Notes under the pieces: model-generated
What the model saw: only the letters and a program-made list of their open reading frames with translations
Database searches by the model: none
Told to the model about the DNA's origin: nothing
Made by a program: the position numbers and the translations under genes
In this document: positions 1 to 46,403 of the stretch, one piece after another
Layout of the letters: each line of letters opens with the position of its first letter
Position numbering within the stretch: the first letter of the stretch is position 1
Assembly (NCBI RefSeq): GCF_029265695.1
Contig: NZ_JAJUHW010000021.1
Coordinates: 1 to 46,403, forward strand
Reading direction: 5' to 3'
Length of the DNA stretch: 46,403 nucleotides
Source: Gracilinema caldarium
GTDB taxonomy: Bacteria; Spirochaetota; Spirochaetia; Treponematales; Breznakiellaceae

Positions 1-1074
1 AATCCCCTTGAGCTTTCCGGGGGCGAGTGTCAGCGGCTCTCCCTCGCGGCGGCCCTTATCCAGCAACCGGATATTCTATTTCTTGATGAACCTACTTCCT
101 ATCTGGACGAAGCCCGCTCCCAAGAACTTTTCCGTGACCTGGAGAGCTTACCGCCCCAGGTGACGGTGGTGCTGGTGGAGCACCGGCTTGAACTTGTGGA
201 ACACTTTTGTAAACGCTGGATTTGTATTGATAATGGTACAATCTCAGAACAGGCTTCCTGGGATGAGGTTCTTGCCTGTACACCGAGTTTGGAACTGCCG
301 GAAACGGCCCCAAGCACAGACCGGATTGTGGCCCCGGTAGTGAAAGACGCAGAGGAGAGTGCTTCCGGCACGGCCACAGCAGAAAAAGTCCCTGCCAGCA
401 GCACTGGGCAATCCCAGCCACTGCTAGAAATTCGAAGCCTGAGTCACCGATACGGCCCGCCCGATGCGCCATCAATCCTGCACAACATATCGCTTAGCAT
501 CGAGCCGGGGACCATTACGGCCATAATGGGAGCCAGCGGGAGCGGTAAAACAACGCTCCTAAAAAAAATAATCCGGATCCTCCCGGTAGAACAAAATACG
601 GTTTTTCTGTACGGCCGGGATATAACAAGCATGACCCCCAAAGAATATTATCAGCATATTGCCTATATTCCCCAAAACCCGGAACACCTTTTTCTGGAAG
701 ACACGGTAGAAGCAGAACTCGCCCATGGAGCTCACAACGCTGAAGAAGCCATACGCTTTGCTCGCCTCTTTTCGCTGGAACACCGGCTTAAAGCCCATCC
801 CTTTAAGCTCAGCGAAGGGGAAAAGCGGCGGCTAACCCTCTGTATTGCCCTCAGCATGAGGCGGGAATTCATCATTATGGATGAACCGACCTACGGACTT
901 GACCGGGAAGCGCGGCACCGCCTTGCATCCTACCTATCCATGCCCGAACTATCCGGAACAAGCATACTCCTGGTAAGTCACGACAGCCTCTTTGTCCATG
1001 CACTGGCAGAACGGGCTAACCGAAGCACTAAGATCCTCTGGCTCTCGGAAGGTCAATTTAAGGAGGCAGATTGA
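1..1074 (+). CDS. ECF transporter double ATPase (EcfA1-EcfA2 fusion), 5' end cut by window
   Basis: Energy-coupling ATPase of an ECF-type (vitamin/cofactor) importer, acting at the inner face of the cytoplasmic membrane. The frame is open from base 1, so the first Walker A motif lies outside the window. Visible of the first ABC domain: signature LSGGE (residues 5-9), Walker B ILFLDEPTS, D-loop YLDEARS and H-loop EHR. A linker follows (about residues 80-140), then a complete second domain: Walker A GASGSGKTT, Q-loop YIPQNPE, signature LSEGE, Walker B FIIMDEPTYGLD and H-loop VSHD. Two ATPase domains in one chain is the YkoD/CbiO-fusion arrangement. The stop TGA overlaps the ATG of the EcfT gene (TGATG), so the two are coupled. 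A substrate-binding S component is not in the window and may lie upstream. Confidence 0.93.
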   Translation, partial: NPLELSGGECQRLSLAAALIQQPDILFLDEPTSYLDEARSQELFRDLESLPPQVTVVLVEHRLELVEHFCKRWICIDNGTISEQASWDEVLACTPSLELPETAPSTDRIVAPVVKDAEESASGTATAEKVPASSTGQSQPLLEIRSLSHRYGPPDAPSILHNISLSIEPGTITAIMGASGSGKTTLLKKIIRILPVEQNTVFLYGRDITSMTPKEYYQHIAYIPQNPEHLFLEDTVEAELAHGAHNAEEAIRFARLFSLEHRLKAHPFKLSEGEKRRLTLCIALSMRREFIIMDEPTYGLDREARHRLASYLSMPELSGTSILLVSHDSLFVHALAERANRSTKILWLSEGQFKEAD

Positions 1075-1880
1075 TGAACGTCCCGCATATACAAAATTCA
1101 CCCTGCGCCGATTCAAATACCCTGTCTCAACAAGGCATGAAAAGAGTCATCTGGCAGCCCAATCCGCTTGCGCTGCTTCTGGCTCAGGTATTTTTCATGA
1201 TACCCGTCCTTTTTGCTATAGACAGGACAACCCCCCTTGTATTTTTGGCAGTGGGGCTCATCAATCTGTTCGGCATCGCAAGCCTTTCGCTCCGTCGGTT
1301 CATCAAGTTGGTACTCCCTCTTTCCACCCTGTCATTCGGGCTTTTTTTTATGAACCTGCTGTTTCCTGCGGAGGGAATTAACGGCTTTGAACGGGCTATT
1401 GCGGTGTTCCTGCGGAGCTTTACATTGATAAGCCTGTCTTCCGGGTACATTCTTTCGGTGAGTCCCTATGACATTATCCGGGCCCTCATGCAAAACTGGG
1501 GGTTAAATTATCGCTTGGGGTTTTCCCTGTTTGCAGGCTGGAATACTATCCCCCTCTTAAAACGGGATATAGATATTGCCCAAAAGGCGCAGGAGATCCG
1601 GTCTGCCAGCGAAGTCCGGGCAAAAAAAGGCGGGATTTCCCGCCTTACAAGGCTTCCCGTTACCATTCTGTCAGGGGCCATTCTGCATGGGGAGCGGCTC
1701 AGCCTTTCTATGGCCGGCCGCGGACTTGAATATATGGAAGGCACAGGGGAACGAACTTTTTTCCACAGGGTCCCGTGGACTGGTAAAGATAGCCTCTATA
1801 CAATAACCATAGGTCTTGCATCCCTGTTCATATGGCTGGCGCTTATACATTGGGGCATATTTGTTTTTGAATTAGGATAG
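1074..1880 (+). CDS. ECF transporter transmembrane component EcfT (CbiQ/YkoC type)
   Basis: Membrane scaffold of the ECF importer that joins the ATPases to the substrate-binding S component. The protein is about 268 residues with several hydrophobic helices (near residues 30-70, 85-105, 115-140 and the C-terminus). It has the cytoplasmic coupling region typical of EcfT, with AQEIRSASEVRAKK and a later GRGLEY motif corresponding to the family's Ala-Arg-Gly coupling helices. I chose ATG 1074 rather than TTG 1071 because AAGGAGG (1060-1066) lies seven bases before it. It overlaps the ATPase stop by one base. A thiamine-binding protein gene lies about 330 bases downstream, which suggests thiamine or its pyrimidine precursor as substrate. 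That substrate is inference, not read from this gene. Confidence 0.9.
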   Translation: MNVPHIQNSPCADSNTLSQQGMKRVIWQPNPLALLLAQVFFMIPVLFAIDRTTPLVFLAVGLINLFGIASLSLRRFIKLVLPLSTLSFGLFFMNLLFPAEGINGFERAIAVFLRSFTLISLSSGYILSVSPYDIIRALMQNWGLNYRLGFSLFAGWNTIPLLKRDIDIAQKAQEIRSASEVRAKKGGISRLTRLPVTILSGAILHGERLSLSMAGRGLEYMEGTGERTFFHRVPWTGKDSLYTITIGLASLFIWLALIHWGIFVFELG

Positions 1881-1906
1881 ATTAAATAGTACCGGCATAA
1901 AAGACA

Positions 1907-2122
1907 CTATCCTGCGATAATGGCGAAGGCCTTGTCTTTTTCGCCGGGGAGCACGTTCTTGGGCATTTTATCCGTGCCAAGACTGGAGGCGATCATATAA
2001 AGGGCACAATGGAGGTTGTTGCCGCGGCAGTAGCTATTTTTAACTTCCTCCGCGTTGGAACCCATGTTTTCGCTCTGGTTGTTGTAAAAAGGACACTGGC
2101 TTGCAAATTCGCATTCTGTCAT
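1907..2122 (-). CDS. Small Cys-containing protein, function unknown
   Basis: A 71-residue soluble protein that I cannot assign to a named family. It carries four cysteines as C-x5-C near the N-terminus (residues 4 and 10) and C-x6-C in the middle (residues 32 and 39), a pattern that could bind a metal or an Fe-S cluster. There is no signal peptide or membrane segment. AAGGA lies about eight bases before the ATG, which supports translation. It is encoded opposite to, and between, the ECF transporter and the thiamine-binding protein gene, and is divergent from the latter. Its frame has no competing reading frame, so I regard it as a real gene. Confidence 0.7.
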   Translation of the reverse strand: MTECEFASQCPFYNNQSENMGSNAEEVKNSYCRGNNLHCALYMIASSLGTDKMPKNVLPGEKDKAFAIIAG

Positions 2123-2206
2123 GATTTTAATCCTTAGCTTATCTATTGCAGTGATGATATTTTTGTCTGGCTCCGCAGGGACCAGAACTTATATGAAGGA
2201 GTGTAT

Positions 2207-2521
2207 ATGAAAATTGATGTTGATGCTATCCCCTCGGCCATGGCCATTCAGTGTCTTCCCATGGGGCTGGCAACGAAAACTGAAACCTATGCGGTAGTGG
2301 ATAGTGTGATTAAACTTATCGAAGAATCGGGGCTCTCCTATGAGGTAGGCCCCTTCGAAACCGTGGTAGAAGGCCCCCTCCCCCGTTTGCTTGAGCTGGC
2401 AGGCCAGATGCACCGCCGCATGCTGGAAGCGGGAATTGGCACCGCAGCAAGCTACATCAAACTGTGGAGCGGCACAGACCTGGGAAGCAGCGAAGAAAAG
2501 GTCGGTAAATACCGGAAATAA
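2207..2521 (+). CDS. Thiamine-binding protein, MTH1187/YkoF family (DUF77)
   Basis: A 104-residue soluble protein of the Thiamine_BP (MTH1187/YkoF) family, a ferredoxin-like fold that binds thiamine or hydroxymethylpyrimidine. Family hallmarks are the N-terminal strand with IQCLPMG, the helix VVDSVIKLIEESGLSYEVGP, and TVVEGPLPRLLELAGQMHRRMLEAG. Single-domain members are about 100 residues, as here. ATG 2207 is preferred over GTG 2201 because the ribosome-binding site AAGGAG covers 2196-2201. In Bacillus the tandem-domain homologue YkoF is encoded with the ECF transporter YkoEDC; here the same partners (ATPase fusion and EcfT) lie just upstream, separated by one small opposite-strand gene. Confidence 0.85.
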   Translation: MKIDVDAIPSAMAIQCLPMGLATKTETYAVVDSVIKLIEESGLSYEVGPFETVVEGPLPRLLELAGQMHRRMLEAGIGTAASYIKLWSGTDLGSSEEKVGKYRK

Positions 2522-2525
2522 AAAA

Positions 2526-2560
2526 GCCTGGGGCTGCAGGTAATCTTGCAAGCCCCAGGC
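2526..2560 (-). terminator. Rho-independent terminator of the small exported protein gene
   Basis: A perfect 10-bp stem (2526-2535 with 2551-2560) is followed on the minus strand by six T residues (A run at 2520-2525). The T run overlaps the stop codon of the convergent thiamine-binding protein gene. On the plus strand there is no T run directly after the stem, so it mainly serves the minus-strand gene. Confidence 0.85.
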
Positions 2561-2582
2561 CATCTCAACATTTTAGCTTCGC

Positions 2583-3035
2583 TTACCAGCGGCCGCCACG
2601 ACCGCCGCGGCCACCAAAGTTACCGTTTGGACCCACATTACCCGCAGGCCCCATCATGCCCATACCGCGACCAAAGCTGTTGGAAAGATCGTAATCCTTG
2701 CCATTAAAGGTCAGCTTGGTTACCCGCAGGTGCTGGTATTCGGGAGCTCCCGGTAAGGCAATCGCATAGCCTTCCAGTTTTACTGAAGCACCTTCTTTAA
2801 GCCCGTCGATAAACCCGATGAGCCGGTTAAGGCCGCCTACGTAGTAGGTTTTTCCGCCACTCTGAACAGCGATCATACCGTTCACCAGGGCAAGCTTACC
2901 GTCCACTTTAACGGTCTGAAGATTCTGGGTCTGCACTGCGGCAGCGCCAGGGCCAAAACCAGGTCCTACAGCCTGGGCAGCAAGGGAACCGGCAGCGATG
3001 AGGCCGGCAGCGACGATAATCAGAATGCGTTTCAT
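2583..3035 (-). CDS. Small exported protein with Gly/Arg-rich tail, function unknown
   Basis: A 150-residue protein with a clear signal peptide (MKRILIIVAAGLIAAGSLAAQA; predicted cleavage near residue 21). The mature part starts with a Gly/Pro-rich stretch, then has a compact beta-rich segment (about residues 38-115, with VKVDGKLALVNGMIAV and VKLEGYAIALPG). It ends in a low-complexity Gly/Asn/Arg tail finishing GGRGGRGGRW. I do not recognise a named domain; the middle could be an OB-fold. The ribosome-binding site AAGGAG is well placed. An unusual feature is the near-consensus sigma-54 promoter about 105 bases upstream, with a hairpin in the leader. The gene ends in a strong terminator, so it is probably transcribed alone. 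Confidence 0.8.
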   Translation of the reverse strand: MKRILIIVAAGLIAAGSLAAQAVGPGFGPGAAAVQTQNLQTVKVDGKLALVNGMIAVQSGGKTYYVGGLNRLIGFIDGLKEGASVKLEGYAIALPGAPEYQHLRVTKLTFNGKDYDLSNSFGRGMGMMGPAGNVGPNGNFGGRGGRGGRW

Positions 3036-3111
3036 AGCATACTCCTTATGCTCGTTAGTTTGGAGTGCTTAATGCAACTCCGCGATAATTTCGTATCGGC
3101 TTATTACCGAT

Positions 3112-3132
3112 GTGCCAGCCAACGGCTGACAC
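3112..3132 (-). other. Hairpin in the leader of the sigma-54-type gene
   Basis: GTGCCAGCC (3112-3120) and GGCTGACAC (3124-3132) form a 9-bp stem with one mismatch and a three-base loop. It sits just at the predicted transcription start of the small exported protein gene, so it could be the 5' stem of its mRNA. Function is inferred only from position. Confidence 0.45.
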
Positions 3133-3140
3133 TTAATATA

Positions 3141-3158
3141 TTGCAGATTCCGTGCCAA
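3141..3158 (-). promoter_or_regulatory. Sigma-54 (RpoN) -24/-12 promoter
   Basis: Read on the minus strand the sequence is TTGGCACGGAATCTGCAA. Against the consensus YTGGCACG-N4-TTGCW it has one mismatch, and the invariant GG and GC are exactly ten bases apart. It would start transcription near 3131, giving a leader of about 95 bases for the exported protein gene starting at 3035. No sigma-70 -35/-10 pair with normal spacing competes here. The rest of the 338-base gap 3036-3373 is AT-rich; apart from the leader hairpin and the ribosome-binding site of the next gene I see nothing definite in it. Confidence 0.75.
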
Positions 3159-3373
3159 GTTATAATTTTATTATTTATTTTTTGTGACAATCGCATATTT
3201 TAATTATTTCTTTATAATATTTATATTTAGTAAAGCAATTTTACTTAATTATTAGCGAGGAGAATTGTAAGTATGAAAGGAAGCGATATGATGGGCAATT
3301 ATTTCGCATCATAGCAGGAAAGGCTAGAAAAATTTTCACAAAGCTGTGGTACAATACAAAAAGGAGGAAGGCC

Positions 3374-5617
3374 ATGAATCTGGATCCACAGATTGAACAG
3401 AATATAAATAAGGTGTTTGCGGGAGCTCTTGCTGCAGGCCGGCGTACCCTCTACGAATATGAGGTCTACGAAATTCTAAAGGCCTTAGGGCTCCAGGTAC
3501 CCCGATATCTTCATATCACCGATCCAATTACCTTGACCGAGGACCAGCTTGGTCCCTTCTTGCCCCGAGCGGTACTGAAGATTGTATCCCCTGACATTGC
3601 CCATAAATCCAAGCTGGGGGGCGTAAAAATCATCGATGTGGAAGATCCCCTCTATGTACGCTTTGTAATGGAAGTAATGCATACAGAGGTACTTTCCCAC
3701 TTTTCTGAAACAGAAAAACCGCGTATAGAAGGCTTCCTTCTTGCAGAACTCATTCCATTTTCGCAAGCCTTAGGAAACGAAGTTCTTATTGGAGTAAAAG
3801 AAGATATTGCCTTTGGACCCACCGTAACATTGACCAAGGGTGGAGATGATGCGGAATTTTTTGCTAAATACTACGATCCGCCGAATCTTGCCCTGGCCCC
3901 CCTTTCCAAAGATGAAGCATACGCTATCACCCATAACTTAAAAATACGCCACAAGTTTTCGCCGGAAATTCAGGCATCTTACTGCAACAAAATGGGAGAT
4001 GCCCTCTATGCTATTTCTCAGCTCGCTTACGAGTACTCATTTAGCCGGGAACCTAAGCCAGCGTTTCACCTATTACAGATGGATGTAAACCCCTTTGTGT
4101 TTTCTAAAACCACAGGCCACCCCTTCGTAGCCGTCGATGGCTTTGCCCAATTCATGCCCTCCGAAGAACGGAATATATCCACCACATGGAAGAAGCGGGA
4201 TTCGCTTAAGGCCTTTTTTGAACCTTCAGGCATTGCCGTTGCCGGGGTTTCCTCCGATGCAACCAAATACAACATGGCCCGAATTATTGTGGGGCTCTTA
4301 ACCGAACTTGGCCGCGAAGATGTGTATTGCCTTAACCCTAAAGGGGGCAGCACCGAAATAGCAGGGAAAACCTTTCCCCTCTATCCGACCATCCAAGATA
4401 TTCCGGTCAAATGTTCCCTCTATGTTTTTGCTGCCCCTGCCCAGCGGACCGTAGAATTCCTGGAAACCGTTCCGGACGGTTCAGCGGTTATCTTGATTTC
4501 GGGCATTCCATCGGAAATACATTTCACCGATTTTGCCGCCATTGTAGCCCAGCACAGCCAGCGGGGACTCCGTATTATCGGCCCAAACTGCATGGGGGTA
4601 TTCTTTGCGCCAGACAAAAACCGTAAGGGGGTAAATACCCTTTTTCTGGGGGATGAACGGCTCCCCATCCGCTGGACCGAACACTCCAATGTGGCCCTCT
4701 TTACCCAGTCGGGGGCCATGGGTATTACAGCGGTTGAACGGGCTCCCTATTGGCCCATTTACCGTACTATTGTTTCCTTTGGCAATAAGGTTGATGTAAA
4801 TGTACCGGACCTCGTGGGCTATTTCTGCGAGGAACCCCGCATTTCAGTCATGGCCATGTACCTGGAGGGCCTTGGCCCCGGCGAAGGCAGGGCTTTTTTT
4901 GAAGCCGCCAAAAACAGCTCCAAACCCCTCATTGTGTATAAGGCAGGCAGGACCGAAGCCGGGGCCAAGGCCGCGGCAAGCCACACCGCAAGCATGTCCG
5001 GCGATTACGAGATTTTCCAGGCCGCATGTTCCCAGGCGGGCATTATTCTTATTGATGAGCTGCCCGATTTTTATAACGCCGTTAAAGCCTTTTCTATGCT
5101 TGATTCACATCGGCCCCAAGGCCTACGGGTAGGCGGCGTCGTTAATGCCGGCCTAGATGCCACCATGGGTGCGGATCTTCTTGGGAATCTAAAACCTGCG
5201 GTTTATACAACCGAAACAAACCAGACCCTGCAAAAGCTTAATATACATGGACTCCTTAATGTGGGAGCCTCATTCCTCGATGTTACGCCAATGACGGATG
5301 ACAGGCTTTTTGCGGATATCGTGGATGCCATGCTTTCGGATCCCCAGGTAGATTGTGCTTTTGTGGCTATTGTACCCCATGTGGAAACCTTGAAGACCAC
5401 GGAAGAGCTGTGCAGAGAAGCGGATGCGCTCGGCCCGCTCCTGGTAAAGACCGCAGTAAAGCACAAAAAACCTCTTGTCATTTCCGTTAATGCAGGCTCT
5501 CGCTACCAAGGTCTTGTCCAGGTGCTGGAAGAAGGGGGCATCCCGGTCTATCCGGACATTCGGTCAGCCATGCGCGCCCTGGATACCTTCTGCAGCTATT
5601 GGGCCCGAAATAAATAA
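3374..5617 (+). CDS. ADP-forming acyl-CoA (acetyl-CoA) synthetase-like protein, ATP-grasp first
   Basis: A 747-residue cytoplasmic enzyme of the NDP-forming acyl-CoA synthetase superfamily, which interconverts acyl-CoA + ADP + Pi with acid + CoA + ATP. The N-terminal ATP-grasp domain (about 5-245) opens with the helix YEVYEILKALGLQVP and contains VGVKED-like strand IGVKEDIAFGP. The CoA-binding Rossmann domain (about 270-370) and the succinyl-CoA-ligase-like domains (about 375-745) follow, with the nucleotide/phosphate loop FTQSGAMG and the catalytic motif AASHTASMSG, whose His537 would be phosphorylated. The order ATP-grasp then CoA-binding is the reverse of the usual archaeal single-chain enzyme, and there is no acetyltransferase domain. 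The start has AAGGAGG seven bases upstream. Substrate (acetate, propionate, branched acids) cannot be read from sequence. Confidence 0.85.
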   Translation: MNLDPQIEQNINKVFAGALAAGRRTLYEYEVYEILKALGLQVPRYLHITDPITLTEDQLGPFLPRAVLKIVSPDIAHKSKLGGVKIIDVEDPLYVRFVMEVMHTEVLSHFSETEKPRIEGFLLAELIPFSQALGNEVLIGVKEDIAFGPTVTLTKGGDDAEFFAKYYDPPNLALAPLSKDEAYAITHNLKIRHKFSPEIQASYCNKMGDALYAISQLAYEYSFSREPKPAFHLLQMDVNPFVFSKTTGHPFVAVDGFAQFMPSEERNISTTWKKRDSLKAFFEPSGIAVAGVSSDATKYNMARIIVGLLTELGREDVYCLNPKGGSTEIAGKTFPLYPTIQDIPVKCSLYVFAAPAQRTVEFLETVPDGSAVILISGIPSEIHFTDFAAIVAQHSQRGLRIIGPNCMGVFFAPDKNRKGVNTLFLGDERLPIRWTEHSNVALFTQSGAMGITAVERAPYWPIYRTIVSFGNKVDVNVPDLVGYFCEEPRISVMAMYLEGLGPGEGRAFFEAAKNSSKPLIVYKAGRTEAGAKAAASHTASMSGDYEIFQAACSQAGIILIDELPDFYNAVKAFSMLDSHRPQGLRVGGVVNAGLDATMGADLLGNLKPAVYTTETNQTLQKLNIHGLLNVGASFLDVTPMTDDRLFADIVDAMLSDPQVDCAFVAIVPHVETLKTTEELCREADALGPLLVKTAVKHKKPLVISVNAGSRYQGLVQVLEEGGIPVYPDIRSAMRALDTFCSYWARNK

Positions 5618-5703
5618 AAGATGCACTATATATCTTGCTTTTTATTATTTTCCATACTAAAATGCTCATGTTAGAGATTCATTCCAAAGGATAGGAGGAA
5701 TAT

Positions 5704-6423
5704 ATGAATCGAAAATTACTGATTGCATCGAGCCTGCTGCTCCTAATGGGTGGGATTCTGTTTGCTCAGGATCTCAAGATTGACTATCAGGTAAATGTAG
5801 CCGCCGATGATCCTGCTAACTACTTTACCTTTAGCGGCCCTATTCGGTATATGGCTGCTGAAAAAGACACTCTGGACGCTACCACTGGCGCTTCCAAGCT
5901 TGGTTCAACCCATATTTTCATGCCCTACCTGTATGATGTAAAGGGTAAAGCAGTATTACCCACCGGCTTACGGGGCCTGTTCCTCTTTGCGGTAGCTCCC
6001 AAGGATCAGCGGGTTCTGGATAATCTCACGGTGAGCAAGGCAGCCGACGGGGTTATTACTATCCAGTATGTACACCGCGGAACGGCATATAAACTGGTAA
6101 CCGATAAAAATGGAAAATTCACCTTCCCGAAAGGGGATTTCGTACGCAGGGCTATCGGATTCATTCAGGGGGCTAACCCCCAGGTAATCCACACAGATTT
6201 CTCTGCCGACAGCACCGCAGCAAAGGTTAACTGGGCAAAAGTGTGGGATGCAAAGATTCCCGGCGGTAAGGAAATAAAGGCAGGCGTTGCAAATAAGACC
6301 GGAGACATTACTGATGATAACGGCGTTGCCGATGCCATGTACAGCTGGAACGGAGAGCTGCAGGTTACGTTTGATAAAAACATCCTCAAAATTGCCGGTG
6401 GTCTCACTGCAGTGAAACGCTAA
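5704..6423 (+). CDS. Exported protein, function unknown
   Basis: A 239-residue protein with a signal peptide (MNRKLLIASSLLLLMGGILFAQ, cleavage after about residue 22) and no further membrane segment. The mature part is beta-rich and alternates hydrophobic and polar residues, as in periplasmic beta-sandwich proteins. One segment (DGVITIQYVHRGTAYKLV) looks like paired strands. I do not recognise the family. AGGAGG lies six bases before the ATG. A strong plus-strand terminator follows directly, so the transcript ends here; it may be single or be read through from the acyl-CoA synthetase gene 86 bases upstream. Confidence 0.75.
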   Translation: MNRKLLIASSLLLLMGGILFAQDLKIDYQVNVAADDPANYFTFSGPIRYMAAEKDTLDATTGASKLGSTHIFMPYLYDVKGKAVLPTGLRGLFLFAVAPKDQRVLDNLTVSKAADGVITIQYVHRGTAYKLVTDKNGKFTFPKGDFVRRAIGFIQGANPQVIHTDFSADSTAAKVNWAKVWDAKIPGGKEIKAGVANKTGDITDDNGVADAMYSWNGELQVTFDKNILKIAGGLTAVKR

Positions 6424-6456
6424 GCATTAGGTTAATTAGCTCTTCGTACTTAATGA

Positions 6457-6499
6457 GGGGGGAATGTCCTAAACTTATTGGGCATCCCCCCTTTTTTTT
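6457..6499 (+). terminator. Rho-independent terminator after the exported protein gene
   Basis: A run of six G plus ATG-CC (6457-6469) pairs with GGGCAT plus six C (6480-6491), with one bulge and one G-U pair, and is followed by eight T (6492-6499). The T run overlaps the stop codon of the convergent FecR/propeller gene. There is no T run on the minus side. Confidence 0.9.
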
Positions 6500-8588
6500 A
6501 TAGTTTATCAGTATCGATCCGTAAGAGCTTTCCGTTTGCCGTTCCAATATAAATGTTTCCATCTACCAAGATGGGACGGGCGCTTGCTACTTCAGGCAGG
6601 GGACTCCGTTTCAGTATGACCCCACTTGCTGCATCGGCTATAACGAGGCTTGGACCACTCGAACTCCAGTATAGCTTACCCTTTGATAAAAGCGGCGGTG
6701 ATTCTACATGGGGAATCGTGGTCCCGACAATCGCTCCGTCAACAAGTGAAATGCTCCTCAGGGTCTTATCCTGAAGCCAGACATAAAGCTTCCCCCCATC
6801 TAATTCCGGATCAGAGCGGATAGATTGATCGAGCTTTATATCCCAGAGTATACGGTAATTTACCGTATCTATTGCAATTACCCTTCCATTTTTGGCAGCG
6901 ATATATACACGGCCATCTTTAACGCGGGGACTTAAAACGTCCGCAGATAGGTTGATAGCTATTTCATCAAGGATACGGGCATTTTTAAGATCAATAAAGA
7001 CAGCTTTACCTTGTCCGCTTACCGCAACCAGATGGGGATCTGCAAGCACAAGGGGAGCAATTACCCCGCCAAGCACAGGAATTTCAGCTATTACCTCAGC
7101 ATTTTCTTGTCTCAGGATGGTCACTCCCCGAGGAGTAGCCAAGGCTAGACCATTCGGAACTGGTACCGGCTTTGCCTGCGGAAGTCCTTGCCAAGAGTCA
7201 AATGGATAAAAACCCCGTTCTCTGCCTGAATTGGCATCGAGTATCGTCAGTTTTTGTTGTTCGACCACCGCAACCGTTGTATCGAGGGCTGTAAAAGAAA
7301 CAACAGTTTGGCGCTCATACAATTTTTTACCCTGCTGATCTACAGCATATAGGTTACCCTTGGAATCCATGAGAAGAACAACCTCGCTGGTTCGGCTCAA
7401 CATACCAGCAAAAGCGGTAGACGCTAAAGGTACTGAATAAACAAGGCCTTGATAGTTCGGAGTAACGTTTACCTTTTTTGAATCACGAGCGGCATTAGGC
7501 TGAGGAACAAAGTATCGTTCTGGAAGAGCAGCAGGTAGTGCGGCGCTGTCCTTTCCTGGATCCCGCATCCTGTCAAGAATTTCAAGCAACGTTCGAGAAT
7601 ACTCAGAAATTAAAAGCGCCGGCATCATACGATTGAGCTTTGCAAAGGGCCGTTCCGCTTCTGAATCGGGTCCTGCCAGCACCGCCACAGGGTCTCGAAC
7701 TGCTTCAAAGTCGGTCCCCCGGGCTTGCAATTCCTCGGCCTGATGAACGAGAGAACCATAAGCGGATTCTGCGCTGTTAAGCAATAATTCGTATTCTCCT
7801 GTACCAAGGGTAGAATCTTGACCGCCTATAGAGATCTCCTGACCTGGGCCGGCCTTTGGAGCGAGCGTAAAAGCCGTCGCAACTACCGCCCCGGCAAGCG
7901 GATTTGCCTGGCGTCCATCAATCAAGCTGGTAAATAATTTGCCTTTAGGAAGGACCGCAACACTTCCTTCCCGGACAGCGACCAGGGTCCGCTCAGTTCG
8001 TGCAAGTTTCTCATAGCCCACGATAAATTGGGTACCCCGAACCCCCGCAGCAGAGTTGGGGGTTAACACGAGGAATTCATCCTTGGAAGAAAGTTTTTTA
8101 ACCTTGGCAGCCACTGTTCCCGCAAGAAGGGAAAGGTCAACCGTATCATGGTCAGCCTGTTGCATCGCTCGGGATATGATCATCGTTAGGTTGACTGTGG
8201 TGTTCGGAAAAAGCCGAATAGTCGCAAACGATCCATAAGCGATCTCGGCAGAACCATCCTTGCCAGTACTGATTGTATCACCGGCCATGAGTTCCAGACC
8301 TTCAGAGGCCGTCAGGGATTGGGAACCGCGCGAAATACTGACTGAGCCTTGTATAAATACTAAAACTGGCTGTATAGACTCTGGTTTAGCATTCGAGTCA
8401 GCTGCGGCTACATCGCCAGTAGTACTATCCTGTGCGGTGATATCGCTAGAGGCGATAAGACTCGAAAAATCTTGACTGGGTTTTTGTGATAATTTTTCAT
8501 CGTTTTTTCCAGCACTGCAGCTCGTGACTCCCAAAAGGGCAAAGAACAAGAGGAGCATTGTAACATAAGGTTGTGCAAATCTGTTCAT
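6498..8588 (-). CDS. FecR-domain / PQQ-type beta-propeller lipoprotein
   Basis: A 696-residue predicted lipoprotein: hydrophobic N-terminus with lipobox VTSC (Cys24). A low-complexity Ser/Asp/Ala spacer is followed by a FecR-type beta domain (about 70-215; GDTISTGKDGSAEIAYGSFATIRL and TPNSAAGVRGTQFIV are typical). A helical linker and a C-terminal beta-propeller (about 380-690) with PQQ/WD-like repeats follow, such as KDGRVYIAAKNGRVIAIDT and LVDGNIYIGTANGKLLRIDT. This resembles a BamB-like scaffold joined to a FecR module, outside the usual FecI/FecR/TonB setting. It is divergent from an HtrA-type protease gene. A -10-like TATACT (8613-8618, minus) lies upstream; the ATG has no good ribosome-binding site, and Met11 is an alternative start that keeps the lipobox. 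Confidence 0.85.
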   Translation of the reverse strand: MNRFAQPYVTMLLLFFALLGVTSCSAGKNDEKLSQKPSQDFSSLIASSDITAQDSTTGDVAAADSNAKPESIQPVLVFIQGSVSISRGSQSLTASEGLELMAGDTISTGKDGSAEIAYGSFATIRLFPNTTVNLTMIISRAMQQADHDTVDLSLLAGTVAAKVKKLSSKDEFLVLTPNSAAGVRGTQFIVGYEKLARTERTLVAVREGSVAVLPKGKLFTSLIDGRQANPLAGAVVATAFTLAPKAGPGQEISIGGQDSTLGTGEYELLLNSAESAYGSLVHQAEELQARGTDFEAVRDPVAVLAGPDSEAERPFAKLNRMMPALLISEYSRTLLEILDRMRDPGKDSAALPAALPERYFVPQPNAARDSKKVNVTPNYQGLVYSVPLASTAFAGMLSRTSEVVLLMDSKGNLYAVDQQGKKLYERQTVVSFTALDTTVAVVEQQKLTILDANSGRERGFYPFDSWQGLPQAKPVPVPNGLALATPRGVTILRQENAEVIAEIPVLGGVIAPLVLADPHLVAVSGQGKAVFIDLKNARILDEIAINLSADVLSPRVKDGRVYIAAKNGRVIAIDTVNYRILWDIKLDQSIRSDPELDGGKLYVWLQDKTLRSISLVDGAIVGTTIPHVESPPLLSKGKLYWSSSGPSLVIADAASGVILKRSPLPEVASARPILVDGNIYIGTANGKLLRIDTDKL

Positions 8589-8612
8589 ACTGGTAAAGGT
8601 ACCACAAAAAGC

Positions 8613-8618
8613 AGTATA
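8613..8618 (-). promoter_or_regulatory. Candidate -10 box for the FecR/propeller lipoprotein
   Basis: TATACT on the minus strand, about 25 bases upstream of the ATG at 8588, matches five of six bases of the sigma-70 -10 consensus. No good -35 is seen at 16-18 bases, so the promoter would be weak or activator-dependent. Confidence 0.4.
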
Positions 8619-8661
8619 TTTACAGAATAGAACTCTAGAATTAAAGGATTGGAGGCAGCAA

Positions 8662-9888
8662 ATGAAGCTGTATAGCAGGGGACAACTGGTGTTTTATTCC
8701 CTTTTAAGCGGGCTCCTGGTGGCCCTCTTTGCCATAGGATTAGGACTTATAAAGCTTCCTTTTTTTAGTACATCTATTAATACAGTTAATACTATCCAGC
8801 AGCAAAGTATTCCTCAAATACAATTGCAGCAATCCGCTAGAAACGTAAAAGCACTTCAGACTTCGGAGCTCACACCATATACGGAGGACGAGCGGGTAAA
8901 TATTGATGTATACGAGCGGCTCAACGAAGCGGTTGTTAATATTACCACCGAAACGGTGGCCATAAACTGGTTTCTTGAACCGGTACCGCAGGACGGTGGG
9001 TCCGGGTCCGGTTCTATCATCGATACCAGGGGCTATGTGCTTACCAATAACCATGTCATTGAAAATGCCTACAAGATTTTCATCAACCTGGCAGACGGGA
9101 GCCAGTTCGAAGGCAAAGTAATAGGCACGGACCCGGAAAATGATATCGCGGTTCTTAAGTTCGATCCGCCCAAAGGAATGCAGCTTAAAACGGTTCCCTT
9201 CGGAGATTCGGGAAACCTTAAGGTTGGCCAGAAAGTATTAGCTATTGGTAATCCCTTTGCCCTTGAACGCACTCTCACAGTTGGTATTGTTTCAGGGCTT
9301 GGCCGTCCAATCCAAACATCAAATAATATTATCATCCGGGACATGATACAGACCGATGCATCCATTAATCCCGGTAATTCCGGCGGACCCCTCCTTGATT
9401 CGCAGGGCCGTATGATTGGCATTAACACAATGATCTATTCCCCTTCAGGCGGGTCGGTCGGGATTGGTTTTGCCGTACCAGTCAACACAGCCAAACGGGT
9501 GGTGGCAGAATTGATACAGTATGGTAAGGTCCGCCGGGGCTGGATTGATGCCACCGTTGTTCAGCTCTTCCCCGCATTAGTGAATTACGCAAAACTCCCT
9601 GTCTCATCGGGGCTCCTCGTTTCCCAGACGAAAAAGGGCGGCTTTGCAGAACGGGCTGGCATTCGGCAGGGCACAGAACCAGTACGGTATGGAAACAGTG
9701 TTATTTATCTTGGTGGCGATATTATTACCATGGTAGACGGGATCAAAATTACCCGTCTTGCGGACCTGTATTCAGCATTGGAGGATAATAAGCCGGGGGA
9801 CAAGGTAAATATAGAAATCAATCGTAACGGAAAGACTATTCCCCTCACCATAACCCTGGCAGACCGGGAACAGGTTCTGGCAAAATGA
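8662..9888 (+). CDS. HtrA/DegQ-type serine protease with one PDZ domain, membrane-anchored
   Basis: A 408-residue periplasmic quality-control protease. One hydrophobic segment near the N-terminus (about 8-32) acts as an uncleaved anchor. The trypsin-like domain carries the full triad: His131 in NNHVIENA, Asp161 in DPENDIAVL and Ser240 in GNSGGPLLD. A single PDZ domain (about 300-400) includes GGDIITMVDGIKITRLADL and KPGDKVNIEINRNGK. Length and a single PDZ domain fit the DegS/HhoB-like class more than the two-PDZ DegP class. GGAGG lies before the ATG. The gene is divergent from the FecR/propeller lipoprotein, which suggests a shared envelope-stress role (inference). A copy of the dispersed palindrome starts one base after its stop. 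Confidence 0.95.
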   Translation: MKLYSRGQLVFYSLLSGLLVALFAIGLGLIKLPFFSTSINTVNTIQQQSIPQIQLQQSARNVKALQTSELTPYTEDERVNIDVYERLNEAVVNITTETVAINWFLEPVPQDGGSGSGSIIDTRGYVLTNNHVIENAYKIFINLADGSQFEGKVIGTDPENDIAVLKFDPPKGMQLKTVPFGDSGNLKVGQKVLAIGNPFALERTLTVGIVSGLGRPIQTSNNIIIRDMIQTDASINPGNSGGPLLDSQGRMIGINTMIYSPSGGSVGIGFAVPVNTAKRVVAELIQYGKVRRGWIDATVVQLFPALVNYAKLPVSSGLLVSQTKKGGFAERAGIRQGTEPVRYGNSVIYLGGDIITMVDGIKITRLADLYSALEDNKPGDKVNIEINRNGKTIPLTITLADREQVLAK

Positions 9889-9940
9889 GTCAATTTCAAA
9901 AGTCGGTTACTAGGCTTCGCGTTTTGAAATTGGCTTTGCG
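9889..9940. repeat. Dispersed palindromic element, copy 1
   Basis: CAATTTCAAAA (9891-9901) and TTTTGAAATTG (9922-9932) form a perfect 11-bp inverted repeat. The left flank AGTCGGTTAC and the right flank GCTTTGCG are shared with the copy at 39163. It begins directly after the protease stop codon. The loop is longer than in the 39163 copy (about 20 bases). It lacks a T run, so it is not an ordinary terminator. Confidence 0.7.
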
Positions 9941-9973
9941 GTGCTGCTGGCAGCGCAGCAGCGTGGCCCTGCC

Positions 9974-10600
9974 TTAAAGATTCTCTTGAGCCAGGACAGC
10001 TTCCACTGCTGCCCTGGCAGAGCCGCTTAAACCCCGAATAACTCGGATGCCAAAGGATGAAAGCTGCCGTATGGCTCCTTCGCCGATGTTTTGAGCGATA
10101 AGCACTTCTACTTTTTTCTTTGCTAGTTCACTGGCCACACCGCTTTTGCAGCCCCCAAGTCCTGGTAGGGCAAAAGATTGCTCAGCGGTAATGTTGAGAC
10201 CTTCCACCGTATATATGGCAAACAATTCACAATGGCCAAAATGGGGGAAAATAAACCCCGAAGCATCGGTGGGAACCGCTATTATCATGTTTTGTCCATC
10301 CTCATTCTGCAATATCGTATTTCCACCGCCAACACGCAATACTTTTCCATTCACCAGGGCATCAGCTACTTTTTTACGGGCGCTCTCAATAATACGGCCA
10401 AAGGTTTGGCGAGAAATACCCATCCGAAGTGCCGCTGCCTCCTGATAAAGACCTTCATAATCTGCAAGCCGCAGAGCTTCAAATTCGTCCAAGGATAGAA
10501 CCACGTCAGACAGGGCTTGCAGGGGACAGGCGGCGGCGGGATGGAAAATGTCATAGGCCGGCACGGTCTGAATACGGCGATCTCTTATCGGTCGGGGCAT
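9974..10600 (-). CDS. DUF134 helix-turn-helix protein fused to a NifX/MTH1175-like Fe-Mo cofactor domain
   Basis: A 208-residue two-domain protein. Residues 1-95 are a DUF134-type DNA-binding module: MPRPIRDRRIQ start, then LSLDEFEALRLADYEGLYQEAAALRMGISRQTFGRII, a sigma-region-4-like helix-turn-helix. Residues 105-208 are a dinitrogenase-iron-molybdenum-cofactor-binding domain (NifX/NifB-C-terminal type): FPHFGHCELFAIY, GLGGCKSGVASELAKKKVEVLIAQNIGEGA. Such fusions are known in anaerobes but no nitrogenase gene is in the window, so a metal- or redox-sensing regulator is more likely than nitrogenase assembly. Its ATG lies 16 bases inside the end of kbl, so the two are translationally coupled. 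Confidence 0.85.
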   Translation of the reverse strand: MPRPIRDRRIQTVPAYDIFHPAAACPLQALSDVVLSLDEFEALRLADYEGLYQEAAALRMGISRQTFGRIIESARKKVADALVNGKVLRVGGGNTILQNEDGQNMIIAVPTDASGFIFPHFGHCELFAIYTVEGLNITAEQSFALPGLGGCKSGVASELAKKKVEVLIAQNIGEGAIRQLSSFGIRVIRGLSGSARAAVEAVLAQENL

Positions 10601-11796
10601 AAAGCTCCTAACTTCTTACCAACTTTAACAAAGGCTTCCACACAACGGTCCACCATCTGGTCCGTATGGGCTGCCGAGAGCTGAACACGAATACGGGCTA
10701 AACCTCGGGGCACCACAGGATAGCTGAATGCAATAACATAAATTCCTTCTTCCAGCAAGGCCTGGGCCATACGAACCGCCAGTATTTCATCTCCCAGCAT
10801 GATGGGTACTATGGGATGGTGCCCATGGCGGATGGAAAAACCCACTTCTTCCATGGCCCGGCGGAAACGCATGGTATTCCGGGCAAGTTGGTTGCGCAGG
10901 TCCTGTGCATTTGCCGCGATTCGGAGTGCTTCCCTAGTGGCCCCTACAATGGCCGGCGCCAATGTATTGCTGAATAGATAGGGCCGGGCTTTCTGTCTGA
11001 GCCACTGAATCAGTTCACGACGCCCCGATACACAGCCCCCGGAAGCTCCACCCAAGGCTTTTCCAAAGGTGGTTGTGATGAGATCTACCCTTTCTTGCAC
11101 ATTCCAGTGCTCCGCGGTGCCTCGCCCATTGGGGCCAATAAAGCCCGTAGCATGGCTGTCGTCCACCAGAACCAGCGCATCGTACCGCTCTGCCAGGTCG
11201 CAAATAGTCTTAAGATCCGCAATGTCGCCATCCATCGAGAAGACCCCATCGGTGACAATCATCCGATATTTTGCATCCGAGGCTTCCCGCAGTTTCTGTT
11301 CAAGGTCAGCCATATCCATGTGATTATAGATGAGCCGCCGGGCCTTACAGAGCCGGACACCGTCTATTATGGACGCATGGTTCAGTGCATCGGTAAGAAT
11401 CGCAGATTCGGCATCGAGTAGGGCTTCGAAAACACCGCCGTTTGCATCAAAACAGGATGAGAACAATATGGTGTCTTCGGTACCTAAAAAGGAGGACAAT
11501 TCTTGTTCCAAAAGCCGGTGCTGTTCTTGGGTCCCGCAGATAAAACGGACAGATGAAAGCCCATAGCCCCACTCATTCATTGCTTTTGTGGCAGCTTCTA
11601 TCAGTTCTGGTCGATTTGCAAGTCCCAGATAGTTATTTGCACAGAAATTAAGAGCTTGAATGTTCCGGCCATCGGGTAACCGGGCAGTAATTTCAGGACC
11701 CTGGGGTCCCTGCAGTATCCGTTCTATTTTATAGAGTCCCTGGTCTTCCAGTTCTTTAAGCCGCTGTTGTAAATCTGCTTTCATTCGTTCATACAT
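10585..11796 (-). CDS. kbl: 2-amino-3-ketobutyrate CoA ligase (glycine C-acetyltransferase)
   Basis: A 403-residue PLP enzyme of the alpha-oxoamine synthase family, converting 2-amino-3-ketobutyrate + CoA to glycine + acetyl-CoA in threonine breakdown. The N-terminal signature ALNFCANNYLGLANRPEL and GYGLSSVRFICGTQEQHRLLE are close to E. coli Kbl (398 residues). The PLP-binding lysine is Lys246 in TTFGKALGGASGG, and the cofactor Asp/His lie in LVLVDDSHATGFIGPNGRG. GGGAGG lies before the ATG. The usual partner, threonine dehydrogenase, is not in the window. The gene overlaps the DUF134/NifX-like gene downstream by 16 bases, which implies one transcript. Confidence 0.95.
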   Translation of the reverse strand: MYERMKADLQQRLKELEDQGLYKIERILQGPQGPEITARLPDGRNIQALNFCANNYLGLANRPELIEAATKAMNEWGYGLSSVRFICGTQEQHRLLEQELSSFLGTEDTILFSSCFDANGGVFEALLDAESAILTDALNHASIIDGVRLCKARRLIYNHMDMADLEQKLREASDAKYRMIVTDGVFSMDGDIADLKTICDLAERYDALVLVDDSHATGFIGPNGRGTAEHWNVQERVDLITTTFGKALGGASGGCVSGRRELIQWLRQKARPYLFSNTLAPAIVGATREALRIAANAQDLRNQLARNTMRFRRAMEEVGFSIRHGHHPIVPIMLGDEILAVRMAQALLEEGIYVIAFSYPVVPRGLARIRVQLSAAHTDQMVDRCVEAFVKVGKKLGALCPDR

Positions 11797-11821
11797 AGAA
11801 CTGCCTCCCGCCGAAATTGGC

Positions 11822-13456
11822 TTAATGAATAAAGCCCAAACCTAAACTGCTAAAAGCTCCAAACTGTTCGCGATAATACCACAGGCCGCCATACAGGTGA
11901 AATACAAAAACAGATGGTTTGGGGAACCAGTGAAGTTCCGCCGCCGCAAATATCGGTCCCGGCGTCCAGCCCAAACCAGCTTCATTTTGCCCAAGCCAGA
12001 TCATTTTAGCCGATGTTCCGCCGGTAATGGTTGCACCCATTCCTGCAAAGCCTGCACCGAGTTCCAGACCCGGGAATGCAGTATAGCCCGAGCTATTGAG
12101 GTCCATCGGCCACAATAGAGCGGGGCTTATACCGAAACCGGCCCATTTCCACAGGGGTATAAAGATTGGAAGTCCCATACGGAAGCCGCCCATTGAGCCT
12201 GACCAAGAAATTGCTGTTGGATCAGAAAGGGGTGAAACCTCTGCAGCGGTCCATGAAAAATCCAAGGCTAAACTCAAGGGGAAATCCTGGGAACTCTTAA
12301 GCAATGCCCTTCGTAAAGCCAGGGATAGCTGGTTTGCGAGAGGGTCCCGGGCAGCGTCAAATTCACCAGAAACACCTGCTTCCCAGGAGTTAGCTGGAGA
12401 AAACCTGAGCCCAAAGGAGAAGGGGACTGAATTGAAAGGAGAAGCAGCCCCGAAGGGAAGACCAAAAACCAGCCGGGAATCCATCTGGAATGAGCCGCTC
12501 CCCAAGGTTTCAGGCAGCGGCATATACAAGAGGCCAGAAGCTCCAGAGGCAATACTCCAGGGCCTAATAACCAGAGAAGAATCAATCACAATCGGAACTT
12601 GCTTTGTTACGAGGACAGGTTCGCTGTCATCATACGGTATGGAATTTGCGTTAAGTATCAGCGTATATGACCCGTCACGCAAAATAGAGCCAGATGCATC
12701 AGTACCCTTCCAGGTGTGCTGCTGGTTCTTTTCGCTGAACGGGGAGAACCGATACTCATACACAGGCGAATTATTGGAATCTACAATTGTAAGCGTCCCC
12801 ATTCCCGCTGCGCTAACCGAAAAACGTATATCCGTAGCGCCAAGCATGCCGGAATTATAAGGATTAAGCCGCCGCCGTTCGCTGTAAAAGTCGCTGATAC
12901 GGAAGCTTGCGGGTTCCAGCCGAACAGTCAGGATCTGGGGAAAATCCTGAAATACCATAACGGTCCGTTCTACACTCTCCCATCCAAAGGCTTCAACCCG
13001 TACACGGTGAAAACCGACAGGGAGTTTTAGATAGGATGAGGAGACCGCAAGGTCATCCACAAAGAGCCGTGGTTCAAGAGGCAAACGTTCGGGTCCGGGG
13101 CTGCCAGGACGGCGATCGATTTCTATACTGAGCAGTCCTGTAGCTCGGGCTAAAACCAAGGTAAGATCAAGCCGTTTGCCGAAGGTCAGAGTAATCAGCA
13201 CAGACCGTGTTTCGTAGCCTTCCTTAACGAGCACGAGCTGATAGGTTCCCGGAACGAGGGTAGCCAAAATAAGGGGCGTACGGCCCCTGCGAATTCCGTC
13301 AATATAGACCTCAGCCCCGGAAGGTACGCTCTGGATAACCAGTCCATTTCCGTCACTCTCCAGATATATATCCTGAACAGGGACTTTCGCATATATTGGA
13401 GCTAGCAATAGGAACAGAAATACATAAAATAGTGGTATTTTTTTTTGATGCATCAT
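11822..13456 (-). CDS. PEGA-domain exported protein with C-terminal outer-membrane-like region
   Basis: A 544-residue protein with a signal peptide (residues 1-23, ending PIYA). Residues about 35-100 are a PEGA repeat (VIQSVPSGAEVYIDGIRRGRTPL, LVPGTYQLVLVKEGYETRS). A second related beta domain spans 105-180. Residues 200-290 are a FlgD-Ig/gliding-type module (VDSNNSPVYEYRFSPFS, WKGTDASGSILRDGSYTLIL). The C-terminal 230 residues show alternating aromatic/hydrophobic strands and a final GAFSSLGLGFIH, as in small outer-membrane barrels. A cell-envelope structural or surface role is likely, but the exact function is unknown. There is no Shine-Dalgarno sequence; a perfect TATAAT ends seven bases before the first ATG. 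Confidence 0.8.
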   Translation of the reverse strand: MMHQKKIPLFYVFLFLLLAPIYAKVPVQDIYLESDGNGLVIQSVPSGAEVYIDGIRRGRTPLILATLVPGTYQLVLVKEGYETRSVLITLTFGKRLDLTLVLARATGLLSIEIDRRPGSPGPERLPLEPRLFVDDLAVSSSYLKLPVGFHRVRVEAFGWESVERTVMVFQDFPQILTVRLEPASFRISDFYSERRRLNPYNSGMLGATDIRFSVSAAGMGTLTIVDSNNSPVYEYRFSPFSEKNQQHTWKGTDASGSILRDGSYTLILNANSIPYDDSEPVLVTKQVPIVIDSSLVIRPWSIASGASGLLYMPLPETLGSGSFQMDSRLVFGLPFGAASPFNSVPFSFGLRFSPANSWEAGVSGEFDAARDPLANQLSLALRRALLKSSQDFPLSLALDFSWTAAEVSPLSDPTAISWSGSMGGFRMGLPIFIPLWKWAGFGISPALLWPMDLNSSGYTAFPGLELGAGFAGMGATITGGTSAKMIWLGQNEAGLGWTPGPIFAAAELHWFPKPSVFVFHLYGGLWYYREQFGAFSSLGLGFIH

Positions 13457-13463
13457 ACTTATT

Positions 13464-13469
13464 ATTATA
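13464..13469 (-). promoter_or_regulatory. Consensus -10 box just before the PEGA gene (apparent leaderless mRNA)
   Basis: TATAAT on the minus strand ends seven bases before the ATG at 13456. Transcription would start at or within a base or two of the start codon. The intervening AATAAGT contains no ribosome-binding site. The -35 region (CCACAA-like) is poor. Confidence 0.5.
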
Positions 13470-13505
13470 ACTCAAAAAGAATTTATTGTGGCAGCATAGA
13501 AGAAT

Positions 13506-13537
13506 AAAAAAAGCCGTCCGGTATGTATCCGGACGGC
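13506..13537 (-). terminator. Rho-independent terminator of the ferritin gene
   Basis: GCCGTCCGG (13513-13521) pairs perfectly with CCGGACGGC (13529-13537), followed on the minus strand by seven T residues (13506-13512). It lies ten bases after the ferritin stop and upstream of the PEGA gene. Confidence 0.92.
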
Positions 13538-13546
13538 CCTATGTCT

Positions 13547-14086
13547 TTAGGCTCCCGCGGTGATGGGAACCCCGGCAGAGAAATCAGTCTGAACGGTTAC
13601 TGTCCGTGCGCCTAGCGCAGCATCGAGCATGAAAAGACCGGGGCCGGTGTCCCCTGCGAGCTTGAGCCGCTGGAGAATTTCGGTATCATTTTTTTCCTCT
13701 TCTATTTGTTCAGTGACATACCACTGAATAAAGGTGTACGTTGCATGGTCCTGCTCTTTTTGGGCCAGGTCCGCAATTTCATTGATAGATTTGGTAACAA
13801 ACCGTTCATGCTCCAGGGTCTTTTCGAACATATCCCGGGCTGAGGCAAAGGTTTTTGGCGGCTCTTTAATGGTCTGCAAATGGACCTCTGCGCCTTGGTC
13901 CAGGAGGTAATTATAAAATTTCAATGCATGGAGCATCTCTTCGTGATACTGCACCATAAACCATTTTGCAAAACCATTAAGCCCCTTGCTCGAAGCATCC
14001 GCTGACATGGCCATATAAAGGTAGGCCGAATACATTTCGTTGTTTATCTGCTTGTTGATAATATCTACCATTGCCTTGCTAATCAT
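13547..14086 (-). CDS. ftnA: Ferritin (FtnA-type iron-storage ferroxidase)
   Basis: A 179-residue bacterial non-haem ferritin that oxidises Fe(II) and stores it as a mineral in a 24-mer shell. With the start at 14086 the ferroxidase residues fall on the same numbers as in E. coli FtnA: Glu17, Glu50, His53, Glu94, Gln127 and Glu130. That start also has AAAAGGAAGG eight bases upstream. An in-frame ATG 42 bases further upstream would add 14 basic residues and has no ribosome-binding site, so I reject it. The C-terminal tail after about residue 160 is hydrophobic and ends ITAGA. The gene has its own terminator and an 8-bp palindrome just upstream. Confidence 0.95.
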   Translation of the reverse strand: MISKAMVDIINKQINNEMYSAYLYMAMSADASSKGLNGFAKWFMVQYHEEMLHALKFYNYLLDQGAEVHLQTIKEPPKTFASARDMFEKTLEHERFVTKSINEIADLAQKEQDHATYTFIQWYVTEQIEEEKNDTEILQRLKLAGDTGPGLFMLDAALGARTVTVQTDFSAGVPITAGA

Positions 14087-14117
14087 ACTGTGTACCTTCC
14101 TTTTCGCTTTAACATTT

Positions 14118-14136
14118 ATAAGCCTCACAGGCTTAT
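14118..14136. promoter_or_regulatory. Palindrome upstream of ferritin (possible operator)
   Basis: ATAAGCCT (14118-14125) and AGGCTTAT (14129-14136) are a perfect 8-bp inverted repeat with a three-base centre, 32 bases upstream of the ferritin ATG. Position suits a repressor site or a 5' mRNA hairpin. It does not match a Fur box that I recognise. Confidence 0.45.
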
Positions 14137-14173
14137 TACTAATAATATAAGCAAATTCAAAAGAAAATGAGCA

Positions 14174-16585
14174 TTAATTATTACTGATTTTATAATCATT
14201 CATAAACGGCATTAAAATATGCCGCAACCGTTCTTCCGTAACCGGTTTAAGGAGTACCGCATCAACTTCACTCTGTATAAAAGACGAATTTGTCTGAGAT
14301 ATCTCGGCACTTGAATATACGATAAAGGGCCGCACAGCGCCTTGTTGCTGCCTGATTTTGTTAATCAGCTCCGAACCATCCATGCCATTAAGATGCTCAT
14401 CGACTATCAGAATATCATGAGAAAAATGGGACCATAACTCAAATGCAAGCCGGCCATCATCAGCCTCATCTATATGAGCGCCCCAGGATCTTAACATATA
14501 GACAATGGCGATACGGGCGATTTTTTCATCCTCTACTACAAGAATACGACGGCCGCGCAGATCAGGACGATTGTTCTGAACTGCTTTTACAGGCCCTGTA
14601 GATATTATAGGCTGATTTAATTGGACTTCAGATGCAGCTTGGTTAGCCTGTCTGGAAATGGGCAGCTTAAATCGGAATGAGAAGATTGTTCCCTGTCCTG
14701 GAATACTCGAAACATCGATAGAGCCATGCAGAGCATTAATAATTTCTCGAACAATGGAGAGTCCTAAGCCATGGCTAGATTCACCATCTTCGGTTTTTGC
14801 ACTTATTGCCGCAAAGGGTTGCCATATGAGCTCCAGCTGCTCCGGCTTTATGCCCCGTCCTGTATCCCGTACGGTTCCTTGAATTTCTATACTATCATTC
14901 TCTTTTATTGATTTAAGGTTCACCCAAATAGAACCGGAAGCCGTATATTTTAGGGCATTGCTGACCAGATTCGAAAGAATTTGGCGAAATCTGATAGGAT
15001 CACCCATAACTACAATGTCGAGATCTGGATCGATGTTTAAGAAAAAGTCCAAATTTCTTCGGCGTGCTCGAATTGCTAAGGGTTCTAATAAATTGCGAGC
15101 TTCTTGAGCCGGAGAGAATGGCTGGGATCGCAGCGCTAACTGTCCAGAAGACGAGCGGGCTTGTTCTAAAATATCATCAATCAATTCAAGCAGCCGTTGA
15201 ATAGAGGTTTTTATATCAATTTCAAGCGGTATGGACATGGTATCAAGTACTGAATAAATGGCTGATAAGGGGGACTTGAGCTCATGACCCATAAATGAAA
15301 TGTATTTTTCCGAAAGCCGTGTAAGCCGTTCAGCGGATTTTTTAGCTTCCTCTAATTCCACATTTCGTTGTTCGAGAGCGCTTGTCATTGCGACAAGACT
15401 ATCTCGTAATTCAGCTATTTCCAAAATGTTCGTTTGCGGCCAGACAACGCCAACTAATCCCTTTTGAGTTTGTTCTGCAGCTAAACGCAAGCCTTCCAGA
15501 GGTCTCATGAGAATACGTACCACATAGAATGTGAGCGTTCCAAACAAGGCCAACCATATCAACAGAAAAATAAAAACCGTAGAGACAGAACTATTATAAA
15601 AGGCGACATCCTTCTCCAAGTTTCTGCTTACCATTAGTGACAGGCTTCCCAATGGTTTTAGAGCCAAGACAACCGCGCGGGACCATTGTTTCATTGGATT
15701 ATTTTCTTTTGGATTAAGGAAAATCTGCGCATTATCATAAGAATCAATTAAGATAGCATCCTCTTTTAAATACCAGGGGAGCCCCGAAAAAGAAGCATAT
15801 TGAATGGTCCTGTTCGATTCGTTACCAACGAAGAAAGCCCAATCATATTCGTTTATTTTTCTCATTCGGTTTAGAACCGTTTCATCATTTTCCTCTATTT
15901 CTGGATAGTTTAATTCATCAACCAGAAGCGATGCAATTTTAGATACCTCTTTTTCTGCGTTGGTTAAGATATTTTGTTGTTCAACCTTCATATATATCCC
16001 GGTACCAATTAAAAGGGGCAACAGGATAGAAAGGTTAATAAACATAACTAAATACTGCTGGGCATGTATTTTGTTACTTTTTATTTTCAGAACAAATTTC
16101 TTGAAACTAAGAATCAGAAAAAACAGGATAAGCGCAAAAACAGCATCATAAATACTGTTAACCCCCTGTTTGACCGCAGCAGCCAAAGCTCCTGATGCAT
16201 TCATTCGCAATAAAAACACATATTGCACAAAGACTAACGGCGCTCCCGCAAGAGGCCAGTACAATAATTCAAACAGCAAAATGCGGTCATAATGCTTTCG
16301 TTGACTAAGCAGTGCAACAAAAAGGCCTTCAATTAAAACACTGAGCAAAGCCCATGGATGTCCCCAAAGAAAAATAGTGGGAAGCATGGTAACGAAGGGG
16401 CCTATAAAGCAGAATGGCCAAGGGCCAATGAGCACAGAAAATAGTCCAAATATGTTTCCAAGCAGGAAGGTAATGCCAAACCCCATATCTACAGAAACAA
16501 AACGGTTAAGGAAAAACCCAAGAGTTGCGGCTATACCAAAAAGAGCTAGGCTCAAAAACTTCTGCTTAGGAAGTGCCGAGGTCAT
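14174..16585 (-). CDS. Hybrid sensor histidine kinase / response regulator, multi-pass membrane
   Basis: An 803-residue sensor. Order: about six membrane helices (5-170), a further helix (about 185-205), an extracytoplasmic sensing region (205-315), a helix (315-345) and a HAMP-like stretch. Then come a HisKA domain with FMGHELKSPLSAIY (His434 is the phosphorylation site), an HATPase_c domain with N box NALKYT, G1 DTGRGI and G2 GLGLSIV, and a C-terminal receiver (about 670-795; acceptor Asp729 in LIVDEHLNG, Lys in LLKPV). No DNA-binding output is present, so phosphate may pass on to a separate protein. I choose 16585 because GGGGGGA precedes it and the TATAAT at 16609-16614 would start transcription downstream of the other ATG at 16606. 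Confidence 0.93.
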   Translation of the reverse strand: MTSALPKQKFLSLALFGIAATLGFFLNRFVSVDMGFGITFLLGNIFGLFSVLIGPWPFCFIGPFVTMLPTIFLWGHPWALLSVLIEGLFVALLSQRKHYDRILLFELLYWPLAGAPLVFVQYVFLLRMNASGALAAAVKQGVNSIYDAVFALILFFLILSFKKFVLKIKSNKIHAQQYLVMFINLSILLPLLIGTGIYMKVEQQNILTNAEKEVSKIASLLVDELNYPEIEENDETVLNRMRKINEYDWAFFVGNESNRTIQYASFSGLPWYLKEDAILIDSYDNAQIFLNPKENNPMKQWSRAVVLALKPLGSLSLMVSRNLEKDVAFYNSSVSTVFIFLLIWLALFGTLTFYVVRILMRPLEGLRLAAEQTQKGLVGVVWPQTNILEIAELRDSLVAMTSALEQRNVELEEAKKSAERLTRLSEKYISFMGHELKSPLSAIYSVLDTMSIPLEIDIKTSIQRLLELIDDILEQARSSSGQLALRSQPFSPAQEARNLLEPLAIRARRRNLDFFLNIDPDLDIVVMGDPIRFRQILSNLVSNALKYTASGSIWVNLKSIKENDSIEIQGTVRDTGRGIKPEQLELIWQPFAAISAKTEDGESSHGLGLSIVREIINALHGSIDVSSIPGQGTIFSFRFKLPISRQANQAASEVQLNQPIISTGPVKAVQNNRPDLRGRRILVVEDEKIARIAIVYMLRSWGAHIDEADDGRLAFELWSHFSHDILIVDEHLNGMDGSELINKIRQQQGAVRPFIVYSSAEISQTNSSFIQSEVDAVLLKPVTEERLRHILMPFMNDYKISNN

Positions 16586-16608
16586 GTATCCCCCCTGTGT
16601 CCTCATAA

Positions 16609-16631
16609 ATTATAAAACAAAAACAATACAG
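16609..16631 (-). promoter_or_regulatory. Sigma-70-type promoter of the hybrid histidine kinase gene
   Basis: On the minus strand TTGTTC is followed, after 16 bases, by a perfect TATAAT (16609-16614). The predicted start near 16602 leaves a short leader with the GGGGGGA ribosome-binding site of the ATG at 16585. The -35 is weak (three or four of six bases). Confidence 0.55.
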
Positions 16632-16666
16632 AACAACAGGGGAAAATCGATTAAAATTGAGATCGA

Positions 16667-17377
16667 TTAGGACAATATATTGGCTTGTTCGGCAGAAAAG
16701 CTATAGTATTCTGTCTCAGAAAAAATAATATGGTCCAGAAGTGTAATACCAACAAGATCCGCAATGGATTTAAGGCGCCGGGTAATCTCCTCGTCCTCAG
16801 GCGATGGAGTCACCTGCCCCGATGGATGGTTATGGGCGACTAAAATTGCGCATGCCCTGTCTATAAGGGGATCGGAAAATACTTCCCTCGGATGAATGAG
16901 CGTACGATTCACAAGTCCAATGGTGATTATGCGGCTCGCTAAAAGCTCATGGGCACCATTTAAGGAAAGACAAATAAAATGTTCCTGTTTACGGTCAGCA
17001 TAATGCCTCAGCAATTTATAGGCATCTTCAGGCTGATGTATTCGACTGCGAACAGGTCCCCAGTGACGGCGTCCAAACTCCATCATAGCAAGTACCTGGC
17101 AAGCCTTAGAAAATCCAAGGCCTTGCAATGCGGCGAGATCTTCCCAAGATGGCAATTCTTTGGATAAATTCAGCAAATCCAGGAGATTATCAGCCACCTG
17201 ATAGACATTTTTGCCCCGAACGCCCGATCCAAGTACTATGGCCAAAAGCTCCCTATCAGACAGCGCAGAGGCACCCAGCGCCGAAAGCCGTTCCCGGGGG
17301 CGCTGCTCCTTTGGCAGATCACGGGGACTGTACGTCTCGGCTTTAAAAAAATGGTCATAACAAAATTGAGCATCCAT
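16667..17377 (-). CDS. radC: RadC-family JAB/MPN-domain protein
   Basis: A 236-residue member of the RadC (UPF0758) family. The N-terminal helix-hairpin-helix region opens with the family motif DLPKEQRPRERLSALGASALSDRELLAIVLGSG. The C-terminal metalloprotease-like JAB domain has the zinc motif HNHPSGQVTPSPED and ends LLDHIIFSETEYYSF. Despite the name, a role in recombination repair is doubtful in other bacteria. I chose the ATG at 17377, 23 codons before the conserved DLPKE region; the frame remains open upstream into the divergent lipoprotein gene but that part is not family-like. No clear ribosome-binding site is visible at 17377. Confidence 0.88.
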   Translation of the reverse strand: MDAQFCYDHFFKAETYSPRDLPKEQRPRERLSALGASALSDRELLAIVLGSGVRGKNVYQVADNLLDLLNLSKELPSWEDLAALQGLGFSKACQVLAMMEFGRRHWGPVRSRIHQPEDAYKLLRHYADRKQEHFICLSLNGAHELLASRIITIGLVNRTLIHPREVFSDPLIDRACAILVAHNHPSGQVTPSPEDEEITRRLKSIADLVGITLLDHIIFSETEYYSFSAEQANILS

Positions 17378-17443
17378 ACAATCAGTACGGGTATAAGTCC
17401 AATTTTGCTTTAAGAGCCAAACAAGCTGGTCGATAAGCCTAGT

Positions 17444-18079
17444 ATGAAACGCTGTATAAAAACATTGGTCATTCTGGTAGCCGCCGTACTCACCGCCTGC
17501 ACCAGCATATCTGCCGTAAAATACGCTGAGACTCCTGAACGACCTGTGCTTCCGCAAATTCCAACCTATATCATGGGGACAGGCCGTGTCCCGGTTCAGT
17601 CTCTCGCATCCTTTTTAAGACAGCACAATCCTAAAGTTTCTGAAAAGGAAGCAATGTTGATGGCTACCCTGTACCACAATGAAGGGGCTGCAGAGGGGGT
17701 CAATGCAGATATTGCCTTTGTGCAGATGTGTTTGGAAACCAGTTTTCTCCGTTTTGGAGGCCTCGTGACCCCTGATATGCACAACTACTGTGGACTTGGT
17801 TCGATTGGGCCAGAAAAACCTGGAGAACGATTCCCGACAGCCCAAATAGGGGTAAGAGCCCATATTCAACACCTAAAGGCCTATGGATCTACCGAAGGCC
17901 TCAGGCAACCCCTGGCAGATCCACGGTTTAAATATGTGCGACGGGGCAGTGCTCCAACAATCCATGACCTTGCAGGCCGATGGGCCAGGGACCAGGCCTA
18001 TGGGACCAAGCTTGAGGACCTCTTGAACAGACTTTATCGCTCCGCATTTGATGGGAAAGCCACCCAAAGACCTCGCTGA
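17444..18079 (+). CDS. Glucosaminidase-type peptidoglycan hydrolase lipoprotein (Bax/FlgJ-like)
   Basis: A 211-residue predicted lipoprotein (lipobox LTAC, Cys19) with a glucosaminidase-family lysozyme-like domain from about residue 50 on. Family features are the helix KEAMLMATLYHNEGAAEGVN, then the catalytic glutamate Glu98 in QMCLETSFLRFGG, and HNYCGLGSIG followed by FPTAQIGVRAHIQHLKAY. It would cut beta-1,4 bonds in the cell wall from the periplasmic side. The gene is divergent from radC (66 bases between starts) and has a weak ribosome-binding site. Its last 46 bases overlap the convergent lipoprotein gene, so both C-termini are encoded by the same DNA. Confidence 0.85.
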   Translation: MKRCIKTLVILVAAVLTACTSISAVKYAETPERPVLPQIPTYIMGTGRVPVQSLASFLRQHNPKVSEKEAMLMATLYHNEGAAEGVNADIAFVQMCLETSFLRFGGLVTPDMHNYCGLGSIGPEKPGERFPTAQIGVRAHIQHLKAYGSTEGLRQPLADPRFKYVRRGSAPTIHDLAGRWARDQAYGTKLEDLLNRLYRSAFDGKATQRPR

Positions 18080-19302
18080 TACCTCTGTACCATTACTGGT
18101 TCATAAGGGTGTACAGCTTTGACAGCTTGCTCCAAAGCCGTCTTTATGGCTGGTTGCTGAATGAGATATGCTAAGGGCAGTGCATAACTGTCTGCCATGG
18201 GAAAGCCGTAAACAGAGAGGGCCTTCGCAATGGCGGTCCCTGTATCTGAATGAAGGTTTAAGAAAATATCCATAAACGGCGGCTCTATAATGAACGATTG
18301 CTTGCTAGTCCCTAGAAGCTGCACAATTGCCCAGCGCGCTTTATCGAAGGTCTGAAAAACAAATTTTATTTGGCTATCGATGCTATCGGTTTGACCTGAA
18401 ACATATCCATCGGGGATCCCAAAACCTGGTTGGAAAATTCCCTGATCCAAGGCTTTGAGCCAAACTTTTCTAAATCCTTCTTCCACATCGCCTTCAGCCT
18501 TTAGTCCAACTTCCTTGCTGGGGACTGTATTCAGTGAAGGCGCAGACTCAAGTATAACATTTCCCTGCGAAAACCCCTTTTCGTTGAGTATACCAGTAAT
18601 AAAGGCCGTGGAAAAACGCTGGCCAAAAGCATATCCGCTACCTTCCCGTAAAAGAAAAGAGCCCGTTACTGGTTTGCCATACCCTGCAAGACCGGCAGTG
18701 CGGCCATTCCCCCGGTTCTGGCTCAATAGTTCCAGAATGGGAGGAAAAATCGCATATACCGCGCCCCCATCCTCTGCATCCATTGCAAGCACAAGCGACG
18801 GAAGCCCCCAGCCATTTGCAAGGGGGACACTGCTCTGCCAGTTTTGTACCAGGGCGGTGATCGTTTTGCCATCCCTTGATTTATTAGTCCATCTATGGAG
18901 TTTATCTGCCCCAAGTACCCCCGTAAGAGGAATAAAGGACAGAAGAGAGCGCTCATATTCTTGCTGAAATGCAGTTTTCACCTGAGCCGGAAGGCTAAGA
19001 TCCCCCTGTCCCACATCTGCGGGTATCATTGGTGGCTCATATGTCACTGGGATAAATAAAACAGCGAGCCCCTGTACAAAGGGGTCGCTAGACCTTGAAA
19101 GCTGTACGGGTTCTTTGGGCGGCAATTCGTTACCAGACACATCAGCTGTGTCTTTTTCAGCAGGTAGCACATCACTGTCCTGAGGGACCGACGGACCTTT
19201 AGCCGGCGCGAGCCCTGTGCAGCCATATAAGGAGATAAAACTTATAAAAGATACAATAAGTCCCCAGCGTACGCAACTTTTTACAGAATACTTATATTCC
19301 AT
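18034..19302 (-). CDS. Predicted lipoprotein, function unknown
   Basis: A 422-residue protein with a lipoprotein signal (hydrophobic 13-27, lipobox LYGC, Cys28) and a Pro/Asp-rich spacer. The mature part has helical segments such as LSLPAQVKTAFQQEYERSLLSFIPLTG, and a later region (SQIKFVFQTFDKARWAIVQLLG) that I do not recognise. No catalytic motif is visible. It follows the gene at 19315-19911 by 12 bases on the same strand, so the two form an operon. The leading GGGGG three bases before the ATG could be a poor ribosome-binding site. It overlaps the convergent glucosaminidase gene by 46 bases. Confidence 0.75.
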   Translation of the reverse strand: MEYKYSVKSCVRWGLIVSFISFISLYGCTGLAPAKGPSVPQDSDVLPAEKDTADVSGNELPPKEPVQLSRSSDPFVQGLAVLFIPVTYEPPMIPADVGQGDLSLPAQVKTAFQQEYERSLLSFIPLTGVLGADKLHRWTNKSRDGKTITALVQNWQSSVPLANGWGLPSLVLAMDAEDGGAVYAIFPPILELLSQNRGNGRTAGLAGYGKPVTGSFLLREGSGYAFGQRFSTAFITGILNEKGFSQGNVILESAPSLNTVPSKEVGLKAEGDVEEGFRKVWLKALDQGIFQPGFGIPDGYVSGQTDSIDSQIKFVFQTFDKARWAIVQLLGTSKQSFIIEPPFMDIFLNLHSDTGTAIAKALSVYGFPMADSYALPLAYLIQQPAIKTALEQAVKAVHPYEPVMVQRYQRGLWVAFPSNAER

Positions 19303-19314
19303 ACGCCCCCGTTT

Positions 19315-19911
19315 TTATTTAAGGCCTTTGAGCTTGCCAAGCAGCCAGAGAGGATTAGCTTCCCCAATTGCCGCAAGACGTTCAAAATCATCCTTTGTTT
19401 CCGTATCGGAACCGGACAGCACTAAGGTAGTTCCTTGCCTCTTATACCATAAATAATGCCGGTCCCGGATTTGTTCAATCGAACCGGATGCTAAGGCAGC
19501 CTCGAGCCGCTTTTCCAAATATTCTGAAAGACTTATATGATTATCCTCTCCGGTCATCCAATATAAATCTTTATCTGTAAAAACAATCACAAGCCTTTTA
19601 AAACCATCCCGGATACAGGCATCATTTCTGAACCCTTCAAATTTGAGCGTTTGTTTGGCCAGACTGAGATCATACCCCATAAGTCTTAGATGCTTGCGGA
19701 GGTTAACCAGCTCATTTCGCACCCTTATGGTAGTTTCACTGTCATGCCGTTTGGATTGCAGCTCGGAACGCCATTGGCGAAGCTGTGCTTCATAATGGGA
19801 AAATTCTTTTGTCTTGCTTAAAAACTGGGTAGTTTCGGAAAGTAACTGCCATACATCGGTAAAATGGTCAGTAAAGGTCCCTAAAAACCCCGGAGCAGTT
19901 CTTTGCTTCAT
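19315..19911 (-). CDS. Cytoplasmic protein, function unknown
   Basis: A 198-residue soluble protein without signal or membrane segment. The first 90 residues look helical and probably form a coiled coil (LSETTQFLSKTKEFSHYEAQLRQWRSELQ). The second half is mixed alpha/beta (KRLVIVFTDKDLYWMTGED, ends LWLLGKLKGLK). I do not recognise it. GAGGATAGGGT precedes the ATG. The gene is first in a two-gene unit with the lipoprotein at 18034-19302, which suggests a shared role that the sequence does not reveal. Confidence 0.7.
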   Translation of the reverse strand: MKQRTAPGFLGTFTDHFTDVWQLLSETTQFLSKTKEFSHYEAQLRQWRSELQSKRHDSETTIRVRNELVNLRKHLRLMGYDLSLAKQTLKFEGFRNDACIRDGFKRLVIVFTDKDLYWMTGEDNHISLSEYLEKRLEAALASGSIEQIRDRHYLWYKRQGTTLVLSGSDTETKDDFERLAAIGEANPLWLLGKLKGLK

Positions 19912-19969
19912 ACCCTATCCTCATCTATCCCTTTAACACAATTCAATTATAGATTAAATTGATATAAGA

Positions 19970-20710
19970 ATGCGAGTAGCGGTCATTTCCGATATCCATG
20001 CCAATCTTGCGGCTTTTAACGCTGTGATAAATTCAGCAGCCCCTGAGGTTGATGAATTTTGGTGTCTTGGAGATCTGGTAGGCTATGGACCAGATCCAGA
20101 AGCCTGCATAGCGCTTGCCCAAAGAAGCTGCAGTGTTATCTTGGCGGGGAATCATGACCTGGCAGCCTGCGGTAAAATGGATGTCTCCGATTTTTCCTGC
20201 CATGCACGTAAAGCCATGGAATGGACCTGGCAGCAAATCTCAACTAAAAGCAAGGCCTTTCTTGCATCCCTTCCCGTAAGCCATACCCACAGGGGCATCC
20301 TCCTGTCCCATGGAAGTCCCCGGAACCCCGTCTGGGAATATATTATGTCTGAAAGCGATGCATTAGAAACTTTTAGAGATGTCAGCTTTTCCCATTGTTT
20401 TTTTGGCCATAGTCATCTGCCTTCTGCCTTTATACTAAAGAAAAAAATGGGACGGGATATTTTACAGGTCATGTATGGCGAGGCAGACCAGCAGGTGGAT
20501 AGCTTTCCAAACAGTGCTCGATACCTCCTGAATCCCGGCAGTGTCGGTTTTCCACGGGATGCACAGGATGCCCATTCTTCTGATACACTAGCTTCGGCAA
20601 TAGCCCGATATGCCATCTATGATACGGACATAAAACGCTGGACCTTCCGCCGAATCGTTTACGACATGAGAGAAACCGCAGAACGTATGTATGTCTGCGG
20701 CCTGTGGTAG
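19970..20710 (+). CDS. Calcineurin-like metallophosphoesterase (YfcE/MJ0936-like)
   Basis: A 246-residue dimetal phosphoesterase. Metal-binding motifs appear in order: SDIHANLAA (DxH), GDLVGYGPDPEACI (GDxxGYG), AGNHDLA (GNHD), LLSHGSPRNPVWEY (GH-like), and FGHSHLP (GHxH), followed by NPGSVGFPRD. This set is typical of the MJ0936/YfcE group acting on phosphodiesters in vitro; the natural substrate is unknown. Length is normal. The start lacks a clear ribosome-binding site. It is followed 46 bases later by the PilZ gene on the same strand. Confidence 0.9.
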   Translation: MRVAVISDIHANLAAFNAVINSAAPEVDEFWCLGDLVGYGPDPEACIALAQRSCSVILAGNHDLAACGKMDVSDFSCHARKAMEWTWQQISTKSKAFLASLPVSHTHRGILLSHGSPRNPVWEYIMSESDALETFRDVSFSHCFFGHSHLPSAFILKKKMGRDILQVMYGEADQQVDSFPNSARYLLNPGSVGFPRDAQDAHSSDTLASAIARYAIYDTDIKRWTFRRIVYDMRETAERMYVCGLW

Positions 20711-20756
20711 CTTGCATTGACGAGATAGGGCTTCCTCATTTATAGTAGGGATACTC

Positions 20757-21653
20757 ATGGGTGTTCTGACAAGCCAGCAAATCACAAAATATTTTGAACG
20801 ATATCGCACCATTTCAGTGACCTTTACCAAGGAAATAATCCATGCAACGGGACTGGTGACCCAGCAGGTGTACCTAAAGTGTCTTGGAGAGGCATGGCCC
20901 TGCGTTATCTATTCCACATCCTTCGAAGAAGCTAAGGTTATCATCAATACAAAATCCGGACTCTATGGAAAATTGCAGCAGGCCAACAATCTGGTCAACC
21001 TTCGGTACAGTTTCCGCATATCAAACAAGACGGATCCCATGTTTTTCTTTGTGTCCTGCAGGGTTGCAGGCTCCGCTCCTTACCAGGGCTCCCCTGATGT
21101 TTCCATGCTGACCCTGCAATTTACCCAGCGGCCCCCGGATGATCTCATAGAAATCATGGGACGGCTGCTCGACGCTAATATCAATTCCGCAAAACGGAGA
21201 GATGAACGAATTCTTATTACTCCCGAGGCTATCAGAAAGCTGCAGATAACCGCAAAGGAGACTGTTGTTTATTTGCAGGGTGTTCCCCGGCGGTGCATTC
21301 TGCGGGATATTTCCTTTTCTGGCGCAAAAATTATTATGGTGGGAGTAGCCAAATTTATTTCTGATAAAGATATAACCCTCCGATTAGATTTTGATGATCC
21401 CCGAGAATCCCTTATGATACCCGGTAAGGTAGTGCGCATAGAAGATGTGGAGGGCAGGAAAGAGCTGGTAGCCGTCGCCATGCATTTTAATGAAAACCAG
21501 GTTCCGATGAATTATAAAATGCGCATCAATGACTATTTGAACCAGGTGCGAACCGAACCAAAGGCTGAACAGGTTCAGGAAGCCCCCCAAGCCCAGGAAA
21601 ACCAGGGTACAAAAGAAACACAAGAACTGGAGAAGAATGAAAGCAACAAATAA
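20757..21653 (+). CDS. PilZ-domain protein (c-di-GMP receptor)
   Basis: A 298-residue cytoplasmic protein. An N-terminal domain (about 1-140) resembles the YcgR-N fold seen in spirochaetal PilZ proteins. The PilZ domain (about 140-265) carries the c-di-GMP motifs: basic stretch KRRDER near residue 142 and DISFSG (Asp184, Ser186, Gly189). An acidic Gln/Glu-rich tail follows (KAEQVQEAPQAQENQ). Such proteins link cyclic di-GMP to motility and surface behaviour in treponemes. It overlaps the TPR gene by 17 bases, so the two proteins are co-made. The start has AGGGA upstream. Confidence 0.87.
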   Translation: MGVLTSQQITKYFERYRTISVTFTKEIIHATGLVTQQVYLKCLGEAWPCVIYSTSFEEAKVIINTKSGLYGKLQQANNLVNLRYSFRISNKTDPMFFFVSCRVAGSAPYQGSPDVSMLTLQFTQRPPDDLIEIMGRLLDANINSAKRRDERILITPEAIRKLQITAKETVVYLQGVPRRCILRDISFSGAKIIMVGVAKFISDKDITLRLDFDDPRESLMIPGKVVRIEDVEGRKELVAVAMHFNENQVPMNYKMRINDYLNQVRTEPKAEQVQEAPQAQENQGTKETQELEKNESNK

Positions 21654-22758
21654 CAATGACAGGATTGTGTTCCTGTCCGTCCCAGAATCACTCCGCGGCC
21701 GGATAGATGAAATTTCGGCAGGAGACTTTGTCGTCGATCCATCTATTCCGCTGCCGGTAGAAATTCCCGCAGATCAGGAAGAGCTTGATCTGGAACAACT
21801 TTCCTGGGAGATGATCCTTTCAGGAATGATTAAAATTATTGAGCGTGAACCCTTTCATGCCGACGCGGACTATTACCGCCAATTTGTACTGGCGGTAAAA
21901 CCGGATATTCTTAAAGAATTTTCTGAAGCCGCAATCCTGAAAGCCCGAAACAGAGATTTCGAACTTTCTCTGGAAATACTCTCTGCCCTGTCAGCCCTGT
22001 ATCCCAATTCACCGGAGGTAAGTCTTAACCGGGCCCTTGTGTACGAAGAGATGGCCTCCGCCCTGGATGGCTCGGGCCGTGAAGCAGAGGCTGCGGAAGC
22101 ATGGACAGAGGCCCATACATTATATGTAAACCTGCTGGCTCAAAATCCGCCGCTGCCTAACGTACTCTTTAATGCAGGTTTTTTCTATCTTAAACAGCGT
22201 AACTACGAAAAGGCCCGGGATTGTTTTTCCCGTTATATTCCCGTGGCGGATAACCCGCGGAAAAAAGAAAAGGCCCAGAGCATTATTAAGGAAATTACCG
22301 AACGGAGCCTTGATGACCAGGTTTTTAAAGAGGCCTACGATTTTATCCGTATGGGAGAAGAAGCTAAAGGTATAGAGAAAATACATCAATTTTTAATACG
22401 CCATCCCGATGTCTGGAACGGCTGGTTTCTTCTCGGCTGGGGGCTTCGCAGGCTTGAACGCTGGGATGATGCTGCCTTCGCATTTCGTAAGGCTTTGGAG
22501 CTTGGCGGGGAAGGCTGTGACACGAGAAACGAATTGGCCCTTTGTCTTATCGAGCAGGGCAGTCTGGACGAAGCACGGAAGCAGCTTGAACAGGCGCTGC
22601 GTCTTGAACCGGAAAACATTAAAGTCATTTCCAATCTGGGTATTCTTGCCATGAAACAAGGGAAGCATGAAGAAGCGGCAGGTTTTTTCAGAACCGTACT
22701 GGAATACGATAGCGAAGATCCTCTTGCGCAGGAAATGCTTGCCCAGCTCGAAGGGTAA
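21637..22758 (+). CDS. Tetratricopeptide-repeat protein
   Basis: A 373-residue cytoplasmic TPR scaffold. TPR-like helical pairs are seen at about 130-165, 170-205 and, most clearly, 260-370 (WNGWFLLGWGLRRLERWDDAAFAFRKALEL, NELALCLIEQGSLDEARKQLEQALRLEPEN, SNLGILAMKQGKHEEAAGFFRTVLEYDSED). There is no signal peptide. The 17-base overlap with the PilZ gene indicates translational coupling, and the protein may bring the PilZ receptor to a complex (inference). Confidence 0.85.
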   Translation: MKATNNNDRIVFLSVPESLRGRIDEISAGDFVVDPSIPLPVEIPADQEELDLEQLSWEMILSGMIKIIEREPFHADADYYRQFVLAVKPDILKEFSEAAILKARNRDFELSLEILSALSALYPNSPEVSLNRALVYEEMASALDGSGREAEAAEAWTEAHTLYVNLLAQNPPLPNVLFNAGFFYLKQRNYEKARDCFSRYIPVADNPRKKEKAQSIIKEITERSLDDQVFKEAYDFIRMGEEAKGIEKIHQFLIRHPDVWNGWFLLGWGLRRLERWDDAAFAFRKALELGGEGCDTRNELALCLIEQGSLDEARKQLEQALRLEPENIKVISNLGILAMKQGKHEEAAGFFRTVLEYDSEDPLAQEMLAQLEG

Positions 22759-22776
22759 ATGGGCCGGTGCACCTGG

Positions 22777-23262
22777 TCAAGGTAAATCGCTTACCAAATC
22801 GCCTTCCCGGATACCCACTCTGGCAAAATATCCCTGGGGAACCTCCAAAGCGTAGCGGACAGAACGGCTCGAAACAATGGGCTTTAGACTTTGGCTTTCC
22901 ATATCGAGAATATCGATAATTTTACCCTCCGAGCTGATATAGGCTATGGAAAGGGGAACCAGGGTGTTCTTCATCCAGAAGGTGAGGACCTGGTCATGGT
23001 CAAACACAAACAACATGCCGGTCCCTTCGGGGACTTTTTTTCGATACATAAGGCCCTGGGTGCGGCTCTGGTCTGTATCGGCCACTTCGGCCTGGACCGG
23101 TATTCGTTTGCCATCCTGGCTCACGAGAGTCAGGGTCCGGACAGGCAATTTTGGCTGAGCCGCTCCAGCGCCGCAGGAGCTAATGAGGGCGATTAAAGAG
23201 ACAAACATCACAGTGCGAAAAACTTTTATTATTTCACCATAAAAAACGTTATTAAAAGTCAT
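22777..23262 (-). CDS. DUF192-family exported protein
   Basis: A 161-residue predicted lipoprotein or secreted protein: hydrophobic 17-29 with ISSC at residues 27-30. The DUF192 domain (about 45-155) has the family motifs EVADTDQSRTQGLMYRKKVP, GMLFVFDHDQVLTFWMKNTL and EVPQGYFARVGIREGD. Function of the family is unknown. It overlaps the gene upstream (23252-24022) by 11 bases and is co-transcribed with it. The ribosome-binding site is poor, so translation probably depends on coupling. Confidence 0.87.
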   Translation of the reverse strand: MTFNNVFYGEIIKVFRTVMFVSLIALISSCGAGAAQPKLPVRTLTLVSQDGKRIPVQAEVADTDQSRTQGLMYRKKVPEGTGMLFVFDHDQVLTFWMKNTLVPLSIAYISSEGKIIDILDMESQSLKPIVSSRSVRYALEVPQGYFARVGIREGDLVSDLP

Positions 23263-24022
23263 TTAAGAATTCCCTGCGTAATATCGCTTCTTTCGATTCT
23301 TTGACTGTAGATTCTTCGACAATGCTGTTAAATACCCTCAGGTCTATATATTTTACCGTAAGAGGCCGCTCTATGGAAAGGCGCACGGTTTCCGAACGCC
23401 ACACCGCTTCCCTAGGATTCAATTCAGTAGGCTCTCCATACTTCTGCACCAAAGTGGTAAATACCGAATAGTGATCTATAATATCCGTATTCAGGGTAAA
23501 GGCCATAATAAAGACTTTACTGTCCTTAAGCTGGAAAAATGCCCGTTTGATAAAAGAAAGCCCTGTGGTTTCCACCAAGGTCTGCTCACTCATGGGTAAA
23601 AGAGAAACATCCCGGTCCCCGCGAAACGCAAAAAGACTATCGGCGGCAAGGGCTTTTTTAAGGTCCTCAAGGCCCATACCAAGAGAAAAGGACCGGTAAC
23701 TGAGGGGCAGTGTGCCGGCGGGTGCGGCCGCAACTGGCGATTGGCCCGCTGCGGTCGGTGACGCGGAAGCAGCGGCCGGCGTTGTCGCAGCAGGCTCAGC
23801 GGGGACCGGGAAGCTTTGAGCTGAAAGGTTGTGCGGCAAAGCGAGCAAAGTGATAAGAGTTATAAGCGGCAAAACGGGGCCAACCACTCTGCAAGAACGG
23901 AACCGAATCCGCCAGAACAATAACGATGCAGCTTCGGTTAACCTATGTTGTTCCACCTGATCCCCCATATACACAAGAGGGCAGCCCCTATCACGGAACC
24001 ACCCTACCCTCTTTATCGGCAC
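23252..24022 (-). CDS. Exported protein with Ala/Pro-rich spacer, function unknown
   Basis: A frame of 256 residues from a GTG at 24022. A hydrophobic segment (about 48-66, VLPLITLITLLALPHNLSAQ) is a signal peptide whose true start may be the in-frame ATG at 23968 or later, since the first 45 residues are basic and unusual and no start has a good ribosome-binding site. An Ala/Pro/Thr-rich spacer (70-105) leads to a folded domain (about 108-256; LGMGLEDLKKALAADSLFAFRG, FTTLVQKYGEPTELNPREAVW). The pattern recalls small periplasmic proteins that compare paired strand-helix units, but I cannot name the family. Confidence 0.65.
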   Translation of the reverse strand: MPIKRVGWFRDRGCPLVYMGDQVEQHRLTEAASLLFWRIRFRSCRVVGPVLPLITLITLLALPHNLSAQSFPVPAEPAATTPAAASASPTAAGQSPVAAAPAGTLPLSYRSFSLGMGLEDLKKALAADSLFAFRGDRDVSLLPMSEQTLVETTGLSFIKRAFFQLKDSKVFIMAFTLNTDIIDHYSVFTTLVQKYGEPTELNPREAVWRSETVRLSIERPLTVKYIDLRVFNSIVEESTVKESKEAILRREFLNDF

Positions 24023-24060
24023 ATATAGAATAGATTTAAGAACTTTCTCTTAGTATGTTG

Positions 24061-25296
24061 CTAAAGACCAATGCGGCTTGCGGCTTCTCGGCGGGCCCGT
24101 TCGATTTTTTGCATTTTCCGGTAATATTCGGTTTGTTTAACTACCTCGGACACGTCAGTAATGGAAATTTTATTATCCACCACACGTATTTTAGAATTTT
24201 CCAAAAGTTTGCGGATAACCAGGTTGCCCTCTGCAGTGGGGAGCCCCACCATATTAATCAGTTCTTTGGGACCAAAATCGAAGGTATGCGGAGCGTTCCC
24301 CAGAGGAACTCGATTTTTTTCCAATTGGATCAGCAAGGCATCGTACATTCTGCCCAAAGGATCAGTGATAAGTGTGTTGGCAAGCTGTTTGTAGATGAAC
24401 CAAATCCGCTCTGCCAAAAGCTGGGTAAGACGGCTAATAATTTGAGGCTGAGTGCCTACCATCCGTTCAAAGTTTTCTTTGTTTACCGCAAGGACTGTAC
24501 AGTCTTCGTAGGCAATTGCATTGGCAGACCGGGGCTTAGACTCCAGAAGGGCCATTTCGCCGAATATGTCCCCCTGTTTGAGCACCGCCAGCAGCACCTC
24601 ATTGTTGTCCACAATCTTGACAATCTTTACCGAGCCCTTCTGTATAATATAGAGCTCATCCCCGGGCTGCCCTTCGGAAAATATCATGGTATCCTTGGGA
24701 TAGGTCCGGGTAAACTCGTCCGCTTTTTTATCCAAATACACCGCTTTGGCATAGGGTGCAATCTTTACCATCCGTTCACGGGCAAGCTGAACATTCTGGC
24801 CTGTCGGACAGTATTTAATATATTGATGATAGGCAAAATACGCTTGGTTGTATTGGCTCTGTTTGGCGTAATATTCAGCCACCTTGAAAAGGTGCGAAGG
24901 ATCGTTATCGGCTGTGTTTTTTAAGGTAAGGCGGGTAAGAGCCTCGTCCAAAAAGCGCATTCGTTTGGAGAACTGGAGGATGATCTTCATTGCTACAGGG
25001 GTGTTGTTCTGGATAAGCTGAACATATTGGTCTTTTTGAACTGAAATGAGGGTTACATCAGTCAGAGCTTGGGCAGTTTCAATATGGCTATGACCGGACA
25101 TGGTAGCCACAACACCAAAGAAATCTCCGGGACCCAGTATATTACCGCCCTCTTCTTCTACAACTTCCACCTCTTTGGATACACGCACCTTTCCCTGACG
25201 GATAATAAAGAAACGGTCGGCATTCTGTTTGCCTTCTACAATTATATAAGAATCTTTCTTAAAATTTACAAAGGCTAGCTGCAGTTGATTTACCAT
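24061..25296 (-). CDS. Tandem cyclic-nucleotide-binding (Crp-like) regulator
   Basis: A 411-residue cytoplasmic protein with two cNMP-binding beta-roll domains (about 8-120 and 210-325). Phosphate-binding-cassette-like segments are GPGDFFGVVATMSGHSHIETAQAL and, closer to consensus, GDIFGEMALLESKPRSANAIA. A helical linker with a TPR-like stretch joins them (130-200). The C-terminal 80 residues look like a Crp winged helix (FGPKELINMVGLPTAEGNLVIRKLLENSKI). From memory the homologue in T. pallidum sits next to murB, cysS and rpoE, as here. It has a strong promoter whose -35 falls in a palindrome. Confidence 0.87.
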   Translation of the reverse strand: MVNQLQLAFVNFKKDSYIIVEGKQNADRFFIIRQGKVRVSKEVEVVEEEGGNILGPGDFFGVVATMSGHSHIETAQALTDVTLISVQKDQYVQLIQNNTPVAMKIILQFSKRMRFLDEALTRLTLKNTADNDPSHLFKVAEYYAKQSQYNQAYFAYHQYIKYCPTGQNVQLARERMVKIAPYAKAVYLDKKADEFTRTYPKDTMIFSEGQPGDELYIIQKGSVKIVKIVDNNEVLLAVLKQGDIFGEMALLESKPRSANAIAYEDCTVLAVNKENFERMVGTQPQIISRLTQLLAERIWFIYKQLANTLITDPLGRMYDALLIQLEKNRVPLGNAPHTFDFGPKELINMVGLPTAEGNLVIRKLLENSKIRVVDNKISITDVSEVVKQTEYYRKMQKIERARREAASRIGL

Positions 25297-25327
25297 CCTG
25301 CTCTTTGTCCCCCTCGGTGGATACTTA

Positions 25328-25357
25328 AGTATAGGAAGCCCCCTAAGGCTTTGTCAA
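25328..25357 (-). promoter_or_regulatory. Strong sigma-70 promoter of the cyclic-nucleotide-binding regulator
   Basis: On the minus strand a perfect -35 TTGACA (25352-25357) is followed after 18 bases by TATACT (25328-25333, five of six matches). The start would be near 25321, about 25 bases before the ATG. Confidence 0.75.
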
Positions 25358-25369
25358 CGGACAAAGCCT
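25346..25369. promoter_or_regulatory. Perfect palindrome overlapping the -35 box (candidate operator)
   Basis: AGGCTTTGTC (25346-25355) and GACAAAGCCT (25360-25369) form a perfect 10-bp inverted repeat with a four-base centre. The -35 hexamer of the regulator's promoter overlaps one arm and the centre. A protein bound here would block RNA polymerase; autoregulation is an obvious guess. No T run follows on either strand, so it is not a terminator. Confidence 0.6.
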
Positions 25370-25435
25370 GTATGAATGGGGAAAAATCAGCGGATCAGTT
25401 GACTTGAGCCACATTGCAAAATACCGTGGCTACAC

Positions 25436-25471
25436 TGCAACACAAAACAATCGCAAAACCAATTTCAAAAA
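25436..25471 (-). repeat. Dispersed palindromic element, copy 2 (right half only)
   Basis: On the minus strand it starts TTTTTGAAATTGG, continues TTTTGCGATTG and ends GTTGCA, matching the right half of the copy at 39184-39224 apart from single changes and a five-base deletion. It lies 21 bases after the stop of the FecR gene. The left arm is not recognisable. Confidence 0.6.
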
Positions 25472-25492
25472 TGGCCAACGAGAGTAATTCGC

Positions 25493-26623
25493 TTATTCCT
25501 TAAAGAAACTGTCTGTTTCGTCAAAGAAACTGTCTTCGTTTTCTCCTAAAGAGACCGGTTCCTTTCCTTCATTCCGCGCGGCATACAGGGCAAGTGCAAA
25601 CCGATACTCGGCACTTCTTCGTTCCAGTTCTGATTTTTCGCTAGCAACCTGCCGTATAAAATCTTGAACCGTTTGTCCGTTAAAGAGTTTGGCTTTAAGC
25701 GCAGACCCCGGAATATAGGATTGGATTTCATCCAGACGGTAATAGATCCGCTCAAAGAAGAACAGCACTTGCCGTACAGCCATGAGTTTTTTCACCATAG
25801 CAGCCTTTTGCTTCATTACCTGTACATCCTTTGAGGATGCTGGTTCTAGCCCATCCCTGAATTCTTTTTTCCACTGTAAAAACACCTGTTCCCGGGCTAG
25901 ATCGTCAGAGGCAGCACGGAAATCATCCCGATATCGCAGATAAGAGCGGGCATATTGATCCAGGGCTTTCACAGCTGATGCTTTAAAGGCGCTGATTTCT
26001 TCTGTATTCCAACGGTTTTGGAAATCTTCCAAAGATGAAACTGCTACCGGTATTTGCTTAAGCCGCTCCCCGGCGGTTCGGGCAACAACTTGGCCGGGGA
26101 CCGCATAGAGTTCGTCGCCCTCATCTCCGGTACAGGCAACTTTTCCATCGGTACAGGTAACTAAAAGCCCATTATTGAGAGATACAATGACAACAAATTC
26201 GGTACCCCTGACACCCATGACAGTATTGCCGGTTTTAACATTGAGTGCCGGGTCTCCGGCTATCTTTTTAACCTTTATTCCCACAGAGCCGCCCAGAACA
26301 TCACCCTCTGTAGCTGGGCTGCCATTTACCACCTGGGTCTTAACCGTAAATACTGATTTGGGCTTTACAATGAGGGTACCCCGCATGCCAGTTTCGGCGG
26401 TAAGACCGATCACCAGGCCTCCATCGGGGCCTGTTTTTATCAGATCATAATTCTGGATGGGATCTCCAAGATCAATTTTGGAGAGCACCTGACCATTGCG
26501 GGTAACCGTTACGGTGCCCATAATTTCCTGAACTATGCCTACCTGATTCTGGGCAGAAAACGCAAAGGACTCAAGAACAATGAGTAAATACACGATGAAT
26601 GAAACCCTTTTAAATGTATGCAC
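25493..26623 (-). CDS. FecR-domain exported protein
   Basis: A 376-residue protein with a signal peptide ending in FAFSA. The FecR domain (about 25-175) has VGIVQEIMGTVTVTRNGQVL, DLIKTGPDGGLVIGLT and NTVMGVRGTEFVVIV. A helical C-terminal region (about 190-360) follows, ending in an acidic, aromatic stretch (DSFFDETDSFF). In treponemes such proteins occur without FecI or TonB partners. I place the start at GTG 26623, not the ATG at 26638: AGGAGG, six bases before the GTG, would otherwise lie inside the coding region as codons 2-3. A TATACT (26684-26689, minus) and two short palindromes lie upstream. Confidence 0.85.
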   Translation of the reverse strand: MHTFKRVSFIVYLLIVLESFAFSAQNQVGIVQEIMGTVTVTRNGQVLSKIDLGDPIQNYDLIKTGPDGGLVIGLTAETGMRGTLIVKPKSVFTVKTQVVNGSPATEGDVLGGSVGIKVKKIAGDPALNVKTGNTVMGVRGTEFVVIVSLNNGLLVTCTDGKVACTGDEGDELYAVPGQVVARTAGERLKQIPVAVSSLEDFQNRWNTEEISAFKASAVKALDQYARSYLRYRDDFRAASDDLAREQVFLQWKKEFRDGLEPASSKDVQVMKQKAAMVKKLMAVRQVLFFFERIYYRLDEIQSYIPGSALKAKLFNGQTVQDFIRQVASEKSELERRSAEYRFALALYAARNEGKEPVSLGENEDSFFDETDSFFKE

Positions 26624-26683
26624 GACAGACCTCCTCATAGGCCAATACTTAGCAAGTATGTTTATCGGCAGCCCGATAGTAAC

Positions 26684-26689
26684 AGTATA
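26684..26689 (-). promoter_or_regulatory. Candidate -10 box of the FecR gene
   Basis: TATACT on the minus strand, about 60 bases before the GTG start; the -35 (CTGAAA-like) is weak. The leader then contains TATCGG-CAGC-CCGATA (26662-26677) and ATACTT-AGC-AAGTAT (26645-26659), two small perfect inverted repeats. Confidence 0.4.
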
Positions 26690-26708
26690 GCAAAGTCAAG
26701 GTGTATTT

Positions 26709-27662
26709 TCAGGACCTTTTCTCTTCTCCGCTCCAATCACCAACAAAAAGGATTTCGCATTCAAGCTCATATCCCAATGCCTGCTTTACCCGTTTTTTCA
26801 ATTCTTCAGTCAAAAGGTATATATCCTGGGCGGTTGCAGTGCCGGTATTCACGATTATGTTTCCGTGCCAGTCGGCCACCTTGGCCCCGCCAATGCTGAG
26901 GCCCCGAAGTCCAAGCTCATCAATCAATTTGCCTGTAGGCTTGCCAAAGGCATGATTGTTCTTAAAAGCCGAACCAGCCGAAGGCAGCCGGTAGTGGCCC
27001 TTGCTTTCCCTATCCTGCCGGTAGCCTCTCATTTCTTCGTACAGGGATTCCCGGCTTTGAAATGCTGTTTTGAATCGAGCTCCTAAAATGAGTACCCTTC
27101 TGTTTTGAAAGGGGCTAATTTTATAATCGAAATCCACTGCGTTAAAGGGGATCCACTCTTCTTGAAAAGTTTCATTTAGTATCCATGTTTCCAAAAGCAC
27201 ATCCGATATAGAGCGATTGTAACAGCGGGCGTTCATCCAGACGGCGCCTCCTATGGAACCGGGCATGCCAGCAAGGAAGGCAAGGCCCTGCCGTTCATGC
27301 TGCGCACAGACCTCAGAGGCAGCGTCCACTTCGGTGCCCCCATAGACCAGCACCGTCTGTTCATCAAACTGCAGGCCGGACCAGCTGCCCGTATCCAGCA
27401 CTATGCCCCGGATGCCTCGGTCTGATACTACCAGGTTGGCCCCTCCCCCGAGGATAAATACCGGAATATCCGCTTCCCAGGCTGTTTTTAGGAGTAACGC
27501 GGCATATTCGGGGAAACGATTGCCCGCGGGCCGCACCCACACATCCGCAGGGCCCCCTACCTTAAAAGTCGTATGGCGAGCCATAGGCTCATCAAATCGG
27601 ATGTCTCCCTCAAAGCCATACTCCATATTGATTTTTTCCAATAATTTCCGTAGGTTTACCAT
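26709..27662 (-). CDS. murB: UDP-N-acetylenolpyruvoylglucosamine reductase
   Basis: A 317-residue FAD enzyme reducing UDP-GlcNAc-enolpyruvate to UDP-MurNAc in peptidoglycan synthesis. Family motifs: ARHTTFKVGGPADVWVRP (FAD site), ILGGGANLVVSDRGIRGIVL, GLAFLAGMPGSIGGAVWMNARCYNRSISD, and near the C-terminus PSAGSAFKNNHAFGKPTGKLIDELGLRG (catalytic Ser in GSAF) and NIIVNTGTATAQDI. The ATG at 27662 gives a normal N-terminus (about 30 residues before HTT). Upstream of it, TACAAT ends six bases away, compatible with a leaderless message. An ATG at 27698 has an AAGGA site but adds 12 un-family-like residues and would overlap the cysS start codon. Confidence 0.93.
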   Translation of the reverse strand: MVNLRKLLEKINMEYGFEGDIRFDEPMARHTTFKVGGPADVWVRPAGNRFPEYAALLLKTAWEADIPVFILGGGANLVVSDRGIRGIVLDTGSWSGLQFDEQTVLVYGGTEVDAASEVCAQHERQGLAFLAGMPGSIGGAVWMNARCYNRSISDVLLETWILNETFQEEWIPFNAVDFDYKISPFQNRRVLILGARFKTAFQSRESLYEEMRGYRQDRESKGHYRLPSAGSAFKNNHAFGKPTGKLIDELGLRGLSIGGAKVADWHGNIIVNTGTATAQDIYLLTEELKKRVKQALGYELECEILFVGDWSGEEKRS

Positions 27663-27696
27663 ATTGCTATTGTACCGAAATTGATGCGGAGGTTCC

Positions 27697-29151
27697 ATGC
27701 CACTATCCTTGTATAACACCTTAGGCCGCGAAATGCAGGTTTTCCAGCCGATACAATCCGGTAAAGTTGGTTTTTATGGATGCGGACCGACAGTTTACAA
27801 CTATGCACATATCGGTAATTTGCGGGCCTACGTTACCCATGACATCCTGGTCCGTGCCCTCCGCCGTCTTGGATACCAGGTTACCCATGTGATGAATATT
27901 ACCGATGTGGGGCATCTTTCTGGAGACGACGATACGGGCGAAGACAAAATGGTAAAAAGCGCCGAAGAACGGGGCAAAACAGTTCTCGAAATCGCTGCAT
28001 TCTATACCGAAGCATTTTTCCGGGATACCGAACAGCTCAACATTATCCGGCCCACGGTGGTCTGCAAAGCCACAGAACATATTCAAGATATGATTGCCCT
28101 GATCCAGCGGATCGAAGCCCGGGGCTACACTTACCGGGCGGGCGGGAACCTCTATTTTGATATTACCAAGTTTCCCACCTACGGCGAACTTGCCCGGCTT
28201 AAGCTGGAGGACCTCAAAGCTGGCGCCCGTATCGATGTGGATGAAAATAAACGGAATCCCCATGATTTTGCCCTTTGGTTTACAAAAAGCAAATTCGAAA
28301 ACCAGGCGCTTACCTGGGACAGTCCCTGGGGACGGGGTTACCCGGGCTGGCACATTGAATGTTCTGCCATGAGCATGAAATACCTGGGAGAGCAGTTCGA
28401 CATACATGCAGGCGGTATCGACCATATCCCTATTCATCATACCAATGAAATCGCCCAAAGCGAGGCCGCTACGGGCAAAAAATGGGTTAACTACTGGGTC
28501 CACAACGAATTTTTAGTTCTCGACAAGGGCAAAATGTCTAAATCGAGCGGTAAGTTCCTTACTTTGCAAAGCCTCGTAGATGCAGGTTATGATCCTTTGG
28601 ATTACCGGTATTTTCTCCTGGGCGGACATTACCGGAGCCAGCTCCAATTTTCTTTTGAGGCCCTGGATGGGGCACGCAGTGCCCGCAGGGCCCTTATGGA
28701 CAGGTTATACTATCTGGCGGGGAAATGCGCTTCGCTACCGGAGCCATGGACTGGGAAACCGGGAGACAAGGGGCTTTCAGATAAGGGACAGACATACCGA
28801 GAGGCCTTTAATCGGGCTATCGAAGAAGACCTTTCCACCCCGCGTGCCCTGGCAGAACTGTGGGGCCTTATCCGCGATACGGAAATAGAAGGCGCTGAAG
28901 CCCTTGCAATCGCCTTTGATATGGACCAGGTGCTCGGTCTCCGTCTGCGGGAACAGCTTTCGGAACCCCGGGCAGAGCAAAAGCTTGATCCTGCTTTTGT
29001 ACAGGAAATTGAAGCGCTCATTGCAGAACGTAATGCTGCAAAGAAGGCAAAGAACTACCAGAGGGCGGATGAAATACGGAATATGCTGAGGGATAAAAAC
29101 ATTATATTAGAAGATAGCCCTCAGGGAACAAGCTGGCGTTTGCTTGTGTAA
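27697..29151 (+). CDS. cysS: Cysteinyl-tRNA synthetase
   Basis: A 484-residue class I tRNA synthetase charging tRNA-Cys. The N-terminal zinc-site region FYGCGPTVYNYAHIGNLR includes the HIGH motif as HIGN (38-41); the second signature KMSKS is at 279-283. Further family marks are WHIECSAMSMKYLG and GGIDHIPIHHTNEIAQSEA. Length is typical. GGAGG lies four bases before the ATG. The gene is head-to-head with murB (34 bases between the preferred starts) and leads a run of closely spaced genes that continues with an ECF sigma factor 14 bases after its stop. Confidence 0.97.
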   Translation: MPLSLYNTLGREMQVFQPIQSGKVGFYGCGPTVYNYAHIGNLRAYVTHDILVRALRRLGYQVTHVMNITDVGHLSGDDDTGEDKMVKSAEERGKTVLEIAAFYTEAFFRDTEQLNIIRPTVVCKATEHIQDMIALIQRIEARGYTYRAGGNLYFDITKFPTYGELARLKLEDLKAGARIDVDENKRNPHDFALWFTKSKFENQALTWDSPWGRGYPGWHIECSAMSMKYLGEQFDIHAGGIDHIPIHHTNEIAQSEAATGKKWVNYWVHNEFLVLDKGKMSKSSGKFLTLQSLVDAGYDPLDYRYFLLGGHYRSQLQFSFEALDGARSARRALMDRLYYLAGKCASLPEPWTGKPGDKGLSDKGQTYREAFNRAIEEDLSTPRALAELWGLIRDTEIEGAEALAIAFDMDQVLGLRLREQLSEPRAEQKLDPAFVQEIEALIAERNAAKKAKNYQRADEIRNMLRDKNIILEDSPQGTSWRLLV

Positions 29152-29165
29152 CGAATGCGAGGATA

Positions 29166-29705
29166 ATGTTGTTATTTAATACAGGCACACGGATGTCAAT
29201 GGCCGAGTTTAGGCGTCTCTATGACAGCACCTTCCCTGTGTTGTTCAGGGTCGCCTACCGTATTGTTGGGACAGAAGATGCGGCAGAGGACCTGTGCCAG
29301 GATGCTTTTTTTAGACTCTATGAACGGAACATGCAGTTCCCGAATTTGGAGGAAGCAAAATATTGGCTGATTCGGGTGGTAAAGAATGCAGCTCTGAATT
29401 ACGCCAAACGGAAAGAACGGGAACGGCGGGCTTACCAGCGAGCTTTTCAGGAAGACCTTCGCAGGAGCGAAACAGGGGAGTCTGAGTATATTACCGGAGA
29501 AACGAGACAGGAAGTACAGGAGGCGTTGCAGAAACTGCCTGAAAATATGAGAACCGTACTGATATTAAAGGAATATGGAGAATTAAATTATAAAGAGATT
29601 GGCCGTATTCTCGGTATAAGTGAGGGAAATGTTAAGGTCCGGGTTTTTCGAGCCCGTGAACAATTAGCTGCCCTAATAGGAAAGGATGGTACCCATGTGT
29701 CCTGA
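29166..29705 (+). CDS. rpoE: ECF-family RNA polymerase sigma factor
   Basis: A 179-residue sigma-70-family factor of the extracytoplasmic-function group. Region 2 is FRRLYDSTFPVLFRVAYRIVGTEDAAEDLCQDAFFRLYE, and region 4 (about 120-170) is LPENMRTVLILKEYGELNYKEIGRILGISEGNVKVRVFRAREQL. A short acidic linker separates them. GAGGATA precedes the ATG. The neighbour directly downstream, overlapping by about 11 bases, is a zinc-finger anti-sigma factor, as is usual. The name rpoE follows the T. pallidum annotation (recalled); the regulon is unknown. Confidence 0.92.
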   Translation: MLLFNTGTRMSMAEFRRLYDSTFPVLFRVAYRIVGTEDAAEDLCQDAFFRLYERNMQFPNLEEAKYWLIRVVKNAALNYAKRKERERRAYQRAFQEDLRRSETGESEYITGETRQEVQEALQKLPENMRTVLILKEYGELNYKEIGRILGISEGNVKVRVFRAREQLAALIGKDGTHVS

Positions 29706-30255
29706 TTCTCAGCTTATATCTTTGTATAAAGATGGCGAGCTTCCTTCTCCTTGGAAAGAAAAACTGGAAGCCCATTTGGGAACCTGTCCGCAATGTTCCA
29801 AAAAACTTGCATCCTACAACCTTGTTAGCGATTTTTTACAATTAAAGCATATAGACGAGAGTCATCTTGAATCGGCCCAGCGGGATGTTTGGAAACATCT
29901 ATCACGTTCTATTCCCCAGACAGAGCAGACAAACACCCGACTCCGGTGGAAACATCCTATAGTGCTGCCCCTTCCGGCGGCTATTGCCGCCCTCGTGTTG
30001 GTAGCCCTCCTCGCATCGCTGGTAACCCCCTTTATCCTGCACCAAGGAACTGCCAACACCCAAAGCATTGCCAAAATAAATACGGAAGTACCGGGAATTG
30101 TTCCTGTCTCTGATATAAAGGAAGTGCTGAGATACCTCGAAAACCAAAGCTCTACCACCGATATTGTGATTATCAAATTGCCAGATACAGGCAGTTTTAT
30201 CCCCTCAGGGCAACCTGAATTAATACGGGCCGTCGATTATCAGGGGAGGAAATAG
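29695..30255 (+). CDS. Membrane anti-sigma factor with zinc-binding (ZAS/zf-HC2) domain
   Basis: A 186-residue protein. The N-terminal domain holds the zinc motif His27-x3-Cys31-x2-Cys34 (LEAHLGTCPQC) plus an early Cys2, typical of anti-sigma factors that hold an ECF sigma. One membrane helix spans about 85-110 (LPAAIAALVLVALLASLVTPFIL), and an extracytoplasmic tail of about 75 residues follows. I prefer ATG 29695 because AAAGGA lies eight bases upstream and the protein then starts MCPDSQLISLYKDGELP, the usual family opening; ATG 29686 overlaps its own ribosome-binding site. It is coupled to the sigma gene by overlap. Confidence 0.9.
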   Translation: MCPDSQLISLYKDGELPSPWKEKLEAHLGTCPQCSKKLASYNLVSDFLQLKHIDESHLESAQRDVWKHLSRSIPQTEQTNTRLRWKHPIVLPLPAAIAALVLVALLASLVTPFILHQGTANTQSIAKINTEVPGIVPVSDIKEVLRYLENQSSTTDIVIIKLPDTGSFIPSGQPELIRAVDYQGRK

Positions 30256-30261
30256 GTCACT

Positions 30262-30804
30262 ATGTCGCTACCATCGGTCTCCCGGGATTCTACACTGCTG
30301 AGTCTTTTTCTCTACATCGTTTCCCTTTCTTTGTTCTCCCAGGAAGCGCCTCTCACAGAACTTCCTGGGCTTAAGGAACGGGCGGTGGTTTTAGATATTA
30401 TAGCCCGGGTTGTAGAATTAAATGAAACAGAAACATGGACATCCGAAAACTCTAAAGTGACTATTCCCGGCAGACCGGTAACGATAAAGCTAGTAGGGCA
30501 GAATGTTGTAGTCTTGGCTCAATTCACCCCCTATGTCCGGGAAGACGGTAAAAAGTTCCTGGTAGCCCAAGGACAGGTTTGGATTGATACTGAAGATAGC
30601 GGCATAAAATACCAAACAACGGTGCAAACAATTCCCCTGGATTATGGTGAACGACTGTTTTTCTTTCCTTTGGGACAAAAAACAAAGGATGGAAAAAGCC
30701 GTATAGAAATTCAGTTGGAACTGAAACCCTATGTAAAAGAGCCTCCATCAAAAGAAGATCCAACGAACACTGACAATACGTCTGGAGATACACCTAAAAA
30801 ATGA
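30262..30804 (+). CDS. Exported protein in the sigma-factor operon, function unknown
   Basis: A 180-residue protein with a signal peptide (hydrophobic 11-25, cleavage near FSQ). The mature part is beta-rich with VVLDIIARVVELNETETWT and ERLFFFPLGQKTKDGKSRIEIQLELKPYV. The C-terminal 20 residues are Lys/Pro/Thr-rich. I do not recognise the family. It lies six bases after the anti-sigma stop and overlaps the next lipoprotein gene by four bases (ATGA), so it belongs to the same operon. It is a candidate extracytoplasmic partner of the anti-sigma factor. Confidence 0.75.
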   Translation: MSLPSVSRDSTLLSLFLYIVSLSLFSQEAPLTELPGLKERAVVLDIIARVVELNETETWTSENSKVTIPGRPVTIKLVGQNVVVLAQFTPYVREDGKKFLVAQGQVWIDTEDSGIKYQTTVQTIPLDYGERLFFFPLGQKTKDGKSRIEIQLELKPYVKEPPSKEDPTNTDNTSGDTPKK

Positions 30805-32429
30805 CCAGGTCCCTGAAAGCAACTATCCTACTCTCTCTCTTTGCCTCCTTATTTTTTGCTTCTTGTCTTTCAAAAAGCCCGCGGATAGAGTCCATTGATC
30901 CCCGTATTGGCAGCCTCGGAGAAGTATTAACCATTCGGGGACAGCATTTTGGAAAAGAACGGGGAGAAAATTATGTGACTATAGGCGGGATTATCCCCAC
31001 CGCTTCCGCATATATCCAATGGCAGGATGATTTGATTGCCTTAAGAACCCCTGATTTTGGAGATTCAGGCCTCGTGTATGTCCATGTGAACGGGAAACGG
31101 AGCAATGCCAGCCTCTTTACCAACCGGTCTGTCATGCCCCAGCGTATTACCGACACCCAAACAGGCAGCGGCCCTGCCCTTTCATCCCTGGCCCCTGTTT
31201 CTGGGCGAATAGGCTCCCTCGTTACCCTTCAGGGGAGCAGCTTTGGTGCAGCCAGAGACAAATCCAAGGTTCTTTTTAGCTGGAATTCTGAAAATTCCCT
31301 GAATGCTCTCGGGGACACAAGCCAAAGCTTAAAAACCGTAGAAGTATCAGATACAGAACTAGGATATGAATACTGGAGCGACCGGGAAATACGAATTCGA
31401 GTTCCCGATGGGGCTATCAGCGGTGCTGTACAGGTTGTTACCGATCAGGGAACGAGCATGCCCCTTTTCTTTGATGTGGTTGATAAACCGGGCTCTAAGA
31501 TGTTCAAAGATAAAAAGAGCTATGCAATTTCATATGGGGTAGATGTAAAAATTCAAAAAGCAGCTGTCCCTAATGCATTGTACCTCTGGATTCCAATCCC
31601 AACAATCAGCGCTCAGCAGCGCATATCCCAGCAGCTTGCCAGATCTATCGACCCCTTTGTGGAAAATTACCTTGGTTCATCCCTTTTCCAGATCAAGGAT
31701 CTTCAGACCGGAACAAACAATACTATTACAGTCTCCTATGTGGTCGATGTATACGCGGTAGAAACTTCAGTGAGAGCCCAGTCTGTTGTACGCAATACCA
31801 ATGCGCCTATTCATAGTTTATATACCCAGAGCAGCTCCCTGATACCCTCGGATAATCAGGAAATTCAGAAAAAGGCAAATGCGGTTGTAGGGAAAGAGCA
31901 AAATCCCTATATTCAAGCCCAGCGTATTTATGAATGGCTGACCGCCCAGGGCGGTATCCGGCAGGAACCGGTACAAACAAGTTTAATCGAGGCTATGAAG
32001 AAGCAAGTGCTTGATGCATATACCGCAAGTCTCTTGTTCTGTGCGATGGCCCGATCGCTCAATATTCCAGCAATTCCCGACGCGGGAGTACTGGTAAATA
32101 AATCGAGGGAAACGAGAAAACATTATTGGGCAGAGTTCTGGGTTGATGGATTGGGCTGGATACCTGTGGATCCTGCCATGGGAGCCTCCGCTGTACCCGA
32201 ATCCTTTGTGTTCCGTTCCGATGCAGCCAGCTATTATTTTGGCAATGTGGACAGCCAGCGGATTAGCTTTTCCCGTGGTATAATCAATTTGTCATCCATG
32301 GATCCAAAGGGGAAAATTGTACAGCGGGATAGAGAATATGCCCTACAGAATATTTGGGAAGAATCTACAGGGACCCTAGAGTCCTATTCATCTCTCTGGA
32401 GCGATGTACTCGTTACCGGAGTATATTAG
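30801..32429 (+). CDS. TIG-domain / transglutaminase-like lipoprotein, catalytic Cys missing
   Basis: A 542-residue predicted lipoprotein (lipobox FASC, Cys22). Two TIG/IPT immunoglobulin-like domains (about 28-110, IDPRIGSLGEVLTIRGQHFG; and 130-225, APVSGRIGSLVTLQGSSFG) are followed by a beta-rich region and a transglutaminase-like core (about 375-470). Its landmarks are AQRIYEWLTAQGGI, FCAMARSLNIPAI, HYWAEFWVDGLGWIPVDPAMG. The catalytic His441 and Asp457 are present, but the family's Gly-x-Cys is Leu-Asp-Ala at 404-406, so the nucleophile appears lost. It is probably a binding or sensing protein rather than a cross-linking or protease enzyme. It is encoded in the ECF sigma operon with a four-base overlap to the preceding gene. 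Confidence 0.83.
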   Translation: MTRSLKATILLSLFASLFFASCLSKSPRIESIDPRIGSLGEVLTIRGQHFGKERGENYVTIGGIIPTASAYIQWQDDLIALRTPDFGDSGLVYVHVNGKRSNASLFTNRSVMPQRITDTQTGSGPALSSLAPVSGRIGSLVTLQGSSFGAARDKSKVLFSWNSENSLNALGDTSQSLKTVEVSDTELGYEYWSDREIRIRVPDGAISGAVQVVTDQGTSMPLFFDVVDKPGSKMFKDKKSYAISYGVDVKIQKAAVPNALYLWIPIPTISAQQRISQQLARSIDPFVENYLGSSLFQIKDLQTGTNNTITVSYVVDVYAVETSVRAQSVVRNTNAPIHSLYTQSSSLIPSDNQEIQKKANAVVGKEQNPYIQAQRIYEWLTAQGGIRQEPVQTSLIEAMKKQVLDAYTASLLFCAMARSLNIPAIPDAGVLVNKSRETRKHYWAEFWVDGLGWIPVDPAMGASAVPESFVFRSDAASYYFGNVDSQRISFSRGIINLSSMDPKGKIVQRDREYALQNIWEESTGTLESYSSLWSDVLVTGVY

Positions 32430-32437
32430 GAAATAAT

Positions 32438-33121
32438 ATGGTTACGGTTATTTCACTGGGCGGTTCCATAGTTGCCCCCGATGGTGTTGATTCGGATTTT
32501 ATTGCCGCTTTTATCGCTCTGCTTAAGACAGAACTTGCGGCGGATGAAAAAAGGCGTTTTATACTGGTAGTTGGCGGCGGCGGCCCCGCTCGAAAATACC
32601 AGCAAGCCTACCGAGCAATTGTCCCAAACGGATCTGATGAACAGGCGGACTGGATTGGTATTATGGCTACCCGCCTCAATGCCCAGCTGCTTAAGGCGGT
32701 TTTGGGGGATTTATGTACCCAGGATGTAGTTACCGATCCCTCCCAAGTAGGGCCCTTTGTGGGCCGTGTGCTGGTTGCCGCAGGCTGGAAGCCAGGCTTT
32801 TCCACCGATTTTGATGCGGTACTCCTGGCAGAACGATTCCAGGCAGACAAGATTATAAATCTTTCTAACATTGCTAAGGTTTATACCGATGATCCTCGGA
32901 AAAATCCTGAGGCAAAACCGATTGATTCCATTTCCTGGGCCGATTTTAGAGCCATAGTTGGAGATGACTGGGTTCCGGGGAAAAATGTGCCCTTTGACCC
33001 CGTTGCAAGCCGCCATGCGGCCAAGATCGGTCTTAAGGTAATCTGTGCCGCCGGAAAGGACCTAGAGAACCTCAGAAAAATCCTTTCCGCTCAGGATTTT
33101 TTCGGTACCACCATAGGTTAG
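32438..33121 (+). CDS. pyrH: UMP kinase, archaeal-type amino-acid-kinase fold
   Basis: A 227-residue kinase of the amino-acid-kinase superfamily making UDP from UMP. Motifs: VISLGGSIVAPDG (P-loop-like), ILVVGGGGPARKYQ, TQDVVTDPSQ, LVAAGWKPGFSTDFDAVLLAERF, IINLSNIAKVYTDDPRKNPEAK, PFDPVASRHAAKIGLKV. The form is nearer to the archaeal type of UMP kinase than to the usual bacterial PyrH, as I recall for other spirochaetes. AGGAAAT precedes the ATG, eight bases after the lipoprotein stop, so it is the last gene of the sigma-factor run. It ends nine bases from the convergent LPP20-like gene. Confidence 0.87.
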   Translation: MVTVISLGGSIVAPDGVDSDFIAAFIALLKTELAADEKRRFILVVGGGGPARKYQQAYRAIVPNGSDEQADWIGIMATRLNAQLLKAVLGDLCTQDVVTDPSQVGPFVGRVLVAAGWKPGFSTDFDAVLLAERFQADKIINLSNIAKVYTDDPRKNPEAKPIDSISWADFRAIVGDDWVPGKNVPFDPVASRHAAKIGLKVICAAGKDLENLRKILSAQDFFGTTIG

Positions 33122-33130
33122 CGACGCTGG

Positions 33131-34852
33131 CTAAAACAGGTAGGTACATCCAAAGGTAAAGGCGTGCAGAACCGAGGTTTCTTCGAACTTCACGCCCATA
33201 TCGGTGAGGGGGCTGCGGATTAAGCCTTCCCAGCCCACATTCCAGGCAAAGGGCCGCAGGAATGGCAGCCTGAACAAACAATTGAATGCGGCCGAACCAA
33301 TCCAAAAAGAGGATTGTTGCGCGGAACCAGCACGAACCCTGGAAGAAAGGTCCAATTCAAAGCCAATAGAGCGTGATGGACGAAGTATGCTTTGCAGCCC
33401 TCCATTAACATAGGCAAGCATATGCTGTGTTTCTCCAGGGAACTCCCAGCTCAGTGTATTGACCCATAGAAAATAATTTTTTTGCTGTCCCTGTATGTTT
33501 CCCGGAAGCCCCCAGACAGCTTCAATCGCGGTAATCGGCTTCTGCTCCTTCCGATTCCAGTCCCAGCGGATCCCAAGTCCGAGTACACTCCGTCTGAAAA
33601 AACCTAAAGCCATTTGCTGCCGGATATTCAAAGGATCGGCCTCAAAAAGGGATTCTGAACCGGATAGGACCTGAGTTCGTCCCCATAAGCCGCCGCCAGC
33701 GCTTAATGGCAGCGACCCTTCTGCCGTAAGAGCTAAACGCAGGGGTACCGATACGGTTTCTGGTCCCCTGTCCCCTGGCTTTATCCCCATGGGGAACCGG
33801 AAACCCATAGAAATAAAATGAGCCGGTTCGTGGTTCACCACCCAACAAAGAGCCGATACGGTCTTTGAACGCCAGAGCAATTCACCGGAAATTTGACCAT
33901 GAATAGAGTTGAGCTGTTTTTCGAGGCCTTGAATACGCAGATCCAATAGGGATGCCCGTTTTGCAAGGTAACTTTCAGAATCTCTTGTTTGGGATTTCTC
34001 AAGTCCCTCAGTAGCCCGAAGAAACTGCTTTCTTTGCACCACTGCGGCTTCCTGCTGCTGGCGGCACTGTACCGCTGCAGTTTCAAGCTGCTCCTTGGTA
34101 TATCCCTGAGGGCTTGCTGCAATCCTGGCCAAGCTATCGCGGTTTGTTTCGATACCAAGCAGCGCCTGCTCTATCTGATCGAAAAGAGCAAGTATTTGTC
34201 CCGTACTTTGGGCTATAGTCAGCTGACGCTGGGCCGTTCTCACCCGTTCTATACCTTTAACGCTTGTGTCTTTTAATGAATGGGTAAGCAGCTTTAGTTC
34301 CGCCGCTTTCCGTTTACCCCGGGAAGAAAAATAAAAAGCATCGTCCACCGGGTCTAGGTAACGCAATACCGCTTCTAACTTAGTCTGGGCTTGCGAATAA
34401 TAGGTTTCGGCGCTTCCTAAATTTCCTTCATTTTCAGCCCGTCCAGCATTTTGGAGAAGCGCTTCTATTGCAGGGATTTCCTCTTCCGTCTGGTCTAAAA
34501 GGTTCGTAAGTGTCGTTGCATAACGGCCAACATAGAGCGCTTCCGCAAGCCCTTCATCTATTTCCAGCACCGCAGTAGCCTCCCAGGAGCCCAAGGGTGT
34601 CTTGCGGGTTTCCTGGGTTACTATTCTTCCGTTTCTTAAAGCTTCAGGAGCAAAAAGATCCCGGTACAGTACATCTCGGTGAAGCACGGTAAAAACCATT
34701 TTGTTAATCGCATCAAGCTGGGCAGCCTCGACAGCCGCTTCTTTGCTGTTGCCCTTTCCCTGACCTGAGGCTGTATATGTGCCTTGGCTCTGTGGGAATA
34801 ACGAATAGGCTCCACACAGTAATATAGAAATCGCAATATATATGTTTTTCAT
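33131..34852 (-). CDS. LPP20-like N-domain protein with outer-membrane-like C-terminus
   Basis: A protein of about 573 residues with a signal peptide (ILLCGAYSLFPQ). The N-terminal domain (about 25-120) is of the LPP20/SHS2-like kind: GQGKGNSKEAAVEAAQLDAINKMVF, then a beta region ending WEATAVLEI. A long helical/coiled-coil region with a TPR-like hairpin spans 130-305 (AENEGNLGSAETYYSQAQTKLEAVLRYL). The last 260 residues are aromatic, strand-rich and end FTFGCTYLF, as for an outer-membrane barrel with C-terminal aromatic residue. I use ATG 34852; a TTG two codons upstream sits closer to the AAGGA site and is possible. Confidence 0.8.
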   Translation of the reverse strand: MKNIYIAISILLCGAYSLFPQSQGTYTASGQGKGNSKEAAVEAAQLDAINKMVFTVLHRDVLYRDLFAPEALRNGRIVTQETRKTPLGSWEATAVLEIDEGLAEALYVGRYATTLTNLLDQTEEEIPAIEALLQNAGRAENEGNLGSAETYYSQAQTKLEAVLRYLDPVDDAFYFSSRGKRKAAELKLLTHSLKDTSVKGIERVRTAQRQLTIAQSTGQILALFDQIEQALLGIETNRDSLARIAASPQGYTKEQLETAAVQCRQQQEAAVVQRKQFLRATEGLEKSQTRDSESYLAKRASLLDLRIQGLEKQLNSIHGQISGELLWRSKTVSALCWVVNHEPAHFISMGFRFPMGIKPGDRGPETVSVPLRLALTAEGSLPLSAGGGLWGRTQVLSGSESLFEADPLNIRQQMALGFFRRSVLGLGIRWDWNRKEQKPITAIEAVWGLPGNIQGQQKNYFLWVNTLSWEFPGETQHMLAYVNGGLQSILRPSRSIGFELDLSSRVRAGSAQQSSFWIGSAAFNCLFRLPFLRPFAWNVGWEGLIRSPLTDMGVKFEETSVLHAFTFGCTYLF

Positions 34853-34913
34853 AGACAATCATTCCTTTTTTTAGTATGTTATCGATAATATAACGCAATG
34901 AAACTAATTATCA

Positions 34914-34941
34914 TCAAAAGTGACCGACTTTTGCAATTGGC
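34914..34941 (-). repeat. Dispersed palindromic element, copy 3 (inverted, partial)
   Basis: The plus strand shows TCAAAAGTGACCGACTTTTG followed by CAATTGGC. This matches the reverse complement of 39163-39197 at 26 of 28 positions. It sits in the divergent promoter region between the LPP20-like and the CoA-binding protein genes, unlike the other copies, which follow stop codons. Confidence 0.6.
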
Positions 34942-34980
34942 TTAAATAAATAAGGTTTTTAAAGGAGACAGCACGATATT

Positions 34981-35358
34981 ATGAGTAACGCTACTGAACG
35001 CACTGTGGTTGTCCTTGGTGCAAGCAACAACCCTGACAGGTATTCATACAGGGCGGTGCGGGAACTTTTATCCCATGGATTCAAGACCATACCGGTTAAC
35101 CCTCATCTGAATGAGATCCTTGGTTTACCGGTTATTTCGTCTTTAAAAGATATCAATGAGGGGGTAGATACCCTCACGGTTTATGTTTCTCCGAAACATT
35201 CTTCGGTACTAAAAGAGGAAATACTAGCATTAAAACCCCGGAGGGTCATTTTTAATCCCGGAGCAGAAAACGAAGAACTGGAAAAAGCACTTGATATATC
35301 GGGGATTCCTTATCTCCATGCATGCTCTTTAGTGCTGCTTTCTACCGGAAGATTTTGA
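34981..35358 (+). CDS. CoA-binding-domain protein (YccU type)
   Basis: A 125-residue Rossmann-fold protein of the CoA_binding_2 family: VVVLGASNNPDRYSYRAVRELLSHGFKTIPVNPHLNEILGLPV, then VDTLTVYVSPKHSSVL, RVIFNPGAENEELEKAL, and ending HACSLVLLSTGRF. These features fit E. coli YccU-like proteins, which bind CoA by sequence but have no established enzyme activity. Length is normal. GGAGA lies upstream. The gene stands alone, divergent from the LPP20-like gene, and is followed by a stretch of GC-rich hairpins. Confidence 0.87.
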   Translation: MSNATERTVVVLGASNNPDRYSYRAVRELLSHGFKTIPVNPHLNEILGLPVISSLKDINEGVDTLTVYVSPKHSSVLKEEILALKPRRVIFNPGAENEELEKALDISGIPYLHACSLVLLSTGRF

Positions 35359-35389
35359 AAAATCCTGAAGAGACATATTGCGGGGCGTT

Positions 35390-35456
35390 ACGGGGCAACA
35401 TCGGATGGGCTGCCACAACTAGATAAAAAGTGAAGGTGGCCAGTTATGTGCCCCGT
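35390..35456. other. GC-rich structured intergenic segment
   Basis: ACGGGGCA (35390-35397) pairs perfectly with TGCCCCGT (35449-35456). Inside, CCACAACT and AGTGAAGGTGG can form a further stem. The fold is about 67 nt and lies between two converging genes. It could be a structured RNA, part of the 3' end of the CoA-binding gene's mRNA, or a repeat family member. Confidence 0.4.
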
Positions 35457-35465
35457 AGAGGGGGT

Positions 35466-35511
35466 GGGGTCCTGTCGTGCAGGGCCCCAGGGGGAGACTT
35501 CCCCCTTATTT
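35466..35511 (+). terminator. Double GC-rich hairpin, probable terminator of the CoA-binding gene
   Basis: GGGGTCCTG (35466-35474) pairs with CAGGGCCCC (35480-35488, one G-U pair). Directly after it GGGGGA (35490-35495) pairs with TCCCCC (35500-35505), followed by TTATTTAAA. The T-rich tail is on the plus strand only and overlaps the stop of the convergent gene. Confidence 0.55.
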
Positions 35512-36036
35512 AAAGACGATATTAAACTTGCCACCGATATAATATAAGAATCCAATGTTGGTCGACTCAGGTAACATAAACCCAATCGCGCCACCGCCAA
35601 GGCGGAACGAATTTCCGAATCTATACCAAAGCGACAGGTCTGGCATGAACACTTTTCCGTTTTCGAATCGGGTCTGTCCCAAGGCATACATGCCAAAGAA
35701 CCCACCACCCATCTGAGCTACCGCGGTAAGGTTCCAAATATCCGCTTCGATGAATGCATTGGGCCAAAAAATAGAAGCGATTAAAAAGGTATACATCCTG
35801 AGCCCGAGGCCAGCTCTCAGAGAACCGAAATCGAACTGATAGTAGAGATCTATTTCCGGAATTGGGAAAATGTAGTCAGTAAGAAACTTATTCACTTCGG
35901 GATCGCTGAACACTTCATTTCCCGATACCGAACCTGCCCCACGTGGGATTTCGATACCGAGATCGATCCTCAGTTGGGCAAAGGCGGGTAAGCTGAGAAG
36001 CAACAGCATAGCTATAATGACACTACACCGTTTCAT
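35506..36036 (-). CDS. Small exported, barrel-like outer-membrane protein, function unknown
   Basis: A 176-residue protein with a signal peptide (MKRCSVIIAMLLLLSLPAFAQ). The mature part is made of amphipathic, aromatic-rich strands (EIDLYYQFDFGSLRAGLGLRMY, WNLTAVAQMGGGFFGMYAL, NIGFLYYIGGKFNIVF) and ends on a strand with Phe/Lys, as in an eight-stranded barrel. There is no named family I can support. AAGGAGG precedes the ATG. The leader (about 90 bases) contains a stem CATGCAC/GTGCATG. Confidence 0.78.
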   Translation of the reverse strand: MKRCSVIIAMLLLLSLPAFAQLRIDLGIEIPRGAGSVSGNEVFSDPEVNKFLTDYIFPIPEIDLYYQFDFGSLRAGLGLRMYTFLIASIFWPNAFIEADIWNLTAVAQMGGGFFGMYALGQTRFENGKVFMPDLSLWYRFGNSFRLGGGAIGFMLPESTNIGFLYYIGGKFNIVFK

Positions 36037-36061
36037 AAGATACCTCCTTATTTTTCCCGCA

Positions 36062-36111
36062 CATGCACTGCTCCAAAAAACATCTTTCTACAGGATGCAA
36101 GCCCGTGCATG
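36062..36111 (-). other. Leader hairpin upstream of the barrel-like protein gene
   Basis: CATGCAC (36062-36068) and GTGCATG (36105-36111) are a perfect 7-bp inverted repeat within the predicted 5' leader of the minus-strand gene starting at 36036. Confidence 0.35.
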
Positions 36112-36134
36112 ATTGAGAAAGAGCACAGAACTCT

Positions 36135-36140
36135 CTATGT
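36135..36140 (-). promoter_or_regulatory. Extended -10 promoter for the barrel-like protein gene
   Basis: On the minus strand TGATATACT gives an extended -10 (TG-N-TATACT). A weak -35 lies 16-17 bases upstream. The start would be near 36128, with a leader of about 90 bases. Confidence 0.5.
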
Positions 36141-36158
36141 ATTAAGTATATCACATCC

Positions 36159-36188
36159 TTGAAAAGATTCCATGTTTTTATGTAGTAT
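36159..36188 (+). promoter_or_regulatory. Candidate sigma-70 promoter of the PPi-phosphofructokinase gene
   Basis: TTGAAA (36159-36164), an 18-base spacer and TAGTAT (36183-36188) would start transcription near 36195, about 50 bases before the ATG. It lies back to back with the minus-strand promoter at 36135. Confidence 0.45.
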
Positions 36189-36245
36189 AACGCACGCATT
36201 GTGGTTCTTTGCGATTTTGTTATTTTTGAGCGAAGGAGTCTTGTC

Positions 36246-37901
36246 ATGGAAATATCTGCTCTGCAAAAGGCTCGGTATGCGTACCGGCCTAAACTTCCGG
36301 CCATTTTGACTGCGCCGGTATCTGAAATTGCCGTTGAGTTTGGTGCTCCTACCGAATCGGTAGCAGATCAGGCGGATCTGCGGGCCCTCTTTAAGCATAG
36401 TTACGGGAAACCGATTGCCCGCTTTGTAAAAGGAAAAAACGAAAAAATCACTCGAAAACTTACGGTTGGTGTTATTCTGTCGGGCGGCCAAGCTCCCGGG
36501 GGACACAATGTTATTGCAGGCCTCTATGATGGGCTCAAGAAGGGCAACAAGGATTCCAAACTCTATGGTTTCCTGGGCGGCCCCAGCGGACTTATCGAAA
36601 ACAAGGTGGTCGAGATTACCGATGCTTTTATGGATGAGTACCGGAACACGGGCGGCTTTGACATGATTGGTTCTGGACGCACCAAGATTGAAAGTCCCGA
36701 ACAGTTTGCCGCATCTTTGGAAACCGCTAAAAAACTTGGGCTTGATGCGGTGGTTATTATTGGCGGCGATGATTCCAATACCAATGCGGCCCTGCTTGCG
36801 GAATATTTCCTGGACAAGGGGGCTCCGATTCAGGTTATCGGCTGCCCAAAAACTATCGATGGGGACCTGAAAAACGAACACATTGAAACGTCTTTCGGAT
36901 TTGATACGGCCACCAAGACCTACAGCGAACTGATTGGCAACATCGGCCGGGATGCTAACAGTGCAAAAAAATACTGGCACTTTATAAAGCTCATGGGCCG
37001 CTCGGCAAGCCATATTACCCTTGAATGTGCCTTGCAGACCCAGCCCAACATTTGTCTTATCAGCGAAGAAGTGGAAGCAAAAAAGCTTGCCCTCGGCCAG
37101 ATTGTAGACCAGATCTGCGATTCCGTGGTTAAGCGGGCAGCCAATAAGGAAAATTTCGGCGTGGTGCTTATCCCCGAGGGTCTTGTGGAATTTGTCCCCG
37201 AAATGAAAAAACTGATTGCGGAACTTAACGACCTCATGGCCCACTATGCCGATGAATTTGCAGGCCTTTCGGGTTTTGAAGCCCAGACTGCCTGGCTTGG
37301 CAAAAAGCTGACCGCTGAATCGGCCAAGGTTTTTGCGAGCCTCCCCGCAGAAATTGCCAAGCAGCTCCTCATGGACCGGGATCCCCATGGCAACGTGCAG
37401 GTCTCCCGCATCGATACCGAAAAGCTCCTCATCGGCATGGTTGAGCAGCGGCTAGCGGAACTGAAAAAGGCCGGTACTTATACGGGCAAGTTCAGCGCCC
37501 TGGCCCACTTCTTTGGCTATGAAGGCCGCTGCGCGTTCCCCTCCAATTTTGATGCCGATTATACCTATGCTCTTGGCTTTACCGCCTTTGTACTCATTGC
37601 CTCGGGCCTGACCGGGTACCTTTCCAGCGTGAAGAACCTGACTGCCCCCGCAGACCAGTGGATCGCCGGCGGTGTTCCGCTTACCATGATGATGAACATG
37701 GAACAGCGGCATGGCAGCAAGAAACCGGTTATCCGCAAGGCATTGGTCGAGCTTGAAGGCAAACCATTTAAGGCCTTTGCGGCAAAACGGGCTGAATGGG
37801 CGGTTAAGACCAGCTTCCTCTTCCCCGGCGCTATCCAGTACTATGGACCCGCCGAGGTCTGCGACCAGCCGACCAAGACCCTGATCCTTGAACATTCTTG
37901 A
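36246..37901 (+). CDS. pfp: Pyrophosphate--fructose-6-phosphate 1-phosphotransferase (PPi-PFK, long form)
   Basis: A 551-residue glycolytic/gluconeogenic enzyme phosphorylating fructose-6-phosphate reversibly with PPi. The PPi-type active site is seen as GGDD (173-176; the second Asp marks PPi in place of ATP use) and [11 protein letters not shown] with catalytic Asp205/Asp207. Also present are [33 protein letters not shown] and [10 protein letters not shown]. The length and inserted C-terminal lobe fit the long PFP clade found in spirochaetes and plants. The start at 36246 has AAGGAG eight bases upstream; extending 15 codons further upstream lacks a site. The gene appears monocistronic. Confidence 0.96.
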
Positions 37902-37988
37902 TTTTCTGATACAAAGGCGCCGGCGGTTTTTAATTAATATAAGACCGCCGGGGCTCGCCATTACATTTGCCACAAGGAGGGGGCTCTT

Positions 37989-39161
37989 ATGATAGATCGC
38001 TCCGCCTATTACGATGATGCACAATGGGAGCGGTTTATGACCGCCGCGGAAGGGAAAGAGACCCCCTTTATTCTTGTGGATTTGGGCATTATTCGCCGTA
38101 ACTACGAACGGCTTGCCCAGCTTTTTCCCTTTGCAAAACAATACTATGCGGTAAAAGCAAATCCTGCTCCTGAAGTTATTACACTCCTTCACCGTCTCGG
38201 TTCTAATTTTGATATTGCATCCCGATGGGAACTGGACAAGGTGTTATCCCTGGGGGTCGCTCCCGAACGGATTTCTTATGGAAACACCATTAAGAAAGCT
38301 CGCGATGTGGAGTATTTTTACCAAAAGGGGGTCCGTCTATTTGCAACAGACAGTAAAACCGACCTGCACAACATTGCGAGCAAGGCACCGGGCTCCCGTA
38401 TTTATGTGCGGATTCTAGTAGAAGGGTCCCAATCGGCAGACTGGCCCCTGTCACGCAAATTCGGCTGTCACCCGGATATGGCCTACAGTCTCCTTGTGGA
38501 AGCCAGAAGCCTGGGGCTTGAACCCTACGGTATTTCTTTTCATGTGGGAAGCCAGCAGCGGGATATTGGGCAGTGGGACGAAGCAATTGCAAAAACCAAC
38601 TATCTGTTTCGCGCCCTGGAAGAAGAAGAGGGCATAAAGCTAAAAATGATAAACATGGGGGGCGGGTTCCCGGCCCATTATACGGTTCCAACCCATGAAC
38701 TGACGACCTACGCCAAAGAAATTACCCGCTATTTGCACGAAGATTTTGGCGAAGAACTGCCTGAAATAATCCTTGAACCAGGCCGCTCCATGGTTGGGGA
38801 TGCGGGGATTATTGTAAGCGAAGTGGTCCTCGTTTCCCGTAAAAACAATACGGCCCTGCAGCGCTGGGTATACACCGATGTGGGTAAGTTCAATGGATTG
38901 ATTGAAACCCTGGATGAGGCTATTAAATACCCTGTGGTTACCACCATGCAGCCGGGGCTCAAAGAGGGAGACGTGATACTTGCCGGGCCTACCTGTGACA
39001 GCATGGATATTATGTACGAAAAGGCGGGCTATCAGCTGCCCTTGAATCTCGCTCCCGGCGATAAGCTCTACTGGCTTTCCACTGGGGCCTATACATCAAG
39101 CTATGCGGCTGTAGAGTTTAATGGATTCCCCCCGATAAAAACCTATTTTATCGAAGAATAG
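37989..39161 (+). CDS. Ornithine/lysine-type decarboxylase (fold type III PLP enzyme)
   Basis: A 390-residue alanine-racemase-fold decarboxylase. PLP lysine is Lys56 in YYAVKANP. Other marks are FDIASRWELDKVLSLGV, ISYGNTIKKARDV, SFHVGSQQRD, MGGGFPAHY, ILEPGRSMVGDAG, and catalytic Cys336 in GPTCDSMD, with YTSSYAAVEFNGF near the end. The C-x-S-x-D active-site sequence and length fit ornithine decarboxylase (putrescine synthesis) better than diaminopimelate decarboxylase. Lysine as an alternative substrate cannot be excluded. AAGGAGG lies before the ATG. A dispersed palindrome starts two bases after the stop. Confidence 0.9.
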   Translation: MIDRSAYYDDAQWERFMTAAEGKETPFILVDLGIIRRNYERLAQLFPFAKQYYAVKANPAPEVITLLHRLGSNFDIASRWELDKVLSLGVAPERISYGNTIKKARDVEYFYQKGVRLFATDSKTDLHNIASKAPGSRIYVRILVEGSQSADWPLSRKFGCHPDMAYSLLVEARSLGLEPYGISFHVGSQQRDIGQWDEAIAKTNYLFRALEEEEGIKLKMINMGGGFPAHYTVPTHELTTYAKEITRYLHEDFGEELPEIILEPGRSMVGDAGIIVSEVVLVSRKNNTALQRWVYTDVGKFNGLIETLDEAIKYPVVTTMQPGLKEGDVILAGPTCDSMDIMYEKAGYQLPLNLAPGDKLYWLSTGAYTSSYAAVEFNGFPPIKTYFIEE

Positions 39162-39162
39162 T

Positions 39163-39224
39163 GCCAATTTCAAAAGTCGGTTACTTTTGAAATTGGCTTT
39201 GCGATTGCTTGCGTTTGCGTTGCA
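39163..39224. repeat. Dispersed palindromic element, copy 4 (most complete)
   Basis: GCCAATTTCAAAAG (39163-39176) and CTTTTGAAATTGGC (39184-39197) form a perfect 14-bp inverted repeat around the loop TCGGTTA. The tail TTTGCGATTGCTTGCG-GTTGCA up to 39224 is shared with copy 2. The element begins directly after the decarboxylase stop codon. It has only three T after the stem, so it is a weak terminator at best. Confidence 0.75.
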
Positions 39225-39255
39225 ACCGCTGCACTTAATCGCAGATCTCAAGGTA

Positions 39256-39288
39256 GCTCTTTCAAAACCCCCTGAGTTTTGAAAGAGC
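39256..39288. repeat. Second hairpin with a TTTCAAAA/TTTTGAAA core
   Basis: GCTCTTTCAAAAC (39256-39268) and GTTTTGAAAGAGC (39276-39288) form a perfect 13-bp stem with a seven-base loop CCCCTGA, the same loop length as the copy at 39163. It lies between the decarboxylase and glnS in convergent orientation. No T run follows on either strand. The rest of this 196-base gap shows nothing I can name. Confidence 0.65.
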
Positions 39289-39357
39289 CTCAATAAGCAG
39301 CCTGCACTGGGGCCAGTCCTGCGGCGAGGCAGGCTGGTCCCCAAACAGCTGGGGTTC

Positions 39358-41112
39358 TTATTCGGCTGATTGTCCGACTACTTTCTTTTCTATCTTTGCC
39401 CAGGTATCCCGCAATCCTACGGTTTTGTTAAATACCGGTTTTGTACCCGCGTTGTCCGGATCCCGGACAAAATATCCAATCCGTTCAAACTGAAATTTTT
39501 CTTCCGGTTTTGTGTCTGCGAGACAGGGTTCCCCATAGGCGGTTTGAATAACCTCGAGGGAGTTCGGATTAATGTTATCCAGGAAGGACCCGCCGGGGGG
39601 TACATCCATGGGCCGTTCAACCGCAAAGAGGTAGTCGTAAAGCCGGACTTCAATCGGGATGGCATGACGGACCGATACCCAGTGAATGGTGCCCTTTACT
39701 TTCCGGTTATCCTGCGCATTGCCGCCCCGTGTTTCGGGGTCATAGGTACAACGAACCGCAGTAATCTGGCCGGTCGCGGGGTCCTTATCAAAGCCGGTAC
39801 AGGTAACGATATAGCCGTAACGGAGCCGCACCGAGTTGCCTGGGTAGAGCCGGAAGTATTTAGGCGGGGGCACTTCCTGGAAATCGTCGGCCTCTATCCA
39901 GAGTTCCCGGCTAAATTGGACTTTTCGGCTCCCAGCAGAGGGGTCCTCGGGATTGTTGACCGCATCCAGCTCTTCTACTTTATCTTCCGGCCAGTTTTCG
40001 ATAATGAGTTTGAGGGGTTTCAGCACCGCCATTACCCGATTGGCCCGCTTATTAAGGTCCTCCCGCAGACAGTGTTCAAGGAGAGCGATATCAACCATGC
40101 TGTCGGTTTTGGCAATACCGATACGGGACATGAAGTCCCGAATTGCCTCAGGGGTGTAGCCCCGGCGGCGGAGACCAGCCAAGGTAGGCATACGGGGATC
40201 GTCCCAGCCGGAAACATATTTTTCGTTAACCAGCTGGAGCAGCCAGCGCTTGGAGAGCACGGTTCTGGTAATATTGAGCCGGGCAAATTCGATCTGGCGG
40301 CTGGGAAATACTTCGCATTCCCGGATAAACCATTCATAAAGGGGGCGATGGATTTCGTACTCCAGAGAACAGAGTGAATGGGTTATACCTTCTTTGGCAT
40401 CCGAAAGGGGATGCTGAAAGTCATACATGGGGTAAATGCACCAGGCATTGCCGACCCGGTAATGGGGTATCCGCCGGATTCGGTACATAACCGGGTCCCG
40501 CATGACCAGGTTTGGATGGGCCATATCAATTTTGGCCCGCAGGGTTTTTGAGCCATCGGGGAATTCACCGGCCCGCATCCGCGCAAAGAGGTCCAGGTTT
40601 TCTTGTACCGAACGGTTGCGGTAGGGGCTGTCTTTTCCCGGAGGGGTATGGGTGATGTTATTTTTATCTGCTACCGCGGTCCCCCGGTACACCCGGATTT
40701 CCTCTTCCGAGAGGTCATCCACATAGGCCTTGCCCTTCTTTATCAGTTTAACCGCCAGTTCATAAAGGTATTCATAGTAGTCCGAGGCATAGTATTCCCG
40801 GTCTTCCCAATCGTACCCAAGCCATTTAATGTCCCGTTTGATAGCTTCGACATAGGACATGTCTTCTTTTTCTGGATTGGTGTCATCGAATCGAAGGTTG
40901 GTTTTTCCGCCGAATTTTTGGGCCATGGAGAAATCGACACTAATGGCCTTTGCATGTCCGATATGGAGCCATCCATTTGGTTCCGGCGGAAAGCGGGTAT
41001 GAACATGGTCATATCGGCCGCTTTTGAGGTCCTCCGCAATGGCTTCGCTGATGAAATCGGTTGATTCCGGCTTTACATTTTCGTTGTCCGCTGCACTGGC
41101 TGTGGTTTCCAT
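39358..41112 (-). CDS. glnS: Glutaminyl-tRNA synthetase
   Basis: A 584-residue class I synthetase charging tRNA-Gln directly. Motifs: [17 protein letters not shown] (HIGH, residues 50-53), [20 protein letters not shown]-like [33 protein letters not shown] and VLSKRWL (KMSKS equivalent). The C-terminal anticodon-binding beta barrels include [14 protein letters not shown] and [11 protein letters not shown]. Length is slightly above the E. coli enzyme (554). AAGGAG is well placed before the ATG. Having GlnRS suggests tRNA-Gln need not be made by the amidotransferase route. Confidence 0.97.
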
Positions 41113-41179
41113 TGATACTCCTTCCGCACTTCAGGGGTGCGGTAGCTACATAATGCTCAAGAATGGGTTGGCCGGTCAA

Positions 41180-41212
41180 GCCTTGCCGGCACTGGCGGGG
41201 GAGCGGATGGGG
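41180..41212. repeat. 33-bp direct repeat, left copy
   Basis: The 33 bases starting GCCTTGCCGGCACTGGCGGG and ending GGATGGGG are identical to 41439-41471, 259 bases away. The match stops at both edges. The pair brackets a large palindrome. Confidence 0.8.
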
Positions 41213-41233
41213 CGGTAAGCCTTGAACGAAGCG

Positions 41234-41352
41234 GTTTTCTCTGGCGGCGCAGCATATCCTGGGGGTCCTGCCGGAAGAAAAAGCGGGGACCCCTTTATCC
41301 CCATTTTTCCTTCCGTCACCCCCCGTAGCAGTTCCGTGCCGCCAGAGAAAAC
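41234..41352. repeat. 119-bp imperfect palindrome (foldback structure)
   Basis: Outer arms GTTTTCTCTGGCGGC (41234-41248) and GCCGCCAGAGAAAAC (41338-41352) are perfect complements. Moving inward, GGGGG (41261-41265) pairs with CCCCC (within 41319-41324), CGGAAG (41272-41277) with CTTCCG (41310-41315), AAAAA (41278-41282) with TTTTT (41304-41308), and GGGGA (41285-41289) with TCCCC (41298-41302). The whole would fold into one long hairpin. No coding frame is convincing in this 414-base gap (41113-41526). It lies between the divergent glnS and bcp starts. A second inverted pair, GCTCCCCCGCTAG and the right direct repeat's CTGGCGGGGGAGC, matches at 12 of 13 positions. Confidence 0.75.
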
Positions 41353-41438
41353 ACAGGATCTATGAAAGTTGCCAGGGTCGGCTCCCCCGCTAGCCTTTAA
41401 CATAATAAGATCTGTTGTCGGCGAAGCTTGCACAAAAG

Positions 41439-41471
41439 GCCTTGCCGGCACTGGCGGGGGAGCGGATGGGG
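41439..41471. repeat. 33-bp direct repeat, right copy
   Basis: This copy is identical to 41180-41212. It lies 56 bases upstream of the peroxiredoxin start codon, so it would be within or close to that gene's promoter or leader. Confidence 0.8.
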
Positions 41472-41526
41472 TTATTTGCCTGGAACAGCAGGGTTTCAGT
41501 ATTTTAACAGAAGAGGAGAAACGACC

Positions 41527-41982
41527 ATGCTGCAAATTGGCGACAAGATGCCTACTTTTGAACTGCCGGATCAGGAGGGAAAACTGGTAAAATCATCGGA
41601 TTTTGCAGGGAAACCTCTGGTTGTATATTTTTATCCCAAGGATGACACACCTGGGTGCACCAAAGAAGCCTGTTCTTTCCGGGATTCTTTTAAAGAGTTT
41701 AAAGATCGGGGAATTACGGTTATCGGAATCAGCGCAGATACGGCCCAAGCCCACGGTAAATTTGCATCAAAATATAATCTTCCTTTTGTTCTCTTATCAG
41801 ACCCGGACAAATCGGTCATTAAAGCCTTTGGAGCCTGGGGAGAGAAAAAAATGTATGGAAAAAGCTACGAGGGAATAATACGGAGTACTTTTGTTATCGA
41901 TGCAGAAGGAAAGGTGAAAAAAGTATTCCCCAAGGTAAAACCGGAAGACCATGCGCAGGAGGTTCTGGCAGCCTTAGGATGA
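41527..41982 (+). CDS. bcp: Bcp/PrxQ-type peroxiredoxin
   Basis: A 151-residue thiol peroxidase that reduces hydrogen and organic peroxides using thioredoxin. It starts [19 protein letters not shown] and has [16 protein letters not shown] with peroxidatic Cys44 and the resolving Cys49 five residues later, the classic atypical two-Cys PrxQ arrangement. [20 protein letters not shown] and [12 protein letters not shown] are also typical. GAGGAGA lies eight bases before ATG 41527. An upstream extension to 41428 is only open frame through the repeat. Confidence 0.95.
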
Positions 41983-42017
41983 GCCGATTATAAATTTGCT
42001 TTTATCCGAGCGGTCAT

Positions 42018-42023
42018 TATAAT
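42018..42023 (+). promoter_or_regulatory. Consensus -10 box directly before the chemotaxis receptor gene
   Basis: TATAAT ends six bases before the ATG at 42030, with TTGCTT 16 bases upstream of it as a partial -35. Transcription would begin at the start codon. No Shine-Dalgarno sequence is present. A GCCGATTA sequence about 35 bases upstream resembles a sigma-28 -10 but lacks the matching -35. Confidence 0.5.
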
Positions 42024-42029
42024 CAATAT

Positions 42030-43928
42030 ATGACCGTTCGTAAGTTAACCTTCCGGATCCTCGCTGCTACCTTTTTAAGTATTTACGCATCAATTTTTGC
42101 CTATTCATTGCTGCTTCCCACTATTCTGGTTCAGAATTGGGAAAATATGGTTGAGTTTTGGATAAAGATGTTTGTGGTGGTCAATGTTATCGGCCCCCTC
42201 GCAACAGCATTGGTATATGTTATTTACAAACCGGTGGCAAAGGTGCTTCTCCTGGGGGAACAGAATCGCGAACCAAGCGCAGCGGAAATAGATAAAGCGG
42301 AACGGGCATTTAAGTCGATAGAGGGCTTTTTATTTTTTATTGGAGCAAGCGCCTATCTTGCAGGGGCACTATTAAATATAGGCCTTGATTTTATGCGTAA
42401 AATCCCCATCGATACCACCTATTGGACGTACCGTATTGTGCTTGCCATAAGCTTTGGAATCATCAATGGAATTGTAACTGCCCGCATGGTCAATTTGGCG
42501 TGGATAGAAGCAAAACACCGGATGAACATTACCATTATTGATGATAAGAGAAAGCCAGCTTCTACCATTGTAAAGCTTGGGCTCCCGGTTTTACTGCTCC
42601 TCTTGGTTGTCATCATTTTTGCCAGCGCTGCTATCCTGTATTACTCCTATTGCTGTATCAAGACACCAGAATTGCTTTCCCATTCTGTCATTACTGCCCA
42701 TTTTTTAAAAACCTTTGGATTGCTAGCTCTCATCAGTATCGGTATTTTGTTTACCCTATTGGTAGAAAACCAAGCCCATATCCATCATTTGCAACAGCAG
42801 ATTACAAGCCTTTCCCAGGGATCGATGGACCTTACCAAACGGGTGTATATCATCAGCTTTGACGATATCGGCTTTATGACTGCGGGTTTTAACCGGATAC
42901 TTTCCCAGCTTCAGGAAAGTTTTAGACTGCTCAAGACATCGGAAGCTACGGTATTAGAGACCGGGGAACAAACCCAAAACCTCATTATCAATTCTAAAAG
43001 CGAAGCTGAGCATATTTCAGGAATGATTGCGGATGTAGAGGACAGTGAAAAAACCGAGGAAACGGTTATTCATGAGCTCGTTTCCAGTTTTGAGACCCTT
43101 ACGGCTAATATCCACAAGACATTGGATAAATCCAGGGAACAAAATTCATTTATTGAACAGCTTTCCAATACACTTAAAACCATGATTCAGTCCTTTACGG
43201 ACATGAGCAGCCGTGCTGTGTCTGCGGCGACCAGTTTCCGTGAATTAACGACTACCATTGCAGAGGGGGAAAAGGGGGTTGGGGAGCTTGTTGCTGCAAA
43301 CCGATCAATGATTGAGGCGAACTCTAAAATACGGGAAATGACATCCCGTATCATGAACATCTCAGCCCAATCTAACCTGCTGGCTATGAATGCCGCCATA
43401 GAAGCAGCCCATGCAGGAGAAGCAGGGAAAGGCTTTGCAGTGGTGGCCGATGAAGTTCGAAAATTGTCTGCCAGTTCCGCGGTAACCGCCCGGGATATTG
43501 ATGAATATGTAAAGCAAATTCTCCAAAAAAACCAGATTGTGGAAACCCTGAACGAAAAGACTGCCAAGGTTTTTTCTGGACTCCTTGTAGAATTGAATAC
43601 CGCGCTGCAAGGCATGGACCACATTGCACAGGCAGCACAAGAAGAAACACAGGACGCCGAAAGAAGCGTGCAAGAGCTAGACCGGCTTCTTGTTATGACC
43701 GAAGAAATGAAGCAGGATACGAATGCTATCGAAAATACCTATCAGACGGTCACGGATAAATTATCCAACCTTTCGAGTATCCTGGCCAGAATGTCCGAGA
43801 TTAACATCAACATGATTAAAGGCATGAATACAATTATGAATCTTTTTGCGGAGCTCGGCACTTCGTATAATTCAACCTTTACTGCCATCGAAAGCTTAGA
43901 TAAGGCCATGGCACCCTATACGGTATAA
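42030..43928 (+). CDS. Methyl-accepting chemotaxis protein with six-helix membrane domain
   Basis: A 632-residue receptor. Six membrane helices are predicted (about 8-30, 45-68, 98-120, 133-155, 188-213, 226-248), with no sizeable periplasmic sensor domain. A HAMP-like region (about 250-305) precedes a long helical signalling domain whose tip is NISAQSNLLAMNAAIEAAHAGEAGKGFAVVADEVRKL (about 445-482). The C-terminus lacks a CheR-binding pentapeptide. Such a topology suggests sensing of membrane or internal signals. The start codon has no ribosome-binding site and a TATAAT six bases upstream. Confidence 0.93.
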   Translation: MTVRKLTFRILAATFLSIYASIFAYSLLLPTILVQNWENMVEFWIKMFVVVNVIGPLATALVYVIYKPVAKVLLLGEQNREPSAAEIDKAERAFKSIEGFLFFIGASAYLAGALLNIGLDFMRKIPIDTTYWTYRIVLAISFGIINGIVTARMVNLAWIEAKHRMNITIIDDKRKPASTIVKLGLPVLLLLLVVIIFASAAILYYSYCCIKTPELLSHSVITAHFLKTFGLLALISIGILFTLLVENQAHIHHLQQQITSLSQGSMDLTKRVYIISFDDIGFMTAGFNRILSQLQESFRLLKTSEATVLETGEQTQNLIINSKSEAEHISGMIADVEDSEKTEETVIHELVSSFETLTANIHKTLDKSREQNSFIEQLSNTLKTMIQSFTDMSSRAVSAATSFRELTTTIAEGEKGVGELVAANRSMIEANSKIREMTSRIMNISAQSNLLAMNAAIEAAHAGEAGKGFAVVADEVRKLSASSAVTARDIDEYVKQILQKNQIVETLNEKTAKVFSGLLVELNTALQGMDHIAQAAQEETQDAERSVQELDRLLVMTEEMKQDTNAIENTYQTVTDKLSNLSSILARMSEININMIKGMNTIMNLFAELGTSYNSTFTAIESLDKAMAPYTV

Positions 43929-43982
43929 CAGAAAAAAGTTATAGCCTTCATGGGAAGGCGGCAACAAACAAAACCGCTACAT

Positions 43983-44549
43983 TTAAAAAGAGGCGAGAAA
44001 GCAAATCCCGATTAGCAGATACACCTTTACGAGATTGAGATCCCCTGTATCCTGCAAGAGAGGAAGCTTGCTGCTATACCACCAGAAAAGACCAATTTGA
44101 CTGTCGATCCGGAAGGTATATTCAATAAAGTCGTTCTTATGGCTCTGGGCGCCAAAAAGAAGATAAGCTAATTCCCCAAGTATATTGATGAACACCTTTA
44201 TGGCTTGATCATAAAGACCAGCCTCCATGGCTTCCACAAAACGGGGTATTCTCATAAGTAATTTTTCTTTATGAGCCTCGTCAGCCTTTTCCACCCATGT
44301 TTTATGAATGAGAAGTTCCACATTGTTGCGGAAATGTACGAGGATCCGTTTTATGACTATATTGGCCTGGGTATCGTTCAAAGCCTGATTAAAATCGTTT
44401 TCAATTCCAAGAAGCCGGGCAAATTGCTGTTCGTCCGGGAAGCCTGCAGACCTCGGGGCTCCCACTCCCGTTGCGGGAAACAATCGTTCAGCTAATTCCC
44501 TGTACTCAGCGGGGATCACATCATCAATCGTCATCATCGTGGAGCTCAT
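43983..44549 (-). CDS. Conserved-looking protein with hydrophobic C-terminus, function unknown
   Basis: A protein of about 188 residues if started at ATG 44549 (MSSTMMTIDDVIPAEYRELAERLFP). A longer frame back to 44654 adds 35 residues that look un-coding. The body is largely helical (FNQALNDTQANIVIKRILVHFRNNVELLIHKTWVEKADEAHK, FVEAMEAGLYDQAIKVFINILGELAYLLFG). The last 15 residues (VKVYLLIGICFLASF) form a hydrophobic tail. I do not recognise a family. No clear ribosome-binding site is seen. It is convergent with the chemotaxis receptor gene, 54 bases apart. Confidence 0.65.
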   Translation of the reverse strand: MSSTMMTIDDVIPAEYRELAERLFPATGVGAPRSAGFPDEQQFARLLGIENDFNQALNDTQANIVIKRILVHFRNNVELLIHKTWVEKADEAHKEKLLMRIPRFVEAMEAGLYDQAIKVFINILGELAYLLFGAQSHKNDFIEYTFRIDSQIGLFWWYSSKLPLLQDTGDLNLVKVYLLIGICFLASF

Positions 44550-44745
44550 AGTGGTACCATGCTGCTTAATTGAAAAAGTGTCAATACCTGGCAAGCAATA
44601 GAAAGATACGGAGTTTCCGCGACAACCCCTCATTAAGGGAAGTATACTTTTCACTAGAACAGCCTGCTAAAACAGCCTGCTCCTCTTGCAGTTGTTTCGC
44701 GAGAAGATTAAAATTCCCATAGACCTACAGCTACAGGAGGTTTGT

Positions 44746-44856
44746 ATGAAGTCATCGGATCATCCCAAACGGGAGGAAAAAAAGAAACCCCAGAAAACCC
44801 TAAAGGAAAAACGGGAAGAGAAAAAAGCTAAGAAGGAACAGAAATCCCAAGAATAA
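44746..44856 (+). CDS. Lys/Glu-rich 36-residue microprotein
   Basis: A short gene of 37 codons including the stop, starting MKSSDHPKREEKKKPQKTL. About half of the residues are Lys and a quarter Glu/Asp/Gln, so it is highly charged and probably unstructured or a single helix. ACAGGAGG lies five bases before the ATG, one of the best ribosome-binding sites in the window. A stem-loop follows 11 bases after the stop. The surrounding sequence has no competing frame. Function is unknown; a nucleic-acid or ribosome-associated role is only a guess from charge. Confidence 0.7.
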   Translation: MKSSDHPKREEKKKPQKTLKEKREEKKAKKEQKSQE

Positions 44857-44867
44857 ACTATCGTATC

Positions 44868-44898
44868 GGGCTAATCGAATTGAGGTTTCGGTTAGCCC
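44868..44898 (+). terminator. Terminator-like hairpin after the microprotein gene
   Basis: GGGCTAATCGAA (44868-44879) pairs over its full 12 bases (one G-U) with TTCGGTTAGCCC (44887-44898). The tail TTCGATTTCACTGTTTT is only moderately T-rich, so termination may be partial. Confidence 0.6.
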
Positions 44899-44912
44899 TT
44901 CGATTTCACTGT

Positions 44913-44938
44913 TTTATCTATATAATTTTATAGATAAA
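44913..44938. promoter_or_regulatory. AT-rich perfect palindrome upstream of the rnf promoter
   Basis: TTTATCTATA (44913-44922) and TATAGATAAA (44929-44938) are perfect 10-bp complements around TAATTT. The element ends 12 bases before the -35 box of the rnfC promoter, a typical place for an activator or repressor. Confidence 0.5.
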
Positions 44939-44950
44939 GTCATAAACTGC

Positions 44951-44979
44951 TTGACGCACCCCTCAATAGGGAATATCAT
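44951..44979 (+). promoter_or_regulatory. Sigma-70 promoter of the rnf operon
   Basis: TTGACG (44951-44956), an exact 17-base spacer and TATCAT (44974-44979) match the consensus at five of six positions each. The start would be near 44986, leaving a leader of about 89 bases before the rnfC ATG. Confidence 0.75.
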
Positions 44980-45074
44980 ATCTTTACTATACAGCATTAA
45001 ATCACGCACACTTTTCCAAATCCGAAGGGTCCAAGCTATTTCCAGCTCATGGTCCAGCATAAGGAGGGCCTTAT

Positions 45075-46403
45075 ATGGCCATTAAGACGTTTAAGGGCGG
45101 CATACATCCGCCTGAGCGAAAGGCAGCCACTACCGGCAAGGTCATTGAACGTATCGCTCAACCCAAACAGGTAGTGATTCCCATCAACCAGCATTTCGGA
45201 GCTCCGAACAAAGCCCTGGTGCAAGTAGGGGATTCGGTAAAAAAGGGACAAAAAATCGCCGACGGGGCAGCCCCGGGGCCGATGACTGTCCCCGTCCATG
45301 CATCTATCGCGGGGGTGGTTAAAAAAATTGAACCCCGCACCCAGTCCAACAATCTGGATGGTCTATGCGTCATTATCGAAGCCAATGGTACCGACGAAAC
45401 CGATTTTATGCCTCCCCTGGATGCTTTTTCCTGTACTAAGGAAGAAGCCATCACGAGGATTCGCGAAGCAGGACTCGTCGGTATGGGCGGCGCAGGATTC
45501 CCAGTTCATGTAAAACTAAATCCGCCGCCAAACAAACCCATTGATATAGTTATTGCTAACGGAGCAGAATGCGAACCTTATCTTACCATCGATGAAGCAA
45601 CCATGATTGAGTTCCCCCACCTTGTGGTGGAGGGCTTAGCGATCGTCATGAAAATTGTGGGTGTCTCGAAGGGTGTCATCGGCCTGGAAAACAACAAGGC
45701 CCGTGCATTGGGAGCTCTGGAAAAGGCGATTGCCGAACATAGCCATGGTTTTGACATTTCGGTCCAGCTCTTAAAAACCAAATACCCGCAGGGGGGTGAA
45801 AAAATGCTCATTACCGCCATCACCGGCAAGGAAGTTCCCTCCGGCGGGCTCCCTATGGATGTGGGGGTGGTGGTTCAAAACGTCGGCACCCTTAAGGCAA
45901 TCGCCGAATCATTTATTGAAGGGAAGCCTCTTATAGAGCGGGGACTCACCGTTACCGGCGGCGCATGCAAGACCCCTAAAGACATTATTGCTCCGATTGG
46001 GACCGTATTGTCAGAAATTCCAGATTCGGAAGTGGGAATTGATGAACAAAGGGTCGTAAAGACCATTTTCGGCGGTCCGATGATGGGCGTTGCGGTGCCC
46101 CACATGAATATTCCTGTGCAAAAAAATACCTCCGGCGTGGTTCTGATGACCGCCGAAGAGTGGGGCCGGGATACGGACGAGGAAGGCCCCTGCATTCGCT
46201 GCGGACGCTGCATCAAGGCCTGTGCATGCCGGCTATCTCCGGTCATCATGAACAATGCACTAAATGCAGGAGAACTTGAACAGGCTGCAAAAATCGGCCT
46301 TTTGGATTGTATTGAATGCGGGGCCTGTACCTATGTATGTCCCGCCAGAATTCAGTTAGTCCAGCGGTTCCGGGTTGGCAAACAGTTGCTCAGGAACAAA
46401 CGG
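45075..46403 (+). CDS. rnfC: Rnf electron-transport complex subunit C, 3' end cut by window
   Basis: The first 443 codons of RnfC, the NADH-oxidising peripheral subunit of the Rnf ferredoxin:NAD oxidoreductase, which pumps Na+ or H+. It opens MAIKTFKGGIHPPERK, then a glycine-rich NADH/FMN region (GLVGMGGAGFPVHVKL, ANGAECEPYLTIDE, KYPQGGEKMLITAITGKEVPSGGLPMDVGV). Two 4Fe-4S motifs follow: CIRCGRCIKAC and CIECGACTYVCP. In the first cluster the residue after the fourth Cys is Ala where Pro is usual. AAGGAGG is seven bases before the ATG. It is probably the first gene of rnfCDGEAB, the rest lying beyond the window. Confidence 0.95.
   Translation, partial: MAIKTFKGGIHPPERKAATTGKVIERIAQPKQVVIPINQHFGAPNKALVQVGDSVKKGQKIADGAAPGPMTVPVHASIAGVVKKIEPRTQSNNLDGLCVIIEANGTDETDFMPPLDAFSCTKEEAITRIREAGLVGMGGAGFPVHVKLNPPPNKPIDIVIANGAECEPYLTIDEATMIEFPHLVVEGLAIVMKIVGVSKGVIGLENNKARALGALEKAIAEHSHGFDISVQLLKTKYPQGGEKMLITAITGKEVPSGGLPMDVGVVVQNVGTLKAIAESFIEGKPLIERGLTVTGGACKTPKDIIAPIGTVLSEIPDSEVGIDEQRVVKTIFGGPMMGVAVPHMNIPVQKNTSGVVLMTAEEWGRDTDEEGPCIRCGRCIKACACRLSPVIMNNALNAGELEQAAKIGLLDCIECGACTYVCPARIQLVQRFRVGKQLLRNKR

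Follow-up and report, generated by a model that had tools for sequence, protein, structure and literature searches.

The minus-strand gene at 2583–3035 of the window (the whole stretch of DNA analysed, 46,403 nucleotides) is probably a single-gene sigma-54 unit, in which an activator bound to paired palindromes would act by DNA looping on the promoter of an mRNA with a 5' hairpin, encoding a small exported OB-fold protein. On balance, and with less assurance, a broader reading is also favoured. In the order as a whole, sigma-54 mRNAs would often carry a 5'-terminal hairpin and be protected from birth, and, as a separate matter, one undescribed activator recognising GGGNAAAWTTTNCCC would run an envelope/redox regulon that includes the OB-fold protein.

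The -24/-12 element TTGGCACGGAATCTGCAA lies at 3141–3158 on the minus strand, with GG and GC ten bases apart as originally read. Its single mismatch, C in place of the first T of TTGC, is to the sigma-54 consensus, TTGGCACG-N4-TTGCA. The assignment draws on the sequence, on a genome count and on conservation in the family. The pattern of the sigma-54 class, TTGGCAYNNNNNNTGCW, occurs at 25 places in the 3.04 Mb draft genome of which the window is contig C36, and at none when reversed. The original prediction depended on rpoN, which is present in the genome (E 4.7e-55), as are nine strong AAA+ sigma-54 activators. The genes behind strict sites, named by reading, include those for AmtB, glutamine synthetase III, Hsp20, RpoS-like and RpoD-like sigma factors, a peroxiredoxin and a TusA-like protein. 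With rpoN, the nine activators and these genes, the genome is one with a working sigma-54 regulon as judged by its sequence. Since rpoN is found in nearly all relatives (37 out of 39), its co-occurrence with the family is uninformative.

The nearest named relatives of the genome are Treponema-labelled spirochaetes; the best matches of the protein family include the MAG M74 (96%) and Breznakiella homolactica (67%). The family is present at 33 loci of named genomes, in 32 of the 39 relatives and, by profile search, in 139 of 291 genomes of the order. Collapsing 169 rows gave 150 distinct upstream regions. Part of the listed profile matches had supplied 120 regions to this collection, with some replacing earlier loci. 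ORF starts were picked by a rule devised for the present analysis; 10 of 63 loci gave no ORF by this motif/start rule, and of these, eight genomes were taken up again while L031 and L061 were left out. A site was scored over 12 positions with GG and GC fixed. At least 10 positions agree in 94 of the 150 regions and at least 11 in 79, compared with 26 and 16 of 1706 random 250-nt windows from related loci. The same protein family stands behind such sites in relatives, and the GG-N10-GC pattern, whose loss in close relatives would have spoken against the promoter, persists throughout the genus, in each of its four genomes (L035, L002, L003 and L038). The remaining 56 regions have no sigma-54 site: part of the family has lost the promoter or never gained it, and this holds even where rpoN is retained.

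A motif search upstream of the 94 promoters, using seeds hand-picked from enriched words, gave one palindrome, GGGNAAAWTTTNCCC, for which the threshold was set at a score of 10. In two-fold cross-validation it was present at 34/47 and 29/47 promoters, with 3.2% and 2.1% in shuffles and 3/53 and 2/53 in family members without a site; because the two halves were drawn at random and all 94 promoters supplied seeds, the combined 63/94 is somewhat inflated by relatedness and seed choice. With a matrix trained on this same set, a palindrome of this type is within 320 nt upstream in 83/94, and in 56 of these 83 it has a second copy (score at least 7, within 45 nt), compared with 0.7% of shuffled flanks. 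Random 200-nt windows contain it in 10 of 532 cases. Its distance from the sigma-54 site is about 65–300 nt. The copies are 19–22 bp apart in 31 cases, 30–33 bp in 14, 40–42 bp in four and at other spacings in seven, that is, two, three or four helical turns apart in 49 of the 56 pairs, as a cooperative activator on one face of the DNA needs.

In the window, the proximal copy GCGAAATAATTGCCC (3293–3307, minus strand, score 13.2), identified by the motif search and its pairing, is about 150 nt upstream of the sigma-54 site within ATGATG...CATCAT (3288–3312). The distal copy GTGAAAATTTTTCTA (3325–3339, minus strand, score 10.4) is 32 bp from it. By its sequence the palindrome pair is a tandem enhancer, newly recognised here, and it provides as a sequence feature the upstream enhancer that characterises sigma-54-dependent promoters. 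The requirement for an activator, assumed at the outset, gains support from the co-occurrence of the paired palindrome with the sigma-54 site and its near absence where there is no site. No palindrome scoring at least 10 was present within 320 nt in 11 of the 94 sigma-54-driven copies, nor was one present within 400 nt in B. homolactica (L006). The strict palindrome GGGNAAANTTTNCCC was tried as a genome-wide probe; it found few places, many of them G/C-centred with no sigma-54 site nearby, and is therefore too strict.

Sigma-54 promoters of genes outside the family were collected from the same genome and its relatives (73 rows, 71 distinct sites), and 13 of these have the palindrome (score at least 10, within 230 nt). 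Eight form a set consisting of DUF2202-type proteins (L325 and L126), small SHOCT or SHOCT-like membrane proteins (L132, L326 and L330), a 4Fe-4S membrane protein (L315 and L288) and an ABC-transporter operon with FtsX and LolA-like genes (L322). L326, L330, L325 and L288 are named by resemblance; Pfam supports SHOCT and, in the copies tested, also DUF2202, Fer4_5, FtsX and LolA_like. The remaining five fall outside this set; they are two Hsp20 genes, a glutamine synthetase, a chemoreceptor-like protein and NifH, whose palindrome lies only 27 nt upstream. At locus L345 two divergent sigma-54 sites flank a pair of palindromes, with a DUF2202-type gene (shared motif, no Pfam match) and a rhodanese gene on one side and a 4Fe-4S gene on the other. 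In the genome under study, SHOCT and 4Fe-4S genes are co-directional behind two palindromes 42 bp apart. The nature of the co-marked genes (DUF2202/rubrerythrin-like, SHOCT, 4Fe-4S and FtsX/LolA-like) points to a redox, metal or envelope-damage response as the role of the regulon. A search for the GAFTGA motif beside the shared-enhancer loci found no activator gene, in a test that caught five of nine known activators.

Transcription from sigma-54 promoters starts at an established spacing from the -12 GC, at about index 26 when the T of TGGCAC is index 0. From this spacing, and from the clustering of family hairpin starts at the same place, the transcription start is predicted at 3131–3132 on the minus strand, which makes the leader about 97 nt long. 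A hairpin had been claimed where the mRNA begins, and one is predicted at 3112–3132 (minus strand), GUGUCAGCC-GUU-GGCUGGCAC, with nine pairs and a GUU loop, on the evidence of folding and of covariation in the class of leaders with a CGTTG centre. The leader as a whole folds at -36.3 kcal/mol (z -4.9), with a second hairpin at 3095–3111, and a ribosome-binding site, AAGGAG, is read at 3042–3047, both on the minus strand. An Rfam search over 2000–4000 gave sub-threshold matches only, none of them at the hairpin.

Across the family, a stem of at least five pairs starting at index 22–33 is found in 58 of 79 long leaders, where dinucleotide shuffles lead one to expect 21.9. Strong stems start at index 24–27 in 31 of the 79 and at 28–31 in 27, while windows before index 24 have one to nine. 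A further 15 leaders, too short for the test, gave 0/15. Strong family hairpins have a second positional peak at index 44–47 (24 of 65 leaders). In the CGTTG class, 20 leaders chosen for that centre, double-change cells number 34 compared with 15.4 ± 3.0 in shuffles, the covariation score is 0.553 compared with 0.235 ± 0.035, and the pairing is destroyed when the partner is slid. The sigma-54 site plus CGTTG was also tried as a search pattern in relatives and discarded, having matched 13 places, several of them away from family genes.

The hairpin seems to extend to other, unrelated sigma-54 transcripts of the order. Among 93 non-family sites in the 39 relatives, those then followed by GGAG, the leader has a strong stem in 31, with 7.4 expected; by genome family, this is 16 of 58 in the organism's own, 15 of 32 in three others and 0 of 3 in a fourth. 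There is no enrichment in another phylum (3 of 88, 4.5 expected). The pattern is thus enriched in the order and not in the other phylum, so it belongs to the order rather than to sigma-54 itself, and the 5' hairpin seems to be a recurring feature of the order's sigma-54 transcripts. In one genome of the other phylum (G328), three later, unscored rows show a stem by eye.

The 150-residue product was described originally as a secreted protein of no known family. This description holds, in that the ORF matches no Pfam family at E 0.001 and a signal peptide of about 22 residues (2970–3035, minus strand) is seen by eye. The family is specific to the lineage. NCBIfam gave two chance-level rows (E 0.19 and 0.24), a PDB sequence search found no relative, the weak family-library matches of 47 members included no metal-resistance family, and the Pfam BOF model was absent from the matches of the ORF and of those members. 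The 47-member alignment retains the core GxL...GFIDGLKEGA.V.LEG. AlphaFold2 models residues 41–120 confidently as a beta domain (pLDDT about 90) and the rest with low confidence. The conserved domain, residues 36–116 (2688–2930, minus strand), is a predicted OB-fold on the basis of this model and of structure comparison, in which the best matches are OB-folds (SSB, PriB, NigD-like, Potempin A and YgiW) with Z up to 6.9; the Foldseek E value is 0.003, and Z below 8 may reflect common fold alone, below the level of kinship. Residues 117–150 (2586–2687, minus strand) are a Gly/Arg/Met-rich tail, mostly of low model confidence. The product is therefore predicted to be a small exported OB-fold with a flexible tail. 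Over 80 tails the mean composition is 24% Gly, 15% Arg, 5.8% Met and 3.3% His; with Met and His at these levels, a metal-binding Met/His tail was considered suggestive only and not adopted.

The gene appears to end at an intrinsic terminator (2520–2561, minus strand), situated between it and a convergent thiamine-binding-protein gene. There is a terminator-like stem followed by six U (fold z -5.0), in agreement with the claim that the gene has its own terminator. A terminator consensus scan did not list this stem, probably because its loop and bulge exceed the limits of the scan. Synteny revealed no neighbour common beyond the genus, except that a few loci have a Lar_N gene upstream, and was dropped as a guide to function. 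The gene had been seen as a discrete unit, and it does stand alone; as a refinement, it is one member of a small enhancer-defined sub-regulon.

The proposed mechanism is as follows. One of the nine AAA+ activators would respond to a signal and bind the two GGGNAAAWTTTNCCC-type palindromes at 3293–3307 and 3325–3339, three helical turns apart. The bound activator would loop over about 150 nt to the RNA polymerase-sigma-54 complex at 3141–3158 and open it, with transcription starting near 3131. The first RNA bases would close at once into the hairpin, leaving no free 5' end, and decay that depends on the 5' end would most likely be slowed. By analogy, such protection is most likely the reason for the hairpin. 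The product would then be exported, probably to the periplasm.

It is very unlikely that an ordinary sigma-70 promoter drives the gene and that the -24/-12 match is chance or a relic. A sigma-70-like sequence, TTGTCA-17-AATTAT (9/12), is present at 3162–3190 on the minus strand, and the 56 family upstream regions without a sigma-54 site would suit this explanation. However, such matches are near chance in the surrounding kilobase (three, compared with 1.0 ± 0.9 in shuffles), and across several families of the order the sigma-54 site has been retained (94 of 150 regions) together with the palindrome pair at helical spacing. The palindrome might instead serve a regulator other than the sigma-54 activator, such as a Rex-like redox repressor, since some copies, such as GTGAAATAATTTCACG, resemble the Rex operator. 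This is unlikely given its co-occurrence with the sigma-54 site (63/94, compared with at most 3/53), its pairing at helical spacing some 65–300 nt upstream and, at L345, the placement of the palindromes between sigma-54 promoters that point away from each other.

The inverted repeat at the start could likewise be a DNA operator for a repressor rather than an RNA hairpin. The CGTTG centre is invariant in 20 out of 20, but that class was selected for its loop. A repressor site should retain the sequence of its arms, and here both arms change while the pairing is retained, orthologues have unrelated arm and loop sequences at the same position, and the hairpins that other sigma-54 genes have there are unrelated; an operator is therefore quite improbable. 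A role for the hairpin in translation control or attenuation, rather than in mRNA protection, is possible but not favoured. Further stems in the leader and the second family peak at index 44–47 are in keeping with it. Against it, the hairpin starts at the predicted +1 and is distant from the ribosome-binding site, across leaders differing in length and sequence, and no T run follows it in the window.

Under the preferred reading, an activator-dependent sigma-54 unit with a protected mRNA, parts of the system resemble known ones. In the NtrC-type tandem enhancer of glnA, two palindromes upstream of a -24/-12 promoter occupy one face of the helix; the paired palindromes here share this arrangement, with a different enhancer sequence, GGGNAAAWTTTNCCC. 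ZraP is a helical, zinc-binding protein, whereas the present product is predicted to be all-beta, has no Pfam family and has no activator gene adjacent. In logic rather than family, ZraR-ZraP of E. coli and Salmonella is the nearest documented parallel: there, a response regulator that activates sigma-54 transcription switches on a small protein of the periplasm, which is the probable location here too. According to sections of PMC7657598, ZraP is a chaperone activated by ZraR, and ZraR acts in envelope stress. The ompA-type stabiliser is a stem-loop placed right at the mRNA's 5' end (Emory et al. 1992, as cited in a section of PMC7509114). A 5'-terminal stem with few unpaired bases is present here too, as a predicted structure at a predicted start; unlike that of ompA, the hairpin recurs with unrelated sequences over an order's sigma-54 transcripts, and an effect on decay is proposed by analogy. 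YgiW/BOF (1nnx), NigD-like proteins and Potempin A are similar in being exported with an OB-fold, here predicted (Z 5.8–6.7), but there is no sequence match and Z below 8 may be fold alone.

No paper on sigma-54 leader hairpins or on the present family was found in the open-access literature. In the sections available of a sigma-54 regulon survey, Spirochaetia are named four times, with no mention of this family or of leader hairpins (PMC12316311). The D. vulgaris regulome has a predicted AT-rich palindromic activator site, and the letters GGG are absent from the main text of that paper (PMC4641369).

An unnamed ORF can thus be seen as part of a regulated unit: it has a specific enhancer, the start of its mRNA is predicted, and other genes are likely to be co-regulated with it. 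The lineage concerned includes most termite-gut spirochaetes, which a section of PMC13067680 places in Breznakiellaceae. The leader hairpins raise the general claim that the regulon of a sigma factor can share an RNA-stability device, and the enhancer motif offers a handle for finding the activator and its signal.

Several further observations were made. In several genomes of the order, sigma-70-family sigma factors, RpoS-like by reading, are found behind sigma-54 sites (L127, L299, L300, L301 and also L303, L306, L312, L336), recalling the RpoN-RpoS cascade of Borrelia. Hsp20-type proteins, also by reading, are repeatedly behind such sites (L117, L283, L291, L293, L295, L298, L308, L321, L324, L331, L334 and L335). 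A 98%-complete genome, G012, has no detectable rpoN and a weakened site before the family gene (L048, 10/12, GGTACG...GCG), with better sites before this gene in other genomes of its genus; this could be site decay after rpoN loss or an assembly gap. Family copies at four loci (L015, L024, L028 and L149) have no intact sigma-54 site and retain the CGTTG hairpin in the leader, L149 having a near-site in which GC is GT. A second family-like ORF of 261 aa, a tandem paralogue, is directly downstream at L021:5770-7139. In the window, 9974–10600 on the minus strand encodes, by eye, a fusion of DUF134 and a NifX-like protein, and in L345, near the shared-enhancer locus, 5854–6525 encodes a protein with a similar start.

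Follow-up and report, generated by a model that had tools for sequence, protein, structure and literature searches.

A putative REPIN-like foldback element between glnS and bcp of Gracilinema and its apparently undescribed repeat family in termite-gut treponemes and relatives

Introduction

The genes glnS and bcp of Gracilinema caldarium are divergent, and the 414-base gap between them contains a palindromic element with direct repeats. No credible gene is found inside the element among the ORFs examined, in line with a preliminary description that had seen nothing coding here. Which kind of element is this, and what are its repeats? The preliminary description had offered three readings—a MITE-like or foldback mobile element, a structured RNA, and a recombination-prone regulatory switch—of which the first fits best and the other two less well. 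The window referred to below is the whole stretch of DNA analysed, with a length of 46,403 nucleotides; G, C, L, and f numbers are our handles for genomes, contigs, loci, and families.

Structure of the element between glnS and bcp

The left neighbour of the element is glnS (39358–41112, minus strand), an ORF of 584 aa with orthologues found by search, and the right neighbour is bcp (41527–41982, plus strand), an ORF for a peroxiredoxin. All features in between are given on the plus strand. The 33-bp direct repeat GCCTTGCCGGCACTGGCGGGGGAGCGGATGGGG occurs exactly at 41180–41212 and at 41439–41471, with the 259 bases from start to start that had been described, and the similarity of the two extends further, at 88% over 48 nt. 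The foldback features four stems: the outermost P0; P1; P2, which is GGGG paired with CCCC and carries a 3-nt TCC bulge; and the apical P3. The left repeat holds most of the left arm of P0, CTGGCGGGGGAGCGGA (41192–41207), which in the fold pairs with the right arm TCGGCTCCCCCGCTAG (41378–41393; 16 nt, 88%). The latter segment is an inverted match to both 33-bp repeats, and the inverted pairing earlier noticed for the right repeat is thereby confirmed. P1 is formed by GTTTTCTCTGGCGGC (41234–41248) and GCCGCCAGAGAAAAC (41338–41352). Between P1 and the core lies a semi-conserved internal loop region, with its 5' side at 41249–41260 and its 3' side at 41323–41337. The core hairpin GGGG-TCC-TG ... 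CA-CCCC (41262–41322), located by pattern match and model match, comprises P2, the bulge at 41266–41268, and the apical P3. Nested stems thus fold 41234–41352 into a palindrome, as had been reported; since P0 is present as well, the whole foldback spans approximately 41192–41393 and exceeds the reported 119 bp. For each strand of the 321-nt region, none of 100 dinucleotide shuffles folds as well as the real sequence (z −3.3 and −3.7).

Tandem copies at glnS–bcp across the genus

Of four genomes compared in the genus, three have the element at glnS–bcp. The bcp contig of G002 reads, in order, spacer, right repeat, a second and nearly whole element, and the bcp side, which this second element joins at the same point as does the right repeat of the window. 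The glnS-side contig of G002 stops inside the left repeat, as expected if the assembler broke at a repeat, and we infer that the first copy is located in the assembly gap. Because the second copy is nearly whole in G002, each 33-bp repeat of the window is the left end of one of two tandem copies, of which copy 2 is truncated: copy 1 begins with the left repeat, a spacer follows (41394–41438, by alignment to where contig C65 of G002 starts), and the right repeat begins copy 2, the remainder of which is absent in the window. Judged by sequence comparison, the window holds a complete copy 1 and a copy 2 cut to its left 33 bases, or else G002 gained copy 2. The repeats do not bracket the palindrome in the manner of a target-site duplication, which is ruled out by G002, where the right repeat starts a second copy.

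In G003, the element is also present upstream of glnS, apparently in tandem. In G001, the module is absent at this locus and sequence resembling the left arms is retained, so that this is no clean empty site; loss is at least as likely here as an ancestral empty site. The copy number at glnS–bcp is best read as having changed by loss or gain of a tandem unit. Beyond this loss or gain, no support was obtained for a recombination-prone switch.

A dispersed repeat family

The element is single-copy in the genome of the window, as judged by sequence search and covariance model, and the copies that the preliminary description had led one to look for are dispersed in relatives. DNA searches yield short inner-hairpin matches at several sites in G023 and G021, whose comparison gives the common core GGGG-TCC-TG ... 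CA-CCCC with stems that are different yet complementary. The pattern GGGGTCCTGN{28,58}CACCCC is present in 23 of 60 family genomes, often multiple times, and a reversed control pattern is rare, near zero, in the same 60. The covariance model was built from 42 copies—the window sequence itself among them—and matches the window at 41239–41346 (E 9.7e-16). It finds matches in 46 of 120 Breznakiellaceae genomes, with up to 32 matches per genome; the palindrome may add a weaker opposite-strand match, so that matches outnumber sites, and with a limited number of candidates scored per genome the counts are also to be read as "at least". G059 has 32 matches among 32 candidates scored, and the distinct sites amount to approximately 15 in G001 and 10 in G003.

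A stricter pattern applied to 84,980 species returns 61 stretches, all in records titled Treponema, Spirochaetaceae, Spirochaetia, or Breznakiella. In two sister families of the order, the same bulged core is found inside a still larger foldback. The 297 genomes searched across the phylum yield a single match beyond the order, and a weak one. The larger foldbacks at L292–L299 (families f4 and f5) show a recurrent GGCGGCG ... GCCGGGTT ... CACGCCGC surrounding the core. No module occurs in the viral contigs or the plasmids searched, which speaks against carriage by phage or plasmid.

The feature in the window is probably, with confidence a little above even, a single member, in tandem with the truncated left end of another, of a family present in Breznakiellaceae and two sister families. 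This family consists of roughly 200-base dispersed fold-back repeats of termite-gut treponemes and relatives, with up to about 30 copies, and is apparently undescribed: no description of it was found in the literature. It is an abundant, order-specific family of unusual logic, in which the irregular centre is constant and the complementary arms change freely, and it marks copy-variable sites in termite-gut spirochetes.

Constant core and covarying arms

Folding of homologues by covariance, which the preliminary description had proposed, reveals two-sided changes at 16 of 22 pairs in the alignment of 42 copies. The same alignment has 158 double-sided cells, where shuffling leaves 60 on average, and pairing falls from 83% to 46 to 54% when the partner is slid by one to three columns; the copies are related, hence these counts are not independent. 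In the 42 copies, P2 is invariant, as are the next two pairs above, an invariance partly built in, as the retrieval pattern required exactly that. With a slightly relaxed pattern, GGGGTCCTG is kept in 115 of 127 copies, and a GCC bulge predominates in one genome. P1 aligns poorly by column and was therefore assessed by swapping flanks between copies: a strong P1 helix forms with the own flank in 86% of 136 copies and with the flank of another copy in 7%. For the outer zone, a strong stem forms in 51% with the own flank and in 4% after swapping. Both sides of the internal loop are rich in A/T and semi-conserved. More than 100 natural variants are available for testing how palindrome arms remain matched.

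Such covariation could also be the mark of a structured RNA family, small, processing, or regulatory, that was copied round the genome and that owes its complementary arms and its constant bulge and loop to selection on the RNA fold. The better-than-shuffled fold of the window region agrees with this, as does a module in the 23S–5S rRNA spacer of G206, which would be transcribed. The pair counts weigh against it. P3 comprises 1004 Watson–Crick, 16 G–T, and 28 A–C pairs and P1 comprises 1268, 31, and 14, respectively—a G–U share of 1.6% and 2.4% of G–T plus Watson–Crick pairs with no consistent excess over A–C. RNA genes usually have a higher share of G–U. The scarcity of G–T pairs favours DNA over RNA, the counts being indicative, as the copies are related. 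In an Rfam search, the best of 13 matches has an E of 0.01 and lies far under the gathering score; with nothing above that score, no known Rfam family is matched. The RNA reading of the preliminary description, borne out as regards covariation and the spacer copy and not as regards wobble pairs and the orientation to genes described below, is rather unlikely.

The outer repeats vary in sequence between and within genomes, and the inner bulged core stays constant. This is the reverse of what recognition of the ends predicts, and it counts against a MITE of the classical kind, whose terminal inverted repeats would be the only part on which a DDE transposase acts. No autonomous partner sharing the ends turned up among the loci examined. 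Terminal inverted repeats do occur in several genomes, the strong outer stem of about half of the copies points the same way, and at L016 a flanking 11-bp direct repeat, ACAAGGGGGCC, is one convincing target-site duplication, the sole case seen; even so, a classical MITE is very improbable. Several genomes have a purine-rich tail, for example AAGGGAAA, a few bases past the outer arm on the right (L013–L015, L031, L036, and G134 loci L139–L189).

Genomic placement and orientation

The modules are mainly intergenic (54 of 66 copies). Neighbouring modules within about 700 bp of each other, tallied by hand from model matches, are oriented +/- in 12 of 14 pairs, direct in two, and -/+ in none. These inverted dimers, together with the dispersed copies in relatives and the copy-number variation at glnS–bcp, agree best with the MITE-like or foldback option, which is right in kind. 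Orientation relative to neighbouring genes shows no significant bias (p 0.14 and 0.41), and a position bias 3' of genes, hinted at by 40 sites, is not significant with 136 copies.

Among the rRNA spacers compared, a full module is present in G206 only, so that these spacers failed as a source of a clean empty site; the long spacer of G069 has another hairpin sequence. In the G206 module (L229, 405–535), the conserved left flank TGTTCC is found inverted (GGAACA) on the right. The 23S–5S spacers of two rRNA operons of G069 (L282 and L283) measure 28 bp and about 250 bp.

Neighbouring accessory genes

Nuclease genes of the Rpn type (PF04754) lie near modules in several genomes. At a distance of no more than about 250 bp from modules are three of five in G001, one of them bracketed on both sides, and two of three in G003, one of them bracketed; two Rpn-like genes of G134 have modules alongside. 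PF04754 is the commonest Pfam among 141 neighbours, with six members, three proteins having entered the set via the Rpn search. Besides Rpn, no gene family recurs among the neighbours, and defence genes near modules form no clear pattern.

Individual loci feature further arrangements. PF04754 genes are bracketed or preceded by modules at L059 (2313–3788) and L248 (2373–3633) in G001 and at L249 (1730–3094) in G003, and the Rpn genes of L248 and L249, which belong to two species, have the same purL-like gene as their neighbour. At L056 (2176–4594) in G001, VapBC-type genes flank an inverted module pair, with a third module downstream. L057 and L058 (G001:C1:1195000-1222500) contain an array in which large toxin-like genes are repeated with C-termini that vary, and seven modules in one orientation, several of these modules just upstream of repeated segments.

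Taken together, the Rpn neighbours and the VapBC locus with its three modules would fit recombination or transposition sites for accessory cassettes: modules that bracket single genes such as Rpn and VapBC and mobilise them in an attC-like manner without being attC. Most neighbours are housekeeping genes, however, the orientation of modules round Rpn genes varies, and the Rpn loci are not all independent, as there are paralogues and orthologues among them. The module-rich genomes G059, G133, and G010 lack PF04754, and its absence from several module-rich genomes rules out Rpn as a universal mobiliser. Cassette sites of this kind are improbable. A wider version, in which an undescribed system of single-strand DNA recombination, almost restricted to the order, uses the modules as its hairpin sites, is a similarly long shot; this system would both spread the hairpins and move Rpn and VapBC cassettes by an enzyme that recognises nothing but the bulged core and the internal loop and leaves the stems free.

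Foldback DNA and the mobilising enzyme

The best reading, which we hold somewhat more probable than its negation, is by analogy a foldback element that resembles REPINs, is non-autonomous, and acts as hairpin DNA. The element would spread or persist as a single-stranded DNA hairpin, recognised via bulge and internal loop by a trans-acting nuclease or transposase, much as RAYT (TnpA-REP) acts on REP/REPIN. Two causes would keep the arms complementary: the hairpin has to fold, and one arm can serve as template when the other is repaired. Recognition of a folded single strand is favoured by the requirement of E. coli TnpA-REP for a conserved stem bulge (PMC8266576).

The enzyme of the REP system itself is not shared by all carriers. 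No Y1_Tnp (RAYT-type) gene is present in the four Gracilinema-genus genomes (G000–G003) or in several high-copy genomes, which rules out Y1/RAYT as a universal mobiliser for this genus; six other module carriers have single Y1_Tnp genes, with no module within about 1.5 kb. G026 has 28 Y1_Tnp matches (e.g., L200 and L207) and no modules, and represents a separate expanded transposase group. If the modules are confirmed as mobile DNA without RAYT, this would point to an unknown hairpin-processing enzyme.

Comparison with known systems

MITEs and the larger bacterial foldbacks of the ERIC, RUP, and NEMIS type are short, non-coding, intergenic, and multi-copy and have inverted-repeat ends. The family described here shares these properties. 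However, its centre is constant and its ends are variable, which is the opposite of those systems.

Integron attC sites fold into a hairpin that contains an internal loop as well as extrahelical bases and whose terminal part varies. By analogy only, the modules resemble them in all of these, and some modules bracket accessory genes. In contrast to attC, the lower stem is variable in this family, and most copies lie outside cassette arrays.

REP/REPIN sequences mobilised by RAYT come closest in anatomy: dispersed intergenic palindromes, compensatory stem changes, a conserved stem irregularity, and inverted dimers in a fixed orientation (+/- and never -/+ among the close pairs), which are typical of REPINs. 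The family differs from them in size and build, with approximately 200 bases and several nested tiers compared with the 20 to 40 bp of REPs. It also lacks a tag at the hairpin foot: GTAG occurs in 6 and 10 of 136 flanks, under the chance figure of about 20, and CGTC, in 6 and 20, is not enriched. The element is therefore REPIN-like by anatomy, but it departs from REP/REPIN in two defining properties: the foot tag and, in the Gracilinema-genus genomes, the RAYT-type gene.
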